Origin: Porticoccaceae bacterium | GTDB taxonomy: Bacteria > Pseudomonadota > Gammaproteobacteria > Pseudomonadales > Porticoccaceae | Direction: 5' to 3' | Assembly (NCBI GenBank): GCA_029242085.1 | Contig: JAQWUP010000061.1 | Span: 1 to 64,000 of the forward strand | Length of the DNA stretch: 64,000 bases | In this document: positions 1 to 64,000 of the stretch, piece by piece | Numbering within the stretch: position 1 is the stretch's first letter | How the letters are laid out: each line of letters starts with the position of its first letter | Program-made: the position numbers and the translations under genes | The notes under the pieces: generated by a model | What the model saw: only the letters and a program-made list of their open reading frames with translations | Told to the model about the DNA's origin: nothing | The model's database searches: none

Positions 1-931
1 CTTTATCCAACACATCGGGACGGTTAGTTGCAGCAATAACAATAACGCCTTCGGTGCCCTCAAAGCCGTCCATTTCAACCAACAACTGGTTCAGCGTCTG
101 CTCGCGCTCGTCATTTCCGCCGCCGTAGCCACCACCGCGATGGCGTCCCACCGCGTCAATTTCATCGATAAAGATTATGCAGGGAGCCTGTTTTTTAGCC
201 TGCTCGAACATGTCGCGCACACGGGACGCGCCCACCCCCACAAACATTTCAACAAAGTCAGAGCCCGAAATAGAGAAAAATGGGACCTTGGCCTCACCGG
301 CAATAGCCTTGGCCAGCAATGTTTTACCCGTACCCGGGGGGCCTACCATTAATACACCCTTGGGAATGCGACCACCGAGCCGCTGAAATTTGCTAGGCTC
401 GCTGAGAAACTCTACCAGCTCGGCCACGTCTTCTTTGGCTTCATCTACACCGGCCACATCGGCGAAAGTCGTTTTAATTTGATCACCGGTCAGCAGTTTC
501 GCCTTGCTCTTTCCAAAGCTCATGGGGCCGCCTTTGCCTCCACCACCGCCCTGCATCTGACGCATAAAGAACACAAAGATCGCCAGAATCAGCAGGATTG
601 GGAACGCAGCTACTAGCAACTGGGATAGCAGACTTGGAGTTTCTGGCTCCTTACCAATAACTTTAACATTATTATTGATCAGATCATCCATTAGGCCGGG
701 GTCCTGCACATTGGGTCGCACCGTTCTAAACGAAGTGCCGTCCCGTCTCTCACCTGAGATAATAAGACCATCAATGGAGACGCTGGTAACACGCTCGTTT
801 TGCACGTCCATTATAAATTCAGAATAATCGACGCTCTTGTCTTCAGGCGGCGGCGCAAAGCTATTAAAAACCGACATCAGGATCGCGGCCAGAATTAGCC
901 ATACAATCAAATTTTTTGCCAAATCGTTCAA
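1..931 (-). CDS. ftsH: FtsH, membrane AAA+ zinc metalloprotease (5' part, cut by window edge)
   Basis: ATP-dependent inner-membrane protease that degrades misfolded membrane proteins and regulatory substrates; in enterobacteria it controls LPS synthesis through LpxC. About 310 N-terminal residues are present: a first membrane segment ([15 protein letters not shown]), a periplasmic stretch, a second membrane segment before a glycine-rich linker ([10 protein letters not shown]), then the AAA module with Walker A GPPGTGKT, pore motif FVGVGAS and Walker [15 protein letters not shown]. The arginine-finger region and the HEXXH zinc protease domain lie beyond position 1. The start is a TTG at 931-929 (TTG AAC GAT TTG GCA), 9-10 nt after AGAGGA. 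It follows rlmE by 12 nt, as in the E. coli rlmE-ftsH operon. Confidence 0.97.
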
Positions 932-943
932 AGTTTTGTCCTC

Positions 944-1564
944 TTAATTGGCCTTTAGGCCCTTGGCTACCAGATACACTTCCCGAGACTTAGCTCTGGA
1001 AGCATCTGGTTTCTTCATACTGACACTATTAAACAACGTTCTGACATGACGCACAAACTCGTCAAAACCTTCTCCCTGAAACAACTTAGCGATAAACACC
1101 CCTTCGGGCTTCACCACCTGACAGGCTAGATCGATGCCTAATTCTGCCAGATACATCATGGCGGGCTGATCTACTGCCTTCGCTCCTGTTAAGTTGGGGG
1201 CCATATCTGAAATTACAAGGTCTACGGGACGATTCCCGATAAGTTCGACCAATTGTTCAAAAATAGCCTGTTCAGTAAAGTCACCTTGAATGAAATCTAC
1301 TCCGGCAATCTGGTCCATCGGCAGTATGTCGAGCGCGTGGACTCTACCCTCATGGCCGACCATTCTCGCCGCGACTTGCGACCAACCCCCTGGAGCTGAA
1401 CCTAAATCTACGACCGTCATGCCCTGGCGGATCATGCGCTCTTTTTCAATAATTTCGAGGAGTTTATAACTGGCACGAGAACGATAACCGTCCTTTTGTG
1501 ACTGTTTGACGTAGGGATCATTGAGATGCTGTTTGATCCAATCACGATTTTTAGATTTCGCCAT
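944..1564 (-). CDS. rlmE: 23S rRNA U2552 2'-O-ribose methyltransferase
   Basis: RlmE (FtsJ/RrmJ) methylates U2552 in the A loop of 23S rRNA late in 50S assembly. The 206 residues match the family length. The SAM-binding motif [12 protein letters not shown] sits at residues 52-63. The K-D-K-E catalytic tetrad is readable as K34 (ASYKLLE), D120 (VISDMAPN), K160 (FIAKLFQG) and E195 (KSREVYLVA). It is the first gene of an operon with ftsH, divergent from yhbY across 49 nt, which is the conserved gammaproteobacterial layout. Confidence 0.97.
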
Positions 1565-1613
1565 GAGAATGTTTTCGTTAGAATGGCCAGCTTACACTTA
1601 AGAGCTGGGCATT

Positions 1614-1919
1614 ATGACAACTTCTAACGAAGATAAAAAACATTTACGTCGATTGGGTCATAATCTCAAACCCGTAGTGACTATTGCCGGCAAAGGCTTA
1701 ACTGAAACCGTAACGGCTGAGGTCGAGCGCGCGCTAACTGATCATGAGTTGATCAAAGTTAAGCTGGCCGTTGGTGATCGCGATGCCAAAAAGGCCGTTA
1801 TCGAGGGCATATGCGGCAACCATAACGCAGAGATTGTGCAGTCCATCGGCCATGTTGTGTTGCTGTTTCGCAAGGCTAAAAAGCCCAACCCCAAACTATC
1901 CAATTTATTGCGCCAGTGA
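1614..1919 (+). CDS. yhbY: YhbY, CRM-domain ribosome-assembly RNA-binding protein
   Basis: A small single-domain CRM protein that associates with pre-50S particles. At 101 residues it has the family length. It shows the opening LRRLGHNLKPVVTIAGKGLTE and the later GNHNAEIVQSIGHVVLLFRKA, corresponding to the G-x-x-G-containing RNA-binding fold. It is divergent from rlmE-ftsH, as in E. coli, so the shared 49-nt gap must hold both promoters. The downstream protease gene is on the same strand and may be cotranscribed. Confidence 0.93.
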   Translation: MTTSNEDKKHLRRLGHNLKPVVTIAGKGLTETVTAEVERALTDHELIKVKLAVGDRDAKKAVIEGICGNHNAEIVQSIGHVVLLFRKAKKPNPKLSNLLRQ

Positions 1920-2000
1920 CATTTATGACTGTTGCCACAACAACTGAGCGGCTGGGTTGTAAGTTGTGCCATAATCTGCCCAGTGCAATGGGAAACTGGC

Positions 2001-3152
2001 GTGATAAATAACCAACAGATTCGCAGTATTATTTCATTTATGGGCAAGCCGATTTTAATCGGCCTGTTTGTAGCTGTCGTGTTGATGCTGATTTTTCCTG
2101 AATTTCGCAATCAGCCCAATAGTCTGTCTAAAAGCGAAACACTCGATTTGCGCGACAGCAACGTGGCCCCTGGCTGGGCTGGGCCAGTATCTTATTCTGC
2201 TGCAGTCAGTCGTGCGGCACCCTCAGTGGTAAATATCTACACCCGTACTGTGACTAAAACTACAAAACGGCCTCTGTTAAATGATCCATTTGTTGGACGC
2301 CTGTACAACCGTCAGCAACAGCGAATTGAACCCTCCTTGGGTTCTGGCGTTATTATGCAAGCCGATGGTTTTATTATGACCAACCATCATGTTGTCGATG
2401 GCGCCGATCAAATTTTAGTTCTGCTTTATGATGGTCGCACCGCAGCGGCTGCGGTGGTTGGCACTGATCCTGAAACTGACCTAGCTGTACTAAAAATCAA
2501 CGCTAGCGATCTACAGCCTATTTCGATTGGCGAACCAGCTCAGGCGCGCATTGGCGATGTGGTACTAGCTATTGGCAACCCCTTTGGGGTCGGCCAAACT
2601 GTTACCCAGGGCATTGTTAGCGCCACTCAGCGCAATGGTATTGGCCTGAATACCTTTGAGAACTTTATCCAGACCGATGCTGATATTAATCCCGGCAACT
2701 CCGGCGGTGCTCTGGTCGATGCCTATGGCAACCTTCTAGCCATTAATACCGCCAGCCTCAATCAGTCAGGTTCTGCAGGCATAGGCTTCGCTATTCCCGC
2801 AGACTCTGCAGAGAAGGTGCTCAAAGACATTATTCAATATGGCCGTGTTATTCGAGGCTGGCTGGGAATGGAAGCATTTCCCCTCACCCCGCGGCTATCC
2901 GAGCAACTCAACATTGCGGTTAATAATGGTTTATTGGTTAGCGCCGTTGCACAGGGCGGGCCGTCTCATAAAGTCGGCATTCAGGCTCGCGATATTGTTA
3001 TCAGGATCAATGACTCGCCTGTGACTGATAGGCAAACTAGCGTCAGTCAAATTGCCGATGTCATGCCAGGCAAGACCATTAATTTAAAGATACTGCGCCA
3101 GGGGAAAACCTTTGATGTCACCGCTGTTGCCGGCATTAGACCGCCGCGTTAA
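2001..3152 (+). CDS. algW: AlgW/DegS-type periplasmic site-1 serine protease
   Basis: Membrane-anchored HtrA-family protease that senses misfolded outer-membrane proteins and starts cleavage of the anti-sigma factor RseA/MucA, releasing sigma-E/AlgU. It has one N-terminal membrane anchor ([19 protein letters not shown]), a trypsin-like domain and one C-terminal PDZ domain. The triad is visible as H in TNHHVVDG, D in PETDLAVLK and S in NPGNSGGAL. The PDZ region starts near GWLGMEA. A longer open frame begins at a TTG at 1932, but GTG 2001 (GGGA upstream) or ATG 2040 gives an anchor placed as in Pseudomonas AlgW. Its stop overlaps the convergent hisC stop by 4 nt. Confidence 0.92.
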
Positions 3153-4210
3153 GCGCCGAGAATGACCGCCAGGGAATCAAGTAAGAGTGCATTGTGCTGC
3201 TCAGTACCAATAGTAATTCGCAAAAACTCGTCAATACGTGGCTTTTTAAAGTGACGCACAATCAAGCCCTGTTCACGAAGTGCCAGAGACAGCTCCTCGG
3301 CCGGCCTGTCACTGTGACGGGCAAATACAAAATTGGCTGCTGAGGGCATTACTTCGAACCCTAGCTTTTGCAGCTGCTCAGAAACATGCTCACGACTGCT
3401 GATAATACGCTGGCAGGTCTGTGAGAAGTAGTCGTAATCTTGAAATGAAGCTATGGCCGCCGCAATCTGTAGCTGACCCAAAGGAAACGGATTAAAACTG
3501 TTTTTAATCCGCTCAAGCCCCTCTATCAACTCCGCAGAACCCATACCATAACCAATACGCATGCCGGCCAAAGAGCGAGACTTAGATAGGGTGTGAACGA
3601 CTAATAAATTGGCATATTTATCAATCAGGGATACGGCACTAGCACCGCCAAAGTCGATGTAGGCCTCATCAACCACTACCACAGAATCCGGATTTGACTG
3701 CAGCAACTGCTCAATCGCCTCCAAACCTAGTAGTCGGCCGGTCGGTGCATTGGGATTGGGGAAGATAATTCCGCCATTAGCACGATTATAATCGTCCAGA
3801 TTAATTGAAAAGTCATCGGCGAGGGGTATCTGCTCGCTATCAATGCCGTACAGCTGACAAAATACTGGATAAAAACTATAACTAATATCTGGGAACAGCA
3901 ATGGCTTCGACTGCTTTAACAAGCCATTAAAAGCATGGGCCAATACTTCATCTGAACCATTACCGACAAAAACTTGCCCCTTCTTCAGGCCATAATAATC
4001 GGCAATAGTCTGCTTGAGGTCATCAGCATTCATTGGCGGATAGAGCCGCAAATCATCGTTCGATTGCTGCACCATAGCAGCCAAGGCCTTTGGTGAAGGT
4101 CCGTATGGATTTTCGTTGGCATTTAGTTTGGTGATATTGGTTATACCTGGCTGCTCTCCCGGAACATAGGGTTCAAGCTGGCTAACAAAATCACTCCAAT
4201 ACTTACTCAT
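3149..4210 (-). CDS. hisC: Histidinol-phosphate aminotransferase
   Basis: PLP enzyme that transaminates imidazole-acetol phosphate to histidinol phosphate. It is a fold-type I aminotransferase of about 353 residues. The PLP Schiff-base lysine is in [15 protein letters not shown] (about residue 210), with the NPNAPTG and VVDEAYIDF motifs before it. ATG 4210 is taken as start because GAGAG lies 7 nt upstream; a TTG two codons earlier is less likely. It is the last gene of a minus-strand run murA-hisG-hisD-hisC, the order seen in Pseudomonas. Confidence 0.95.
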
Positions 4211-4266
4211 ATACAACTCTCTTTAGGCCAAGACAGTATTTTGAATCTTTTCCTTTAAGGATCCCT

Positions 4267-5577
4267 CTAGTCGGGACTCTTAATCCTATATTCGGCAGAA
4301 CGGGCATGGGCTGTGAGCGACTCACCACGGCCCAACACTGACGCGACCTTACCCAGGTCTGATGCTCCCTGCTCTGAGCAGTAGATCAAAGAGCTGCGCT
4401 TTTGAAAATCATAAACCCCAAGCGGCGAGGAAAAGCGCGAGGTTGCCGAAGTAGGCAACACATGATTTGGACCCGCACAATAGTCCCCGAGCGCCTCTGC
4501 GGTATGACGACCCATAAAAATAGCACCGGCATGGTGAATTTTAGGTAGCCAGACCTCCGGCTCTTCTACGGAAAGCTCTAGGTGTTCAGGTGCAATGCGA
4601 TTACAAAGGCTAATTGCCTCTTCAGCATCAGCAACCTGAATAAGTGCTCCGCGGTTAGCGAGTGACTGAGCAATAATTTCGCGGCGCTCCATCTGGGGTA
4701 GCAGGCGCTCTATGCTCTGCTGTACCTCGTCAATATACGCGGCGCTCCAGGCGATTAAAATCGACTGAGCATCTTCATCGTGCTCGGCCTGAGAAAATAA
4801 ATCCATGGCTATCCAATCTGGATCAGTTTTACCATCACAAACCACGAGTATTTCACTGGGTCCGGCCACCATATCTAAGCCCACCGAACCAAACACCATA
4901 CGCTTGGCAGTGGCCACATAGATATTGCCCGGGCCTACAATTTTATCGACACGAGGCACACTTTCGGTGCCATAGGCTAGGGCAGCAATTGCCTGCGCAC
5001 CACCTAAGGTAAACACTCGATCAACTCCAGCAATTGCAGCAGCAGCCAGTACAATAGGATTGAGCTCATTGTCTGGCGCCGGCACCACCATAATCACTTC
5101 CTCGACACCAGCGACCCGCGCGGGAATACAGTTCATTAGCACTGATGAGGGATAGCTCGCTTTGCCGCCGGGCACATAGATGCCCACTCGCTTCAGGGGT
5201 GTAACCTGTTGACCTAAAACAGTGCCATCCGCCTCAGTGTACTGCCAGGACTCCTGCACCTGATGACTGTGATACTCCCGAATTCTGTTAGCTGCAGTTT
5301 GTAGGGCTTCACGAGTTATCACATCCAGGGACTGCAATGCTTCCTGCAGATGCTCTGGGCCTAAACAAAATGCTTCAAAGTTTGTGCAGTCACGCCGATC
5401 GAAGCGATTGCTGTATGCAATTAACGCGCTATCGCCTTGGACTCGAACCTGCTGTAAAATCTCTGCCACAGCCTGTTCAACGTCATTATTAGAAACCCCT
5501 TCCCAGGCAATCAGGTTTTCTAATGTCGCATCAAAGCCCGCATCGCCTGAATTTAGCTTGGTAATTGAGACGGCCAT
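4267..5577 (-). CDS. hisD: Histidinol dehydrogenase
   Basis: Zinc enzyme that oxidises L-histidinol to L-histidine in two NAD-dependent steps, the last of the pathway. Its 436 residues fit the family. Recognisable blocks are [50 protein letters not shown] and [13 protein letters not shown], the last holding zinc-ligand residues. Its ATG overlaps the hisG stop by one base (TAATG), so the two are translationally coupled. Confidence 0.97.
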
Positions 5578-6209
5578 TAGGGTTTTAACACCGCGTTTTG
5601 AAATGCATCTACTATTGCCTGGATTTCAGTGTGCTTAGTTTTCATTGCCGCCTTATTGACTATCAGCCTTGAACTAATATCGGCAATCTCGCCACAGGGT
5701 ACAAGGCCATTGGCTTTTAAGGTATTACCTGTATCGACAATATCGACAATTTCGTGAGCAAGATCAAGAATCGGAGCTAGCTCCATAGCGCCATAGAGCT
5801 TGATAAGATCAGCCTGACGACCCTGCTCTGCATAATACTGCCGAGCTACGTTAATGTATTTAGTGGCGACACGCAGGCGCCCTGTCTGAACTGGGGCTCC
5901 AACGGGTACCGCCGTCATTAATTTACAACGAGCTATACCCAAATCAAGAGGCTCATAATAACCATCGCCCTGATGCTCCAATAAAACATCTTTGCCTGCT
6001 ATACCTATATCTGCCGCACCAAACTGAAGATAGGTCGGCACATCCGAACCGCGCAAGATTATCAGTCGCACACTATCTCGGTTAGTCTGGAAAACCAGCT
6101 TGCGGCTGGAAAAAATATCCTCAGCCGGCACTATGCCCACCGCTTCTAATAGCGGCAGGGTTTCCTTCAGTATGCGGCCCTTGGTTAGGGCTATGGTAAT
6201 CTGTGTCAT
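5577..6209 (-). CDS. hisG: ATP phosphoribosyltransferase, short catalytic form
   Basis: Catalyses the first and rate-limiting step of histidine synthesis, ATP + PRPP to phosphoribosyl-ATP. From the ATG at 6209 ([16 protein letters not shown]) it is 210 residues, the short HisG-S form, which lacks the C-terminal regulatory domain of E. coli HisG and in known cases needs HisZ as partner. The PRPP-binding segment is [14 protein letters not shown]. The open frame extends 24 codons upstream into murA, but family length argues for 6209 or the adjacent ATG at 6212. No hisZ is in this window. It lies 4 nt after murA. Confidence 0.94.
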
Positions 6210-6213
6210 CATT

Positions 6214-7485
<1,272 letters not shown>

Positions 7486-7499
7486 TCAGAAAAGGAAAA

Positions 7500-7739
7500 T
7501 TAGGTGCGATTTTCCCACTCAGTTTGAGTGAAGGTTTTCATATTAACGGCGTGAATTACACCGGAGGAAATTTTTTCGTTGAGGGCGCCATAAATTATCT
7601 GCTGCCGCTGAACTGGACGTTTGCCTTCAAACATGTGGCCAACGGCAACAATATTGAAGTGACCACCATCGGTAGCCACTTGAAACTGACAATCTGGGAA
7701 CGCTCCCTCAAGCAGCGCCTGTACTTCTTCTGGACTCAT
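7500..7739 (-). CDS. ibaG: IbaG/YrbA, BolA-family protein
   Basis: A 79-residue BolA-like protein. BolA proteins pair with monothiol glutaredoxins around [2Fe-2S] clusters, and IbaG is linked to acid stress and envelope homeostasis. It shows the BolA helix-turn elements DGGHFNIVAVGHMFEGKRPVQRQQ, including the conserved histidine, and HAVNMKTFTQTEW at the end. It sits between mlaC and murA, its classical position in the mla-ibaG-murA cluster. Confidence 0.92.
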   Translation of the reverse strand: MSPEEVQALLEGAFPDCQFQVATDGGHFNIVAVGHMFEGKRPVQRQQIIYGALNEKISSGVIHAVNMKTFTQTEWENRT

Positions 7740-7757
7740 TTAATACACTCTTTTTAA

Positions 7758-8396
7758 TTAGGTTGATTCTGAGGACCATCCGGCGATGACTGCATCAATA
7801 TCCCCGCCCGCTCTCTGAGCTGACTGAACGAATTGGCTACGAAAAGTCTTGCCTAGACTAATGCCGTTAATTGTCATATTTATGACCATCCACTCACCGG
7901 TTTTTTTTCGCGCCATACTGTAGGCCAGAGGATATATACCATCGTCACCACGAATTTCTTGCCTGACGGTCACGCGGCGCTGGCTAGGCGTTAAAGCGTC
8001 ATGGGGTAACAAGATAATTTCCTGATCACTATAGCCGATCAACCCGCGGCCATAGGTCTCAATGAGACCTTCGCGAAATTTTTGTGCGAATCTTGCACGC
8101 TGCTCTGAACTGGCCTTTTTTGCATAGGGGCCCATGACAGATCTAGCGATAAATTTAAAATCTACGTTAGCCTCTAGCAACCCTCCAAGCGCCGCGAAGT
8201 ACTCTAGCTCATTAGCTGGGTATTGTTCAGCGTGATTACCAATAACATTTAGCAGCTCAACAGTAATTTTCTCAACCTGAGCATGGGGATCTGCCAGCGC
8301 CTTAAACTGATCATTCTGTGCGAGGGTCGGCGCTGCAAAAAATACTAGTGCTAGGGCCAAAATACTGCTGCGCAGTCCGCGTTTTTCTCTATCCAT
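7758..8396 (-). CDS. mlaC: MlaC, periplasmic phospholipid-binding protein
   Basis: Soluble carrier that shuttles phospholipid between the outer-membrane MlaA complex and the inner-membrane MlaFEDB transporter. From the ATG at 8396 it is 212 residues with a signal peptide (SSILALALVFFAAPTLA, cleavage likely after TLAQ), then the Tol_Tol/MlaC fold with NVDFKFIARSVMG and VINMTINGISLGKTFRSQF. A 42-codon upstream extension is open, but AGGA 9 nt before 8396 and the signal peptide fix the start. The usual mlaF, mlaE, mlaD before it and mlaB after it are absent: the next gene upstream is the divergent yrbG and only 18 nt separate it from ibaG. Confidence 0.9.
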   Translation of the reverse strand: MDREKRGLRSSILALALVFFAAPTLAQNDQFKALADPHAQVEKITVELLNVIGNHAEQYPANELEYFAALGGLLEANVDFKFIARSVMGPYAKKASSEQRARFAQKFREGLIETYGRGLIGYSDQEIILLPHDALTPSQRRVTVRQEIRGDDGIYPLAYSMARKKTGEWMVINMTINGISLGKTFRSQFVQSAQRAGGDIDAVIAGWSSEST

Positions 8397-8545
8397 AGCT
8401 TTCGTCCTAAGGTAAATCTTAATCTTTGACAACAGCGCAACAATCTCGTGCTTTACTACTGACATTCTAAGTAGAGCACTATACCATTCTCGGTTTATTG
8501 AATAAACGACCTTAGCAAACAAAGCCTACCGTCTCAGGAGACAAT

Positions 8546-9529
8546 ATGTCCGCAATGTACCTCCCTATTTTGGCCCTTTTAGCCGGTGTACTCGGCCTAC
8601 TTTGGGGTGCTGATCGTTTTGTCGAGGGCAGTGCAGGAGCGGCGCGCAACTTTGGCATATCTCCTATGATTATCGGCCTCACCGTGGTCTCTGTAGGCAC
8701 CTCAGCTCCAGAAGTGATTGTCTCTATTAATGCTGCACTTAAGGATGCAGGCCAACTTGCTGTAGGTAACGCTCTGGGCTCTAATCTAGCGAATATTGGT
8801 TTAGTGCTGGGAATAACCGCTTTGGTAGCACCGCTTCCGGTACAAAAGCATCTGTTGCGCGAGGAGGGACCCGTGCTTTTGCTGATTACCGCTTTAGCCG
8901 GATTATGCCTCTATGATGGCTGGCTACATCGAGGAGAGAGTATAGCCTTAGCTTTGCTGGTGATTCCTCTGTTAATGTTAGTAGTGAAATACAAAGGCAA
9001 TAACACTAACGTAGACGCGACTGGTGAGACCGAAGAAATTCCCAAATTCTCCATGGGCACAGCAATATGGTGGTTTTTGGCGGGTTTAGTAGTCTTGTTA
9101 GTCAGTGCAGAGATCACAGTGTGGGGCGCTAAATCGATTGCTCTCGAACTGGGGGTGAGCGAATTAATCGTCGGTTTGACCGTCGTTGCAATTGGCACGA
9201 GTCTGCCAGAATTAGCGGCCTCAGTAATGAGTGCGCTGCGCGGTCACCACGATATCGCAATTGGTAATATTTTCGGCTCCAACCTGTTCAACCTTATGCT
9301 GGTAATGGCCTCTGCCGGTGCTATTGCGCCAATGGCTCTGACGCCTGAGGTATTTACTCGAGATTTTGCAGTTATGGCGCTTATGACTATTATGATGGTG
9401 GCGATGATTGCATTGGCCCTGCGACAAGCGACAAAAAATAACGCCCCGGCGCGACTGACAAGATCCGTAGGCCTGATGTTTTTAGTAGCCTATGGCTTTT
9501 ATTACGTGCTGCTGTGGCCATCTGTATAA
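8546..9529 (+). CDS. yrbG: YrbG-type sodium/calcium exchanger (CaCA family)
   Basis: Inner-membrane cation antiporter with about ten membrane segments, 327 residues. The two inverted alpha-repeats that form the ion site are plain: VVSVGTSAPEVIVS with GNALGSNLANIGLVLG in the first half, and VVAIGTSLPELAASV with GNIFGSNLFNLMLVM in the second. The ATG follows GGAG by 6 nt. It heads the Kdo/LPS-export gene run as in E. coli, but 96 nt separate it from kdsD. Substrate (Ca2+ or another cation) is inferred from the family. Confidence 0.93.
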   Translation: MSAMYLPILALLAGVLGLLWGADRFVEGSAGAARNFGISPMIIGLTVVSVGTSAPEVIVSINAALKDAGQLAVGNALGSNLANIGLVLGITALVAPLPVQKHLLREEGPVLLLITALAGLCLYDGWLHRGESIALALLVIPLLMLVVKYKGNNTNVDATGETEEIPKFSMGTAIWWFLAGLVVLLVSAEITVWGAKSIALELGVSELIVGLTVVAIGTSLPELAASVMSALRGHHDIAIGNIFGSNLFNLMLVMASAGAIAPMALTPEVFTRDFAVMALMTIMMVAMIALALRQATKNNAPARLTRSVGLMFLVAYGFYYVLLWPSV

Positions 9530-9539
9530 AAATTTACCC

Positions 9540-9545
9540 TATAAT
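9540..9545 (+). promoter_or_regulatory. possible -10 element ahead of kdsD
   Basis: An exact TATAAT lies 81 nt before the kdsD start in the 96-nt gap after yrbG. No convincing -35 hexamer is seen at the right spacing, so this is only a candidate internal promoter. Confidence 0.25.
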
Positions 9546-9625
9546 GGCGAAATAACGAGCAGTAAGTGAAGCGGGAACGCATCGTAAAAATCTGCCTACT
9601 ATGACCAGAGCGCGACAAGCAAATT

Positions 9626-10597
9626 ATGGCAACAACAGATTTTATTACCTCAGGCCTAAGAACTGTAGAAATGGAAGCACGGGCCGTAAGCGCCATGCTT
9701 CCCGGTATCAATGGCGACTTTAGCCTTGCCTGTGAACTTATTCTGGCCTGTGAAGGGCGCGTTGTAGTCACAGGCATGGGTAAATCTGGCCATATTGGCA
9801 ACAAGATAGCCGCTACTTTAGCCAGTACCGGCACGCCAGCATTTTTTGTCCATCCGGGCGAGGCCAGCCATGGTGACCTAGGAATGATCACCAAAAATGA
9901 TGTGGTTATTGCCATTTCAAATTCTGGTAGCACTGCCGAGGTCATCACTATCTTACCGCTGATTAAGCGCCTAGGCATTCCCCTTATCAGCATGACCGGC
10001 GACCCTAAATCTGTGCTTTCACAAGCGGCCCACGCCAATCTAGACGTGAGTGTCAGTAGCGAAGCCTGCCCCTTAAATCTCGCGCCTACCACCAGCACTA
10101 CCGTGACCCTAGTTATGGGTGATGCCCTAGCCATAGCCCTGTTGGAATCCCGTGGCTTCAGCGCTGAGGATTTCGCGTTTTCCCATCCCGGTGGTGCCCT
10201 GGGCCGCAAGTTACTGCTCCGAGTGGAAGATATTATGCACAAAGATGGCGAGGTCCCCAGAGTGAAGGCCAGTCAACCCCTCCATGATGCTCTGCTGGAG
10301 ATGACCCAAAAAGGGTTTGGTATGACCACAGTTGTGGGTGCTGATGAAAAGCTTTTAGGTGTTTTCACTGACGGCGATCTGCGCCGTGTGATTGATCAGA
10401 AAATTGATATTACCAAGGCTACTATGGCTGATGTCATGTCCGCTAATCCGAAAACTATTAGCAGTGAAATACTTGCCGCCGAGGCGCTGAGCATTATGGA
10501 AGACGCAACGATCACTGCGCTTATTGTTGAGGACGGAAATCAGCACCCAGTAGGCGTACTCCATATGCACGATATTTTGCGCGCGGGAGTTGTGTAA
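9626..10597 (+). CDS. kdsD: Arabinose-5-phosphate isomerase
   Basis: Converts D-ribulose 5-phosphate to D-arabinose 5-phosphate, the first step of Kdo synthesis for lipopolysaccharide. The 323 residues hold an N-terminal SIS domain (VVTGMGKSGHIGNKIAATLASTGTPAFFVHPGEASHGDLGM; later ISNSGSTAEV) and two C-terminal CBS domains starting near VEDIMHKDGEVP and ADVMSANPKTI. It abuts kdsC with no gap. Confidence 0.97.
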   Translation: MATTDFITSGLRTVEMEARAVSAMLPGINGDFSLACELILACEGRVVVTGMGKSGHIGNKIAATLASTGTPAFFVHPGEASHGDLGMITKNDVVIAISNSGSTAEVITILPLIKRLGIPLISMTGDPKSVLSQAAHANLDVSVSSEACPLNLAPTTSTTVTLVMGDALAIALLESRGFSAEDFAFSHPGGALGRKLLLRVEDIMHKDGEVPRVKASQPLHDALLEMTQKGFGMTTVVGADEKLLGVFTDGDLRRVIDQKIDITKATMADVMSANPKTISSEILAAEALSIMEDATITALIVEDGNQHPVGVLHMHDILRAGVV

Positions 10598-11128
10598 ATG
10601 AATATTCCGTCAAAGATAACCACGGCCGCTAAAAGAATCAAATTGCTACTGCTAGATGTGGACGGCGTACTTACTGATGGTCGCCTTTACTATGGCAATA
10701 GCGGTGAAGAAATGAAAGCCTTTAATATCCAAGATGGCCTGGGTATTAAACTTCTGCAACAGGGCAATGTGCAGGTGGGCATTATTACTGGGCGTGTGTC
10801 TGCGCTGCTGCAGCGTCGTGCTGATGAACTGGGAATCAATCCAATAATTCAGGGCCGCGAGGATAAACTGACGGCATTGGATGAACTGCTAGAAACCATG
10901 GACATTGCTATGGATGAAATAGCCTTTATGGGTGATGATTTACCAGATTTAGCCGTTGTCCAGCGTGTGGGTCTGGGCATTACCCCAGCCAATGGTAGCA
11001 GCACATTAAAACAACAGGCTCAATGGCAAACAACCAACCGAGGCGGCCATGGCGCAGTGCGTGAAGTTGCCGAGATGATCCTTCGCGCTCAGGGGTCATT
11101 AGATAGTATTTTGGCAGCCTATCGATGA
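10598..11128 (+). CDS. kdsC: 3-deoxy-D-manno-octulosonate 8-phosphate phosphatase
   Basis: HAD-superfamily phosphatase that releases Kdo from Kdo-8-phosphate. At 176 residues it is the minimal, cap-less C0 type that acts as a tetramer. Motif I is LLLLDVDGVLTDGRLYY with D20 and D22, motif II IITGR and the last motif FMGDDLPDL. It begins one base after the kdsD stop and its last four bases overlap lptC (ATGA). Confidence 0.96.
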   Translation: MNIPSKITTAAKRIKLLLLDVDGVLTDGRLYYGNSGEEMKAFNIQDGLGIKLLQQGNVQVGIITGRVSALLQRRADELGINPIIQGREDKLTALDELLETMDIAMDEIAFMGDDLPDLAVVQRVGLGITPANGSSTLKQQAQWQTTNRGGHGAVREVAEMILRAQGSLDSILAAYR

Positions 11129-11694
11129 TTCGTCAGTTTCTGCTGGGCACTAGCCTGATAACAATAGTAGGCCTGTTTTTGCTGGTTTGGGACTCTCGCC
11201 CACAATCCTTTTTGCGCAAACAGCCCGGTCAGGTTGAAAAAATTCCCAGCGCCGATAGCTATATGAATGAGGTCATTAGTCATAGGTTTTCTAAAGACGG
11301 CGCTGAACAACTGATAATCAGCGCTCCAAAAATACAGGCATTTTCTGGAGATAAGGGTGTTGTAATCTCCCAGCCTAGCGTGACTAACCTAGATAAACAA
11401 ACTGGCACTAGCGCCGTGACTCTCGATGCACAACTGGGTTTGTTATCCCATGACGGCCAAACGCTTACCCTCAGTGGCGATGTTGTTGCGGTGGTTAAAG
11501 GAGAGCGAGGAAATACCAAACTGAGTACAGCGAGTTTAAGCTACCAGCCAGCAACCAACATTGCCAGTACCGAAGACAACTTTAAACTTGTGACTCCACA
11601 GGTTAAAATTTCTGGACAGGGGTTAGATGCTAATCTAACCAAAGAGGTCTTCACCATCAAATCAAAGGTCCACGCCGTCCATGACCCTCTTTAG
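11125..11694 (+). CDS. lptC: LptC, LPS transport bridge, inner-membrane anchored
   Basis: Bitopic protein of the Lpt machine that receives LPS from LptB2FG and passes it to LptA. The 189 residues open with one membrane segment (FLLGTSLITIVGLFLLVW) followed by a periplasmic beta-jellyroll with DSYMNEVISHRFSKDG and LTLSGDVVAVV. It overlaps kdsC by 4 nt and lptA by 14 nt, so translation is tightly coupled across the operon. Confidence 0.92.
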   Translation: MIRQFLLGTSLITIVGLFLLVWDSRPQSFLRKQPGQVEKIPSADSYMNEVISHRFSKDGAEQLIISAPKIQAFSGDKGVVISQPSVTNLDKQTGTSAVTLDAQLGLLSHDGQTLTLSGDVVAVVKGERGNTKLSTASLSYQPATNIASTEDNFKLVTPQVKISGQGLDANLTKEVFTIKSKVHAVHDPL

Positions 11695-12190
11695 AATTTT
11701 TGCCACCATCGCTATTTCATTGTGGTGCCTGCCTGTTCTCGCCCTGACCAATGATCGCAGTGATACTATAACTATTGAATCTAACTCAGCCGAGCGGGAC
11801 GAAAAAACCGGCCTCACTCAGTACCAGGGCAACGTGGTTATTAAACAGGGGTCACTGATTATAGAAGCTGATAAGGTGACAGTTTACTATTTGAATAATC
11901 GAGTCAGTCGTATTCTTTGTCTTGGCTTGCCTGCAAGTTATCAGCAACAGGCCGCAGAAGACGGTGGACTGATTGTAGCCAAGGCAGAGACCATAGAATA
12001 TATTCTTGCCGATGATGAAATCAACCTAAAAACCGGTGCAGTACTGTCGCGTAATGGCACCCTTATCAAGGGAGATAGCATTAATTACGATCTGAAAAAT
12101 GAAACATGGAAAGCTAAAGGTAACAATCGAGGCGAACAAAAACGTATTCAGTTAGTTATACCGCCCTCAACTCAAGAGGCCAAAGACTAA
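11681..12190 (+). CDS. lptA: LptA, periplasmic LPS bridge protein
   Basis: Periplasmic OstA-like protein that oligomerises into the beta-jellyroll bridge carrying LPS to LptD. The 169 residues start with a signal peptide ([17 protein letters not shown]), then [36 protein letters not shown] and [16 protein letters not shown], typical of the OstA repeat fold. It overlaps lptC by 14 nt; its final base is the first base of lptB (TAATG). Confidence 0.94.
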
Positions 12191-12915
12191 TGGCACTGTT
12201 AGAAGCGCGCAATCTGGCAAAAGCCTATGGTAAGCGGCCCGTTGTAAAAGACGTATCTATCTCGGTAAAGCAAGGTGAGATAGTTGGCCTACTCGGACCT
12301 AATGGCGCAGGTAAAACTACCTGTTTTTATATGATAATCGGCCTGATCAGTCAGGATGGCGGCACCATTACCGTGGACGGCGCAGATATTACTACTCTGC
12401 CTATGCATGGGCGGGCACGCCGCGGGCTCGGATACCTACCCCAGGAGCCTTCAATTTTCAGGAAGTTAAGCGTCGAAGATAATATTCTGGCAATTTTGGA
12501 AACTCGCAAGAACCTAAGTCGCCAGCAGCGCAACCAACAGCTCGAGGAGCTGCTTCACGAATTTCATATCACCCATCTCGCTAAAAACACCGGCATGAGT
12601 CTTTCTGGTGGCGAGCGCCGACGGGTTGAAATTGCCCGAGCCCTAGCAGCATCACCGCAGTTTATTTTGCTTGACGAACCCTTTGCCGGTGTTGATCCTA
12701 TTTCCGTTAACGATATCAAGAATATTATTCGCCACCTTCGGGACAAGGGAATCGGTGTTTTAATAACCGATCACAATGTTCGCGAAACATTGGATATTTG
12801 CGAGCATGCCTACATTATCGGTGAGGGACATGTTATCGCCGAGGGATCAACTGAACATATTCTCAGTGATGAAAAAGTTCGTAAAACCTACCTAGGTGAA
12901 CATTTTAAGTTGTAA
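12190..12915 (+). CDS. lptB: LptB, ATPase of the LPS export ABC transporter
   Basis: Cytoplasmic ATPase that powers LPS extraction by LptFG. The 241 residues carry Walker [10 protein letters not shown] (36-44), a Q-loop at [10 protein letters not shown], signature [15 protein letters not shown], Walker [13 protein letters not shown] and switch His in [11 protein letters not shown]. The lptFG permease genes are not in the window; they are usually elsewhere in gammaproteobacteria. It is separated from rpoN by 87 nt that hold a dyad and a sigma-54 promoter candidate. Confidence 0.97.
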
Positions 12916-12929
12916 TAACGCTTCATTTA

Positions 12930-12946
12930 GGCAATTGGTGATTGCC
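12930..12946. repeat. 17-bp dyad between lptB and rpoN
   Basis: GGCAAT, five bases, then ATTGCC: a perfect 6-bp inverted repeat. It lies 15 nt after the lptB stop and 12 nt before the sigma-54 promoter candidate. Without a following T-run it is a poor terminator; an operator or activator-binding role is possible. Confidence 0.4.
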
Positions 12947-12958
12947 AGCCCATCATGT

Positions 12959-12974
12959 CGGCACTAAAATTGCA
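12959..12974 (+). promoter_or_regulatory. sigma-54 (-24/-12) promoter candidate for rpoN
   Basis: CGGCAC, TAAAA, TTGCA matches the sigma-54 consensus TGGCAC-N5-TTGCA at 10 of 11 defined bases, with the invariant GG (12960-12961) and GC (12972-12973) separated by exactly ten bases. A start of transcription near 12985 would leave a leader of about 18 nt before the rpoN ATG at 13003. It implies sigma-54 binding at its own gene. Confidence 0.6.
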
Positions 12975-13002
12975 TCTTGTAAAGTTAAAACGATAACTCT
13001 TT

Positions 13003-14553
13003 ATGCGCCCAGGCTTACAGCTAAAAATCAGCCAGCAACTAACGATGACGCCTCAGTTACAGCAGGCCATTCGGTTATTGCAACTGTCGACTCTTGAGTT
13101 GCGCCAAGAGGTGATCGAGCAACTTTATAACAATCCGCTTCTGGAAATAGACGAAGACAATCAGCGCCCTTCAGACGGTAATGACACAGATGGGCACAAA
13201 GAAAGTGATGCCGCCGCAGAGCGACCCAGCGAGATAGATGTCGATTTCAACTCTGATGACCCCAGTTTACCCAGTACCGCCTCCGACGCATCTGAAACAA
13301 CCGTAACCGCAGCCGAAGATGATCGCACCTGGGAAAACGAAGCTACGGCAGACCTACCTGTAGATGCAAACTGGGATGAAGTTTACACTGCACCAGCGCC
13401 CGCCAGCAGTAACAGTGAAGTCAATCTTGAACAGATTTATCAGGTTACAGAATCCCTGCAGGATCACCTACACTGGCAACTTAACTTAACGCCCTTTACA
13501 GACCGTGACCGGGAAATTGCCGAAGCCTTTATAGATTCTATCGATAATAGCGGCATGATCGGCGATAACTTAGAAGATATTGTCGCCCATATACAATACG
13601 AAGACCCTGAAGAGGCCCTTCAAAGTGACGAGCTAATTGCTGTTCTTCATCGTTTGCAGCAGTTTGACCCTCCCGGCATTTTTGGCCGCGATGTAAAAGA
13701 AAGTCTCCTTATCCAACTCAACCAAATGAGTCTTGATACACCCCATATTGTCGAAGCAAAGCGGCTGGTCAGTGAATTTTTGCTCGATATTGCGTCCATT
13801 GATTTAACTCGCCTGACCAAAAAGACCAACTATAGTGCCGATCAGTTGCAGGGCGCTCTGTTATTGATTCGTAGTCTAAATCCCAGACCGGGAGAAGCAC
13901 TGGCAACCGATGATGCAGAATACATAGTGCCGGATGTATTTGTAGAAAAAGTATCGGGGCGCTGGCGGGTACAGCTCAATGATAGCAATATGCCGAGACT
14001 GCGTATCAATGACACCTATAGCAATATGATAAAACGCTCAGATAACAGTGATGAAAATCAATTTCTCAAGAACAATCTCGCTGAGGCGCGCTGGTTTTTA
14101 CGCAGTCTCGAAAGCCGCAATGAAACCCTAATGCGGGTGGCTATGACTATTATTGATCTACAGCAGGGTTTTCTCGACCATGGGCCAATTGCCATGAAAC
14201 CAATGGTACTGTCGGATATTGCCAATAAGCTGGATTTACATGAGTCAACTATATCCAGAGTCACCACCACAAAATACCTCGCCACACCACAAGGTATTTT
14301 TGAATTAAAGTACTTCTTTTCTAGTCATGTTGGAACTGCGGGTGGTGGAGAGTGTTCATCGACTGCAGTTTGCGCTATTCTTAAAACAATGATTAGCGCA
14401 GAGCAGGCTGCAAAGCCATTAAGTGATAGCAAACTAACCTCACTCCTAGAGGAACAGGGAATTCAAGTTGCTCGACGAACTGTCGCAAAATATCGCGAAA
14501 GTATGGGAATCCCCTCGTCTAGCCAAAGAAAACGATTTGAAAACGCCAAGTAG
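13003..14553 (+). CDS. rpoN: RNA polymerase sigma-54 factor
   Basis: Alternative sigma factor for -24/-12 promoters that needs AAA+ activators; governs nitrogen assimilation, flagella and others. The 516 residues show the glutamine/leucine-rich activator region (LKISQQLTMTPQLQQAIRLLQLSTLELRQEV), a long acidic variable region II (about 50-140), the core-binding region, the helix-turn-helix and the RpoN box ARRTVAKYRE (about 490-499). It heads rpoN-hpf-ptsN-rapZ-npr as in other proteobacteria. Confidence 0.98.
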   Translation: MRPGLQLKISQQLTMTPQLQQAIRLLQLSTLELRQEVIEQLYNNPLLEIDEDNQRPSDGNDTDGHKESDAAAERPSEIDVDFNSDDPSLPSTASDASETTVTAAEDDRTWENEATADLPVDANWDEVYTAPAPASSNSEVNLEQIYQVTESLQDHLHWQLNLTPFTDRDREIAEAFIDSIDNSGMIGDNLEDIVAHIQYEDPEEALQSDELIAVLHRLQQFDPPGIFGRDVKESLLIQLNQMSLDTPHIVEAKRLVSEFLLDIASIDLTRLTKKTNYSADQLQGALLLIRSLNPRPGEALATDDAEYIVPDVFVEKVSGRWRVQLNDSNMPRLRINDTYSNMIKRSDNSDENQFLKNNLAEARWFLRSLESRNETLMRVAMTIIDLQQGFLDHGPIAMKPMVLSDIANKLDLHESTISRVTTTKYLATPQGIFELKYFFSSHVGTAGGGECSSTAVCAILKTMISAEQAAKPLSDSKLTSLLEEQGIQVARRTVAKYRESMGIPSSSQRKRFENAK

Positions 14554-14565
14554 AAGGAGCACTGC

Positions 14566-14853
14566 ATGCAAATGACCATTAGTGGACACCACTTAGACCT
14601 TACTGATCCAATTCGCGAGTATGTCACTACCAAACTTTCCAAGCTGGAAAGGCATTACGAACAAATCACTAGCACCTCGGTAATACTCACTGTCGATAAA
14701 CTCCAACAAAAGGCTGAAGCTACCGTTCATGTAAGCGGCGCAGAGCTATTTGCCAATGCAGAGCATGCAGATCTCTATGCAGCGATCGACGCATTGAGCG
14801 ATAAACTAGACCGCCAGCTAATCAAACATAAAGAAAAACATCGAGGCCACTAG
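14566..14853 (+). CDS. hpf: Short ribosome hibernation promoting factor
   Basis: Binds the 30S A/P sites in stationary phase and, with RMF, promotes 100S dimers. At 95 residues it is the short form without the dimerisation domain. Family pattern MQMTISGHHLDLTDPIREYV at the start and ATVHVSGAELFANAEHADLYAAID are visible, and the C-terminus is basic. It starts 12 nt after rpoN with AAGGAG before the ATG. Confidence 0.94.
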   Translation: MQMTISGHHLDLTDPIREYVTTKLSKLERHYEQITSTSVILTVDKLQQKAEATVHVSGAELFANAEHADLYAAIDALSDKLDRQLIKHKEKHRGH

Positions 14854-14861
14854 CTGCTCTA

Positions 14862-15329
14862 ATGAAAATTACTGATGTGCTTACCCCGGCTATGACTCAA
14901 TGTGATTTACCGGGCGGCAGTAAAAAACGCGTGCTTGAAAATCTGTCTTCTTTTATCACCGAACAATTGGGCGGCGACTCAGAGCAGACGGATAACCTAT
15001 TCCACAGTCTAGTCGCTCGCGAGCGGCTCGGCAGCACTGGAATAGGCGAAGGCATAGCCATACCCCATTGTCGCGCACCCGGCTTTAAGCGCATCCATGG
15101 CTGTCTGATCAAACTCAGTAATCCAGTTGATTTTGACGCCCTCGATGACCAGCCCGTCGATCTGATTTTTGCTCTGGTGGTACCAGAGGAAAAAAATGAT
15201 GAGCACCTGGCTACATTGGCCAGAGTCGCGGCGCTGCTACAAGATGAAACATCGCGTCAGTCGCTGCGCCAGTGCAATAGCAATGAAGAGCTGTTCAACA
15301 CCGCTATTCAACTCGAGAGTTCGGCCTAA
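14862..15329 (+). CDS. ptsN: PTS IIA-like nitrogen regulatory protein
   Basis: EIIA-Ntr, the phosphoryl-accepting output protein of the nitrogen PTS that controls potassium transport and stress responses rather than sugar uptake. The 155 residues have the PTS_EIIA type 2 fold and the phosphorylated histidine H69 in GIAIPHCRAPG, followed by DDQPVDLIFALVVPEE. It lies between hpf and rapZ with short gaps. Confidence 0.95.
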   Translation: MKITDVLTPAMTQCDLPGGSKKRVLENLSSFITEQLGGDSEQTDNLFHSLVARERLGSTGIGEGIAIPHCRAPGFKRIHGCLIKLSNPVDFDALDDQPVDLIFALVVPEEKNDEHLATLARVAALLQDETSRQSLRQCNSNEELFNTAIQLESSA

Positions 15330-15332
15330 GTT

Positions 15333-16211
15333 ATGCGCCTTGTCGTTATCAGTGGCCGTTCAGGCTCGGGAAAAACCTCAGCACTCAATATTCTTGAGGA
15401 TGTAGGGTTCACCTGTATTGATAACCTTCCAGTCAGCCTGCTCTCCGACCTGATAACCAAATTAAAATCGGAGAATTTGAGCGACAATCTCAGGCTCGCA
15501 GTCGGTATTGATGCCCGTAATCTGTTCGGCGATCTGAGTCTGATACCGAAAGAACTAGAAACGATCGAAGCTCGCGGTATATCAGTTAACGTGTTATTTC
15601 TGCAGTCGCAACGCGCCGACTTACTCCGCCGCTACAGCGAGACTCGGCGCAAACATCCATTGAGCAGCACAGAGGTAAGCCTCAAAGAGGCCATTGACCT
15701 TGAAAAAGACATTCTGGCGCCGATCGCCGAGATTGCAGATCGCATCATCGATACCTCGGGTCTGTCCCTGCATCAGTTGCGAGATTTAATAAGAAATACT
15801 GTCGTACCCAAAGACACAGAGCATATGGCCATCTTATTTGAGTCATTTGGCTTTAAGCATGGGGTGCCGTCGGACGCAGATTTTGTATTTGATGTGCGCT
15901 GTTTACCCAACCCCCATTGGAAACTCGAACTGCGCGCACAGACTGGTAATGATCCCGCAGTGATAGAATTTTTGGAGAGTCAGGTCGACGTCGCCTCAAT
16001 GCTCGCCGATATTATTGGCTTTTTGACCCGCTGGATTCCCAAACATGAGGTCAATAACCGCAGCTATCTGACCATTGCAATCGGCTGTACCGGCGGCCAA
16101 CACCGCTCAGTCTATTTAGCCAACCGGCTCAACGAGCATTTTTCTCAAACCTATCCGCTGGTGCAGGTAGTGCACAAAGAATTCTCCCCAGTGAAACCCG
16201 CGGAGATTTAA
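15333..16211 (+). CDS. rapZ: RapZ, RNase adapter / nucleotide-binding protein
   Basis: In enterobacteria it guides the sRNA GlmZ to RNase E and so sets GlmS levels for cell-envelope precursors. The 292 residues show Walker A GRSGSGKTSA (8-17), the middle region with VLFLQSQRADLLRRYSETRRKHPL, and the C-terminal domain with IGCTGGQHRSVYLANRL. It sits 3 nt after ptsN and 3 nt before npr, so it belongs to the rpoN operon. Role in this organism inferred from the family. Confidence 0.95.
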   Translation: MRLVVISGRSGSGKTSALNILEDVGFTCIDNLPVSLLSDLITKLKSENLSDNLRLAVGIDARNLFGDLSLIPKELETIEARGISVNVLFLQSQRADLLRRYSETRRKHPLSSTEVSLKEAIDLEKDILAPIAEIADRIIDTSGLSLHQLRDLIRNTVVPKDTEHMAILFESFGFKHGVPSDADFVFDVRCLPNPHWKLELRAQTGNDPAVIEFLESQVDVASMLADIIGFLTRWIPKHEVNNRSYLTIAIGCTGGQHRSVYLANRLNEHFSQTYPLVQVVHKEFSPVKPAEI

Positions 16212-16214
16212 CAG

Positions 16215-16484
16215 ATGATTCGCCGCGAACTGACCATTATTAACAAACTGGGTCTCCATGCCCGTGCCGCAACCAAGCTGGCCAGTGCGGCTGGACACCA
16301 TCAATGTCGTATCCTTACCGGCAAGGAGGAACCATTGGTCGATGCTAAAAGCATTATGTCGCTGATGTTGCTGGCAGCCAATCAGGGCAGCGTCCTTATA
16401 TTTGAGTTTGATGGCCCAGACGAGCAGGCCGCCTGCGACAAAATCACTGGTCTGATAGCCGACTATTTTGGTGAGGGCGAATAA
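16215..16484 (+). CDS. npr: NPr, phosphocarrier of the nitrogen PTS
   Basis: HPr-like protein (PtsO) that passes phosphate from EI-Ntr (PtsP) to PtsN. The 89 residues carry the active histidine H15 in NKLGLHARAATKLAS and the conserved serine region DAKSIMSLMLLAANQGS. ptsP is not in this window. It closes the rpoN-hpf-ptsN-rapZ-npr set. Confidence 0.94.
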   Translation: MIRRELTIINKLGLHARAATKLASAAGHHQCRILTGKEEPLVDAKSIMSLMLLAANQGSVLIFEFDGPDEQAACDKITGLIADYFGEGE

Positions 16485-16559
16485 TTTCAGTATCCGTCAG
16501 TAGCATAGCCCGCTAAAATGCAGCATTTCTTTTCAGCGACTTAGTTAGGGAAGATACTC

Positions 16560-17900
16560 ATGACCACAGAAACCAACCTGCTTGCACGACTGGGCACAGC
16601 GATAGATTCAGGGACATTGAATCAGGTTCGGTATATTCTCAATAATCTCTCCCCACCAGATATTGCCCACCAGCTAGAAACTGCACCACCCAAATTTCGC
16701 CATATACTCTGGGAGCTGGTTGATCCAGATAACTCCGGCGAGGTCCTGCAAGAGTTATCGGATGAAATTCAATCGGAATTCCTCAATGAGATGGATGGCC
16801 AAGAAGTCGCCTCCCTCACTGAGGGTCTGGACGTCGATGATATTGTCGACATTCTTCAGCAACTGCCAGACCAGATGATTCCGGAAGTATTAAAAGCCAT
16901 GTCCTGGCAGGATCGCCAACGTGTAGAGTCAGTACTCACTTACGCTGAAGATACTGCCGGCGGTTTAATGGACACAGAAGTAGTGACTATCAGACCGGAT
17001 ATTAATGTCGATGTTGTGCTCCGCTACCTGCGTCGTTTTGAAGAGCTTCCAGATATTACCGACAACCTCTTTGTGGTCAGTCGCAACGATATCTTTTTGG
17101 GCATCCTGCCACTGGGCAAGCTGTTGACATCCAGCCCGACAACCAGGGTTAAAGAAGTGATGAATAACGAGGTACAGGCGATTCATGTCAACCTTACCGA
17201 CTCCGATGTGGCCCAGCTTTTCCAGCGCCATGACCTGATATCTGCGCCGGTAATTGATGATCAAAATCATCTGCTCGGCCGCATCACCATCGACGATGTC
17301 GTCGACGTTATTGTTGAAGATGCCGATCATTCATTACTCGCCATGGCGGGTTTAAGTGATACCGAGGACACCTTCTCATCCATAGGCAGAACCGCGCCGC
17401 GCCGCGCCGCTTGGTTAGGTGTCAATTTAATTACCGCCATTATGGCATCCACAGCGATCAGCCTGTTTTCAGACACTCTGGACAAGGTCGTAGCACTGGC
17501 CATTCTCATGCCCATTGTTGCCAGTATGGGGGGTGTCGCTGGCAGCCAAACACTAACAGTAGTTATTCGCGGCATGGCACTGGGACAGATCGAGCGCGGC
17601 AATCTTAGCTGGCTGCTGAGCAAAGAATTTACCGTCGGTGCATTAAATGGTCTGCTCTACGCACTCGTGGTGGGTGCCGTAGTGTCCCTGTGGTTCGACG
17701 ACTGGACCATGGCAGCCATTATTGGCCTGGCGATGGCAATCAACTTGATGGCCGCCGCCCTGACCGGCACATTACTACCGGTGCTATTGCGCTCACTCAA
17801 TATAGACCCGGCCCTGGCGGGCTCGGTCATTCTTACCACGGTCACAGATATCGTGGGTTTTGTATCATTCCTAGGCCTAGCTGCGATATTTCTTATCTGA
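16560..17900 (+). CDS. mgtE: MgtE magnesium channel
   Basis: Homodimeric Mg2+ channel gated by cytoplasmic Mg2+. The 446 residues follow the standard plan: N domain (to about 125, with acidic EVASLTEGLDVDDIVDIL), two CBS domains (about 135-255, with DTAGGLMDTEVVTIRP), connecting helix, then five membrane helices with MPIVASMGGVAGSQTLTVVIRG forming the pore. Its stop overlaps darP by one base (TGATG), so the two are coupled. Mg2+ transport by npr-adjacent mgtE is common in Pseudomonas-like genomes. Confidence 0.95.
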   Translation: MTTETNLLARLGTAIDSGTLNQVRYILNNLSPPDIAHQLETAPPKFRHILWELVDPDNSGEVLQELSDEIQSEFLNEMDGQEVASLTEGLDVDDIVDILQQLPDQMIPEVLKAMSWQDRQRVESVLTYAEDTAGGLMDTEVVTIRPDINVDVVLRYLRRFEELPDITDNLFVVSRNDIFLGILPLGKLLTSSPTTRVKEVMNNEVQAIHVNLTDSDVAQLFQRHDLISAPVIDDQNHLLGRITIDDVVDVIVEDADHSLLAMAGLSDTEDTFSSIGRTAPRRAAWLGVNLITAIMASTAISLFSDTLDKVVALAILMPIVASMGGVAGSQTLTVVIRGMALGQIERGNLSWLLSKEFTVGALNGLLYALVVGAVVSLWFDDWTMAAIIGLAMAINLMAAALTGTLLPVLLRSLNIDPALAGSVILTTVTDIVGFVSFLGLAAIFLI

Positions 17901-18403
17901 TGACTGAACAATCCGAACACCCCGACTACGACGGCCCCAGCAAATCTCAGCTAAAGCGGGACAGCCATGCATTGCAAGAAATGGGCAAGCAACTGGTGGA
18001 AATGCCCGAGGGCAAGCTGCAAAAATTTGATCTGCCCGAGAATCTTAGAGATGCCATCTACGAGGCGCGGCGTTTAAAAAGTCGTGAAGCCAAGCGTCGC
18101 CATCTGCAATATATCGGCAAACTGATGCGCATCTCAGATACCGACATTATCCAGCAAACCTTAGATATGATGGATCACCAGTCGCAGACCTATCGTCAGC
18201 ATTTTAAGCAGCTGGAAGATTGGCGCGATCGTATTATTCACGATGGTAACGGCGGTATAGAAGCCTTTATAGAGGCCTACCCCGCCGGTGATCGGCAACA
18301 GTTACGCAATCTGCAGCGCCAGGCCAATCGCGAAATTGAGCTTAAAAAAGCCCCTGCAGCCAGCCGCAAAATCTTCAGCTATATAAGAGGCCTTGCTGAA
18401 TAA
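17900..18403 (+). CDS. darP: DarP/YjgA, ribosome-biogenesis protein (DUF615)
   Basis: Associates with late 50S precursors in E. coli. From the ATG at 17900 it is 167 residues, highly charged and helical, with SKSQLKRDSHALQEMGKQLV and ARRLKSREAKRRHLQYIGKLMR, the DUF615 signature. The open frame runs further upstream inside mgtE, but the ATG overlapping the mgtE stop gives the family's normal N-terminus. Confidence 0.93.
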   Translation: MTEQSEHPDYDGPSKSQLKRDSHALQEMGKQLVEMPEGKLQKFDLPENLRDAIYEARRLKSREAKRRHLQYIGKLMRISDTDIIQQTLDMMDHQSQTYRQHFKQLEDWRDRIIHDGNGGIEAFIEAYPAGDRQQLRNLQRQANREIELKKAPAASRKIFSYIRGLAE

Positions 18404-18458
18404 GCAGCTACTCTGAGCATAGCCAGATCGCGCCGATAACCAGTGCATTGCGCCAGAC

Positions 18459-19289
18459 CTATAGCTTGCGATGTTGTCCCATCGGCATCTTGGCGCGCAG
18501 CTCATCGCTCAGAGCCAAATCAATTTCAGCTACCACAACACCGGCCTCATCATTATCCAGACTGGCGAGCACAGTGCCCCAGGGATCAATAATTGCACTG
18601 CCGCCCCAGAGACCGCGGGTTGGATGCGCGCGATCAACCAGATTGGCACCAATCACAAATACCTGATTCTCAATCGCGCGCGCACGCAACAGCACCTGCC
18701 AATGATCCTTGCCCGTCGCAGCAGTAAAGGCTGCAGGTACGCTGATCAGCTGGGCTTCAGCATCTGCTAACTTGCGGTATAGCTCTGCGAACCGGAGGTC
18801 ATAACAGACTGTCATGCCCAGTTTACAAAGCGCAGTTGAAGCCACCACCACACGGGTACCAGCGGCAAAGTCATCTGATTCTCTATAGCTGCTTTGACTG
18901 GCATCAGACTGCGCACCCACATCGACATCAAACAGATGAATTTTGTCGTATTCATCCACCGAATCGCCCTGCGGATCAAATAGAAAAGAACGTGCAAATG
19001 GCCTAGGTGAGGGTCCAGCGACTGGCAACGTGCCCCCCACCAGCCAGAGCCCATTAGTGCTCGCCTGCTGGGATAAAAACTGCCTTACCAAGCCAGTCTC
19101 CTCAGATTCCGCTCGGCCAATAGCGAGGAAATCAGCTTGACCATAATGGGCAAAGTTTTCAGGTAACACCGCTAACTGGGCACCGACAGCTGCGGCTTCA
19201 GAAAGAAGCGCCGCAGCATTGGCAAGGTTGTCATCAATAGAGCCTGCGGGTTTAAGCTGAATCGCCGCGACACTGATCTTATTGCTCAT
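18459..19289 (-). CDS. Nitrilase-superfamily amidohydrolase (Nit1/YafV-like)
   Basis: C-N hydrolase of 276 residues with the Glu-Lys-Cys triad: E44 (VLPENFAH), K116 (YDKIHLFDV) and C162 (MTVCYDLRFAELYR). Members of this branch include deaminated-glutathione amidase and omega-amidase; the exact substrate cannot be read from sequence. ATG 19289 is preferred over a GTG three codons earlier because AAGGAG overlaps the latter. It precedes yhdP on the minus strand, as in Pseudomonas. Confidence 0.88.
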   Translation of the reverse strand: MSNKISVAAIQLKPAGSIDDNLANAAALLSEAAAVGAQLAVLPENFAHYGQADFLAIGRAESEETGLVRQFLSQQASTNGLWLVGGTLPVAGPSPRPFARSFLFDPQGDSVDEYDKIHLFDVDVGAQSDASQSSYRESDDFAAGTRVVVASTALCKLGMTVCYDLRFAELYRKLADAEAQLISVPAAFTAATGKDHWQVLLRARAIENQVFVIGANLVDRAHPTRGLWGGSAIIDPWGTVLASLDNDEAGVVVAEIDLALSDELRAKMPMGQHRKL

Positions 19290-19322
19290 AAAAGTCACTC
19301 CTTGATAATGCAGGCCTGCCCC

Positions 19323-22300
19323 CTACTCTGCCTGCTGCTCTTTGGTCTCTTTTTTACTCGGCTGTCTATTTTGTTCTGTGGATTTTAGTTCCGCCGCAAA
19401 AATCTTATCGACTGCTACCTCAATATCGTCAAACGGACCTGATAATGTATAGCTAATACTGGACAGGCGATCTACCTGTTTTTCAACCAGCTTACTGGTC
19501 AGATAAACCCCGGCCGCCGCGGGCACGCCACCGAGCAGAGCCACTACCCAGGGTAAATTCGTCGCTACAGGCAAGGTAGCAACAAGCTGAGCATCGGCCT
19601 GCTCATTGACCAAGTCAAAATCACCCGCCATATTCATGCGACCAGAGGGCATTTTCATTTTCAGAGGGTCGAGTAAACTGGCCACTCCATTTTCAAAGTG
19701 CAGGGTGCCCACCAGATCGTTATAGGCGAGGTTCTGACTGGTGACATCTGAAAAATCCAACTGCAAACGTTTTAACCAGTTGGCAAAATTAAATAGGCTA
19801 ACTAATTTTAGCGCCGCACCAGCACCCCCAGTTGAAGTGTAAAAACTGCCATCCTGTAAATTAATTTGAAAATCACCGGTAATATTTTCCTTGGAAATTT
19901 TCCACGGCTGATCCTGCCAGGATAAATCAAACACCATGCTGCCAGACTTGCTGTCCATAACTTTGGGGATATCTAAACCAGAAAATAAATCGCCGATATT
20001 ATCTACACCAACAGGACCGATCAGACGACTGGAATATTTTTCACCGTCATAACGCCAGAAAAACTCGGTATCGGGCTGTCCCTCAATCAATCCAGGCCTA
20101 AGGCCAAACACATCGCCAACAATAGTATTGAACGCCGCGCCAGAGACCTCAGGGCGCAATTCAAAGGCCAGTGAACCCCAGTTCTTGTCACCTACAGTCA
20201 GTGAATCAACTGAGAAATCGACAGCAAAAAAGGCGCGGGGATCCAAGCCTTTTTGACCAATTTTCTGCTCCAGCAAAGTACTCGGCAAGCTGAGTCTGGA
20301 TAATTTAATATCGGGAATAAGACTATCGCTATAAGGTAATTTCAGGTTTCCATCGGCAAGATCACTGGTAAACGCTATATTAATTACTTCCTCCGCCAGT
20401 CCAATCTGCGCCGCGATATCAGCTACCTTAAACGTAGCGAGATCCAAGTAATCGAATTTCAAGTCAAACACCGGCTTCCAAGCCGGTTCCTGCTTATCTG
20501 ACCTACCTGAGAACAGAGCAATAACCGGATTCCATAAATTTAAATCTGTAGTGGGCAGATAACCAGCAATCAATAACTCACCTTCCACAGGCACAGATAC
20601 TGAGCGATCAAAACTCACCAAACCATGGGTAAGTTCAGTCTGATTAAAACGTAAATCAGTGACGAGTCGTTCACCGATACTGCCTTCAAGTCGATTAAAA
20701 TTGGGATCAAAATGCAGAGTTATATCCACAGCCCGAGGCTCATTTGCCGCCTTACCCAATGGCTGAGGCAACCTGATCTCAGAATTCTGCATCTGGCTGA
20801 CCAGCTGCAGCATCACTGGACTTTCTTGATCAGCTGCCGCCCCAATACTTAACAACCCCTCAATCGGGATAGTGCCGGTCAGTACTTTCGTCCAAGGAAA
20901 CTCAACCAGGCTGTTAAGGTTCTCAGGTTGAACCTCTGTGGTGACTGCTACCTTTTGCTGGCCGCCTGTTTTAAATAATTTGGCCTGTAAAGGTTGCTGC
21001 CAAAACTCACCACTTATAGCATCGGCGTACAGACCATCGGCTGTCGAGAAATGCATTTCACCTTCAAGCCGGTTAAAACTGATCGGCGTGTTGGGTATCG
21101 TCAGCGATCCCAGATTGAGATTAGTACTTATCTGGTAGTTGCCTGGAATGGTTTTGCCATCAACCTTTTTTAATGGGATCTCCAAATGTACCTGTGCATC
21201 AGCATCGCCCTGATACTCCCAACTGGCCAGAGGTCCAATACGATCACGCAGCGGCGACTGAGCGAGTAGATCAATCGCCTCACCCAATCCAGTTTCCACC
21301 TGTGCATCGACAGTTAAGATATTTACGCCAACCGCAGGGTCACCCATTACCGCATTGGCCTGCATAATTTTCGTACCACCAACCGCGCCTGCTGTGGCCA
21401 CTCCCTCGACGTAGGCGTCATCAACCAATGTCAATACATCCGCATCGCGAATGCCCAGCCAATCGGGATGGTAATCCACATCGGTATTTTCGGTTTTAAA
21501 TAAAAGCTGTGTGGTTCTGGAGGTAATATTATTGCGTGGCGGACTGTGGCGTACCAACATACCAAACTCCTGCACATTGGCAGCCAGTACAGCTGTTTTA
21601 AGCCACTTCGATAGCCTCTCAGGGGTTTTATAAGGCAGATATTTATCGATGTAAGCTGCATCGAGATCACGACCACCAATAATTAGATTAACCTCGGGAG
21701 GACGACCTTTTGGGGGCCAGGGCTGCTCCACAGAAAACATAACATTAGAGGTGCCAGCATCAATCGTCGTTTTCATTGCTGTACTGCGCGAAATCAGCAT
21801 GTTTTTCTGCGGCTGCCAATCCACATAGACCGTGCCCTCAGCCTTTTCGACAGGCAGATAATCTTTGTATACTTTGGGGAAAAACACCTCAAAGCCATCG
21901 CTGTCAGCAAGATGGAATAGGCCGCCTGAACCCTGCACTTCCAAGTAGCCATTGATGTTTTTGACCCCAGGCACTCCCCGATAGGGGCGCATAGAAATAT
22001 TATCCAAATTGGCCGAGGCATAATAACCGGCTTCATTTTTTCCCAGTGTTAAGGCGCTTAGATCACCGCGCGGCCGAAGCTCATCAATCGTCTTTAATAA
22101 TTTCGCTGAGGGAATTTTCGTCTCTCGCAACAGATCAGACAGCACAGTGACGTCTAACTGATTCACCGAGATATCAAAATCCTGCCAACGCGATCCCAGG
22201 CGCTGATTAAACACCAGATCCAGTGGCTCAATCTCCGCATCGGACCAATCAAAATCAAAACCCTGTAATCTAGCACCCCAATCCGAGCCAGAGGTAAACC

Positions 22301-23228
22301 AGCCGGTAAGTGCAGTATTAAGATTTTGAATAGGTGGGACATCGGCTAGCCAGTCCAAGGGTATTTCGGTAACCGCCAGACTACCTTCAAAGTCCAAAGA
22401 GCCTCCAGGATGAATGTCAAACCAGACTTCACCGCTGGCATTGGCCTTAAAACTTGACAGATTATCGAACAATTCAGGCAGCAGCGATTGAGAGAGCTCA
22501 ACAATTGGTTTGGAGATATTAAATTTGTCCAAGCGGAAATATCCGTCCGCATGAAAGGATTCAAGGTCAGAGGGATCACCTTGACCCTCCACCAGAACAT
22601 AGGCGGGAATCCCCTGATCAGATAATCGCACTGAGAGTTCAGCGCGATGAAAATCAGCGTCATTTTCCAAGGTGACCTCATCGCCACGCACCTGTATGTT
22701 TTTGCCTGAGAAAAATTCAAGATCGATTAGCACCAACCTGAGACGTATCAGGCGACTGTAAAAAAGAGGTTCTAAAATAATATCTAAATCTGTGTTTGAA
22801 CCACCCTGCAGACCTCTTAAATTCCAACGGCCTGACTCGTCCTCAACCATTGCAATAGCAAGCCGATCCACCACCAGTTCGCGCCAAATTGGGCTCAGAT
22901 ATTTGAGACTATTGAATAGATCGAGGTCAGCACGGCCATGATCAAGCACAATTGCTGGCATCTGCCCCTCGGAAGTAATTTCTACTTTTTCAATATCGAC
23001 TATTGGAATCAGTCTCGGCCACTCACCCTGTAATTCTCCCAGCCTGACCTGCATGCCGGTACTGTCGCTAATAAGCTGTTGGATAGCTGGGCGCAATTCA
23101 TCGACGCCACTAATGGTCTGACGACCTATCACCACCAGAATAACCGTGCCGATAATTAACATTGCTGCACTCAACCACAGCCAGCGGCTAATTAACTTAA
23201 CGATTTTTGTAATTCTGCTGTCGGTCAT
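19323..23228 (-). CDS. yhdP: YhdP, AsmA-like inter-membrane phospholipid transport protein
   Basis: Very large (1301 residues) bitopic envelope protein. In E. coli, YhdP with TamB and YdbH forms bridges that carry phospholipid to the outer membrane. One N-terminal membrane segment (WLWLSAAMLIIGTVILVVIG, about 16-35) is followed by a periplasmic repeating-groove beta structure with DUF3971/AsmA-like C-terminal blocks, e.g. GRMNMAGDFDLVNEQADAQL and SYTLSGPFDDIEV. It is 10 nt downstream of rng. With MlaFEDB missing locally, this is the main phospholipid-transport gene in view. Confidence 0.93.
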   Translation of the reverse strand: MTDSRITKIVKLISRWLWLSAAMLIIGTVILVVIGRQTISGVDELRPAIQQLISDSTGMQVRLGELQGEWPRLIPIVDIEKVEITSEGQMPAIVLDHGRADLDLFNSLKYLSPIWRELVVDRLAIAMVEDESGRWNLRGLQGGSNTDLDIILEPLFYSRLIRLRLVLIDLEFFSGKNIQVRGDEVTLENDADFHRAELSVRLSDQGIPAYVLVEGQGDPSDLESFHADGYFRLDKFNISKPIVELSQSLLPELFDNLSSFKANASGEVWFDIHPGGSLDFEGSLAVTEIPLDWLADVPPIQNLNTALTGWFTSGSDWGARLQGFDFDWSDAEIEPLDLVFNQRLGSRWQDFDISVNQLDVTVLSDLLRETKIPSAKLLKTIDELRPRGDLSALTLGKNEAGYYASANLDNISMRPYRGVPGVKNINGYLEVQGSGGLFHLADSDGFEVFFPKVYKDYLPVEKAEGTVYVDWQPQKNMLISRSTAMKTTIDAGTSNVMFSVEQPWPPKGRPPEVNLIIGGRDLDAAYIDKYLPYKTPERLSKWLKTAVLAANVQEFGMLVRHSPPRNNITSRTTQLLFKTENTDVDYHPDWLGIRDADVLTLVDDAYVEGVATAGAVGGTKIMQANAVMGDPAVGVNILTVDAQVETGLGEAIDLLAQSPLRDRIGPLASWEYQGDADAQVHLEIPLKKVDGKTIPGNYQISTNLNLGSLTIPNTPISFNRLEGEMHFSTADGLYADAISGEFWQQPLQAKLFKTGGQQKVAVTTEVQPENLNSLVEFPWTKVLTGTIPIEGLLSIGAAADQESPVMLQLVSQMQNSEIRLPQPLGKAANEPRAVDITLHFDPNFNRLEGSIGERLVTDLRFNQTELTHGLVSFDRSVSVPVEGELLIAGYLPTTDLNLWNPVIALFSGRSDKQEPAWKPVFDLKFDYLDLATFKVADIAAQIGLAEEVINIAFTSDLADGNLKLPYSDSLIPDIKLSRLSLPSTLLEQKIGQKGLDPRAFFAVDFSVDSLTVGDKNWGSLAFELRPEVSGAAFNTIVGDVFGLRPGLIEGQPDTEFFWRYDGEKYSSRLIGPVGVDNIGDLFSGLDIPKVMDSKSGSMVFDLSWQDQPWKISKENITGDFQINLQDGSFYTSTGGAGAALKLVSLFNFANWLKRLQLDFSDVTSQNLAYNDLVGTLHFENGVASLLDPLKMKMPSGRMNMAGDFDLVNEQADAQLVATLPVATNLPWVVALLGGVPAAAGVYLTSKLVEKQVDRLSSISYTLSGPFDDIEVAVDKIFAAELKSTEQNRQPSKKETKEQQAE

Positions 23229-23237
23229 TATCTAAAC

Positions 23238-24761
23238 TCAAACAGGAATAATATCGAACTGTTCACGGGCGAATACATCTTCAGTTCGAAACTGAATAGA
23301 ACGCCCAATAAACTCTTCAAGATCTGCGACCTGTGCAGAATCTTCATCTAATAATCTCTCTATCACCGCGGGCGATGCCAATACTCGCAGTTGCTCGCAC
23401 TCATAGGCACGGGCCACGCGAAGAATCTCTCGCAGCACTTCATAACTGACTGTCTCAGCGGATTTAGTCGCACCACGCCCATTGCACGTGGGACAGACTT
23501 CGCAGAGTAGCTGACCTAGGCTTTCACTGGTGCGCTTTCGGGTAACTTGCACCAAACCCAACTCAGTGACACCAGACATCGTGGTTCTGGCGCGATCTCT
23601 CTCCAGTGCTTTTTCAAATGCGCGCAATACCTGACGACGATGCTCCGCGTTTTGCATATCGATAAAATCAACAATAATTATACCGCCCAAATTACGCATA
23701 CGCATTTGTCGCGCGGTCGCCGCTGCCGCTTCCAGATTAGTTTTAAAAACAGTCTCTTCAAGATTTCGATGACCAACAAAGGCACCGGTATTTACATCGA
23801 CTGTTGTCATCGCCTCAGTTTGGTCAATCACCAGATGTCCACCGGACTTTAGCATCACCGAACGCTGCAGTGCCTTGGCAATTTCGTCTTCAATACCATA
23901 GAGATAAAACAACGGCCGCTCACCCGGATAATGCTCGAGCAGGCTGGCAATTTCGGGGCTAAATTTATTGGCAAATTTTACCAGTAGATCAAGTACCTCC
24001 CTCGAATCGACCAGTACTTTTTCAACCTCTGCACTCGCCATATCACGCAATACGCGTTTATAAAGTGGCAGTTCCTCATAGAGACAGCTGGGTACCTCAG
24101 CCTCTAACTGCACTTCCATCAGGTGCTGCCAGACGCGATGTAGATAGCGTATATCAACACGCAGCTCGTCGGCACTCGCGCCCTCTGCAGCTGTACGTAA
24201 AATATAGCTGCCACGACGCTGAGGTATTTCAATGGTAGTTTTTTGCCGTTTGACGGGCGTTTCAGCAGCCAGCTCTTCAGTGGTAGCTGCTACTATGACT
24301 TTCAGTCGTTCGCGCTCATCCTCATCTTCAATACGTTGAGAAACACCTATGTGCTCGCCACCATCCATATACACCAGATAGCGCGAAGCGACTGAGAGCT
24401 GTGCTGTAAGTCGGGCACCTTTGCTGTTAATGGGATCTTTGATGACCTGCACCAGTATTTTTTGGCCGTCGTGGAGAAGGTCTTGGATTTTAGGACTCTC
24501 TGATTCTCCCGATTCACCCTTGGTTTTAGGTTTGCTGGCAAGCAGATCGTCAACATGCAGAAAACCGGCACGCTCAACACCTATATCGACAAACGCAGCC
24601 TGCATACCTGGCAAAATGCGAACGATTTTGCCTTTATAAATATTCCCAACCAGCCCACTTCGCTGGTTGCGTTCAATCGAAATTTCTTGCGGTACACCGT
24701 TGTCAACTAAGGCTACGCGAGTTTCCATCGGCGTAATATTGATTAGGATTTCTCGGCTCAT
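23238..24761 (-). CDS. rng: Ribonuclease G
   Basis: Endoribonuclease of the RNase E/G family, maturing 16S rRNA 5' ends and decaying mRNA. About 507 residues: S1 domain near 36-120, 5' sensor, DNase I-like catalytic core with Mg2+ ligands D322 (TTVDVNTGAF) and D365 (IIVDFIDM), and the Zn-link CPTC (C423, C426). There is no degradosome scaffold. ATG 24761 (MSREILINIT) is chosen over a TTG four codons upstream. The S1 region carries a hydrophilic insert rich in Lys/Glu/Ser (KTKGESGESESPK). Confidence 0.95.
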   Translation of the reverse strand: MSREILINITPMETRVALVDNGVPQEISIERNQRSGLVGNIYKGKIVRILPGMQAAFVDIGVERAGFLHVDDLLASKPKTKGESGESESPKIQDLLHDGQKILVQVIKDPINSKGARLTAQLSVASRYLVYMDGGEHIGVSQRIEDEDERERLKVIVAATTEELAAETPVKRQKTTIEIPQRRGSYILRTAAEGASADELRVDIRYLHRVWQHLMEVQLEAEVPSCLYEELPLYKRVLRDMASAEVEKVLVDSREVLDLLVKFANKFSPEIASLLEHYPGERPLFYLYGIEDEIAKALQRSVMLKSGGHLVIDQTEAMTTVDVNTGAFVGHRNLEETVFKTNLEAAAATARQMRMRNLGGIIIVDFIDMQNAEHRRQVLRAFEKALERDRARTTMSGVTELGLVQVTRKRTSESLGQLLCEVCPTCNGRGATKSAETVSYEVLREILRVARAYECEQLRVLASPAVIERLLDEDSAQVADLEEFIGRSIQFRTEDVFAREQFDIIPV

Positions 24762-24801
24762 AGGGGTTTCCAATTTTTAGCGGTAACGCTTTTTTTAAAT
24801 T

Positions 24802-25416
24802 TTACTGTTGCCAAGTCGGCACATTAAATTTCTCTAATAAACGCTGCGTTTCCAACAAAGGCAACCCAACGACCCCACTATAACTGCCTTCCAGATGGGC
24901 AACAAAGGTTGCACCAAAACCCTGAACGGCATAGGCACCCGCTTTGCCTTGAGGCTCCCCGGTTTTCCAGTACCTCAGACACTCATCTACGGAGATTGTG
25001 CGGAAAGTAACCGAGGTTTTCGAAATCGCCACCTCCGATCTTTGCTCATTAACTATTGCTACTGCCGATAACACCTGATGAGTAGAGGCAGACAGCGACT
25101 GCAACATGGCGACAGCCTCATCACAGTCTGTCGGCTTGCCAAAAACCTTGCTATTCCACAGACCAATGGTATCGGCGCCAAGTACTGGTATCGTCGGCAT
25201 ATGGCGGTGCCAACCGGCCTGCGCTTTCTCTAGAGCAAGCCGCGCCACATAGTCAATGGCTGGCTCTGCGCTCCGTTGACTCTCATCAATATCCGCTGCA
25301 GCAATCACAAAATGTACGCCGATCTGCTTCAGCAAATCACTGCGCCGTGGCGAGGCCGATGCCAGTATCAGGTCAGCATTTTTTAGATCAGTTGGTGTTA
25401 GAGGAGATAGTGACAC
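24802..25416 (-). CDS. maf: Maf/YhdE-type nucleotide pyrophosphatase
   Basis: House-cleaning nucleoside triphosphate pyrophosphatase of the Maf family, of the YhdE type that usually hydrolyses dTTP/UTP. About 204 residues with SASPRRSDLL near the start, then ADIDES, VLGADTIGLWNSKVFGKP and GKAGAYAVQGFGATFV. The start is a GTG at 25416 with AAAGG 8 nt upstream; the 41-codon extension to 25539 lies inside mreD and is rejected. One substitution stands out: the usual GADT-V is GADTIGLW. Confidence 0.9.
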   Translation of the reverse strand: MSLSPLTPTDLKNADLILASASPRRSDLLKQIGVHFVIAAADIDESQRSAEPAIDYVARLALEKAQAGWHRHMPTIPVLGADTIGLWNSKVFGKPTDCDEAVAMLQSLSASTHQVLSAVAIVNEQRSEVAISKTSVTFRTISVDECLRYWKTGEPQGKAGAYAVQGFGATFVAHLEGSYSGVVGLPLLETQRLLEKFNVPTWQQ

Positions 25417-25427
25417 GCAGAAAACCT

Positions 25428-25904
25428 TTAGCGGTAGTACAAGTTGACCCGAGCAATCAGCATGTCGATCAGCGGCCACAACAGCGCAGATGTCAGGCCA
25501 ATAGCCGGAAGGTGGCCCAGTGTCATGGGAATTTCCCAAACCGAAAATAACATGGCCTGAACTAACTCAGCAAAAACCACTAGCACCAGCACCAAAAACA
25601 TTCGGTGGAATATCGAAAAATAGGTTAGCCAGCGACTGAGCAGATAAGCCGCAGCGCCGCAGAGCGCAAAAACCAGCACATAATGGCCGAGAATAGTACG
25701 AAATAAGGTGTCAGCTAACAGACCCACAGCAGCGGCAAAGCCAATCCCAAACTGCGTCGGCACGTAAAGTATCCAGGCTATAGTGACCATCAGGAGGAAA
25801 TTTGGCTTCCACAAAATCCAATCCCCGGACGCGGGCAGAAGCTGAAAGATAACAGCAATGACTAATGAGGCGATCATCGGCCCAATGAAATTTATCGGCT
25901 TCAT
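25428..25904 (-). CDS. mreD: MreD, rod-shape membrane protein
   Basis: Polytopic subunit of the elongasome. The 158 residues form about five membrane helices, with WKPNFLLMVTIAWILYVPTQFGIGFAAAVGLLADTL typical of the family. Its ATG overlaps the mreC stop by 4 nt. Confidence 0.9.
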   Translation of the reverse strand: MKPINFIGPMIASLVIAVIFQLLPASGDWILWKPNFLLMVTIAWILYVPTQFGIGFAAAVGLLADTLFRTILGHYVLVFALCGAAAYLLSRWLTYFSIFHRMFLVLVLVVFAELVQAMLFSVWEIPMTLGHLPAIGLTSALLWPLIDMLIARVNLYYR

Positions 25905-26767
25905 TGCAGACCACGAGTTCGGTCGCTACCTGATGTGAAAACCAAAAGCAGGTGTCGGCTTCTATCGAGCTCAGCTGAAGGATCAACCTCGACATAGACA
26001 AAATTGGCACCGGGCTTTTGTGCAATACTGGCCACTGTGCCAACGGGGTAACCCACCGGGAAGCGTCCACCTAAACCCGAGCTTACCAGCTGGTCTCCCT
26101 CAACAATATCGGCGGTGGGGGAAACAAATCTCAGTGTCATACGATTGTAGTCAGATGTCCCCTCAGCAATTGAGCGGACGCCATTGCGCAGCACCTGCAC
26201 CGGCAAGGCATGGGTGCTATCAGTAATTAACAGCGCCACACTGTGGCCACCGTAAACAGAAATAATTTGGCCCATAAGGCCCTCGGCATCAAGCAGGGGC
26301 TGACCCACATAGACACCGTCATCACGACCACGATCAATAGTCACTGTATGCCCCTGCGGGCTGGGAGAAACACCAATAACCTCAGTCACCAAAACACTGT
26401 CCATCAGCAACTCGGTCGCGTTTAATAATTGGCGCAGGCGCAGATTTTCAGCGGCGAGTTCAGACATTCGCTGCAACTGCCCGCGATGAATCAAGCTCTC
26501 TTGCTCAAGACGAATATTGTTTTGTTCGAGATCGGCTCTGGAGGTGCCGCTTATTTTTCCCCATTCCTGAATGCGACTGGGGATGTTGGTTATCCAGTAG
26601 AGGGGACGAACAGCATTGTCGACAATTTTATAGATAGGGCTAAGCAGACTGGTGTAACTGTCGACAGCCATTAGACCGCACGCAATAAGACTGACGATCA
26701 GAAGCTTTCGGATCGGAGAGGATGATTTAGCAAAAACTCTTTTAATAAATCCACTCCCGAATACCAA
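25901..26767 (-). CDS. mreC: MreC, rod-shape determining protein
   Basis: Bitopic elongasome protein that activates PBP2-RodA. The 288 residues show one membrane helix (LLIVSLIACGLMAVDSYT), a coiled coil (about 70-115) and the periplasmic beta domain with VTIDRGRDDGVYVGQPLLDAEGLMGQI, DSTHALPVQVLRNGVRSIAEG and GLGGRFPVGYPVG. The start is taken as a TTG at 26767; no ATG lies before the membrane helix in frame, so it may begin a few codons later. Confidence 0.9.
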   Translation of the reverse strand: MVFGSGFIKRVFAKSSSPIRKLLIVSLIACGLMAVDSYTSLLSPIYKIVDNAVRPLYWITNIPSRIQEWGKISGTSRADLEQNNIRLEQESLIHRGQLQRMSELAAENLRLRQLLNATELLMDSVLVTEVIGVSPSPQGHTVTIDRGRDDGVYVGQPLLDAEGLMGQIISVYGGHSVALLITDSTHALPVQVLRNGVRSIAEGTSDYNRMTLRFVSPTADIVEGDQLVSSGLGGRFPVGYPVGTVASIAQKPGANFVYVEVDPSAELDRSRHLLLVFTSGSDRTRGLQ

Positions 26768-26791
26768 CCAACACCGGGCTGGTACTGATAG

Positions 26792-27889
<1,098 letters not shown>

Positions 27890-27893
27890 TCAA

Positions 27894-27922
27894 AATTTAA
27901 CAGCGCCGAAGGGCCAGATCAA
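27894..27922 (-). promoter_or_regulatory. sigma-70-like promoter candidate for mreBCD
   Basis: Read on the minus strand: TTGATC (27922-27917), 17 bases, TAAATT (27899-27894). A transcript would start near 27887, about 58 nt before the mreB ATG. The -35 hexamer has 4 of 6 consensus bases and the -10 hexamer 4 of 6, with ideal spacing. Confidence 0.4.
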
Positions 27923-27957
27923 GCGCCAGCAGGCTGTTTTCTTATAATTGGCAAGGA

Positions 27958-27974
27958 TTCTAGCTGATCTAGAA
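27958..27974. repeat. 17-bp perfect dyad in the mreB-gatC divergent gap
   Basis: TTCTAG, five bases, CTAGAA: a perfect 6-bp inverted repeat about 36 nt upstream of the mreB promoter candidate. The 330-nt gap 27830-28159 otherwise holds A/T-rich runs and no gene that I can support. A regulator site is possible but no known consensus was recognised. Confidence 0.4.
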
Positions 27975-28159
27975 AAAAACTTCCTACATCTGAGTTAAAT
28001 CGAGTAAAAAAGGCCAAAAAACCCTCTGAAATGGCTGTATTTGAGCATAACAGCCCGTCGCCTAACCAGACCAGTTGCTGTACTATGCGACTTTTGCGCA
28101 TCATGTCATTTAGCAAAAGAAATACAAGCAAATAGACTGGCGAATAAACAGGCTAAACA

Positions 28160-28447
28160 ATGAGTATCGAACGACAAGAAATTGAAAAACTGGCAACACT
28201 CTCGCGTATTGCAATCAATGAAAGCACCATTACCGAAGTATCACAGCGACTGAGCAGCGTTTTAGGTCTTGTAGATCAGCTGCAAGCGGTAAATACCGAG
28301 GGCGTAGACGCGATGTCGCACCCAATGCAGGCCACTCAGCGCCTGCGTGAAGATGAAGTCACCGAGCTCAATCAGCGCGAAGCGCTGCAGGCCACCGCGC
28401 CAGAAACCGAAGATGGCCTATTTTTAGTGCCCAAAGTCATAGAATAA
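28160..28447 (+). CDS. gatC: Glutamyl/aspartyl-tRNA amidotransferase subunit C
   Basis: Small structural subunit (95 residues) that holds GatA and GatB together. Shows the family opening IERQEIEKLATLSRIAI and the middle TEGVDAMSHPMQATQRLREDEVTE. It is the first gene of gatCAB, divergent from mreBCD. The GatCAB enzyme makes Gln-tRNA(Gln) and/or Asn-tRNA(Asn) from the mischarged precursors. Confidence 0.96.
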   Translation: MSIERQEIEKLATLSRIAINESTITEVSQRLSSVLGLVDQLQAVNTEGVDAMSHPMQATQRLREDEVTELNQREALQATAPETEDGLFLVPKVIE

Positions 28448-28462
28448 ATGGGCCCAGATAGA

Positions 28463-29920
28463 ATGCATAACCTCACCATTGCCGAGCTTATTAAAGGGCT
28501 TCAGAGCAAAGAATTTACCAGTGTTGAATTAACTCAGCACTTTTTAGATCGTATTGACAGCCTCAATCCTGCATACAATGCTGTGATTACCGTCACTGCC
28601 GAGCAGGCGCTAAAAGCCGCGGCTGCCGCAGACCAGCGCTTGGCTGCAGGCGATGCCCCAGATTTATGCGGCGTTCCCATTTTGCACAAAGATATTTTCT
28701 GCACTGACGGGGTGCGCACCAGCTGTGGCTCGAAGATGCTGGACAACTTTATCCCTCCCTACAACGCCACCGTGGTCGAAAATTTCGAACAGGCTGGCGC
28801 AGTCGTGCTGGGAAAAACCAATATGGATGAGTTTGCTATGGGCTCGTCCAATGAAACGAGTTTTTATGGCCCGGTAAAAAACCCCTGGGCCACTGACTCA
28901 GTGCCCGGCGGCTCATCTGGTGGCTCTGCAGCTGCAGTTGCCGCAAGATTGGCACCAGGTGCCACAGCTACGGATACCGGTGGCTCTATTCGCCAGCCGG
29001 CAGCACTGTGCGGCGTTAGCGGTATTAAACCTACCTATGGTCGGGTATCGCGCTGGGGCATGATTGCCTTTGCTTCAAGCCTCGATCAGGGCGGCCCAAT
29101 GGCCCGCACTGCTGAAGATTGCGCACTACTATTGAACTGCATGGCCAGTTACGACGATAAAGATTCCACCTGCATTGACCGCGAAGTACCGGATTACACC
29201 GCCGATTTAAATAGCTCGGTAAAAGGTCTGCGTATCGGTGTGCCAAAAGAGTATTTCTCGGAAGGTTTGCATGCAGGCACCGAACAAGCGGTTCGCGCCG
29301 CACTAGCCAAGCTGGAAGAACAGGGTGCAGAGCTGGTCGAGATCAGCCTGCCCAACTCAGCGCTATCCGTACCGGCCTACTATGTTATCGCCCCAGCCGA
29401 AGCCTCAGCCAACCTGTCGCGCTTTGATGGCTCGCGCTACGGCTATCGCTGTGAAGACCCCAAAGACCTTCAGGATATGTACTGCCGCAGCCGCGCCGAA
29501 GGCTTTGGCGAAGAAGTGCAGCGGCGTATTCTGATCGGCACCTACTGTCTGTCTGCCGGTTACTACGATGCCTACTACGGCAAGTCCCAGCAGGTACGTC
29601 AGCTGATTCAGCAGGATTTTGTCAGCGCCTTTGAAAAGGTCGATCTGATTATGGGCCCAACCTGCCCATCGCCAGCGTTTAAATTTGGCTCTAAGGGTGA
29701 TGATCCAGTCGCTATGTATCTGGAAGATATCTACACCATCGCCACCAATCTGGCCGGCCTACCCGGTATGTCGATTCCCTGCGGCATGGTTGAAGACAAG
29801 CCGGTTGGCTTACAAATAATTGGCAATTACTTCGATGAAGCGCTCATTCTCAATGCCGCCCACCAATACCAGCAGATTACCGAATGGCATGATTTAGCGC
29901 CAGCGGGAGTTGCCTCATGA
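28463..29920 (+). CDS. gatA: Glutamyl/aspartyl-tRNA amidotransferase subunit A
   Basis: Amidase subunit that releases ammonia from glutamine for GatB. The Ser-cisSer-Lys triad is visible: K76 (VPILHKDIF), S151 (VPGGSSGGS) and S175 ([17 protein letters not shown]). From ATG 28463 ([12 protein letters not shown]) it is 485 residues, close to the Pseudomonas length; an ATG five codons earlier directly after the gatC stop is the alternative. Its end overlaps gatB by 4 nt. Confidence 0.97.
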
Positions 29921-31374
29921 GTTGGGATACAGTTATCGGGCTGGAGATTCATGTGCAGCTTGCCACCAAAACCAAAATATTTTCTGGCGCCAGCACCGCC
30001 TATGGTGCCGAACCCAACACTCAGGCCTGCGCCATTGATCTGGCTATGCCCGGAACACTGCCAGTGCTCAATAAACAGGCGGTTAACTACGCCATTATGT
30101 TTGGCTTGGCTATCGATGCAGAGATCGGCCAGGTCTCAGCGTTCGAGCGCAAAAATTACTTCTACCCAGATCTCCCCAAAGGCTACCAGACCACGCAGTT
30201 GGAAAAACCTATTGTCGGTCGCGGCAATGTCGAGATACAGCTCGCTGACGGCAGCACAAAAAATGTGCGTATCCACCATGCTCATCTGGAGGAAGACGCT
30301 GGCAAGTCGCTTCATGAGGGCAACTTTAGCAGTAAGTTTTCAGGTATCGATTTAAATCGCGCCGGGACCCCGCTGATTGAAATCGTATCCGAACCCGACA
30401 TGAATAATGCCGAAGAAGCGATCGCTTTTGCCAAAAAAATTCACAGCATTGTCACCTCGCTGGGAATCTGTGACGGCGAAATGTCGCAGGGCAGTATGCG
30501 CTTCGATGTCAATGTTTCAGTAAAGCCCAGCGGCACTGATATTCTGGGCACCAGAACCGAAACCAAAAACCTCAACTCGTTTAAATTTATGGAAGAAGCG
30601 ATTAAACGAGAAGTGGAACGCCAGATTGATGTAATTGAAGATGGCGGTGCTATCGTCCAGGAAACTCGCTTATATAACGGCGAAACCAAAGTAGCACGCT
30701 CCATGCGCAGCAAGGAGGAAGCCAACGACTACCGCTATTTCCCCTGCCCAGATCTGCTGCCAGTGATCGTCAGCGACGAACAGGTCGCCGAACTGCGTCG
30801 CAATCTGCCAGAGCTACCAGACGCTCGGCAGGCGCGCTTTACTCAGCAGTACAACTTGTCCGACTATGATGCGGGAATACTCAGCAGCGATGCAGCGATG
30901 GCCAAGTACTTTGAAGCGGCGGCCTCCACCTGCAGCGACGCCAAGCTAGCCGCCAATTGGACCATAGGCGAACTGTCGGCGCGTCTGAACAGTGAAGACC
31001 TCAGTATTACCAACAGCCCGGTGAGTGCGCAGCAACTAGCTGGCCTGATCACGCGTATCGCCGATAACAGCATCTCCGGAAAAATGGCCAAAGAAGTGTT
31101 CGAAGGAATTTGGGCTGGTGAAGGCAGCGCCGATGAGATTATTGAAGCGCGCGGACTTAAGCAGGTCTCTGACAGCGGTGCATTAGAACAGATGGTCGCC
31201 GATGTGCTGGCAGCTAATCAGACCATGGTAGATGACTATATTAATACCGACGAAGCCAAGCGCAAGAAAAAGCTGGGTGGGTTTATGGGTCAGATTATGA
31301 AAGCTTCAAAGGGCCAGGCCAACCCTCAGCAGGTCAATCAAATACTGGCCAAAAAACTTAACGAACTACTTTAA
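29917..31374 (+). CDS. gatB: Glutamyl/aspartyl-tRNA amidotransferase subunit B
   Basis: tRNA-binding and transamidating subunit, 485 residues. The kinase-like cradle domain contains [46 protein letters not shown] and [15 protein letters not shown]. The C-terminal helical and tail domain (after about 330) with [14 protein letters not shown] binds the tRNA outer corner. Third gene of gatCAB. Confidence 0.97.
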
Positions 31375-31389
31375 AATTTAAGGAAATCC

Positions 31390-31686
31390 ATGTCACTCAA
31401 GAAAGACAAGCAAAAAGTCCTCGGTGAAGTATTTGATGACGAGCGCGTAAAAAGCTTTTTAAATTATGAGGCTCCAGCTGGAGTCAGCACCGACTTTCAT
31501 CTTTTGGAAAAAGCTTATCGCGGCATGAACGTCGGTAACTTTGCCACCTTTTTAGCCTTCTTTACTCAGGCCGGCCACGACCTCAATGCCACCAATCCCG
31601 AGGGCCATACATTAGCCCAAATCGCCAGCCAGCACGGCCACGGCGCTGACTATGTGAGCGCACTAAAAACCGCCGGAGCCCTTTGA
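31390..31686 (+). CDS. PA4642-family small conserved protein
   Basis: 98 residues, no signal peptide, no membrane segment. Resembles the uncharacterised PA4642 family of Pseudomonas: KKDKQKVLGEVFDDERVKSFL at the start and a C-terminal ankyrin-like half (GNFATFLAFFTQAGHDLNATNPEGHTLAQIASQHG). Preceded by AAGGAAATCC before the ATG. It follows gatB by 15 nt and overlaps the next gene by 4 nt. Function unknown. Confidence 0.8.
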   Translation: MSLKKDKQKVLGEVFDDERVKSFLNYEAPAGVSTDFHLLEKAYRGMNVGNFATFLAFFTQAGHDLNATNPEGHTLAQIASQHGHGADYVSALKTAGAL

Positions 31687-32198
31687 GCGCCAAAACCAAA
31701 ACAGTAAAGACCACGCTGGGGTACCTGCTTACCCTGGCGGACCAATATAGCCCTCGTCGCTTTACCCGCAAATCGCTGAACAGTATCTTTAACTACCTGC
31801 CCATTAACAGTCATCTGTCCACCTCCGGCCAGCCCACAGAAAAGCAACTCAGCAGTATCAAAGCTGCCGGATATGAAGTCATCATTAATCTGGCCCCCAA
31901 TAATGCCGAAAACTCTCTGCGCGACGAAGCCGCAGCGGTGCACGAATTGTCCATGCAATATATCCATATTCCAGTGAATTTTTTTAAGCCATCGGAACGT
32001 AAATTTGCGCTTTTTGTTGAAGCTATGGCCCAGTCAAAAGATAAAAAAATTTGGCTCCACTGCGCCGCCAATATGCGCGCCTCCGCATTTCTTTTTCGTT
32101 ATAGTCGGGACATTCTCAAGGACAGTGCCGCCGAGGCAAAAAGGGATCTGGATAAAGTCTGGCAACCACTGGGAGTATGGGCGCAATTTATAAAGTGA
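31683..32198 (+). CDS. Protein-tyrosine-phosphatase-like protein with a shortened P-loop
   Basis: 171 residues related to the DSP-like family of bacterial putative phosphatases (also called beta-lactamase-hydrolase-like). Fold markers are INSHLSTSGQPTEKQLSSIKAAGYEVIINL and IPVNFFKPS. The presumed phosphate loop is WLHCAANMRASAF with C127 and R132, which is C-x4-R, not the canonical C-x5-R. It starts at a TTG (31683) with GGAG close upstream, overlapping the previous stop; no in-frame ATG is near. Catalytic activity is uncertain. Confidence 0.7.
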   Translation: MSAKTKTVKTTLGYLLTLADQYSPRRFTRKSLNSIFNYLPINSHLSTSGQPTEKQLSSIKAAGYEVIINLAPNNAENSLRDEAAAVHELSMQYIHIPVNFFKPSERKFALFVEAMAQSKDKKIWLHCAANMRASAFLFRYSRDILKDSAAEAKRDLDKVWQPLGVWAQFIK

Positions 32199-32227
32199 TG
32201 ACATAGCCCCCAAAATACTGTTATAAC
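32198..32227 (+). promoter_or_regulatory. sigma-70-like promoter candidate for the DoxX gene
   Basis: ATGACA (32198-32203), 18 bases, TATAAC (32222-32227). Each hexamer has 5 of 6 consensus bases. A start near 32234 leaves a leader of about 35 nt carrying AAGGGG 8 nt before the ATG at 32269. Confidence 0.4.
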
Positions 32228-32268
32228 TTAGTCGGTAATTTCGATAAAACTAAAACAAGGGGTAAAAA

Positions 32269-32649
32269 ATGAAGTTTCTAGACAATCTGTTAGATGGACG
32301 AGAAGATCAGGCCTACGCACTGCTCAGAATTATCACCGGATTTTTATTTATCTGGCACGGTGCACAAAAGCTATTTGATTTCCCAAAAGAATTTCCCTAT
32401 CCCCTAAGCCCATTAATGTATTCAGCTGGCACTATCGAAGTCGTCGGCGGCCTACTGGTTATGATTGGCTTGCTTACCAGACCAGCGGCCTTTATTTGCA
32501 GTGGTACCATGGCCGTAGCTTACTGGATGGTTCATGGCATGAATAATATCCACCCTATGCTAAATGGTGGTGAGCTTGCGGCACTTTATTGCTTTGCATT
32601 TTTATTTATTGCTGCGCGTGGTCCAGGTATCTGGAGCCTCGATAAGTAA
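32269..32649 (+). CDS. DoxX-family membrane protein
   Basis: 126 residues with four predicted membrane helices, beginning in the family style LRIITGFLFIWHGAQKLFDFP, followed by GTIEVVGGLLVMIGLLTRPAAFICSGTMAVAYW and a terminal ALYCFAFLFIAARGPGIWSLD. DoxX/YphA proteins are often tied to oxidative or thiol stress, but no specific role can be read here. Own promoter likely; the next genes are 75 nt downstream. Confidence 0.87.
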   Translation: MKFLDNLLDGREDQAYALLRIITGFLFIWHGAQKLFDFPKEFPYPLSPLMYSAGTIEVVGGLLVMIGLLTRPAAFICSGTMAVAYWMVHGMNNIHPMLNGGELAALYCFAFLFIAARGPGIWSLDK

Positions 32650-32724
32650 GCTAAAAACTGACAAGGACGTCCTAAATAAATCCGCGCATAAGTAAGGATT
32701 TAATTTATCAGGGAGATAGATCGA

Positions 32725-32934
32725 ATGAAGTTCTGCTCATTAATTTTTTTATTTTTCAGCCTTGTGCTAACCGGCTGTACTCAAAAAAATTTGTATAATT
32801 CAATTGAGGGACATCATCGTCATCAATGTAAAATGCTACCACCCCCGCTTGACCAAGAATGCTTGGAGGCTCCAAAAAAAAGCTATGAAGACTATCTCAG
32901 AGAGCGCGAAGAAATACTAAGAGATGCGCAGTGA
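32725..32934 (+). CDS. Small lipoprotein, unknown function
   Basis: 69 residues with a lipoprotein signal (FSLVLTGC, C18), then a short soluble part containing HHRHQCKMLPPPLDQECLEAPKKSYEDYLREREEIL. Two cysteines after the lipobox could pair or bind metal with the HHRH segment. GGGAG lies 10 nt before the ATG. Its TGA overlaps the ATG of the following UDG-family gene by one base. I do not recognise a named family. Confidence 0.75.
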   Translation: MKFCSLIFLFFSLVLTGCTQKNLYNSIEGHHRHQCKMLPPPLDQECLEAPKKSYEDYLREREEILRDAQ

Positions 32935-33512
32935 TGTCTCTGCCGCCAATTACCTCTAATATACGCAACTGCAGGCTCTGCGAGCCTTATTTGCCCCATG
33001 GCATAAGACCAGTGATACAGGTTGATGCCAATGCTAAAATACTGATCGCTGGCCAGGCACCAGGCCGACGTGTCCACGCCTCCGGTATCCCCTTCGATGA
33101 CCCCAGCGGCGACCGTTTGCGAGACTGGCTGGGCGTCAAGCCACAGCAATTTTATAACCCAAAGCTATTTGCCATAGTGCCCATGGGATTTTGCTTTCCC
33201 GGCACAGGTAAGTCTGGAGACCTGCCACCAAGGCCGGAATGTGCCACAACCTGGCGCGCGAAGCTACTGCAACAGCTACCCAATATCGAAACCACATTAG
33301 TGATCGGAAAATACGCCCATGACTACCACTTTGCCGGAAAACCCGACACCGTCACCGCACTTGTAAAAAACTGGCGCCAGCACTGGCCAAGCAAAATTCC
33401 GCTGCCTCACGCCAGCCCCAGAAATAATCTGTGGCTGCGCAAAAATCCATGGTTTGAGGCTGAGACAGTTCCGGAAATACAAAAACATATCAGCGCATTA
33501 TTGAGCATATAG
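32934..33512 (+). CDS. Uracil-DNA-glycosylase-superfamily protein
   Basis: About 192 residues of the COG1573-like UDG family. The active-site first motif is LIAGQAPGRRVHASGIPFDDPSGDRLRDWLG and the second motif is LPHASPRNNLW in place of the classical HPSP. Four cysteines (C13, C16, C87, C103; CRLC and FCFPG..PEC) are spaced like the Fe-S ligands of family 4/5 enzymes. Substrate (uracil or hypoxanthine) not determinable. ATG 32934 is preferred over the GTG one codon earlier. Confidence 0.82.
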   Translation: MSLPPITSNIRNCRLCEPYLPHGIRPVIQVDANAKILIAGQAPGRRVHASGIPFDDPSGDRLRDWLGVKPQQFYNPKLFAIVPMGFCFPGTGKSGDLPPRPECATTWRAKLLQQLPNIETTLVIGKYAHDYHFAGKPDTVTALVKNWRQHWPSKIPLPHASPRNNLWLRKNPWFEAETVPEIQKHISALLSI

Positions 33513-33535
33513 AATTTTTTGCCATTGATAGTTGA

Positions 33536-33549
33536 TAGATATAGATCAA
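33536..33549 (+). promoter_or_regulatory. FNR/ANR-like box ahead of the microprotein gene
   Basis: TAGAT-ATAG-ATCAA matches TTGAT-N4-ATCAA at 9 of 10 defined bases. Its centre (33542.5) is about 40 nt before a start predicted from CATAAC (33570-33575), which is the class II FNR geometry. Sequence between the UDG gene and 33615 shows nothing else. Confidence 0.4.
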
Positions 33550-33614
33550 AGAAACATCTCAGCAGATGACATAACCTCTGCCTGTGTTTACAGCAACAGG
33601 AGGTTTCTGCACCC

Positions 33615-33719
33615 ATGGTAAAACTGGATCGTCATATTGTAATATTTGTTTCAGCCCTACTGGCTATTCCCCCAATACTCTGTCTGATCATTATCGTTTT
33701 GCTCTCGCTCGTACAATAG
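33615..33719 (+). CDS. 34-residue single-pass membrane microprotein (putative)
   Basis: ATG at 33615 to TAG at 33719. The product has a basic start (MVKLDRH) and one hydrophobic helix of about 25 residues (VIFVSALLAIPP then ILCLIIIVLLSLV) ending in Q. A full AGGAGG lies at 33598-33603, 11 nt upstream. Size and topology resemble oxidase-associated microproteins such as CydX/CcoQ-like subunits, but no such oxidase genes are near and no family is recognised. Real translation is inferred from the SD and composition only. Confidence 0.5.
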   Translation: MVKLDRHIVIFVSALLAIPPILCLIIIVLLSLVQ

Positions 33720-33730
33720 AGAAAGTACTA

Positions 33731-33987
33731 TTTAAAAGCGCGGCAAACCGAGGTGCCATTTACCCAAAGGTATTCAGCATCGGCATAGCTCCAGATTGCG
33801 CATGCAATTGACTGCCCTTGATACTGCACAAACTGTTGATGATATGGATATTTCGGGGTACCGGCTTCATCCGTTAAAAGGTTCGAGAAAAGGCTGCTGG
33901 TCCATAAAGGTCAGCGGAAACTGGCGGATGACTTTTCAGTTTATCGATGGCAATGCTTACATCCTAAATTATGAGGATTACCACTAA
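33731..33987 (+). pseudogene. higB: HigB-type toxin remnant, N-terminus broken
   Basis: RelE/HigB mRNA-interferase family. The frame ending at 33987 reads KGIQHRHSSRLRMQLTALD, then MDISGYRLHPLKGSRKG, WSIKVSGNWRMTFQF and YILNYEDYH, a good HigB body. Upstream it meets an in-frame TAA (33733-33735) and no start codon, while the neighbouring frame continues as LFKSAANRG. One missing base near 33739 would restore F-K-S-R-G, the usual HigB opening. About ten N-terminal residues and the start are lost. Ends one base inside higA. Confidence 0.75.
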
Positions 33988-34280
33988 TGACTATGCACAA
34001 CCCACCTCATTCAGCCGAATTTATTCGTGCCACTTATATGCAGCCGAGTGGCTTGAGCTGCCGATTTCTAGCGCAACAGCTCAATGTTGCACCCTCAACG
34101 TTAAACCGACTATTAAAGGCCCAAAGCGGTATTAGCCCTGAAATGGCATTACGTCTATCCAAAGCCCTCGGTCGCAGCCCCTAAAGTTGGCTGGTTATGC
34201 AAAATGCCTACGATCTGTGGCATGCCAAGCAGACGGTTGAACTAGGTAAAGTTCATAGCGTGAAATTAGCTGCGGCTTAA
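33987..34280 (+). pseudogene. higA: HigA-type antitoxin with an in-frame nonsense codon
   Basis: Xre-family HigA antitoxin. The helix-turn-helix is RFLAQQLNVAPSTLNRLLKAQSGISPEMALRLSKALGRSP. A TAA at 34182-34184 then interrupts the frame; after it the same frame continues with SWLVMQNAYDLWHAKQTVEL and stops at 34278-34280, giving 97 codons, the normal HigA length. The family usually has Glu at the interrupted position, one base change (GAA to TAA). A 65-residue DNA-binding fragment may still be made. Overlaps higB by one base (TAATG). Confidence 0.8.
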
Positions 34281-34287
34281 GATGTAT

Positions 34288-34384
34288 GAGATCCTTCACT
34301 GCGTTCAGGATGACAGAGTGGCCAATGAGTCATACTGAGAGCAGCGAAGTATCTTCAAGCTCTTCGCTAGGCTCAGGATGACAG
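34288..34384. repeat. dispersed palindromic repeat, three arms
   Basis: Three related arms of about 27 bp: 34288-34316 (GAGATCCTTCACTGCGTTCA then GGATGACAG), an inverted arm 34329-34355 (GTCATACTGAGAGCAGCGAA), and a direct arm 34358-34384 (AGCTCTTCGCTAGGCTCAGG). The second and third form a stem-loop. The same family recurs at 38431-38711. It fills the gap between the higBA remnant and the dioxygenase gene. Confidence 0.8.
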
Positions 34385-34436
34385 CAGCCCCATAAAGTGC
34401 TCCAATAACCTCATATCAAAACAATAAGAGATAGCT

Positions 34437-35264
34437 ATGCAGGTATCCCCTTTTGAAAACTGCGGCGCAGTGGTAAGTGATCTGCAGTTAGCCACCATGA
34501 CCGATAATCAGCTAAACGAACTGCGCAGTGCATTCAGCGAGCATGGCCTGCTGTTTTTCCGCGATCAAGAACTACCCCCGGAAGAACATCTGCGCTTTGC
34601 CCGCCGCTTTGGCACCATTGTGGTGAACAAGTTTTTTAAAACCACCGCAGAGCACCTAGAGATTGCCGAGGTGCGCAAAGAGAAAACCCAGCAAACCAAT
34701 ATTGGCGGCGGCTGGCACACCGACCACTCCTACGATGATGAACCAGCACTGGGCAGTATTTTAGTGGCTCGCACATTGCCAGAAACCGGCGGCAATACCC
34801 ATTTTGCCAATCTAGCAGCAGCCTACGACGCGCTGCCAGACAGTCTAAAAAAGCGCATTGGAAACCTGCGCGCCGTGCACTCCAATACTCATCTCTACGG
34901 CGAAAATGGCCTCTACCGCATGACCGACCTAGCCGAACAGCTGGGTGGCATGGATCGTGTGGGAGACGCCACTCACCCGGTGGTAATTCGTCATCCACAG
35001 AGTGGGCGCAAGGTACTCTACGTTAATCCCGGCCATACCATTCAATTCGAAGGCTGGGAGTTTACCGAGAGCCGCGAACTGTTGGACGAGCTCTACGCCC
35101 ATGTGACCCAGCCGCAATTTACCTGCAGCTTTAATTGGCAGCCCGGCTCTGTCACCTTTTGGGATAACCGCTGTACCTGGCATATGGCCAACAATGACTA
35201 TCAGGGTCAAATGCGGTTGATGCACCGCATCACGCTAGCGGGAACAGCTTTGGCCGCTGCCTGA
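34437..35264 (+). CDS. TauD/TfdA-family Fe(II)/2-oxoglutarate dioxygenase
   Basis: 275 residues of the taurine-dioxygenase superfamily. The iron ligands are H94 and D96 (GGWHTDHSYD) and H249 (CTWHMANND), with 2-oxoglutarate-binding arginine R260 or R264 (MRLMHRITL). VNPGHTIQFEGW is typical of the family. No sulfonate or taurine transporter gene lies near, so the substrate is open. Starts at ATG 34437, after the palindromic repeats. Confidence 0.9.
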   Translation: MQVSPFENCGAVVSDLQLATMTDNQLNELRSAFSEHGLLFFRDQELPPEEHLRFARRFGTIVVNKFFKTTAEHLEIAEVRKEKTQQTNIGGGWHTDHSYDDEPALGSILVARTLPETGGNTHFANLAAAYDALPDSLKKRIGNLRAVHSNTHLYGENGLYRMTDLAEQLGGMDRVGDATHPVVIRHPQSGRKVLYVNPGHTIQFEGWEFTESRELLDELYAHVTQPQFTCSFNWQPGSVTFWDNRCTWHMANNDYQGQMRLMHRITLAGTALAAA

Positions 35265-35297
35265 CCTAAGGCCCATAAAACCTGTCATAATCCAGCC

Positions 35298-35447
35298 ATG
35301 GCGAAAATGCGTAAAAAATCTGACCTGCCCAGCAAAGTCTGCCCCGTATGCGAACGCCCCTTTACCTGGCGTAAAAAATGGGAAAAAGTCTGGGACGAAG
35401 TTCGCTACTGCTCAGTTCGCTGCAAATCTAATGCTAAAAAACAATAA
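35298..35447 (+). CDS. DUF2256 zinc-ribbon-like small protein
   Basis: A 49-residue protein that fits DUF2256: two CxxC-type pairs, [18 protein letters not shown] and YCSVRCKS, flanked by basic residues. Four cysteines probably bind one zinc. DUF2256 genes often stand beside photolyase/cryptochrome and flavin oxidoreductase genes; here the following gene is such a FAD protein, 11 nt away, suggesting one operon. Confidence 0.85.
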
Positions 35448-35458
35448 GCCCTAACACT

Positions 35459-36445
35459 ATGCCCACCTCTTATAACACCGACATTTTAATTATCGGCGCT
35501 GGTCTTGCCGGACTCAGCGCAGCCAATGATTTGCAACAGGCAGGTCACAGCGTGTTGGTGATCGATAAAGGCAGAGGTTTGGGTGGACGTTTAGCCGGCC
35601 GACGAATCGGCGAGGCCACCTTTGACCATGGCGCGCAATTTATGACTGCCAGAGAGCCCAGATTTAAAGCCGCTGTTGCTAGCTGGATAGAGGCCGGCGT
35701 AGCCGAAGAATGGTACAGCAGCTACCCTGGGCAACCCAATGGCCATCCGAGATATCGCGGCGTACCCACCATGACCGCAGTGGCCAAACACCTGGCAACA
35801 GATATCGATGTTATGCGCAATATCAGAGTTGAGACCATAACTCAGCAGCAAACCCAGTGGCGTGCCGAATTAGATAATGGCGAAACAGTCACCGCCAATA
35901 AACTGCTGATTACCTCCCCAGTGCCACAGACCCTCGATCTTCTGGCCACTGGCAATATTGCCGTGCCTGCCGACAAACAGGCGCGTCTGGAGCGCATTGA
36001 ATATGAAAGCTGCATTGCCGTTATGGCCATTCTCGACGGCCCCACAGCCATAGAAGTCCCGGGCGCCATCGCTATGGAAGATGGCCCCATCAGTTGGATC
36101 AGCGACAATTTGCAAAAAGGTGTCTCCGAAATACCCGCAGTCACCATCCATGGCAGCGGCGAGTTTAGTGCCCAGCATTTGGACCATGACCGTATGGAGA
36201 TTGGCCAGCAACTTATTGATGCTGCCGCACAGTATCTTGGCAATGCCCGAGTTACCGATTATCAGGTACATGGCTGGCGCTATAGCAAACCCACCATTGT
36301 CGACGACGACCCCTGCATGCTGCTGAGCGAAGCAACCGAACTGCCACCACTGGCGTTGGCCGGAGACGCCTTTGCCGGGCCAAGATTCGAAGGCGCCGTG
36401 CAGTCAGGCTGGGCCGCGGCCAAAGCCCTGATGAGTGCCAACTGA
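35459..36445 (+). CDS. Renalase-like FAD-dependent oxidoreductase (COG3380)
   Basis: 328 residues with an N-terminal Rossmann motif for FAD, ILIIGAGLAGLSAANDLQQAGHSVLVIDKGRGLGGRLAGRR, then FDHGAQFMTAR and a C-terminal FAD contact LALAGDAFAGPRFEGAVQSGWAAAKAL. This is the COG3380 group related to amine oxidases and renalase, mostly uncharacterised. It follows DUF2256 in the same direction. Confidence 0.87.
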   Translation: MPTSYNTDILIIGAGLAGLSAANDLQQAGHSVLVIDKGRGLGGRLAGRRIGEATFDHGAQFMTAREPRFKAAVASWIEAGVAEEWYSSYPGQPNGHPRYRGVPTMTAVAKHLATDIDVMRNIRVETITQQQTQWRAELDNGETVTANKLLITSPVPQTLDLLATGNIAVPADKQARLERIEYESCIAVMAILDGPTAIEVPGAIAMEDGPISWISDNLQKGVSEIPAVTIHGSGEFSAQHLDHDRMEIGQQLIDAAAQYLGNARVTDYQVHGWRYSKPTIVDDDPCMLLSEATELPPLALAGDAFAGPRFEGAVQSGWAAAKALMSAN

Positions 36446-36495
36446 TAAAACATCGCTATAATGGTTGCCTACCCGATGCATAAGCAGCCCAAGTA

Positions 36496-37062
36496 ATGAC
36501 CGACCTCCACAGCCGCAGCAACTCCACCTGCGAACTCTGCGGCAATCATGACAACCTGTCCGCCTATTCCATTCCACCCAATGGCGATGGCAGCACTGAG
36601 CAGTCATTGTTAATCTGTGACATCTGCAATGATCAGATCAATAATCCTGAAAAGGTCGACGTGAATCACTGGCGCTGCCTGAACGACAGCATGTGGTCCC
36701 AGGTGCCAGCCGTGCAGGTGATGGCATGGCGCATGCTCAACAGACTGAGCGCCGAAGGCTGGGCCCAAGATCTGCTGGAAATGCTGTATCTGGATGATGA
36801 GACCCTTGCCTGGGCTAAGTCAGATAGCACTGACGATGACAGTGCCATTGTTCATAAAGACAGTAATGGCGCAATACTGAACGCCGGAGATACGGTCACA
36901 TTGATCAAAGACCTGAATGTTAAAGGCACTAGTTTTACCGCCAAACGAGGCACAGCAGTACGCAATATTTCATTGGCAGCAAGCAATGAAGAGCATATAG
37001 AAGGCCGAGTAAACGGCACACAGATTGTAATACTGACTAAATTTGTAAAGAGGGCAAACTAA
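36496..37062 (+). CDS. PhnA/YjdM-like zinc-ribbon protein
   Basis: 188 residues: an N-terminal region with two Cys pairs (CELCGNHDNL and CDICNDQI) like the PhnA zinc ribbon, a helical middle (VMAWRMLNRLSAEGWAQDLLEML), and a C-terminal PhnA SH3-like domain (NGAILNAGDTVTLIKDLNVKGTSFTAKRGTAV, HIEGRVNGTQIVILTKFVKR). Despite the name, PhnA proteins have no established role in phosphonate use. Ends one base into the next ATG (TAATG). Confidence 0.88.
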   Translation: MTDLHSRSNSTCELCGNHDNLSAYSIPPNGDGSTEQSLLICDICNDQINNPEKVDVNHWRCLNDSMWSQVPAVQVMAWRMLNRLSAEGWAQDLLEMLYLDDETLAWAKSDSTDDDSAIVHKDSNGAILNAGDTVTLIKDLNVKGTSFTAKRGTAVRNISLAASNEEHIEGRVNGTQIVILTKFVKRAN

Positions 37063-37796
37063 TGGCACAGACAGAACAAGAACTGCGAGTACAGCTGGCA
37101 GCCTGCTACAGAATCTTCGACCATATAGGTTGGAGCGAAATGATTTTTAACCATATTACCGCCAAGGTGCCAGGACCCGAACATCATTTTTTGATCAACC
37201 CCTATGGCCTGCACTACAGCGAAGTCAAAGCCTCTAATCTGGTCAAGGTCGATATCGATGGCAATATCGTTGAAGATACAGACTACGCCGTAAATCCAGC
37301 AGGTATTGTTATCCACACCGCCATCCATGCCGCGCGCCCAGATATTCAATGTATTGCCCACACCCACACCAATGCCGGTATGGCCGTGGCCTGCACCCAA
37401 GAGGGGCTGCGCACCGACAACTTCTACTCAGCCCTATTGCACAATCAGATCGCCTATCATGACTTTGAGGGTATTACGGTTATGGACGACGAGAAGCCGC
37501 GCCTGATCGCCAACCTGGGTGACAAGAGTCTGATGATTCTGCGCAATCATGGCCTGTTAGCGGGTGGACGCAGTATTCCTGAAGCCTTCCAAAATCTCTG
37601 GGCCATGGAGCGCGCCTGTCAGGTACAGGTGACCACAGACTCAACCGGTCGACCCAGTATCCCCGTCGGTCCCGAGATTTTAGCCAAATCAGAACAACTA
37701 ATGGCCATGCAAGCCATGGGCGGACCAAGCGGCGAACTAGAATTCAAAGCCTTTACCCGGCTGATAGAAAAGGTAGACCCTTCATACAAGGACTAA
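37062..37796 (+). CDS. Class II aldolase/adducin-family protein
   Basis: 244 residues. Zinc-ligand histidines of the family are suggested by CIAHTHTNAGMAVACT and LRNHGLLAGGRSI; substrate-phosphate region near WSEMIFNHITAKVPG. The hydrolysed-sugar aldolase activity is not assured, since many members are adducin-like without known substrate. Coupled to the PhnA-like gene by a one-base overlap. Confidence 0.87.
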   Translation: MAQTEQELRVQLAACYRIFDHIGWSEMIFNHITAKVPGPEHHFLINPYGLHYSEVKASNLVKVDIDGNIVEDTDYAVNPAGIVIHTAIHAARPDIQCIAHTHTNAGMAVACTQEGLRTDNFYSALLHNQIAYHDFEGITVMDDEKPRLIANLGDKSLMILRNHGLLAGGRSIPEAFQNLWAMERACQVQVTTDSTGRPSIPVGPEILAKSEQLMAMQAMGGPSGELEFKAFTRLIEKVDPSYKD

Positions 37797-37838
37797 GCGT
37801 TAATCAAAAATTAATTAACCCAAACAAGGATGAATAAA

Positions 37839-38414
37839 ATGAAGATAAAACACTACGCCCTGATCGCCTGTGCCATGGCACTGCTAGCAGCTTGCGACAA
37901 CGACCCAGTGCCTGAACAAGCCATCATCACAGACAGCGGCTACACCGACGTAGCCGGTGTCAAACTGGAAGCAGGCAAAGCCGCACCAAACTTTAACCTG
38001 CAATCACTGAATGGCGACTGGGTAAAACTGTCAGAACTGCGTGGCACCAAAGTGCTAATGATTTTTTACCGAGGCCACTGGTGCCCATTCTGTGTCGGTC
38101 ATTTGCAAGATATTCAAACCATGCTGCCTGAGCTTGAGAAGCGCGGCTATCAGGTGCTCGCCATCAGCCCAGATGACGCCACCGATATGCAAAAAATGGC
38201 CGACCGCATGGACCGGCCGTACCAGTTCCTGTCCGATGCAGGCTTAAAAGTGACAGACCTTTACGGCATCCGCAGAGATGAAGAACTGCCCCACCCAGCA
38301 ATGATACTGCTGGATGACCAGGGAATAGTGCAGTGGTTTTATATTGGCGAAGATTACAAAACAAGGCCCAGCGCCACTCAACTTAGGCAAGTACTAAATC
38401 GCCTCGATTCCTAA
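37839..38414 (+). CDS. Peroxiredoxin-like (AhpC/TSA, redoxin) lipoprotein
   Basis: 191 residues with a lipoprotein signal (IACAMALLAAC, C19) and a thioredoxin-fold domain carrying C82 and C85 in FYRGHWCPFCVGHLQ, unlike the single peroxidatic Cys of typical AhpC. LAISPDDATDMQKMADR and HPAMILLDDQGIVQWFYIGED complete the fold. Probably envelope-attached thiol redox protein. ATG 37839 is used because AAGGA lies 8 nt upstream; the ATG at 37830 overlaps that site. Confidence 0.85.
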   Translation: MKIKHYALIACAMALLAACDNDPVPEQAIITDSGYTDVAGVKLEAGKAAPNFNLQSLNGDWVKLSELRGTKVLMIFYRGHWCPFCVGHLQDIQTMLPELEKRGYQVLAISPDDATDMQKMADRMDRPYQFLSDAGLKVTDLYGIRRDEELPHPAMILLDDQGIVQWFYIGEDYKTRPSATQLRQVLNRLDS

Positions 38415-38430
38415 CTCCGCCACCCTTAAG

Positions 38431-38711
38431 GAGCGCCGCGACTGAAGGATCCCTATGCTCGAGGTCCTTAGCTGCGCTCAGGATGACAGTGGGAGACTCA
38501 GGGTGACGGTGGGTGACATAAACTTTGTCGTCCTGAAAGAGCGCAGCGACTGAAGGATCTTTATGCTCTCGGGAAGAGATCCTTCGCTGCGCTCAGGATG
38601 ACGGTGGGAGACTCAGGATGACGGTGGGTGGTATAAACTTTGTCGTCCTGAAAGAGCGCAGCGAATGAAGGATCTCTATGCTCTTGGGAAGAGATCCCGG
38701 GTAACGGGATT
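38431..38711. repeat. tandem array of about 110-bp palindromic units
   Basis: Two full units and a partial third, each starting GAGCGC(C/A)GCGA at 38431, 38539 and 38654 (periods 108 and 115 bp). Within a unit, a left arm (CTGAAAGAGCGCAGCGACTG) pairs with a right arm (ATCCTTCGCTGCGCTCAGGA); GGATGACGGTGGGAGACTCA and a linker ATAAACTTTGTCGTCCTGAA repeat between units. The third unit ends in a separate hairpin, ATCCCG-GGTAA-CGGGAT (38694-38710). It lies between the convergent peroxiredoxin-like and acyl-CoA dehydrogenase genes and may act as a bidirectional terminator. Confidence 0.85.
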
Positions 38712-38722
38712 GTCGCTGCTGC

Positions 38723-39865
38723 CTACTTCATCAATTCCCGCGAGATAATCAACTTCATAATCTCATTGGTGCCGCCATAGATACGCTGGATTCTTGAATC
38801 TGCAAAGGCGCGGCACACTGGGTATTCCCACATATAGCCCCAACCGCCAAATAGCTGCAAACATTCGTCCGCTACCTTGCACTGCAAGTCGGTGGTCAAT
38901 AGTTTTGCTTTGGAGGCTGTTACCGTGTCGAGCTTGCCTTCCAGCAGCAACTCGGTGCAGCGGTCGGTGAACACTTCGGCGCAGTCTATCTCGGCCGACA
39001 GCTCGGCCAGTTTAAACTGGGTGTTCTGGAATGAGGCCACTGTGGTGCCAAAAGCTTTGCGCTCTTTGGTGTAGTCAATGGTGGCCTCCAAAATAGCCTT
39101 GGCATTAGCCACTGCACCTACGGCAATCGATAGACGCTCCTGGGGCAGATCTTGCATCAGGTAGATAAACCCTCTGCCCTCTTCACCCAGCAGGTTTTCT
39201 TTGGGGACTCTTACGTCCTGGAAAAACAGTTCTGAGGTGTCTTGGGCTTTTAGGCCCAGCTTATTGAGGTTTTGGCCTTTGCTGAATCCGGGCAGGTCGG
39301 CTTCGACCAGAAACAGGCTGATGCCTTTGGAGCCAGCTGTGGTATCGGTTTTGGCTACTACAATCACCAGACCGGCTTTTTGGCCGTTGGTAATAAAGGT
39401 TTTGGAGCCATTGAGAATATAGTGATCGCCATCCAACACGGCTGTGGTTTTGGTGCCCTGCAAATCCGAACCGGCGCCGGGCTCGGTCATGGCAATTGCT
39501 GTAATCAGCTCGCCGGTGATAAAACGCGGCAGATACTTTTTCTTTTGCTCTTCAGTGCCGTAGCGGACGATATAGGGCACGGTAATATCATTGTGCAAGG
39601 TCCAGCCAAGGCCGGTACAACCGGAGCGGCCAATCTCTTCATTAACAATGCAGTTGTAGCGGAAATCTGTCGCCAAGCCACCATACTCTTCCGGGATCAT
39701 TGGGCATAAAAAGCCCTGCTCACCGGCCTTTAGCCAAATTTCATCACTGACCATGCCGTCTTTTTCCCACTGCTCGTGGTGGGGCATGGCTTCAGTTTCA
39801 ATAAACTTGCGCAGGCTGTCGCGAAACATTTCATGGTCGGAGTCATAGAGGTTTCTTGGAATCAT
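38723..39865 (-). CDS. Acyl-CoA dehydrogenase
   Basis: FAD flavoprotein of about 380 residues that introduces the alpha-beta double bond of acyl-CoA. Signature AIAMTEPGAGSDLQGTKTTAV and NGSKTFITNG in the N-terminal half, and LQLFGGWGYMWEYPVCRAFADSRIQRIYGGTNEIMK at the C-terminus. Chain-length preference is not evident. ATG 39865 (MIPRNLYDSDHEMF) is favoured over the open frame extended 12 codons upstream. No other beta-oxidation gene is adjacent. Confidence 0.93.
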   Translation of the reverse strand: MIPRNLYDSDHEMFRDSLRKFIETEAMPHHEQWEKDGMVSDEIWLKAGEQGFLCPMIPEEYGGLATDFRYNCIVNEEIGRSGCTGLGWTLHNDITVPYIVRYGTEEQKKKYLPRFITGELITAIAMTEPGAGSDLQGTKTTAVLDGDHYILNGSKTFITNGQKAGLVIVVAKTDTTAGSKGISLFLVEADLPGFSKGQNLNKLGLKAQDTSELFFQDVRVPKENLLGEEGRGFIYLMQDLPQERLSIAVGAVANAKAILEATIDYTKERKAFGTTVASFQNTQFKLAELSAEIDCAEVFTDRCTELLLEGKLDTVTASKAKLLTTDLQCKVADECLQLFGGWGYMWEYPVCRAFADSRIQRIYGGTNEIMKLIISRELMK

Positions 39866-39988
39866 AATTAAATTCTCTCGTTTTTTTGAGTATAGTATCA
39901 AGGAGGTTCCGCCAAGGCAGTAACCTTTTGTTAGTACTGACCCAGCTTTTAGTGACTACCGCGTTCTCGCTTATGCTAGATCACAAGC

Positions 39989-40300
39989 TTAAATTGGATA
40001 GCCAGCAACGATAAAAACGATGATTCCAAGACCCACAGTCCAATAAATATTAGCGGTTTTATAAGCTGCTGCCGTGGCGGCACTAGCGCCCCATAGATAG
40101 GGATTGCCGAGGCTGATGTCGAGCTGTTGATTATGCACAAAAACGATCGGCATACAGATAGCTGTCAGCACGGCCGGCCCACTAAAACTGAGTAACTGCC
40201 TTACATTGGGGCCCAATCGCACTGGCAACTTGCCCTCGAGAAACAAATAGCGCGTGCCAAAGGTGACGCAGGCCAGCAATAAAATCGTTATCAATGTCAT
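39989..40300 (-). CDS. azlD: AzlD-family branched-chain amino acid exporter subunit
   Basis: Small polytopic protein (103 residues, about four helices) that pairs with AzlC to export branched-chain amino acids or analogues. The motif ACVTFGTRYLFLEGKLPVRLGP is family-typical. ATG 40300 overlaps the azlC stop by 4 nt; the longer frame to 40339 lies inside azlC. Confidence 0.88.
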   Translation of the reverse strand: MTLITILLLACVTFGTRYLFLEGKLPVRLGPNVRQLLSFSGPAVLTAICMPIVFVHNQQLDISLGNPYLWGASAATAAAYKTANIYWTVGLGIIVFIVAGYPI

Positions 40301-41001
40301 ATTTGGCGCCTCAGCTTTTGTACGCAAAAGCCAGAGCACATGGCCATCAGTGCGGCGCAGACTAACCCCAGCTCAAAGCCCCACAGGGTAAAGATTACCG
40401 ACGAAGGCCCGGCCACCAGCACGGCGACCAATGTGGCAACTGTTTTAATTTCTGGAATAACCAGCGCAATAAAGGTGGCGGCAATAGCAAAGTCCAGACC
40501 CAGCTCGGTGAGGTCTGGCAGCGACGCGCCTGCCACTATGCCGATTGAGGTCCACAGGTTCCATGCTATGTAGAAGCTGCCCCCTGCACCCAGAGCATAG
40601 TAGAGACGAAAGCGATTATTGTAGGCGCGGCGATCGCCTGACAGCGCAAACAGTTCATCGGTCAACAGAAACCCAAGACTCAGGCGCCAGCGCAATGGCT
40701 TTGGACTCAGCCTGTCCCTGAGAGTCAGGCCATAGAGAAAATGTCGCGAGCTAATAATAAATGCACTAAAAAGAATGGTGAACAGCGAGGCATTGTCGGC
40801 CATCAATTCTACCGTAACAATTTGCACGGCACCGCCAAATATAATCGCCGAGAACATCTGCGCTTCCAGCCAGCTAAACCCGCGCTGCACGGCGAGAGAG
40901 CCAAATAGAATTCCCCAGGGCAGCACCGCTAAACTGAGGGGCAACATGTCCACTGTGCCTTTTTTTACCGCGCTAAGCAGTGCCATCTGTCGAGTGTTCA
41001 T
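40297..41001 (-). CDS. azlC: AzlC-family branched-chain amino acid exporter subunit
   Basis: 234 residues with about seven membrane helices. Family blocks: LPLSLAVLPWGILFGSLAVQRGFSWLEA, SAIIFGGAVQIVTVELM, SSRHFLYGLTLR and LGFLLTDELFAL. Located 15 nt downstream of the SDR gene, with which it may be cotranscribed. Confidence 0.9.
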   Translation of the reverse strand: MNTRQMALLSAVKKGTVDMLPLSLAVLPWGILFGSLAVQRGFSWLEAQMFSAIIFGGAVQIVTVELMADNASLFTILFSAFIISSRHFLYGLTLRDRLSPKPLRWRLSLGFLLTDELFALSGDRRAYNNRFRLYYALGAGGSFYIAWNLWTSIGIVAGASLPDLTELGLDFAIAATFIALVIPEIKTVATLVAVLVAGPSSVIFTLWGFELGLVCAALMAMCSGFCVQKLRRQI

Positions 41002-41016
41002 CCTGAACGCATCCTC

Positions 41017-41733
41017 TTATATAAATTTACGAATAAGCCAATTTGGGGTGATATTTAGCAGCCGCACCACCAGTACCCAGCGTCTGGTGATATAGATATG
41101 GTTCTTTTTCCTGGCCAACCCTGCCACCATCTGCGCCACACCTTTCTCGACTGTAGCCATCCACATCGGTCTTCCCTCAACCATGGGCGTCTCAATAAAA
41201 CCGGGTTCAATGGTGGTTACAGTAATAGGCAACTTAGAGTGCGCCGCTCTCGAACGCATACCATTTAGGTAATTTGACGCGAATGCCTTGCTGGCGTTGT
41301 AGGTGGGCGTCAGTCCACTGGAAAAATGCGCGGCCGCCGAGGACACACCCGCCAAGTGACCAGCACCACGTTTCACAAAATAATTCATTGCCACCGTCGA
41401 CATAGCGGCAAAACCACGGATATTGACATCAATCATTTCCCGCTCAATAACCCAATCGAGCTTCTTTTCTGCAGAACCCACACCAGAGTTAATAATAATT
41501 AACTCGACATCGCCCATCCGATCGATCAGCGCTGTTAATTCATCCTGTGCCTGCTCGGCTTTGGATACATCGGTAGTCTGTATAAAATGGGTGCCTGGCA
41601 GCGAGGCGGCCAACTTATCCAGACACTTTTCGCGTCGCGCCATCAATCCCAACTGATAACCCTTCGACGCTAACTGCACGCCTAATTCCCAACCAATACC
41701 GGAACTGGCGCCAATAATAATCGCCTGCTTCAT
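41017..41733 (-). CDS. Short-chain dehydrogenase/reductase
   Basis: 238 residues with the SDR cofactor motif IIIGASSGIGWELG, NSGVGSA and the catalytic S131/Y145/K149 (VSSAAAHFSSGLTPTYNASKA). The C-terminal half ends with a hydrophobic/basic stretch (RRWVLVVRLLNITPNWLIRKF), which hints at membrane contact. Substrate unknown. Confidence 0.88.
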   Translation of the reverse strand: MKQAIIIGASSGIGWELGVQLASKGYQLGLMARREKCLDKLAASLPGTHFIQTTDVSKAEQAQDELTALIDRMGDVELIIINSGVGSAEKKLDWVIEREMIDVNIRGFAAMSTVAMNYFVKRGAGHLAGVSSAAAHFSSGLTPTYNASKAFASNYLNGMRSRAAHSKLPITVTTIEPGFIETPMVEGRPMWMATVEKGVAQMVAGLARKKNHIYITRRWVLVVRLLNITPNWLIRKFI

Positions 41734-41846
41734 CTACCCCACCTCTGTGAATTATTTTATAGCGGCTAGTTTAGCCGCACACAGCTAACCTGAATACTGT
41801 TTTTACCGCAGAAAACAAACTCGCGCTTTGGGAACTGAGCTAGTGC

Positions 41847-42488
41847 TTAGAAGTAAGCATTTGGGTTGGCTTTTTGATGGCGATTCTCGCGCAAAAAATA
41901 TTCCACTCGACCATCCGGCATCAGACGACTTTTATCCACTTCGAAATAGCCCAGCAAAATATTTAAGTCTCTCTGGGAATGGGGGTAGATAGGCGGCTGA
42001 TCACCAACCAGTGCTGTCTGGCGCAATCTATCCATTCCGTGAATACCATATTCACAATAGGGCAGGCCATTTCTGGCATTTAGGATACCGAGGCTATGGG
42101 CCCGAGTACCGCTGACGATATAGGGCTCTATGGTTTCAATAAAGGCTTTAAATGCGGGGCCATCCAAATAGGTGAAGAAATCCCAAAACAGACAGATGTC
42201 GATTTTGGTACCGGCAGGAAGATTGATCGCCCGTTGAAACTGCGCCACCAGCTCTTCATGACTGGCGTCTTCTTTAGGGTTGAGCACAAAGTCGGCACTG
42301 TAGAGATCGACAAAGTACAGGCGACATTTGAATTGATTAAAAAACTGCACCGTAGATGCAGTAGCCGGCCCCATATCCAACACTACCAGGCGCTCATCCA
42401 GCCGCAACCTTTCGAAAAGCATCGGAAATAGATTGCTGGGCAGAGTGGCCTGAAGTTCATCGCCACTGACTTGGGCAAGCTGCCGCAT
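41847..42488 (-). CDS. Methyltransferase-like protein of unknown function
   Basis: About 213 residues. A Rossmann-type segment LVVLDMGPATASTVQFFNQFKCRLYFVDLY looks like motif I of SAM-dependent methyltransferases, followed by IDICLFWDFFTYL where a motif IV loop would be. Function cannot be assigned. It lies downstream of the bactofilin gene. The frame is open a further 13 codons upstream with a protein-like run (GIVLWPSYCGAAKL) but without ATG/GTG/TTG beyond 42491, so the true start may be unusual. Confidence 0.65.
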   Translation of the reverse strand: MRQLAQVSGDELQATLPSNLFPMLFERLRLDERLVVLDMGPATASTVQFFNQFKCRLYFVDLYSADFVLNPKEDASHEELVAQFQRAINLPAGTKIDICLFWDFFTYLDGPAFKAFIETIEPYIVSGTRAHSLGILNARNGLPYCEYGIHGMDRLRQTALVGDQPPIYPHSQRDLNILLGYFEVDKSRLMPDGRVEYFLRENRHQKANPNAYF

Positions 42489-42529
42489 CAATTTAGCGGC
42501 ACCGCAATAGGAAGGCCATAGAACAATGC

Positions 42530-43048
42530 CTAAGCCTGAGAGGCTTTTTTGTCAGCTCGTGCGGCTTCAGCACTGCGTATATTACTGCCAGACCCGGAGG
42601 TGACAGGCAATTCAGATTGCATTTTTTCATCGGGGTCCATTTCAATGCTGCCTTTGAACTTAGCCCCATCTTCTAAGGTAACGCGAGGCGACTGAATATT
42701 GCCTAAAACATTGCCAGATTTTGAGATAACAACTTTTTCGGAGCCGGAAATATCACCCTCTACCATGCCTTCAATATTTATCACCTTGGCACTTATATTG
42801 GCTTTTAAGTTGCCGGATTTTCCCACAGTCACTTCATGGCTTTTGGCGGTAATACTGCCATTCACGTTACCTTCTATTACCAGATTTTCTTCGCTGGTAA
42901 TCTGACCTTCAATTTTTACGCCTGGACCTATCATTGCACTAACTCCCGAGTAAGAGACTGAATTTTCGCTGCTAGCTGCAGGGCTAGCACCAACGTTATT
43001 ATCAGAGTTCAGGTAATCCTTACCCGAACTTTTTAGCTTATCAAACAT
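42530..43048 (-). CDS. Bactofilin (polymer-forming cytoskeletal protein)
   Basis: About 172 residues. The central DUF583 right-handed beta-helix has a repeating hydrophobic/glycine pattern: IGPGVKIEGQITSEENLVIEGNVNGSI, NLKANISAKVINIEGMVEGDI, GNVLGNIQSPRVTLEDGAKFKGSI. N- and C-terminal tails are Ser/Ala-rich and disordered, as is usual. Bactofilins assemble without nucleotide and organise cell-shape or wall-synthesis proteins. ATG 43048 is preferred over a GTG four codons upstream. Confidence 0.9.
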   Translation of the reverse strand: MFDKLKSSGKDYLNSDNNVGASPAASSENSVSYSGVSAMIGPGVKIEGQITSEENLVIEGNVNGSITAKSHEVTVGKSGNLKANISAKVINIEGMVEGDISGSEKVVISKSGNVLGNIQSPRVTLEDGAKFKGSIEMDPDEKMQSELPVTSGSGSNIRSAEAARADKKASQA

Positions 43049-43161
43049 AACGTTTACCACAGATCAATAGTTAACGGACAGGAATCCTACCAACTAAAAC
43101 AGTAGACAGCCAGCCATCAGTTCAATTGATACGAAAATAAATATAGAAAATCGCTGCAGGT

Positions 43162-45048
43162 TTACACTAATTTTTCAAGCCGATCCTGAAAATCGAGCCA
43201 CTGCTCTTCGCTATCTGCAAGTTCTTTCTTTATCTCTGCCTGCTGCGCAAGAAGATCTTTCAATTGAATTTTATTATCGTCGCTATAAATATCTGCATCG
43301 GCTAGCAAGGCTTCTACTTCGGTATTAGTCTTTTGAAGTTTTTCTATTTTGGTTTCAATTTTTTTGATTTCTTTTGTTATCGGTTCTCTCTTTTTTCGTT
43401 TCTCTGCCGACTCCTGACGAGATAACTTTTTATCAACTGGGCGAGCGACTTCAACAGGCGCGACAATCTCGGTGACTCTTGAATAATTTTTTAACCATTT
43501 TTGGTAATCATTTAAGTCGCCGTCAAACTCTCGCACCGAACCTTCGGCAACTAAATAAAACTCATCGACCGTATTGCGCAGCAGATGACGATCATGAGAG
43601 ATAACCACCAATGCGCCCTCATAGCCCTGCAGTGCCATGGTCAGCGCATGGCGCATCTCTAGGTCAAGATGGTTAGTTGGCTCATCCAGCAGTAGAAGGT
43701 TGGGCTTTTGCCAAACAATTATGGCCAGGGCGACCCGGGCTTTTTCGCCACCAGAAAAATCTTTAATCGGATCTAAGGCCTTGTCATTATGAAAGTCAAA
43801 ACCGCCGAGAAAGTTTCTTATCTGCTGATCTGTCGCCGTTGGACTAATTCGTTGAATATGTAAAAAAGGACTTGCCTGCAAGTCTAATACCTCTAACTGA
43901 TGCTGGGCAAAGTAACCAACTTTTAAATTTTCACCATAGACACGAACACCATTTATTAAATTTAAATCTCCAGTCAAACTATTGATTAATGTCGACTTAC
44001 CGGCGCCATTGGGACCCAGTAATCCAATTCTTGTGCCTGGATGTAAATCGACATTGACATGAGACAATATCGTTTTATCGCCATAGCCTAATTCAGCCTG
44101 ACTGATATTGACCAATGCGCCATTAGCTTTTTTAGGCGCTGGAAAATTAAAATAAAAGGGTGAATCCACATGGGCTGGCGCACTGTCCTCCATGCGCTGC
44201 AATTCTTTTAATCGACTCTGGGCCTGCTTCGCCTTAGAGGCCTTATAGCGAAATCGGGCAACAAAGGCTTCAACATCCTTACGGCGTTTTTGTTGTTTTT
44301 CAAAACTGGCCTGCTGCAGAGCCAGCCGCTCACTGCGCACTCTCTCGAAGGTAGAATAATTACCGGTATAGCAGTTGGTTTTTTGATGTTCGACATGCAC
44401 AATCCGCTCGACTACATTATCAATAAAATCTCGATCATGAGAGATTATAAGCAGAGTACCGGCATAGGATTTTAGCCAGTTTTCAAGCCAGAGGGTGGCA
44501 TCTAAATCGAGGTGATTGGTCGGCTCATCGAGCAACAGCAGATTAGAGGGGCTCATTAATGACTGGGCTAAATTTAGGCGAATACGCCAACCACCTGAAA
44601 AACTATTCACTGGCCTCCCTACCTCGGACTGATGGAAGCCCAAGCCATGAAGTAGCTGCTCAGCGCGAGATTGGGCGTCAAAACCATTGGCTGTGTCCAT
44701 TTTTTCATATTCAATGGCGAGCCGGTCATGGTCTTCATCGGCCAGAGCCTTTTCAATTGCGGCTTCGATTTTACGCAGTTCGGGGTCACCATCTAACACA
44801 TAGTCGACGGCGCTTCGCTCCGACCGAGCCAGCTCTTGAGCCATATGGGCAATGCACCAATCTTTAGGGATAAATAGCTCGCCAGCGTCGGCAGCAATCT
44901 GCCCGAGCAATAACTTAAACAGGCTCGACTTGCCAGTGCCATTAGCACCGATAATGCCAATATGCTGACCCGGATGGACAACTAGCTCAGCGTCTTGCAA
45001 CAACAGTTTAATGCCGCGGCGTAATTCAATATTGCTCAGTGAAATCAT
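43162..45048 (-). CDS. yheS: ABC-F ATPase YheS
   Basis: Soluble ABC-F protein of 628 residues with two ATP-binding cassettes and no membrane helices; acts on ribosomes. Walker A GANGTGKSS and GPNGAGKST, signatures FSGGWRIRLNLAQ and FSGGEKARVALAI, Walker B LLLLDEPTNHLDLD twice, and an inter-cassette linker (QQKRRKDVEAFVARFRYKASKAKQAQSR). A C-terminal coiled coil (about 550-625) closes the protein, a YheS-type arrangement. The duplicated LLDEPTNHLDL blocks make it readily recognised. Confidence 0.93.
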   Translation of the reverse strand: MISLSNIELRRGIKLLLQDAELVVHPGQHIGIIGANGTGKSSLFKLLLGQIAADAGELFIPKDWCIAHMAQELARSERSAVDYVLDGDPELRKIEAAIEKALADEDHDRLAIEYEKMDTANGFDAQSRAEQLLHGLGFHQSEVGRPVNSFSGGWRIRLNLAQSLMSPSNLLLLDEPTNHLDLDATLWLENWLKSYAGTLLIISHDRDFIDNVVERIVHVEHQKTNCYTGNYSTFERVRSERLALQQASFEKQQKRRKDVEAFVARFRYKASKAKQAQSRLKELQRMEDSAPAHVDSPFYFNFPAPKKANGALVNISQAELGYGDKTILSHVNVDLHPGTRIGLLGPNGAGKSTLINSLTGDLNLINGVRVYGENLKVGYFAQHQLEVLDLQASPFLHIQRISPTATDQQIRNFLGGFDFHNDKALDPIKDFSGGEKARVALAIIVWQKPNLLLLDEPTNHLDLEMRHALTMALQGYEGALVVISHDRHLLRNTVDEFYLVAEGSVREFDGDLNDYQKWLKNYSRVTEIVAPVEVARPVDKKLSRQESAEKRKKREPITKEIKKIETKIEKLQKTNTEVEALLADADIYSDDNKIQLKDLLAQQAEIKKELADSEEQWLDFQDRLEKLV

Positions 45049-45092
45049 AAAACCTTGATTACCAGTATGTATTTAACAATCGGTACTAACCG

Positions 45093-46922
45093 CTATTCGA
45101 AACCAATAAAGCCACCAGACTGGTGATTCCACAGCTTGGTATAGATGCCATTTTTGGCAATTAGCTGCTGATGGGTGCCCTGCTCGACAATTTTACCCTC
45201 ATCAAAGACGATTAATCGATCCATCGCGGCGATGGTAGATAATCTATGAGCGATAGCTATTACCGTTTTCCCATGCATCAATTCATTGAGGCTTTGCTGG
45301 ATGCTGGCCTCTACTTCTGAGTCCAGCGCCGAGGTCGCCTCGTCGAGTATCAAAATCGGTGCGTCCTTTAACAGCACTCTCGCTATGGCGATACGTTGCC
45401 GCTGCCCGCCCGATAATGTGACACCGCGCTCGCCAACGTGGGCATCATACCCGCGACGGCCTTTGTTATCTCGTAAAGATAAAATAAATTCATGGGCCTG
45501 AGCCTGCTTAGCTGCAGCAACCATTTGCTCTTCGCTGGCCTGGGGTCGGCCAAACATAATATTTTCTCGCACTGAGCGATGCAGCAGGGAGGTGTCTTGG
45601 GTCACCATGGCTATATTGGCGCGCAAGCTTTCCTGGCGCACATCACGAATATTCTGCTGATCAATAGACACAGCACCCGACTGAATATCATAGAAGCGCA
45701 GCATTAGGCTAACCAGACTCGATTTACCGGCGCCACTGCGCCCGACAATGCCGACCTTTTCATCACCGGGGATATGCAGATTGAGACGATTAAATACCTG
45801 AGCATCATCATTGTAGGAAAAGCTGACATCATCAAATTTGATATCGCCTTCGCTTACCTGCAGATCTTTAGCGCCATTGTTATCGGTAATAGCATTGGGT
45901 AGAGATAGAGTATTGATACCGTCTTGGACCGTGCCGATATTTTCAAACAGGCTGCTAATCTCCCACATAATCCAGTGCGACATGCCGGTTAGGCGGATCG
46001 CCAAACTGATTACAATTGCAATTGCACCCGGCGTAATTGAGCCATTGACCCAAAGATAGATACCCAGTGCTGCGGTAGAAAATATCAACAGCATGTTAAG
46101 GCTCCACAACACCACATTTAATTTGGTGACCAACCTCATCTGTGGATGCACAGTATTGAGAAATTCGCTCATGCCCTCTTTGACATAATCGGACTCTCGG
46201 CCGCTGTGAGAAAATAATTTAAGAGTGATGATATTGGTGTAGCTGTCGACAATTCTACCCGTCATCAACGAACGTGCATCAGCCTGCAGCATCGCAATAT
46301 TTTTCATTTTTGGCACAAAGTATCGCTGCACCAAAATATAAAAACCCAGCCAGATTACTATTGGCAGACATAGTCGTATATCGGCGCTGGCGACAAGGAC
46401 TATTGCAGTGATCATATAAATAACCACAAACAACAGCACATTGAGCAATGTCATCACCGTTTCGCGTACAGCCAGAGCTGTCTGCATCACCTTGGTCGCT
46501 ATGCGGCCGCTGAATTCATTTTGGAAAAATCCATAACTCTGATCAAGCAGATAGCGATGGGCGTTCCAGCGCACCGACATGGGAAAGTTGCCCATCAGTG
46601 TTTGATGGACAACCAATGACTGAAACGCGGTCGTTAGAGGAATAAACAACAGCACAAAAAACCCCATGGCAACCAGTTGCAGCCAAGACTCTTGAATAAA
46701 CGTTGCGGGATCACTTGACGCCAACCAATCAACCACCTGACCGAGTATGGCAAATAGCATCGCCTCAGCAATGGCGGTAATCGCTGTCAATCCGGCCATT
46801 AGCAATAACCAGGGCTCCATACCCCGGGTGTAATGGCGACAAAACTCATAGATTCCGCTGGGCGGACGCTGTGGTTTTTGTGCTGGGAAAGGTTCAATCA
46901 GTCGTTCAAAAAAGCCGAACAT
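45093..46922 (-). CDS. ABC exporter, fused permease-ATPase (MsbA/YddA-like)
   Basis: 609 residues with six membrane helices (about 35-310) followed by one nucleotide-binding domain: Walker A GIVGRSGAGKSSL, Q-loop VTQDTSLLHRSVRENIMFG, signature VTLSGGQRQRIAIAR, Walker B LILDEATSALDSE, switch AIAHRLSTI. It acts as a homodimer. Substrate unknown; MsbA itself would usually be encoded beside lpxK, not here. Lies 45 nt upstream of yheS on the same strand. Confidence 0.9.
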   Translation of the reverse strand: MFGFFERLIEPFPAQKPQRPPSGIYEFCRHYTRGMEPWLLLMAGLTAITAIAEAMLFAILGQVVDWLASSDPATFIQESWLQLVAMGFFVLLFIPLTTAFQSLVVHQTLMGNFPMSVRWNAHRYLLDQSYGFFQNEFSGRIATKVMQTALAVRETVMTLLNVLLFVVIYMITAIVLVASADIRLCLPIVIWLGFYILVQRYFVPKMKNIAMLQADARSLMTGRIVDSYTNIITLKLFSHSGRESDYVKEGMSEFLNTVHPQMRLVTKLNVVLWSLNMLLIFSTAALGIYLWVNGSITPGAIAIVISLAIRLTGMSHWIMWEISSLFENIGTVQDGINTLSLPNAITDNNGAKDLQVSEGDIKFDDVSFSYNDDAQVFNRLNLHIPGDEKVGIVGRSGAGKSSLVSLMLRFYDIQSGAVSIDQQNIRDVRQESLRANIAMVTQDTSLLHRSVRENIMFGRPQASEEQMVAAAKQAQAHEFILSLRDNKGRRGYDAHVGERGVTLSGGQRQRIAIARVLLKDAPILILDEATSALDSEVEASIQQSLNELMHGKTVIAIAHRLSTIAAMDRLIVFDEGKIVEQGTHQQLIAKNGIYTKLWNHQSGGFIGFE

Positions 46923-46989
46923 TCTCTATCCTTTTAATTTAGTCATCAGCTGTAATATTGTGCGCAGCCCATAATAAGGGCAGCCCTAC

Positions 46990-47625
46990 CTAGGGAAACA
47001 ACAGTGTCCGATCGCCCTCTTTCCAGGCTGGCTGCTTGCCCATAATATCGGCAAAAAGTGCTGAGTCGAGAAAGCTCTGCAACCAATCCTGTAGCCGAGG
47101 ATAAGGTGCCTGATCGAACCAGTCTTTATCGACAAAGGCGAACTGTCGAATAAATGGGAAGATGGCGATATCAGTAATACCGATTCTATTACTCAACAGG
47201 TACTCGCTGTCTTGGAGCAACATCTCCAACTTATATAAAAACGCTTCTGCGGCGACGCGATAATCTTGCTGCGACTCAGCCGGAAAACGCTCCCAGTATT
47301 TGTAATGGTCAAGATGGCGCTTAAAACTGCCGTCGTTTTCAGCAATTAAAAGGGCGCTTTGCTCATTGAGTGCGGGGTCATGCCAGCCATCTGGGTCTGA
47401 CTGCGTCAGCGCCCAGCGCATTATATCCAGGCTCTCATCTAGTACTGTCTGATCGGGCAAATGCAATACGGGCACAGTGGCTTTGGCTGACAGGGCTACC
47501 ATTGCCTGTGGTTTGGATCGAAGACTGACTTCTCGCAGTTCAACCGTTATACTCCCGCCGCACAAAGTCATTCTAGCCCGCATTGCATAGGGGCAGCGAC
47601 GAAATGAGTAAAGGATAGGCAACAT
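46990..47625 (-). CDS. Glutathione S-transferase family protein
   Basis: About 211 residues: thioredoxin-like N-domain with the active-site region LYSFRRCPYAMRARMTL (C in place of the Ser/Tyr nucleophile), the cis-Pro strand ATVPVLHLPDQTVLDESLDIMRW, and an all-helical C-domain. The CPYAMRAR motif fits omega/beta-like GSTs. ATG 47625 is preferred; the open frame starts 20 codons further up but without family support. Divergent from the next gene. Confidence 0.88.
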   Translation of the reverse strand: MLPILYSFRRCPYAMRARMTLCGGSITVELREVSLRSKPQAMVALSAKATVPVLHLPDQTVLDESLDIMRWALTQSDPDGWHDPALNEQSALLIAENDGSFKRHLDHYKYWERFPAESQQDYRVAAEAFLYKLEMLLQDSEYLLSNRIGITDIAIFPFIRQFAFVDKDWFDQAPYPRLQDWLQSFLDSALFADIMGKQPAWKEGDRTLLFP

Positions 47626-47704
47626 AAAAAGGAAATTCCGCTCGTAGAAGTGACCAAAACCAGACTGACCACTATAAATCAGCAATTTGGGAAAAAATAC
47701 ACCA

Positions 47705-48946
47705 ATGGCCGTTAAAAAATTTGATATTGTTATCTATGGCGCCAGCAGTTTTGTTGGCCAAATTCTTACCGAATACCTTTACCAGCATATCGGACTGACA
47801 CGCAAAGTTAAGTGGGCCATTGCTGGCCGTTCAGAGGCCAAGCTCACCGAGCTGCGCGCCTCACTCGGAGAAGGTGCTGCAAAACTCCCTATTATTATTG
47901 CCGATTCCCATGATGAAGCCGGTCTGCGAGATATGTGTGAGCGCTCGCGAGTGATTATGTCCACGGTTGGGCCCTATGCTCTGTATGGCGAGCTGCTGGT
48001 TAAAGTCTGCGCTGAAAATGGCAATGACTACTGCGATCTGACAGGCGAAGCCTACTGGATTAAGCAGATGATGGACAGGTATCAAAAGGCCGCCAAAAAA
48101 TCTGGCGCACGTATTGTCAACTGCTGTGGTTTCGATTCAATCCCCTCTGATCTGGGCGTGCACTTTTTACAACAGGAGGGGAAACAGCGCTTTGGCAAAT
48201 TCTTCAACAATGTAAAACTGCGCGTTAAAGCCATGAAAGGCGGTGCATCTGGTGGCACCGTTGCCAGCATGATCGAGATGGTCGTAGCGGCCAAGGCCGA
48301 TCCAGAGCTGCGCAAACAGATGGGCAACCCCTATATTCTGTGCCCTGAAAAACATCGCTATACCATTCGACAGACCAGTGTTAAGGCACCGGTATTCGAT
48401 GAAGATTTCCAAGCATGGGTAGCGCCTTTTATTATGGAGGCGATTAATGCTCGAGTGGTTCTGCGCTCTAACTCATTACTCAAAATGGCCTACGGTAAAG
48501 ACTTCTCCTATGGTGAAGCTATGTTGTCTGGTCAGGGTATCAAGGGCCGACTCACTGCCTTGGGTATCGCTGGTGGCTTAGGTGCATTCGCTGGCAGCTT
48601 AATTTTTGATCCGGTTCGTAACCTGATGCAAAAATATGTACTGCCCAAGCCAGGTGAAGGTCCGAGCCTGCAAGATCAGCTAAATGGCTACTTTGATATT
48701 TGCCTTCATGGCCGCAATAAAAAAGGTCAACAGCTGATCGTTCAGGTGACCGGAGACCGAGACCCAGGCTATGGCTGTACCGCTAAAATGTTGGGTCAGG
48801 CAGGTCTGTGTCTGGCCTTTGATCTATCCGCTGAAGATAAGGCTGGAGGTTTTTGGACACCGGCAACGGCAATGGGTGATTTACTCGTGGAACGTCTGAG
48901 TAACCATGCCGGCATGACCTTCGAAACAATGGAGCTCGAACAGTAA
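47705..48946 (+). CDS. Saccharopine-dehydrogenase-like oxidoreductase (trans-acting enoyl reductase type)
   Basis: 413 residues with a Rossmann fold at the N-terminus, FDIVIYGASSFVGQILTEYL, then NCCGFDSIPSDLGV. This group includes Mycobacterium trans-acting enoyl reductases and uncharacterised eukaryotic saccharopine-dehydrogenase-like oxidoreductases; a role in lipid modification is possible. Substrate unknown. Starts at ATG 47705; an open frame begins six codons upstream. Confidence 0.85.
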   Translation: MAVKKFDIVIYGASSFVGQILTEYLYQHIGLTRKVKWAIAGRSEAKLTELRASLGEGAAKLPIIIADSHDEAGLRDMCERSRVIMSTVGPYALYGELLVKVCAENGNDYCDLTGEAYWIKQMMDRYQKAAKKSGARIVNCCGFDSIPSDLGVHFLQQEGKQRFGKFFNNVKLRVKAMKGGASGGTVASMIEMVVAAKADPELRKQMGNPYILCPEKHRYTIRQTSVKAPVFDEDFQAWVAPFIMEAINARVVLRSNSLLKMAYGKDFSYGEAMLSGQGIKGRLTALGIAGGLGAFAGSLIFDPVRNLMQKYVLPKPGEGPSLQDQLNGYFDICLHGRNKKGQQLIVQVTGDRDPGYGCTAKMLGQAGLCLAFDLSAEDKAGGFWTPATAMGDLLVERLSNHAGMTFETMELEQ

Positions 48947-48954
48947 AAGTCGAA

Positions 48955-48986
48955 AAGCACAGCTGAACTCTGATTCAGCTGTGCTT
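48955..48986. terminator. hairpin between convergent genes
   Basis: AAGCACAGCTGAA, loop CTCTGA, TTCAGCTGTGCTT: a perfect 13-bp stem nine bases after the upstream stop. No T-run follows on the plus strand, so termination strength is uncertain, but position between two converging genes suits a bidirectional terminator. Confidence 0.7.
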
Positions 48987-48996
48987 AACGTCTATA

Positions 48997-49401
48997 TCAG
49001 GCGTTAGATCCCTTGACCAGATAACCTGCGATTACGCCAGCAACGGTTAATTCAATAAGATGAATCGCAAACCAGCTCTCTGCCAAAAACAGGGAAATAG
49101 GCATATAGACATAGCTGCCGAACCCTGCCATCACCCCTGACGCCAGCCCAAATAATGCACCGAATTTAATGCCGGTGGACAATGATTTTGGATTGACAAA
49201 ATACTGGTACAGCGCAACAAAGCAAAAGCTGTAAATCAATGTTACCGCAGACATCAGCAATGGGTTCATCTGATCTTCCGGCCGCCATAGGTGTGCTGTC
49301 GCCTGGTAGGTTTCCATAAGCAGTCTGCCATGGGCCAGAAAATCTATAATTGTCCATGTAATAAATACCGCAATCGTCGCTAATAAATTTTGCTTAAACA
49401 T
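48997..49401 (-). CDS. Four-helix membrane protein of unknown function
   Basis: 134 residues with about four membrane helices: LLATIAVFITWTIIDFLAHG, LLMSAVTLIYSFCFVALYQYF, FGALFGLASGVMAGFGSYVY and AIHLIELTVAGVIAGYLV. GGGAGATAATA precedes the ATG. I do not recognise a named family. Divergent from ettA. Confidence 0.75.
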   Translation of the reverse strand: MFKQNLLATIAVFITWTIIDFLAHGRLLMETYQATAHLWRPEDQMNPLLMSAVTLIYSFCFVALYQYFVNPKSLSTGIKFGALFGLASGVMAGFGSYVYMPISLFLAESWFAIHLIELTVAGVIAGYLVKGSNA

Positions 49402-49459
49402 TATTATCTCCCTGATTTATTTGATGGTGGTATTAAAAATAGGAGGTAACTCCGGGTTA

Positions 49460-49488
49460 TTCAAGTAGAATGCGACTCTGGATATATA
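49460..49488 (+). promoter_or_regulatory. sigma-70-like promoter candidate for ettA
   Basis: TTCAAG (49460-49465), 17 bases, TATATA (49483-49488), about 60 nt before the ettA ATG. The 146-nt divergent gap shows nothing else clear. Confidence 0.3.
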
Positions 49489-49547
49489 ACACCCATATGT
49501 GGCGCTTTTCGCAGGGTTAAATTTCTACAGAGTCGGCAAATAATTCA

Positions 49548-51212
49548 ATGGCACAATACGTATACACAATGAACCGGGTGAGCAAAATTGTTCCCCCAAA
49601 ACGACAAATTCTGAAAGACGTCTCTCTGTCTTTTTTCCCCGGTGCAAAGATCGGTGTTCTGGGGCTCAACGGTTCAGGTAAGTCCACCCTTTTAAAAATA
49701 ATGGCCGGTCTGGACGCCGATATTCAGGGCGAAGCTCGGGCTATGCCGGGCATGAAGGTTGGCTATCTGGCTCAGGAGCCTCTGCTCGATCCCGACAAAG
49801 ACGTACGCGGCAATGTTGAAGACGGCATGCGTGAAGCGGTCGATGCCCTCAAGGATTTAGAGCAGGTCTATGTCGACTATGCCGACCCAGACGCCGACTT
49901 TGATGAACTGGCCAAAAAGCAGGGTAATCTCGAGGCCATTATTGAAGCCTGGGATGCCCACAATTTAGACCATGCCTTGGATGTCGCTGCGGATGCACTG
50001 CGCCTGCCTCCCTGGGATGCAGATGTCACTTCACTGTCAGGTGGTGAAAAGCGCCGCGTGGCACTGTGCCGACTGTTACTGTCGCGACCGGATATGTTGC
50101 TGCTCGATGAACCGACAAACCACCTCGATGCTGAGTCGGTATTTTGGCTAGAGAAATTTCTCGAGGAGTTCTCAGGCACCGTGGTTGCTGTCACTCACGA
50201 TAGATACTTTCTCGACAATGTTGCCGGCTGGATTCTAGAACTGGATCGCGGCCATGGCATTCCCTACGAGGGTAACTACTCGACCTGGCTGGAAGCGAAA
50301 ACCAGACGTCTGTCGACCGAATCTAAACAGGAAGAATCTCGTCAGCGCGCGCTCAAGCAAGAATTGGAATGGGTACGCCAAAATCCCAAGGGCCGTCAGG
50401 CTAAAAACAAGGCCCGTCTGGCCAGATTTGATGAGCTTAATTCGCAAGAGTTTCAGTCGCGCAATGAAACCAATGAAATCTATATCGCACCGGGCGAGCG
50501 CCTTGGTGACAAGGTTATTGTGCTAGACAAAGTGAGCAAAGGGTTTGGCGGCAATCTGTTAATTGATAATTTATCACTGTCTATTCCCAAGGGCTCAGTG
50601 GTGGGCATTATCGGCGGTAATGGTGCAGGTAAATCAACCCTATTCCGCATGATTTCAGGCTCAGAACAGCCCGATAGTGGCACCGTCACCCTCGGTGAGA
50701 CAGTCAAGGTTGCCTATGTGGAACAGGGCCGTGAGAACCTCGATGACAATCAAAATGTCTGGGAGGCAATATCCGGCGGACATGACATGCTTAAAATTGG
50801 CAACTACGAAGTTTCGTCACGGGCCTATGCCGGTCGCTTTAACTTTAGAGGCTCCGATCAGCAGAAACGCGTCGGTGAGCTTTCCGGTGGTGAGCGCGGT
50901 CGCCTGCACCTGGCCAATACCTTGAAGCAGGGTGCCAATGTACTACTGCTCGATGAACCCTCGAATGACTTGGATATTGAAACCTTGCGCGCCCTTGAAG
51001 AGGCCGTGTTGTCGTTTCCCGGCTGTGTGATGGTAATATCACACGATCGCTGGTTCCTCGATCGTATTGCTACCCATACTCTGGCCTACGAAGACAATGG
51101 CGATGTGGTGTTCTTCGAAGGCAGCTACACCCAGTATCACGAGGACTTTTTGCAACGCAAAGGGGATGATGCTTCACCCACCAGAGTTAAACACAAGCGC
51201 TTAAAAGCCTAA
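49548..51212 (+). CDS. ettA: EttA, energy-dependent translational throttle (ABC-F)
   Basis: ABC-F protein that binds the ribosomal E site and gates the first elongation step by ADP/ATP ratio. 554 residues, close to E. coli: Walker A GLNGSGKST and GGNGAGKST, signatures LSGGEKRRVALCRLL and LSGGERGRLHLANTL, the arm region between helices of cassette 1, and the PtIM linker (LEAKTRRLSTESKQEESRQRALKQELEWVRQNPKGRQAKNKARLARF). MAQYVYTMNRVSKIVPPKRQILKD is a hallmark start. Confidence 0.97.
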   Translation: MAQYVYTMNRVSKIVPPKRQILKDVSLSFFPGAKIGVLGLNGSGKSTLLKIMAGLDADIQGEARAMPGMKVGYLAQEPLLDPDKDVRGNVEDGMREAVDALKDLEQVYVDYADPDADFDELAKKQGNLEAIIEAWDAHNLDHALDVAADALRLPPWDADVTSLSGGEKRRVALCRLLLSRPDMLLLDEPTNHLDAESVFWLEKFLEEFSGTVVAVTHDRYFLDNVAGWILELDRGHGIPYEGNYSTWLEAKTRRLSTESKQEESRQRALKQELEWVRQNPKGRQAKNKARLARFDELNSQEFQSRNETNEIYIAPGERLGDKVIVLDKVSKGFGGNLLIDNLSLSIPKGSVVGIIGGNGAGKSTLFRMISGSEQPDSGTVTLGETVKVAYVEQGRENLDDNQNVWEAISGGHDMLKIGNYEVSSRAYAGRFNFRGSDQQKRVGELSGGERGRLHLANTLKQGANVLLLDEPSNDLDIETLRALEEAVLSFPGCVMVISHDRWFLDRIATHTLAYEDNGDVVFFEGSYTQYHEDFLQRKGDDASPTRVKHKRLKA

Positions 51213-51221
51213 GGATTTGTA

Positions 51222-51650
51222 ATGAGCAGTATTTGGCACCTCAGACCCGACATCGATGTAATGAACAACGAGATGAACATGGACACTATTGTCGATCATC
51301 TGGGCATTGTGATGACCGAAGTCGGCGATGATTTTATAACCGGCACAATGCCTGCTGATGCAAGAACGTTTCAGCCCTATGGTGTGGTCCATGGCGGTGC
51401 TAATGTGGTGTTGGCTGAGACAATCGGCAGCACTGCCTGTGCCCATGTAATTGACTTTACCAAGTACAGATGCCTGGGGCAGGAAGTGAGCGCAACTCAC
51501 CTTCGCCCAGTTTCATCCGGCGTGGTAACTGGTACTGCAAAGCCCATACATTTAGGTAGACGCTCCCATGTATGGGAAATCCGACTGACCAATGAACAGG
51601 GCAAGCTGACCTGCATCTCAAAACTGATTATGGCAATCGTGCCAAACTAA
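51222..51650 (+). CDS. Hotdog-fold thioesterase (YdiI/PaaI-like)
   Basis: 142 residues. The catalytic glutamate E66 follows VVHGGANVVLAE, as in E. coli YdiI (MenI), and LGIVMTEVGDDFITGTMPAD is the typical opening. Substrate may be an acyl-CoA such as 1,4-dihydroxy-2-naphthoyl-CoA or aryl-CoA but is not decided. Its last four bases overlap the end of the convergent membrane-protein gene. Confidence 0.9.
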   Translation: MSSIWHLRPDIDVMNNEMNMDTIVDHLGIVMTEVGDDFITGTMPADARTFQPYGVVHGGANVVLAETIGSTACAHVIDFTKYRCLGQEVSATHLRPVSSGVVTGTAKPIHLGRRSHVWEIRLTNEQGKLTCISKLIMAIVPN

Positions 51651-52492
51651 TTGGCCTCTTGGGTCGCATTTGCAATGGTCTCTGCCTGCCATTGAAATAG
51701 ATTCATTTCGATAAACACAAAGGCCACCAGCCACATAAAGGCATCCCAGAAATCAAGAAAGTCACCCAGCAGTCCCCAGTAGGCAGCGGCGACGAAAAGT
51801 ATGCCGTAGAGCACCATCTTGACGATCTTGCTTACCGACACCGCAGTGCCCTGTAGCCGCCCTCGCAACTGTAACCAGACATCCACTTCCAAGATCACTA
51901 CCACTGCCACCCAGGTCGCAGAGTTGATCACATCGACCCAAGCCAACCATTGGATATCAACCCAGTTTGATGCACTGCCCAACACCTGCTGGCCATTGAG
52001 CTTAAATAGTCCCTCATCGGCCAGGGCAGCACAGCTCTCCAAATCCAATAGCGGATACTCATCCAATGTGGCGATACTCGAATAACCCTGCCCCACTAGC
52101 GCGCAAAGATCCTCGGTAACAAAAGGGGACATATTGTAGGTGAGCAGCATTTTGCTGAGGTAACCGTAGAGGGCATACCCAATAAAGCCGTAGCTAAACA
52201 GACGCAGACCTAGGAAGGTTAGTTTTACATTGGTTTTACGCAGACTGTCATCATCTAACACCGAGGTTTCCATTTCGAACAACAGCAGCAATAAGATCCA
52301 GGCCGCAGTATCAATAGTGGAGGCAAAGCCCTGAATAATATCGACCAGATTAATACCCTGACTGAAGGTCTGCTCGGTTGCCAGCATCTCCTCTTGGAAA
52401 AACAGCAAGATATTAAGCGATAGCAATGCATAGACCGTGTACTTAAACGCTTTGAAGATAAGCTGTGGCTGGAATAGTTTTACGGCAGACAT
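51647..52492 (-). CDS. Multi-pass membrane protein of unknown function
   Basis: 281 residues with about six membrane helices (e.g. YTVYALLSLNILLFF, TAAWILLLLLFEMETSV, LRLFSYGFIGYALYGYL, ATWVAVVVILEVDVWLQLRG, MVLYGILFVAAAYWGLL, AFMWLVAFVFIEMNLF). An extracytoplasmic loop of about 60 residues has two to three cysteines (CALVGQG, ESCAALADEG). No family recognised. Confidence 0.8.
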   Translation of the reverse strand: MSAVKLFQPQLIFKAFKYTVYALLSLNILLFFQEEMLATEQTFSQGINLVDIIQGFASTIDTAAWILLLLLFEMETSVLDDDSLRKTNVKLTFLGLRLFSYGFIGYALYGYLSKMLLTYNMSPFVTEDLCALVGQGYSSIATLDEYPLLDLESCAALADEGLFKLNGQQVLGSASNWVDIQWLAWVDVINSATWVAVVVILEVDVWLQLRGRLQGTAVSVSKIVKMVLYGILFVAAAYWGLLGDFLDFWDAFMWLVAFVFIEMNLFQWQAETIANATQEAN

Positions 52493-52517
52493 AACAGTTT
52501 CCGGATAGGCAGATTTA

Positions 52518-53063
52518 TTATAGGTGCGTCAGAAGGGTCCGAATAATTAGCTCTAGCCCCTGCTGGTCGCGATGATCAAAGCGATCAACCTCTGGACTAT
52601 CGATATCCAGCACCGCAATAAGCTTTCCTTCACTAATGAGCGGCACAACAATCTCCGATCTGGAGGCCACATCACAGGCAATATGCCCGGGAAACTGATG
52701 CACATCGGCAACAATAATGGTTTTAAGCATCTGTGCAGCGGTACCACAGACCCCTTTGCCCATATCAATACGCGAGCAAGCCGGCTTACCCTGAAAGGGT
52801 CCAAGCACCAATTTATTGCGCTTGAGTAAATAGAAGCCAAGCCAGTTGATATTGCCGAGTTCTTGCCACAGCAGTGCAGTGCAGTTAGCCAAATTGGCAG
52901 TACGATCACTCTCATCACTGATCAGACCAGAGAGTTGCTCACACAATTGCAGGTAGTTAACTAGGGGAATATCTTTAGTCACAGCACTTCTCGAGTGACG
53001 GTCAGAATCAATAATGGTCTGCAAGCGCTGACTGATAGACTGATTACTGGACTGCTGCGTCAC
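52518..53063 (-). CDS. msrC: Free methionine-(R)-sulfoxide reductase
   Basis: GAF-domain enzyme that reduces free Met-R-SO with thioredoxin. The three redox cysteines are C96 (KPACSRI), C106 (GKGVCGTAA) and C130 (PGHIACDVASRSEIVVPL), as in E. coli fRMsr, in a 181-residue protein. Its start lies inside the end of the SPOR lipoprotein gene (20-bp overlap). Confidence 0.92.
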   Translation of the reverse strand: MTQQSSNQSISQRLQTIIDSDRHSRSAVTKDIPLVNYLQLCEQLSGLISDESDRTANLANCTALLWQELGNINWLGFYLLKRNKLVLGPFQGKPACSRIDMGKGVCGTAAQMLKTIIVADVHQFPGHIACDVASRSEIVVPLISEGKLIAVLDIDSPEVDRFDHRDQQGLELIIRTLLTHL

Positions 53064-53601
53064 TAAGAGACCTCATCGAACGTATCCAGTAATTGACTTG
53101 TTGCGCGGCTAACTGTGCCGCACCTTGCTGCGCCTCTTCTTGTGAACTGTATTGCCCCAAAACCACCACGGAATAAGGCTGACCATTGACCAGTGTATCG
53201 ACAATTTGCATATCGCCTTCTAACACCAGATCGTCAATAACCGAGGCCGCGACCTCTCTACTGGCAAAGGCGCCAATTTGAATGGTGAAGCCGCTACTAC
53301 TCAGCGTCGGCTGCTGCTCTGATACAGTCTCAGGGGCGGCCGCTGGCAGCGCCACAGATACCGGCTCCTGTGCTGGAGAATCCTCTACTATTACAGGCTC
53401 TGCACTGACCGGTGTAGTGATCAGCACACCATCTTTCATGGTCTTTTTAGCACAGCGCCAATCTTCCTCCGAGTTCACATCGCCCTCGCAGTGCCAACCA
53501 ATATATTCCCCATTGGGGCCCACTTCGGAGGGCACAAAATTAGATGTGCAGGCGGTCAGAGTGGAGAGTAATAGAGGGGTTAACCATAGAAATTTAAACA
53601 C
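53044..53601 (-). CDS. SPOR-domain lipoprotein
   Basis: 185 residues: lipobox LLLSTLTAC (C18), a low-complexity Pro/Val/Ala linker (about 65-100) and a C-terminal SPOR domain (GFTIQIGAFASREVAASVIDDL to VNYWIRSM). SPOR domains bind denuded glycan strands at division sites, so a septum-associated role is likely. Two-cysteine segment WHCEGDVNSEEDWRCAKK precedes the linker. Overlaps msrC by 20 bp. Confidence 0.88.
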   Translation of the reverse strand: MFKFLWLTPLLLSTLTACTSNFVPSEVGPNGEYIGWHCEGDVNSEEDWRCAKKTMKDGVLITTPVSAEPVIVEDSPAQEPVSVALPAAAPETVSEQQPTLSSSGFTIQIGAFASREVAASVIDDLVLEGDMQIVDTLVNGQPYSVVVLGQYSSQEEAQQGAAQLAAQQVNYWIRSMRSLSDAAVQ

Positions 53602-53651
53602 AAGAGCACCTGATTATTTTTATGCTGCAACACGCGACTTCAGAGGCTCTA

Positions 53652-53915
53652 TTAAATCCCCATTTTGGCTAACATGTCCAGCACTTGGCGCACGGCAAAG
53701 GCAACTTTTGGATGATCAACTTCGTAGGCTGCAGCTTTTTCCTCAAGGCTTGGTCTGAAGCTCTGCTCGATTTCGCCCTCTGCATTAGACAGATTGACTA
53801 TATCAGTCATCAGATTAGTCCACAGGTCACGGTCGGCTGGCGTAACCTGAGATGCAGTTTGCAACTCAGAGCGCAGTTCTTCGAGTTTAGCTTTTAGCTC
53901 ATCGTTATTGGTCAT
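53652..53915 (-). CDS. DUF4404-family protein
   Basis: About 87 residues, helical and acidic: MTNNDELKAKLEELRSELQ, then FRPSLEEKAAAYEVDHPKVAFAVRQVLDMLAKMGI, fitting DUF4404. No known function. The ATG 53915 has GGAG 6 nt upstream and is preferred to a start four codons earlier. Divergent from amt. Confidence 0.8.
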   Translation of the reverse strand: MTNNDELKAKLEELRSELQTASQVTPADRDLWTNLMTDIVNLSNAEGEIEQSFRPSLEEKAAAYEVDHPKVAFAVRQVLDMLAKMGI

Positions 53916-54077
53916 ACCATTCTCCATTCAAAATCAATTACTCTATAGAGTATAGACAGGGCGCGGGAATCTGAATGCAACAGATTAGTGCACAATTATT
54001 CTATGCGGCACATAAATTGCATATCACAGTGCACAAGTAGGCATTTAGAGCCTACAGAGCAGTTTTTTGATCAGGTA

Positions 54078-54093
54078 TGGTGCAATTATGGCC
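54078..54093 (+). promoter_or_regulatory. sigma-54-like promoter candidate for amt
   Basis: TGGTGC-AATTA-TGGCC keeps the invariant GG-N10-GC spacing (GG 54079-54080, GC 54091-54092) but matches TGGCAC-N5-TTGCA at only 7 of 11 bases. It is about 54 nt before the amt ATG. A TGCA-N8-TGCA dyad (54018-54033) lies upstream and resembles an NtrC half-site pair loosely. Confidence 0.3.
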
Positions 54094-54146
54094 AGCTGAT
54101 TACTTATTACGCACTATATTGGTGCTTTATTTATAGAGGGAACATA

Positions 54147-55457
54147 ATGTTATCTGGTACTCGACTCGTCGCCCAAGGTATTCTTGCGCTTCTTATCACC
54201 ACCTTATCTACCCAAGTTTTTGCCGACGAATTAAACGGGGCAAACACTTCGTGGATTCTGACTTCAACTGCACTTGTTTTATTTATGACCATTCCCGGCC
54301 TGTCTCTGTTTTACGGCGGCTTGGTACGCTCTAAAAATGTTCTCTCGGTTCTAATGCAGTGTTTTGCAGTAACCTGCGTCGCATCGGTTATCTGGTTTGC
54401 TGTGGGTTACAGTATGGCCTTTAGTGATGGCGGCTCAGCTAACTGGTTTATCGGTGGACTGGATAATGTATTTCTAGGCAATGTACTCGAAGGCACAATG
54501 GCCGGCGATATCCCTGAATCCCTATTTGCCATGTTCCAAATGACCTTCGCCATTATCACACCAGCCCTTATTGTTGGCGCCTTTGCTGAGCGTATGCGCT
54601 TCAGTGCCATGCTGCTGTTTAGCGCCCTGTGGTTGATTGCTGTTTATGTGCCTATTACCCACTGGGTATGGGGCGGCGGCTGGCTCGGTGAAATGGGCCT
54701 GCTGGACTTTGCTGGTGGTACTGTTGTGCATATCACTGCCGGTGTAGGCGCTCTGGTTGCAGCACTGGTGCTGGGTAACCGTAAAGGCTTCCCACAGCAG
54801 GCAATGCCTCCACATAATCTAGCTATGACGGTTACTGGCGCTGGCATGCTTTGGGTTGGCTGGTTTGGCTTTAACGCAGGCTCTGCACTGGCTGCTAATG
54901 GCGACGCTGCTATGGCTATGCTGGTGACACATATCTCTGCCGCTGCCGGTTCACTGGCGTGGATGAGCATGGAGTGGATCAAGCACGGAAAACCATCTGT
55001 ACTGGGCATTGTGACTGGTATGGTTGCAGGCTTGGGTACCATTACTCCAGCCTCTGGCTTTGTGGGCCCTGGCGGCGCACTGGTTATTGGCTTTAGTGCC
55101 GGTATTATCTGTTATTACGCCACACAGGCAATTAAGCAGCGCTGGAAAATTGATGATTCTCTCGATGTATTCCCGGTTCACGGTGTCGGCGGTATGCTCG
55201 GCACATTGTACGCCGGAATCTTCGCCTCTGATGCGCTAGGTGTGTTTAGCGGTCAGGGTTATAACGAAGGTATGAATATGATGAGCCAGGTACAAGTTCA
55301 AATTATGGGTATTGCCTCGACGTTCGTCTATACAGGTATAGTGACATTTATACTGTTGAAACTTGTCGATAAGATGTTAGTATTGCGTGTCGATGAAGAA
55401 AGCGAAACAAGTGGTCTCGATCTCGTAGAGCATAATGAGAGGGGGTATGACCTATAA
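54147..55457 (+). CDS. amt: Ammonium transporter
   Basis: AmtB-family ammonium channel, about 436 residues with a signal sequence (LVAQGILALLITTLSTQVFA) and eleven membrane helices. SWILTSTALVLFMTIPGLSLFYGGLVRSKNVLSVLMQC, VYVPITHWVWGGGWL, DFAGGTVVHITAGVGALVAALVLGNRKGF and VFPVHGVGGMLGTLYAG are family blocks; the twin pore histidines are in VVHITAG and FPVHGVGG. ATG 54147 with GAGGG 8 nt upstream is used instead of an open frame from 53988. No glnK is adjacent. Followed by a clear terminator. Confidence 0.95.
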   Translation: MLSGTRLVAQGILALLITTLSTQVFADELNGANTSWILTSTALVLFMTIPGLSLFYGGLVRSKNVLSVLMQCFAVTCVASVIWFAVGYSMAFSDGGSANWFIGGLDNVFLGNVLEGTMAGDIPESLFAMFQMTFAIITPALIVGAFAERMRFSAMLLFSALWLIAVYVPITHWVWGGGWLGEMGLLDFAGGTVVHITAGVGALVAALVLGNRKGFPQQAMPPHNLAMTVTGAGMLWVGWFGFNAGSALAANGDAAMAMLVTHISAAAGSLAWMSMEWIKHGKPSVLGIVTGMVAGLGTITPASGFVGPGGALVIGFSAGIICYYATQAIKQRWKIDDSLDVFPVHGVGGMLGTLYAGIFASDALGVFSGQGYNEGMNMMSQVQVQIMGIASTFVYTGIVTFILLKLVDKMLVLRVDEESETSGLDLVEHNERGYDL

Positions 55458-55539
55458 TAAGAATTCACGGGGAATAACTAAAAACGTCCGAACACTACTG
55501 TTGCACACAGATGTGACAGAGTGAAAAAAAGGGACACTT

Positions 55540-55569
55540 AAAGCCGCTAACATTGTTAGCGGCTTTTTT
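55540..55569 (+). terminator. Rho-independent terminator of amt
   Basis: AAAGCCGCTAAC, loop ATT, GTTAGCGGCTTT, with the T-run reaching 55569: a 12-bp stem with a U-tail. It also separates amt from the convergent btuF gene ending at 55571. Confidence 0.92.
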
Positions 55570-55570
55570 A

Positions 55571-56437
55571 TTACTGGCCGCGGGCGCGATCCATATAGTC
55601 GCACATCATTTCTGCACCCTCGAGAATACGCACTGAATGGCGCTGCATTAGATCCGATGGGATCAGGTAGATCTGTTTATTAATTACCGCTGATATACCT
55701 CGCCACTGCTGCCAGATGCTGTACCAGCGGGACTGTTCTTCTTGACTCCCTCCGGCAATAATCATCTGCGGATCTGCAGCTACAACCGACTCAATGTTGA
55801 CGTAAGGCACCAGAGGCGCGGCGTCGGCAAAAATATTCTCACCACCGCAGAGAGTGATCACATCGCTGACCATATGCTTGCCATTTAAGGTGATGAGCGG
55901 CTCGTCCCATATCTGATAGAAAGTTCTTACTAGTGGCTTGTTAATTTGGGCAGCACCCAGTGCCTTTAGCCTCTGACTAAAGTTTTCAGCTAGGTGCTCG
56001 GCTTTATCCCGGTTGCCGGTAAGCTGCCCAAAACGCCGAAATAGATTGGGGATAGCTTCCATCTTGCTGGTTTCCACTACAAATACTGGAATACCCAGTT
56101 TGCGCAGCGGATTAATAATCTTGTCGCCATTACCAGTCTGCCAGGCAATCACTAGATCGGGTTTTAACGATAGAATCAATTCATAATTTGCCGCTGCGTG
56201 GTTATTGACTCGTAAAATACTTTTGGCCGCCTCCGGATAATTGCTGTACTCGTCAGCGCCCACTATTTGCTCGCCTGCCCCAATATAAAACAGTACCTCA
56301 GTTATATTGGGTGCCAGGCTGATAATGCGCTGGGTAGGTTGCTCAAGTCGAACTTCCTGGCCATTGTCATCGACTACTACAACAGTCCCTGCCGCTGGCA
56401 GAGCCATGCATAGCAATAACAGCATCCAACTGCGCAT
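55571..56437 (-). CDS. btuF: BtuF, periplasmic cobalamin-binding protein
   Basis: 288 residues with a signal peptide (MRSWMLLLLCMALPAAG) and the periplasmic-binding class III fold: RIISLAPNITEVLFYIGAGEQIVGADEYSNYPEAAKSI, LKPDLVIAW, and LRKLGIPVFVVETSKMEAI. Supplies vitamin B12 to BtuCD. Last gene of the riboswitch-led operon; it overlaps btuD by one base. Could bind haem or another metal complex in other contexts, but the neighbours decide for corrinoid. Confidence 0.88.
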   Translation of the reverse strand: MRSWMLLLLCMALPAAGTVVVVDDNGQEVRLEQPTQRIISLAPNITEVLFYIGAGEQIVGADEYSNYPEAAKSILRVNNHAAANYELILSLKPDLVIAWQTGNGDKIINPLRKLGIPVFVVETSKMEAIPNLFRRFGQLTGNRDKAEHLAENFSQRLKALGAAQINKPLVRTFYQIWDEPLITLNGKHMVSDVITLCGGENIFADAAPLVPYVNIESVVAADPQMIIAGGSQEEQSRWYSIWQQWRGISAVINKQIYLIPSDLMQRHSVRILEGAEMMCDYMDRARGQ

Positions 56438-57210
56438 CAGGTGATCACCAATGGTCTTTTGGTCACTGGGTGCTGAGCAATAATTGACTTCACCCCGAAT
56501 ACCTTGTCGATTAGCGCCTCGGTAAGAACAGCTTCTGGGCTGCCCTGAGCGGCGATTACACCACCATCAAAAACCACCAGATTATCAGCACACCGCGCTG
56601 CCAGATTTAGGTCATGGACAACCATTATCACGCCCACAGCTTTATCAGCCAGTTGCCGCACAATATCCAGAGTCAATTTCTGATGGGACAGATCAAAGGC
56701 CGAAGTAGGCTCATCGAGTACTAAAAACTGATCTCCCAAATGACTGGCCTGCCAGATTTGTGTGAGTACCCGCGCCAGCTGGACTCGCTGTTTTTCCCCG
56801 CCAGACATCTGGGTATACAGGCGCTTTTGCAAATAGCTGGCATCGACCAGATCCAGAGCCTCGGTAATGATCTCTCTGTCTTTGCTCAGCCCGGTCTTGT
56901 GAGGAATCCGTCCCAGGCCGACCACCTCGTCTGCGGTAAAGGGAAAGTTCAACATGGTGTGTTGCGGCAGAACTGCCAGCAGTTGCGCCTTATCCAGCAA
57001 CGACCAGTGCTGCAACAGTCGATTGTTAAGATAGACTTGGCCCTGAGTGGGTGCCATCTCTCCGGTTAGCACTTTGAGCAAACTGGATTTGCCCGCTCCA
57101 TTGGGCCCCACTATGGCGGTCACCTTGCCAGCCTCGACCTGAAGGCTGATATTGCGCAGCAGATCAAAGCCCGCCAGATGCAGTGAAATATGGTCGGCCA
57201 GCAGACTCAC
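56437..57210 (-). CDS. btuD: BtuD, cobalamin ABC transporter ATPase
   Basis: 257 residues of the FepC/BtuD/HmuV type: Walker A GPNGAGKSSL, Q-loop AVLPQHTMLNF, signature MSGGEKQRVQLARVLTQ, Walker B FLVLDEPTSAFDLSHQ, switch MVVHDLNLAARCADNLVVF. Energises BtuC. The haemin transporter HmuV resembles it, so the assignment rests on the B12 context. Confidence 0.9.
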   Translation of the reverse strand: MSLLADHISLHLAGFDLLRNISLQVEAGKVTAIVGPNGAGKSSLLKVLTGEMAPTQGQVYLNNRLLQHWSLLDKAQLLAVLPQHTMLNFPFTADEVVGLGRIPHKTGLSKDREIITEALDLVDASYLQKRLYTQMSGGEKQRVQLARVLTQIWQASHLGDQFLVLDEPTSAFDLSHQKLTLDIVRQLADKAVGVIMVVHDLNLAARCADNLVVFDGGVIAAQGSPEAVLTEALIDKVFGVKSIIAQHPVTKRPLVIT

Positions 57211-57213
57211 AGA

Positions 57214-58233
57214 TCACACATCCCTGCGCTGTTGCAGCAACAGCGCGACAAAAAAGGGTGCACCCAGCAGTGCCGTTAATATGCCGGTGGGCAGCTCAGC
57301 TGGGATCACGACAATGCGCGCCAGACTGTCGGCAATCACCAACAAGGTGGCACCGGCAAGCGCTGAAGCGGGCACTAACCAGCGGTGATCCGGGCCAATG
57401 GCTAGGCGCACAATATGGGGCATAATCAAGCCTACAAAACCCACCAGCCCAGCTAGGGCAACAGAGACACCCACCCCCAGAGCAGTGAGTACAATCAGTC
57501 GGCGTTTAACCCGCTGCACATCGATGCCCAGGTGCCGCGCTTCGGACTCGCCCAGCAACAATGCATTGAGCGCCTTACTCTCGCGGGGGAACAGCCATAT
57601 CAATAGCAGTGCAACCGCGCCCATAATTGTCACCTTTGTCCAGCTGGCGCCACTCAGATTGCCCATTTGCCAGAGGCTAATCTGGCGCAACATATCATTG
57701 TCAGAAAAATAGCTGAGTAAACTATTTAGTGCTCCCGCCAGGGCCCCGATAGCGATACCCGCCAACAACATGGTGGTCACAGAGGTACCAATACCAGAGG
57801 TTGCCAATCGATAAACCAGCAATGTGGCGGCAAAGCCACCCAAAAAGGCGCCCACTGCCACCAGGGACAGGCCCAGCAATGCCCCTGACTGAATAAAGCC
57901 ACCGGCGGTGACAATCATAAGACTGGCCCCCACAGAGGCGCCGCTGGATACTCCGATCAAGGAGGGGTCGGCCAGAGGGTTGCGGAACAGACCCTGCATA
58001 ACGGCACCGGTGCTGGCTAGCACAGCGCCGACAGTAATAGCCAACAGAATGCGTGGCAGGCGAATATCAAAAAGAATAGTATGAGTTTGGGTATTAACCG
58101 AATTGCCAGTCAGGGCACTCAGCGCATCTGACACTGAGATATCCACAGTGCCGACAGTTATCGAAACCAGCATGGCCACTGGTAACAATATCGCCAGCGA
58201 CCAGATTAAGCTAGGTGCGGAGAAGTGGCGCAA
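57214..58233 (-). CDS. btuC: BtuC, cobalamin ABC transporter permease
   Basis: 339 residues with about ten membrane helices of the FecCD family: LSALTGNSVNTQTHTILFDIRLPRILLAITVGA, MQGLFRNPLADPSLIGVSSGA, GLVGFVGLIMPHIVRLAIGPDHRWLVP. The start is a TTG at 58233 immediately after the cobO stop (TAA TTG); no better start precedes the first helix. Confidence 0.9.
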   Translation of the reverse strand: MRHFSAPSLIWSLAILLPVAMLVSITVGTVDISVSDALSALTGNSVNTQTHTILFDIRLPRILLAITVGAVLASTGAVMQGLFRNPLADPSLIGVSSGASVGASLMIVTAGGFIQSGALLGLSLVAVGAFLGGFAATLLVYRLATSGIGTSVTTMLLAGIAIGALAGALNSLLSYFSDNDMLRQISLWQMGNLSGASWTKVTIMGAVALLLIWLFPRESKALNALLLGESEARHLGIDVQRVKRRLIVLTALGVGVSVALAGLVGFVGLIMPHIVRLAIGPDHRWLVPASALAGATLLVIADSLARIVVIPAELPTGILTALLGAPFFVALLLQQRRDV

Positions 58234-58848
58234 TTAATAATCCACGCCCTTGCGAGCCATCACGCCAGAGTTATAGGCATGTTTTACTTCTTTAATTTCG
58301 GAGACGGTATCTGCCATATCGGCCAACGCTGAGCCGCCACCGCGGCCGGTGACCACTACCGATTGATTCTCGGGGCGGTTTTTAAGCGCATTGAAAATCA
58401 TCTCCTGATCCAGATATTTAAAGCTCAGCATATAGGTCAATTCGTCGAGCACCACCAGATGATAGCTTTTATCACCGAGCATTTTTTCAGCTACTGCCCA
58501 ACTCTTTTCCGCGGCGGCTATATCTGCAGAGCGATCCTGAGTGTCCCAGGTAAAACCCGTACCCATCTGCTGAAAAGTCACCTGGGGGCAGTGATCGCGT
58601 ACATACATTTCTTCTCCGGATAACTGGGCGCCTTTAATAAACTGCACCACGCCGACTTTGTAGCCATAGCCCAGCGCGCGCATCACCATGCCAAAGGCAG
58701 AGCTGGACTTGCCCTTGCCATTGCCGGTAAGCAGGATAAATACCCCGCGCTCGGTGTCCGCAGCTGCAATTGAAGAATCGACATTCTCTTTAAGTTTTTG
58801 CATCTTGGTTTTATAACTACTGTCTTTTTTTGCCTGTTCGTCTGTCAT
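58234..58848 (-). CDS. cobO: Cob(I)yrinic acid a,c-diamide adenosyltransferase
   Basis: CobO/BtuR/CobA-type ATP:corrinoid adenosyltransferase, 204 residues, P-loop GNGKGKSSSAFGMVMRALG, LLVGVVQFIKGAQLSGEE region and DELTYMLSFKYLD. Makes adenosyl-cobalamin precursors from scavenged corrinoids. Its stop is directly followed by btuC. N-terminal residues 1-35 are basic and charged. Confidence 0.94.
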   Translation of the reverse strand: MTDEQAKKDSSYKTKMQKLKENVDSSIAAADTERGVFILLTGNGKGKSSSAFGMVMRALGYGYKVGVVQFIKGAQLSGEEMYVRDHCPQVTFQQMGTGFTWDTQDRSADIAAAEKSWAVAEKMLGDKSYHLVVLDELTYMLSFKYLDQEMIFNALKNRPENQSVVVTGRGGGSALADMADTVSEIKEVKHAYNSGVMARKGVDY

Positions 58849-58860
58849 TGGACTGTAACC

Positions 58861-59775
58861 TTATTCAACAATTTTGGTCGCCTCGGGTAATCCCGCTGGC
58901 AATGAATGAATACTGGGATGCAATGCATTGGCCATAATCTCTAGCGCATCCACTAGCCTGGGGCCCGGACGGCTAAAGTAGGCATTGCCATCCACCAGAA
59001 AAACCTTTGTATGTGACCTGGCCTGCAGCGCGATAAAGCCATCGCAGGCCAGAAACTGTTCTACATCCTGCATGGAGCGCTCAATATTAAAACCACAGAG
59101 CGCGATAAAAATCGCATCTGGATTAGCGTCAATTAACTGCTGCCAGTCGCGGCGCTGAGAGGGTTGTTGCTCAGCCCCAAAACAGGGCTCACCACCGGCC
59201 AGTGCGATAATCTCCGGACTCCAGTGACCGCCGTCAAATAGCGGATCCAGCCAGTCCAGCAGAGCAACTCTGGGTTTCTCTGCAGTGGTCTCTGAGCGCG
59301 CCGCCACAGTATCAATACGCCCCTGTAATTCTGCTCTGTAGCCCCTGCCCTGCTCGACGCAGCCGGCAGCTTCAGCCAGTAAGTCTACGGTATCTAAGAC
59401 ATCATTCAGGCAGATGGGCTCTAGGTTCACGACTCTGGGCTCACCGGGCAAACTGCCGATGGCTCTGGCCACATCGCTGCCAGACACCGCACAGACATCA
59501 CAGAGGGCCTGGGTAACAATCAGGTCTGGTTCGAGCTCGGTCAGTGGCGGCATCACTAAATCATACAGCGCCTCATCGTTCTTGAGCTGATCGGTCACCA
59601 GGCGGTCTATTTCACCACTATCCAGACCTTCGGGAATGCGCGAGCTAGTCAGTATTGGCAGGCCAACCACTGAGGGTGGATAGTCGCATTCATGGGATAC
59701 ACCCACCAGTTGATCACGCAGCCCGAGGCCACAGACCAGCTCGGTAGCACTGGGTAATAGTGACACAATTTTCAT
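58861..59775 (-). CDS. Second cobalamin-binding protein, without signal peptide
   Basis: 304 residues of the same periplasmic-binding fold as BtuF (KIVSLLPSATELVCGLGLRDQLVGVSHECDYP, ALCDVCAVS, LDPLFDGGHWSPEIIALAGGEPCFG), but the N-terminus starts directly at the mature domain with no signal sequence, so it probably stays in the cytoplasm. It overlaps the DUF71 gene by 4 nt. The sequence HECDYP and CDVC are conserved for this clade and may contact corrinoid. Confidence 0.82.
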   Translation of the reverse strand: MKIVSLLPSATELVCGLGLRDQLVGVSHECDYPPSVVGLPILTSSRIPEGLDSGEIDRLVTDQLKNDEALYDLVMPPLTELEPDLIVTQALCDVCAVSGSDVARAIGSLPGEPRVVNLEPICLNDVLDTVDLLAEAAGCVEQGRGYRAELQGRIDTVAARSETTAEKPRVALLDWLDPLFDGGHWSPEIIALAGGEPCFGAEQQPSQRRDWQQLIDANPDAIFIALCGFNIERSMQDVEQFLACDGFIALQARSHTKVFLVDGNAYFSRPGPRLVDALEIMANALHPSIHSLPAGLPEATKIVE

Positions 59776-60470
59776 GGCGACTCCTTCAACAGCAAATCAG
59801 CATAGACAAAACCCTCTCTGTTGACCACCTCGCCTGCCACCACCGGAATGGGCTGCATAAACATGGGGCCATCCCAGGCAAAGGTGTGAAATTCACCATT
59901 TTCACCACAGGGGTCCACAGCCTCTGGTAGCTCGCCAAGCAACTGATTGGAGAATTCTCTGCCAGCCAGATGATCAGATACAACACGCGGATCGAGACAA
60001 GTAATAGTCGCTTTAAGGCCACCATCAATCATTTGCTGAGCCAGTTTTCTGGTGGGAATTTGCCACAGGGGAAAAATCAGTTCCAGACCGGTGCCGGCCA
60101 TCTGCTGTTCGCGGTAACTGCGAATATCCTCCAAAAACAGATCGCCAAAGGCCACTGCATCCATCTGCAGCTGGGAACGAACATCATCCAGTGCAGTACC
60201 CATAATGGCTTCGTACTGCTCATTGGTACAGGGCCAGGGCAAGGGGATTTCAATCAGCGGCAAATCAGCAGCCTCTGCCTGAAGCCGCAATAGCCGCTCG
60301 CGCACGCCATGAATAGCCGAGCGATTGAACTGGCTGTTAAAGGTGGTGAGTAGTCCCACCACCTCAACAGCTGAGTCTTGCTGCAGCTGATACAGGGTCC
60401 AGGCCGAGTCTTTACCACTGCTCCAGGAGAGCAGTACCCGTTTGATACCTGTTTCAGCCGCGTTTTTCAT
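59772..60470 (-). CDS. DUF71/COG2102 ATP-pyrophosphatase, B12-linked subfamily
   Basis: 232 residues. PP-loop motif VLLSWSSGKDSAWTLY at residues 12-27, and the C-terminal GENGEFHTFAWDGPMF. Archaeal/eukaryal relatives are diphthine-ammonia ligases; published comparative genomics predicts a separate bacterial subfamily in B12 salvage. Here it sits between btuB and the signal-less cobalamin-binding gene, which fits the second role, possibly amidation of scavenged corrinoids. The activity itself is inferred. Confidence 0.85.
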   Translation of the reverse strand: MKNAAETGIKRVLLSWSSGKDSAWTLYQLQQDSAVEVVGLLTTFNSQFNRSAIHGVRERLLRLQAEAADLPLIEIPLPWPCTNEQYEAIMGTALDDVRSQLQMDAVAFGDLFLEDIRSYREQQMAGTGLELIFPLWQIPTRKLAQQMIDGGLKATITCLDPRVVSDHLAGREFSNQLLGELPEAVDPCGENGEFHTFAWDGPMFMQPIPVVAGEVVNREGFVYADLLLKESP

Positions 60471-60493
60471 CTGCTCATGATTACGAGTAGCCT

Positions 60494-62410
60494 TTACAGA
60501 CTAAAACGCACACCCAGGCTGGCGCCAAAACCCAGTGTCTGATAGCCAAACACTTCTTCATAATCATCATCGAGAACATTATCAAGGCGCAGATAAATAT
60601 CCAGCTTGTCTGATGCACTGTAGTTGGCGTTGATATTGATCAGCGTGTAATCATCCATAGTCACTGTCTGAGACGGTGCTGGCCATGGTGGGAAGTACGT
60701 GTCAGTCTGGCTGCCACTGTGCTGTGCGTTGGTGTTAATCTGCAGGTTATCCATGGCCTGCCAGGCTAGGTTCAGACTGCCAGTATGGCGTGCACGACGT
60801 ATTTCATCGGTGTAGCCACCTGTACCGTCGGCCTCAACTGAATCTGTGTAGCTGTAGGCTGCATTGATCATCAGGCTATTGCTCATGTTTAGAGAGGCGG
60901 TTAACTCAACACCCCGACGCTTGCTTTGTCCGTCTTTATTGCCAGACGTATAGGCAAAGGTTGCCGGATCATAGACAAAACCATCAATCTCGCTTTCCAG
61001 TTCTGTATCAAACAATGTGGCTGACAGCTTTAACTCACCTATCTGCTTATCCATACCCAACTCCCAGCTGGAAGACTCTTCCGGCTCAAGGTTAGGATTG
61101 CCGATAAAGTTGGTGTAAAAACCAAACCGCTCTGTAAATGTAGGGTTCTTTACCGCTGTGCCATAGGCAGAGCGCAGGCGGAGGCGATCATTTAGCTGGT
61201 ATATGGCTTCAACTCTGAAGGTATTGGCGCTGTCGAACTCTGAATTATCGTCATAGCGACCACTGGCTGCAACTGTCAGGTCATCGGAAATCTCGCTGCG
61301 CAACTCTAGGGCAAAGCTGTCGGTATCGCGCTCGCGATCCTGGTTGGGGTCAAGACCCCAGCTCAATGGACCACTCTGTTTGTAGTCTTCTTCTTCACGC
61401 TCAGCGAGCAGAGAAAGTCGCTGCCCGCCATTGTTCCAAAATAGAGAGCTAATATACTGAATCTGATCCTTGGTTGATGCAGTCACATTACCCAGAGCTC
61501 CATCAGCAAATGCTTCGTTATCATTATTCGACTGGGCAACCATCAGCTTGTGCTGCCAGCGACCGTCTGCAGAGTTGAAGTCGCCCTGCACGCGCATGGT
61601 GCTATTGCGGAATTCCGACACTCTGTCCTGATCTTCAACGAGACCATCAAAATCGTTATCGGCATCAAATTCATTCATGCCATCTGAGTGACGGGCCGCA
61701 ACTGAAATTCGCAGCTCATCGCTAACCTGAAGTCCCGCTTTAAAGTTAATGCTGGTATTTTCATAGCCATCTTTCTCATCGCCAGTACGCGAGATATTTT
61801 CTCCATCGGTCTGCATATCGCTAAAGCCAAGACGAACATCGAAATTGCCCTGTTTGGCTCCAACATTAAAACCACGGCGCTGAGTCGAGAAGCTGCCGGA
61901 TTCTGTAAATACTCTGGCACTAAACGGCTCATTAGCACTGCGGGAAATAATATTGATCACACCGGCCATAGCATCGCTGCCACGCATAGAACTCTGTGGA
62001 CCGCGAATCACTTCGATGCGCTCAATATCATCAGCAGCCAAAACTCCCCAGTTAAGCTCATCGCTCTGGGACGGATCATTGGCTTCAACGCCATCAATTA
62101 ACACTAACAGATGATTAGCCTCGGCGCCGCGAGCACGGATTTGAGTCTGAGAACCCTGCACACCACTGCGGCTCACGGCCAGCCCGGGCACGTCACGCAG
62201 TAAGTCGCTAACACTCAAAGCTGCACGGTTTTTTAACTGTTCGCTGTCGATTACCGTAATGGCATTAGCTGATTTATTGGCAGCAATAGGCACCAGAGAA
62301 GCACTGACCAGAACTTCCTGGATTTCTGCTTCAGCCGCTGTCACTGCTGGAATAGTAAAACAAGATGCGGACAACACTATTGCCGTCGCAAGAATAGATG
62401 GTTTTTTCAT
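60494..62410 (-). CDS. btuB: BtuB, TonB-dependent cobalamin receptor
   Basis: 638 residues, outer-membrane 22-strand barrel with plug. Signal peptide ATAIVLSASCFTIPAVTAAEA; TonB-box-like EIQEVLVSA; plug with VIDSEQLKNRAALSVSDLLRDVPGLAVSRSG and EVIRGPQSSMRGSDAMAGVINI; ends GFGASLGVRFSL. The ATG follows AGAGGA by 6 nt. The upstream leader is the cobalamin riboswitch, supporting B12 as ligand. First gene of the operon. Confidence 0.93.
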   Translation of the reverse strand: MKKPSILATAIVLSASCFTIPAVTAAEAEIQEVLVSASLVPIAANKSANAITVIDSEQLKNRAALSVSDLLRDVPGLAVSRSGVQGSQTQIRARGAEANHLLVLIDGVEANDPSQSDELNWGVLAADDIERIEVIRGPQSSMRGSDAMAGVINIISRSANEPFSARVFTESGSFSTQRRGFNVGAKQGNFDVRLGFSDMQTDGENISRTGDEKDGYENTSINFKAGLQVSDELRISVAARHSDGMNEFDADNDFDGLVEDQDRVSEFRNSTMRVQGDFNSADGRWQHKLMVAQSNNDNEAFADGALGNVTASTKDQIQYISSLFWNNGGQRLSLLAEREEEDYKQSGPLSWGLDPNQDRERDTDSFALELRSEISDDLTVAASGRYDDNSEFDSANTFRVEAIYQLNDRLRLRSAYGTAVKNPTFTERFGFYTNFIGNPNLEPEESSSWELGMDKQIGELKLSATLFDTELESEIDGFVYDPATFAYTSGNKDGQSKRRGVELTASLNMSNSLMINAAYSYTDSVEADGTGGYTDEIRRARHTGSLNLAWQAMDNLQINTNAQHSGSQTDTYFPPWPAPSQTVTMDDYTLININANYSASDKLDIYLRLDNVLDDDYEEVFGYQTLGFGASLGVRFSL

Positions 62411-62526
62411 GGGTTCCTCTAACGCTCACACCCGAGCAATTAATAAATATAAACGGGGCGTATGGGCAGAGGGACAGAGACTGTCAATCAGCACAAGACC
62501 GCACCCCGCGGTTTGTCTACATAGCG

Positions 62527-62746
62527 ATAGGCCGGTCTCCGGACTCATAAGTGAACTATTTAACACAGCTCTATTTCGCTACCTTCCCATGCCTTAGCAC
62601 AGTGGTATCACAGCCAAATATTCTTATTTACCGTTGCGGGGGCAGTATCGGAATTGCCGTTAACACCAAACTCAGGTGAGGCGCACCGATTTCCCATTTC
62701 ACTCGGATTGAGTCAAGCTTTCCTGTGACTAAACCTGAGAACCTAT
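62527..62746 (-). promoter_or_regulatory. Cobalamin riboswitch
   Basis: Minus-strand leader with the B12-box elements in order: P1 5' strand ATAGG (62746-62742), GGGAAATCGGTGCG (about 62697-62684), CCGATACTGCCCCCGCAACGG (about 62652-62632), ACCACTGTG (62607-62599), ATGGGAAGG, and AGTCCGGAGACCGGCC with P1 3' strand CCTAT (62531-62527). It lies 116 nt before btuB. Downstream GC-rich hairpins (ACCGC-ACCCC-GCGGT and GACAG-AGA-CTGTC read on plus) lack T-runs, so translational or weak attenuation control is possible. Confidence 0.92.
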
Positions 62747-62873
62747 TGCCGAAGCAAGAGCGGGCAATCTACTCCTGCGCGCATTTGTTGTCAATCTGGA
62801 TCGCTAACAAATTTGATTGGCCCGTGCTAATCTCTGTCCCAGACAACATAGCGAATCACAAGGGGGGGAAAGT

Positions 62874-63158
62874 ATGTTGGCCGTATTGATCAAACGCGTA
62901 TTAGCGTCAGAGATGGAAACCACCTATGAAGAGTTCTCGCGCAAGGTTATTCAAGCGGCGGTGCCAGCCAAAGGCTTTATTTCAAGCAAGTCGTTTAAGG
63001 ACTTTAACGACAGTAAGATTCGCTACACATTGATCCAGATGGAGAGCCTGGCCGACTGGAAGGTCTGGTATCAGTCTGATGAACGCCAAACGGCACTGCG
63101 GCAAATTGAGCCTCTGCTGCGCGAACCTGAAGATATATCAATATTAACTACTGCTTAG
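62874..63158 (+). CDS. Antibiotic-biosynthesis-monooxygenase-fold small protein
   Basis: 94 residues from the ATG at 62874, preceded by GGGGGGGAAAGT. Ferredoxin-like dimeric alpha-beta barrel (ABM) fold: MLAVLIKRVL, FSRKVIQAAVPAKGFISSKSFKD, YTLIQMESLADWKVWYQSDERQTAL. Such proteins range from haem monooxygenases to signalling roles; function unknown here. An open frame to 62817 is rejected. Converges on radA. Confidence 0.75.
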   Translation: MLAVLIKRVLASEMETTYEEFSRKVIQAAVPAKGFISSKSFKDFNDSKIRYTLIQMESLADWKVWYQSDERQTALRQIEPLLREPEDISILTTA

Positions 63159-63170
63159 GTTTCAACCGAC

Positions 63171-64000
63171 CTAAGACACAGCATCCAGCGCCTCAGTCAC
63201 CCTACGCACGGGAATAATAGTCATACCTTTAATCGGCTGTTTAGGCGCATTGCCCGCCGGCACAATCGCCCGAGTAAAACCATGCTTGGCCGCCTCGCGC
63301 AGCCGCTCCTGACCATTGGCCACCGGACGAATCTCACCCGCCAATCCAACTTCGCCAAAGACCACCAAATCTTGCGGTAGAGATCTATCTCGAAAACTGG
63401 AGATCACCGACAGGATCAATGCTAAGTCAGCACTGGTTTCCAATACCTTGACGCCACCCACCACATTGACGAACACATCCTGATCACCCACCGATATACC
63501 GCCATGGCGATGCAGCACCGCCAACAGCATAGATAGACGATTGTGATCCAGACCCACGGTGACCCGGCGCGGATTACCCAAGTGACTGTCATCGACCAGT
63601 GCTTGCAGCTCAACCAACAGCGGCCGAGTGCCCTCCCAGACCACCATCACCACACTGCCGGAAGACACCTCTTCACCGCGCTGAAGAAAAATAGCGGAGG
63701 GATTAGCCACTTCTTTCAGGCCTTTATCGGTCATGGCGAAAACACCCAGCTCATTGACCGCACCAAAGCGATTTTTATTGCTGCGCAGGGTTCGAAAATG
63801 GCTGTCGCTGGACCCCTCAAGCATCAGTGAGCAGTCAATCATATGCTCCAACACCTTGGGCCCTGCCAGGGAGCCATCTTTGGTGACATGGCCGACCAAA
63901 ATTAAAACCGTGCCAGTCTGCTTGGCAAAGCGCACCAGCATTGAGGCGCTTTCACGCACCTGGGATACACTGCCCGGCGCCGAGGCCACCTCTTCCATAT
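63171..64000 (-). CDS. radA: RadA (Sms), DNA recombination/repair protein (3' part)
   Basis: RecA-like DNA-branch-migration protein, C-terminal about 276 residues; the zinc finger and Walker A are beyond the window. Visible are TVLILVGHVTKDGSLAGPKVLEHMIDC, the RadA-specific RSNKNRFGAVNELGVFAM, and the Lon-protease-like C-terminal domain (VNVVGGVKV, VVFGEVGLAGEIRPV, FTRAIVPAGNAPKQ). Ends convergent with the ABM gene, 12 nt away. Confidence 0.95.
   Translation of the reverse strand, partial: MEEVASAPGSVSQVRESASMLVRFAKQTGTVLILVGHVTKDGSLAGPKVLEHMIDCSLMLEGSSDSHFRTLRSNKNRFGAVNELGVFAMTDKGLKEVANPSAIFLQRGEEVSSGSVVMVVWEGTRPLLVELQALVDDSHLGNPRRVTVGLDHNRLSMLLAVLHRHGGISVGDQDVFVNVVGGVKVLETSADLALILSVISSFRDRSLPQDLVVFGEVGLAGEIRPVANGQERLREAAKHGFTRAIVPAGNAPKQPIKGMTIIPVRRVTEALDAVS

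Follow-up and report, generated by a model that had tools for sequence, protein, structure and literature searches.

A sigma-54 site interleaved with a sigma-70 promoter in front of rpoN: a probable self-repression element that changes position and orientation among relatives

In the stretch of Porticoccaceae DNA analyzed here (64,000 nucleotides, hereafter the window), a near-consensus sigma-54 site and a sigma-70 promoter are interleaved in front of rpoN, the gene for sigma-54 itself. Both elements are conserved, the sigma-70 boxes survive the loss of the sigma-54 site, and the position and orientation of the site change in relatives. Here, we propose, with a probability of roughly 70%, that the sigma-54 site is an operator on the factor's own gene, through which sigma-54 would exert negative feedback by occluding the sigma-70 promoter.

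The sigma-54 site in the lptB–rpoN gap

The gap between lptB (12,190–12,915; TIGR04406) and rpoN (13,003–14,553; TIGR02395) spans 87 nt (12,916–13,002) and contains the sigma-54 (−24/−12) site CGGCACTAAAATTGCA at 12,959–12,974 on the forward strand, oriented toward rpoN. The GG (12,960–12,961) and GC (12,972–12,973) are separated by N10, and the C at −12 is present (position 12,973). The earlier count from the sequence-only reading, 10 of 11 consensus bases with exact GG-N10-GC spacing, was reproduced when the sequence was read again, whereas the distance to the rpoN ATG (13,003) is 28 nt, not the 29 nt given there. If the site were used as a promoter, transcription is predicted to start at 12,985. 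By eye, the stretch before the ATG (12,975–13,002) has no clear Shine–Dalgarno sequence, and the transcript leader would measure just ~18 to 26 nt.

Downstream of rpoN, on the same strand, lie hpf (14,566–14,853; TIGR00741), ptsN (14,862–15,329; TIGR01419), rapZ (15,333–16,211; NF003828), and an HPr-family gene (16,215–16,484; TIGR01003), which is named npr by its position and does not reach the NPr model cut-off. The gene order is thus lptA-lptB-rpoN-hpf-ptsN-rapZ-npr, in agreement with the rpoN-hpf-ptsN-rapZ-npr order described before. The genome containing the window measures 2.19 Mb and is 82.65% complete.

An interleaved sigma-70 promoter

A sigma-70 promoter missed by the sequence-only reading, TTGCCA-N17-TAAAAT (12,942–12,970, forward strand), is present in the same gap. 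Its −35 box (12,942–12,947) was identified by a pair scan and by comparison with relatives, its −10 box (12,965–12,970) falls in the spacer of the sigma-54 site, and the predicted start is at ~12,977. With the author's weights, this is the sole forward-strand pair scoring at least 13.6 in the window, and an independent promoter scan also detects it (10/12; 0.4 expected in shuffles). The genome has 12 exact matches to the sigma-54 motif, two of which were left out of the overlap comparison; at the nine other sites examined, several of them inside genes, the best overlapping sigma-70 pair scores no higher than 10.8.

The dyad GGCAAT-N5-ATTGCC, pointed out before as a feature just upstream, is indeed present in the window's species (arms at 12,930–12,935 and 12,941–12,946), but a separate role for it is not supported. 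The left arm is absent from relatives and probably without function, and the right arm coincides with the sigma-70 −35 box. An RNA hairpin formed by the dyad would be no better than shuffles (z = −0.95), and a scan for terminator-like sites found none. A role as operator or terminator was therefore rejected.

The sigma-54 motif in the genome

With one mismatch allowed, the 64-kb window contains 4 matches to the motif where 3.73 are expected from shuffles, and this lack of enrichment speaks for a chance match before rpoN. The exact pattern YGGCAC-N5-TTGCW, on the other hand, occurs 12 times in the whole genome versus once for the backward control pattern. Of the other exact sites inspected, three lie upstream of typical sigma-54 targets, namely amtB (54,006, in the window), flhA, and an enhancer-binding-protein gene. 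The motif is thus employed in this organism. The site before amtB (54,006–54,021), the second exact match of the window, is accompanied by an NtrC-like site at 53,976 and several TGCAC half sites and serves as an internal positive control. On contig C11 of G000 (37,873–40,105; L001, L223, and L224), two genes for enhancer-binding proteins are near each other, and the second has a sigma-54 site 65 nt upstream of its reading frame. Taken alone, the site before rpoN could still be a coincidence, and conservation is thus the decisive test.

Conservation of the site and of the sigma-70 boxes

Upstream regions were read from 105 of the 107 family genomes with a match and from 104 non-family genomes out of 293 searched; loci in which the rpoN start was not found were left out (L079, L134, L149, L157, and L162, and L324 in the f41 set). 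Conservation of the lptB–rpoN element in relatives, which the sequence-only reading had proposed as a check, is clearly observed. The GG and GC are in place in 46 of the 61 genomes of genera g1, g2, and g14, the window's own included. Across the order-wide sample, 162 of 204 genomes have a sigma-54 site before rpoN in either orientation and 42 lack one, where the genome counts include related genomes and are not independent of one another. A forward site scoring at least 12.5 within 250 nt of rpoN is found in 155 of 208 regions, where reversed sequences gave 9 of 208 and shuffles 7.7%; these scores use the author's own weights, built on consensus sequences, and the 208 regions contain the repeat genomes L114–L117, which are outside the 204. 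That the site is so widely conserved, in the genus and across the order, makes a chance match very remote.

The bases that played no part in selecting the sites are informative. In the 45 genomes of g1, g2, and g14 anchored by script (the remaining site-bearing genome, L055, was counted as intact by eye), the C and A after the GG are invariant (45/45), the next C is kept in 42, and the T directly before the GC is present in all 45. In the columns between the −35 box and the site, and from one base past the site onward, the commonest base mostly reaches no more than 30 of 45.

The sigma-70 boxes are kept in 46/46 of the genomes with the site (45 by script and L055 by eye). They also outlast it: among the 15 genomes of g1, g2, and g14 that lost the sigma-54 site, 12 retain a TTG −35 and a TA...T −10, and a second scan confirmed the loss, as a scoring site is present there in 0/15. 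In g14, AG replaces GG in six genomes, and TTGCCA-18-TAAACT or TAAAAT is intact there. Transcription of rpoN thus seems to be driven from the sigma-70 promoter, to which the sigma-54 site would have been added.

Six genomes of the window's genus that lost the site and kept rpoN (L056, L061, and L063–L066) are small (1.2–1.7 Mb). They still encode strong enhancer-binding proteins, one or two per genome; in each of the six g1 genomes that lack the site, one or two strong PF00158 matches were counted (E ~1e-60 or better). A tie between site loss and a low number of enhancer-binding proteins was considered and set aside, because G026 and G031 keep the site with only one such protein and there is no clean association.

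Changes of register across the order

A sigma-70 promoter is in reach of 139 of the 162 sigma-54 sites, where 33.4 would be expected from shuffled flanks. For the other 23, including 4/4 in f44, no such promoter was detected within reach. Measured from the start of the site, the −10 box has an offset that varies by clade, so that the site lies over the −10 box, the −35 box, or the start region. In 45 genomes of the window's family the offset is +6, and in all nine f21 genomes it is +5, with the same motif in named Pseudomonas loci. It is −6 or −7 in seven of nine f20 genomes, which the named Marinobacter loci match. An offset of +34, with TTGC doubling as the −35 box, is found in f9 (2/2), f13 (5/5), f32 (2/2), and parts of f24 and f47, and other genera show offsets of +39 to +47.

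Inversion of the site in Halieaceae

In Halieaceae (f41), the sigma-54 site is reversed in 29/29 genomes read, out of 60 with a match, and controls with reversed sequence gave 0/29 and 1/29. Each of the 29 genomes has a sigma-70 pair just downstream of the reversed site. In this orientation, the site cannot start transcription of rpoN. Elsewhere, the few reversed sites in f6, f14, and f39 may be due to chance, since reverse-strand sites scoring at least 12.5 occur in 25 of 208 regions (six of them f41) and in 15 of 208 control regions. Near-palindromic versions of the site, GGCAY-N5-TTGCC, were found in L076 and L090–L093 and score on both strands; they are possible intermediates for an inversion.

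For much of the order, we rate at about even odds the broader proposal that what selection preserves in front of rpoN is an orientation-free operator rather than a promoter, a sigma-54 site being kept at any place that overlaps the gene's sigma-70 promoter. The site would hence have been free to slide among at least four registers and to invert in Halieaceae with no loss of the self-repressing circuit. In the open-licence literature, which includes few subscription journals, no description of this sliding and inversion was found.

Proposed mechanism and alternative explanations

Opening of promoters bound by the sigma-54 polymerase requires an enhancer-binding protein. In the mechanism we propose, rpoN would be transcribed from the sigma-70 promoter. 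When sigma-54 is plentiful, the sigma-54–RNA polymerase would occupy the interleaved −24/−12 site as a closed complex, which could not open without an enhancer-binding protein; the sigma-70 polymerase would be blocked as a result, and the expression of rpoN would be lowered. The sigma-54 polymerase bound at promoters is described as an inactive state (PMC4591121). What we infer for this organism is that sigma-54 binds here, that it occludes the sigma-70 promoter, and that the effect is negative; the control may extend to hpf-ptsN-rapZ-npr, to judge from the gene order only.

Whether sigma-54 represses its own gene or drives it with an activator had been left undecided by the sequence-only reading. 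An enhancer-binding protein such as NtrC could fire the sigma-54 site and thereby add to a basal sigma-70 promoter, which would amount to positive autoregulation. Such a dual promoter would account for a near-consensus site aimed at rpoN in the window's genus, and the genome encodes NtrB/NtrC together with two further strong enhancer-binding proteins. Moreover, the autoregulation of RpoN in Stenotrophomonas is reported to be positive (PMC8229486), and in a 2025 survey the sigma-54 sites upstream of rpoN are interpreted as promoters (PMC12316311). However, the site is reversed in Halieaceae, and its distance to the sigma-70 promoter changes. A simple pattern scan for NtrC- and IHF-like sites found neither within 400 nt upstream of rpoN, whereas an NtrC-like one precedes amtB. 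A possible enhancer inside lptB was also looked for: extra synonymous constraint at the 3' end of this gene is not significant (entropy 1.41 versus 1.53, p = 0.12, 21/30 loci), with the last 50 codons leaning slightly in that direction. We regard the dual promoter as unlikely, and the interleaved sigma-70 promoter, the boxes that outlast the site in 12/15, the reversal in f41, and the lack of an NtrC- or IHF-like pattern favor repression over activator-driven expression.

The conserved GGCAC..TTGC might instead bind another regulator, or serve the sigma-70 promoter, and merely resemble a sigma-54 site. The near-palindromic versions in L076 and L090–L093 are in keeping with this, because many repressor sites have such symmetry. 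On the other side, the exact sigma-54 spacing is maintained across families at several positions relative to the sigma-70 boxes, and the sigma-70 boxes of g14 persist without these bases. Binding of RpoN is also reported in Pseudomonas aeruginosa, and the relative PA7 has the motif. This explanation is improbable.

If occlusion by sigma-54 operates as proposed, it would explain how cells keep the sigma-54 level steady, and the promoter element of a sigma factor would have served as a repressor site over a long evolutionary time. It predicts the opposite effect on loss of the site to that predicted by the survey, in which sigma-54 transcribes rpoN. In Halieaceae, the reversed site offers a natural experiment in which binding can be told apart from transcription.

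Comparison with known systems

A distant DNA search for E. coli yielded a single match, to rRNA, and named Enterobacterales were taken in its place. In 12 named Enterobacterales loci, no sigma-54 site was found before rpoN. This fits the earlier remark that E. coli rpoN is not known for such a layout, with the E. coli locus itself outside the set. L286, a metagenome-assembled genome titled Klebsiella pneumoniae, has the site and agrees in the length of its rpoN contig and in its site with L193 (G119, family f9, of the window's order); it is probably a mislabelled record to judge by this agreement, and it was not counted among the 12.

The sign of the proposed loop is shared with rhizobia: rpoN of Rhizobium leguminosarum and rpoN1 of R. 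etli are reported as negatively autoregulated (PMC3538637, PMC3916325). These are Alphaproteobacteria, and the comparison covers the sign of the loop. In the 2025 survey (PMC12316311), autoregulation of rpoN is predicted for several classes, among them the gamma-proteobacteria. As in the window, sigma-54 sites are located before rpoN there, and they are read as sigma-54 transcription of rpoN. Section 20 of that survey contains nothing on an overlapping sigma-70 promoter, a shifted position, or a reversed orientation.

In the sigma-54-repressed promoters of E. coli assigned to classes I and II (PMC4551910), the site overlaps the sigma-70 footprint and has a C at −12, and both features are found in the window. 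The E. coli targets are argT, chaC, mdfA, and patA, whereas the target in the window is the sigma factor's own gene. The same report describes, with purified components, that sigma-54 lowers sigma-70 transcription at overlapping promoters.

Another close counterpart is Pseudomonas. In P. aeruginosa, an RpoN ChIP-seq signal is reported upstream of rpoN (PMC8855297), and work on P. putida (Koehler, Alvarez and Harayama 1994) is cited there. The PA7 locus (L273) has a sigma-54 site before rpoN with TATAAT inside. Like the window, Pseudomonas has the sigma-54 site in the lptB–rpoN region with a −10-like box in the spacer (9/9 in f21 and the named loci). The Pseudomonas site, GGCAT-N5-TTGCT, is ~90 to 100 nt from the ATG as compared with ~45 nt in the window, and its −35 matches are weak, unlike that of the window. 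Given the published binding in P. aeruginosa, the site before rpoN would be one more case of a known arrangement. RpoN binding at rpoN and sigma-54 repression of overlapping sigma-70 promoters are known already, and the locus of the window would add to these.
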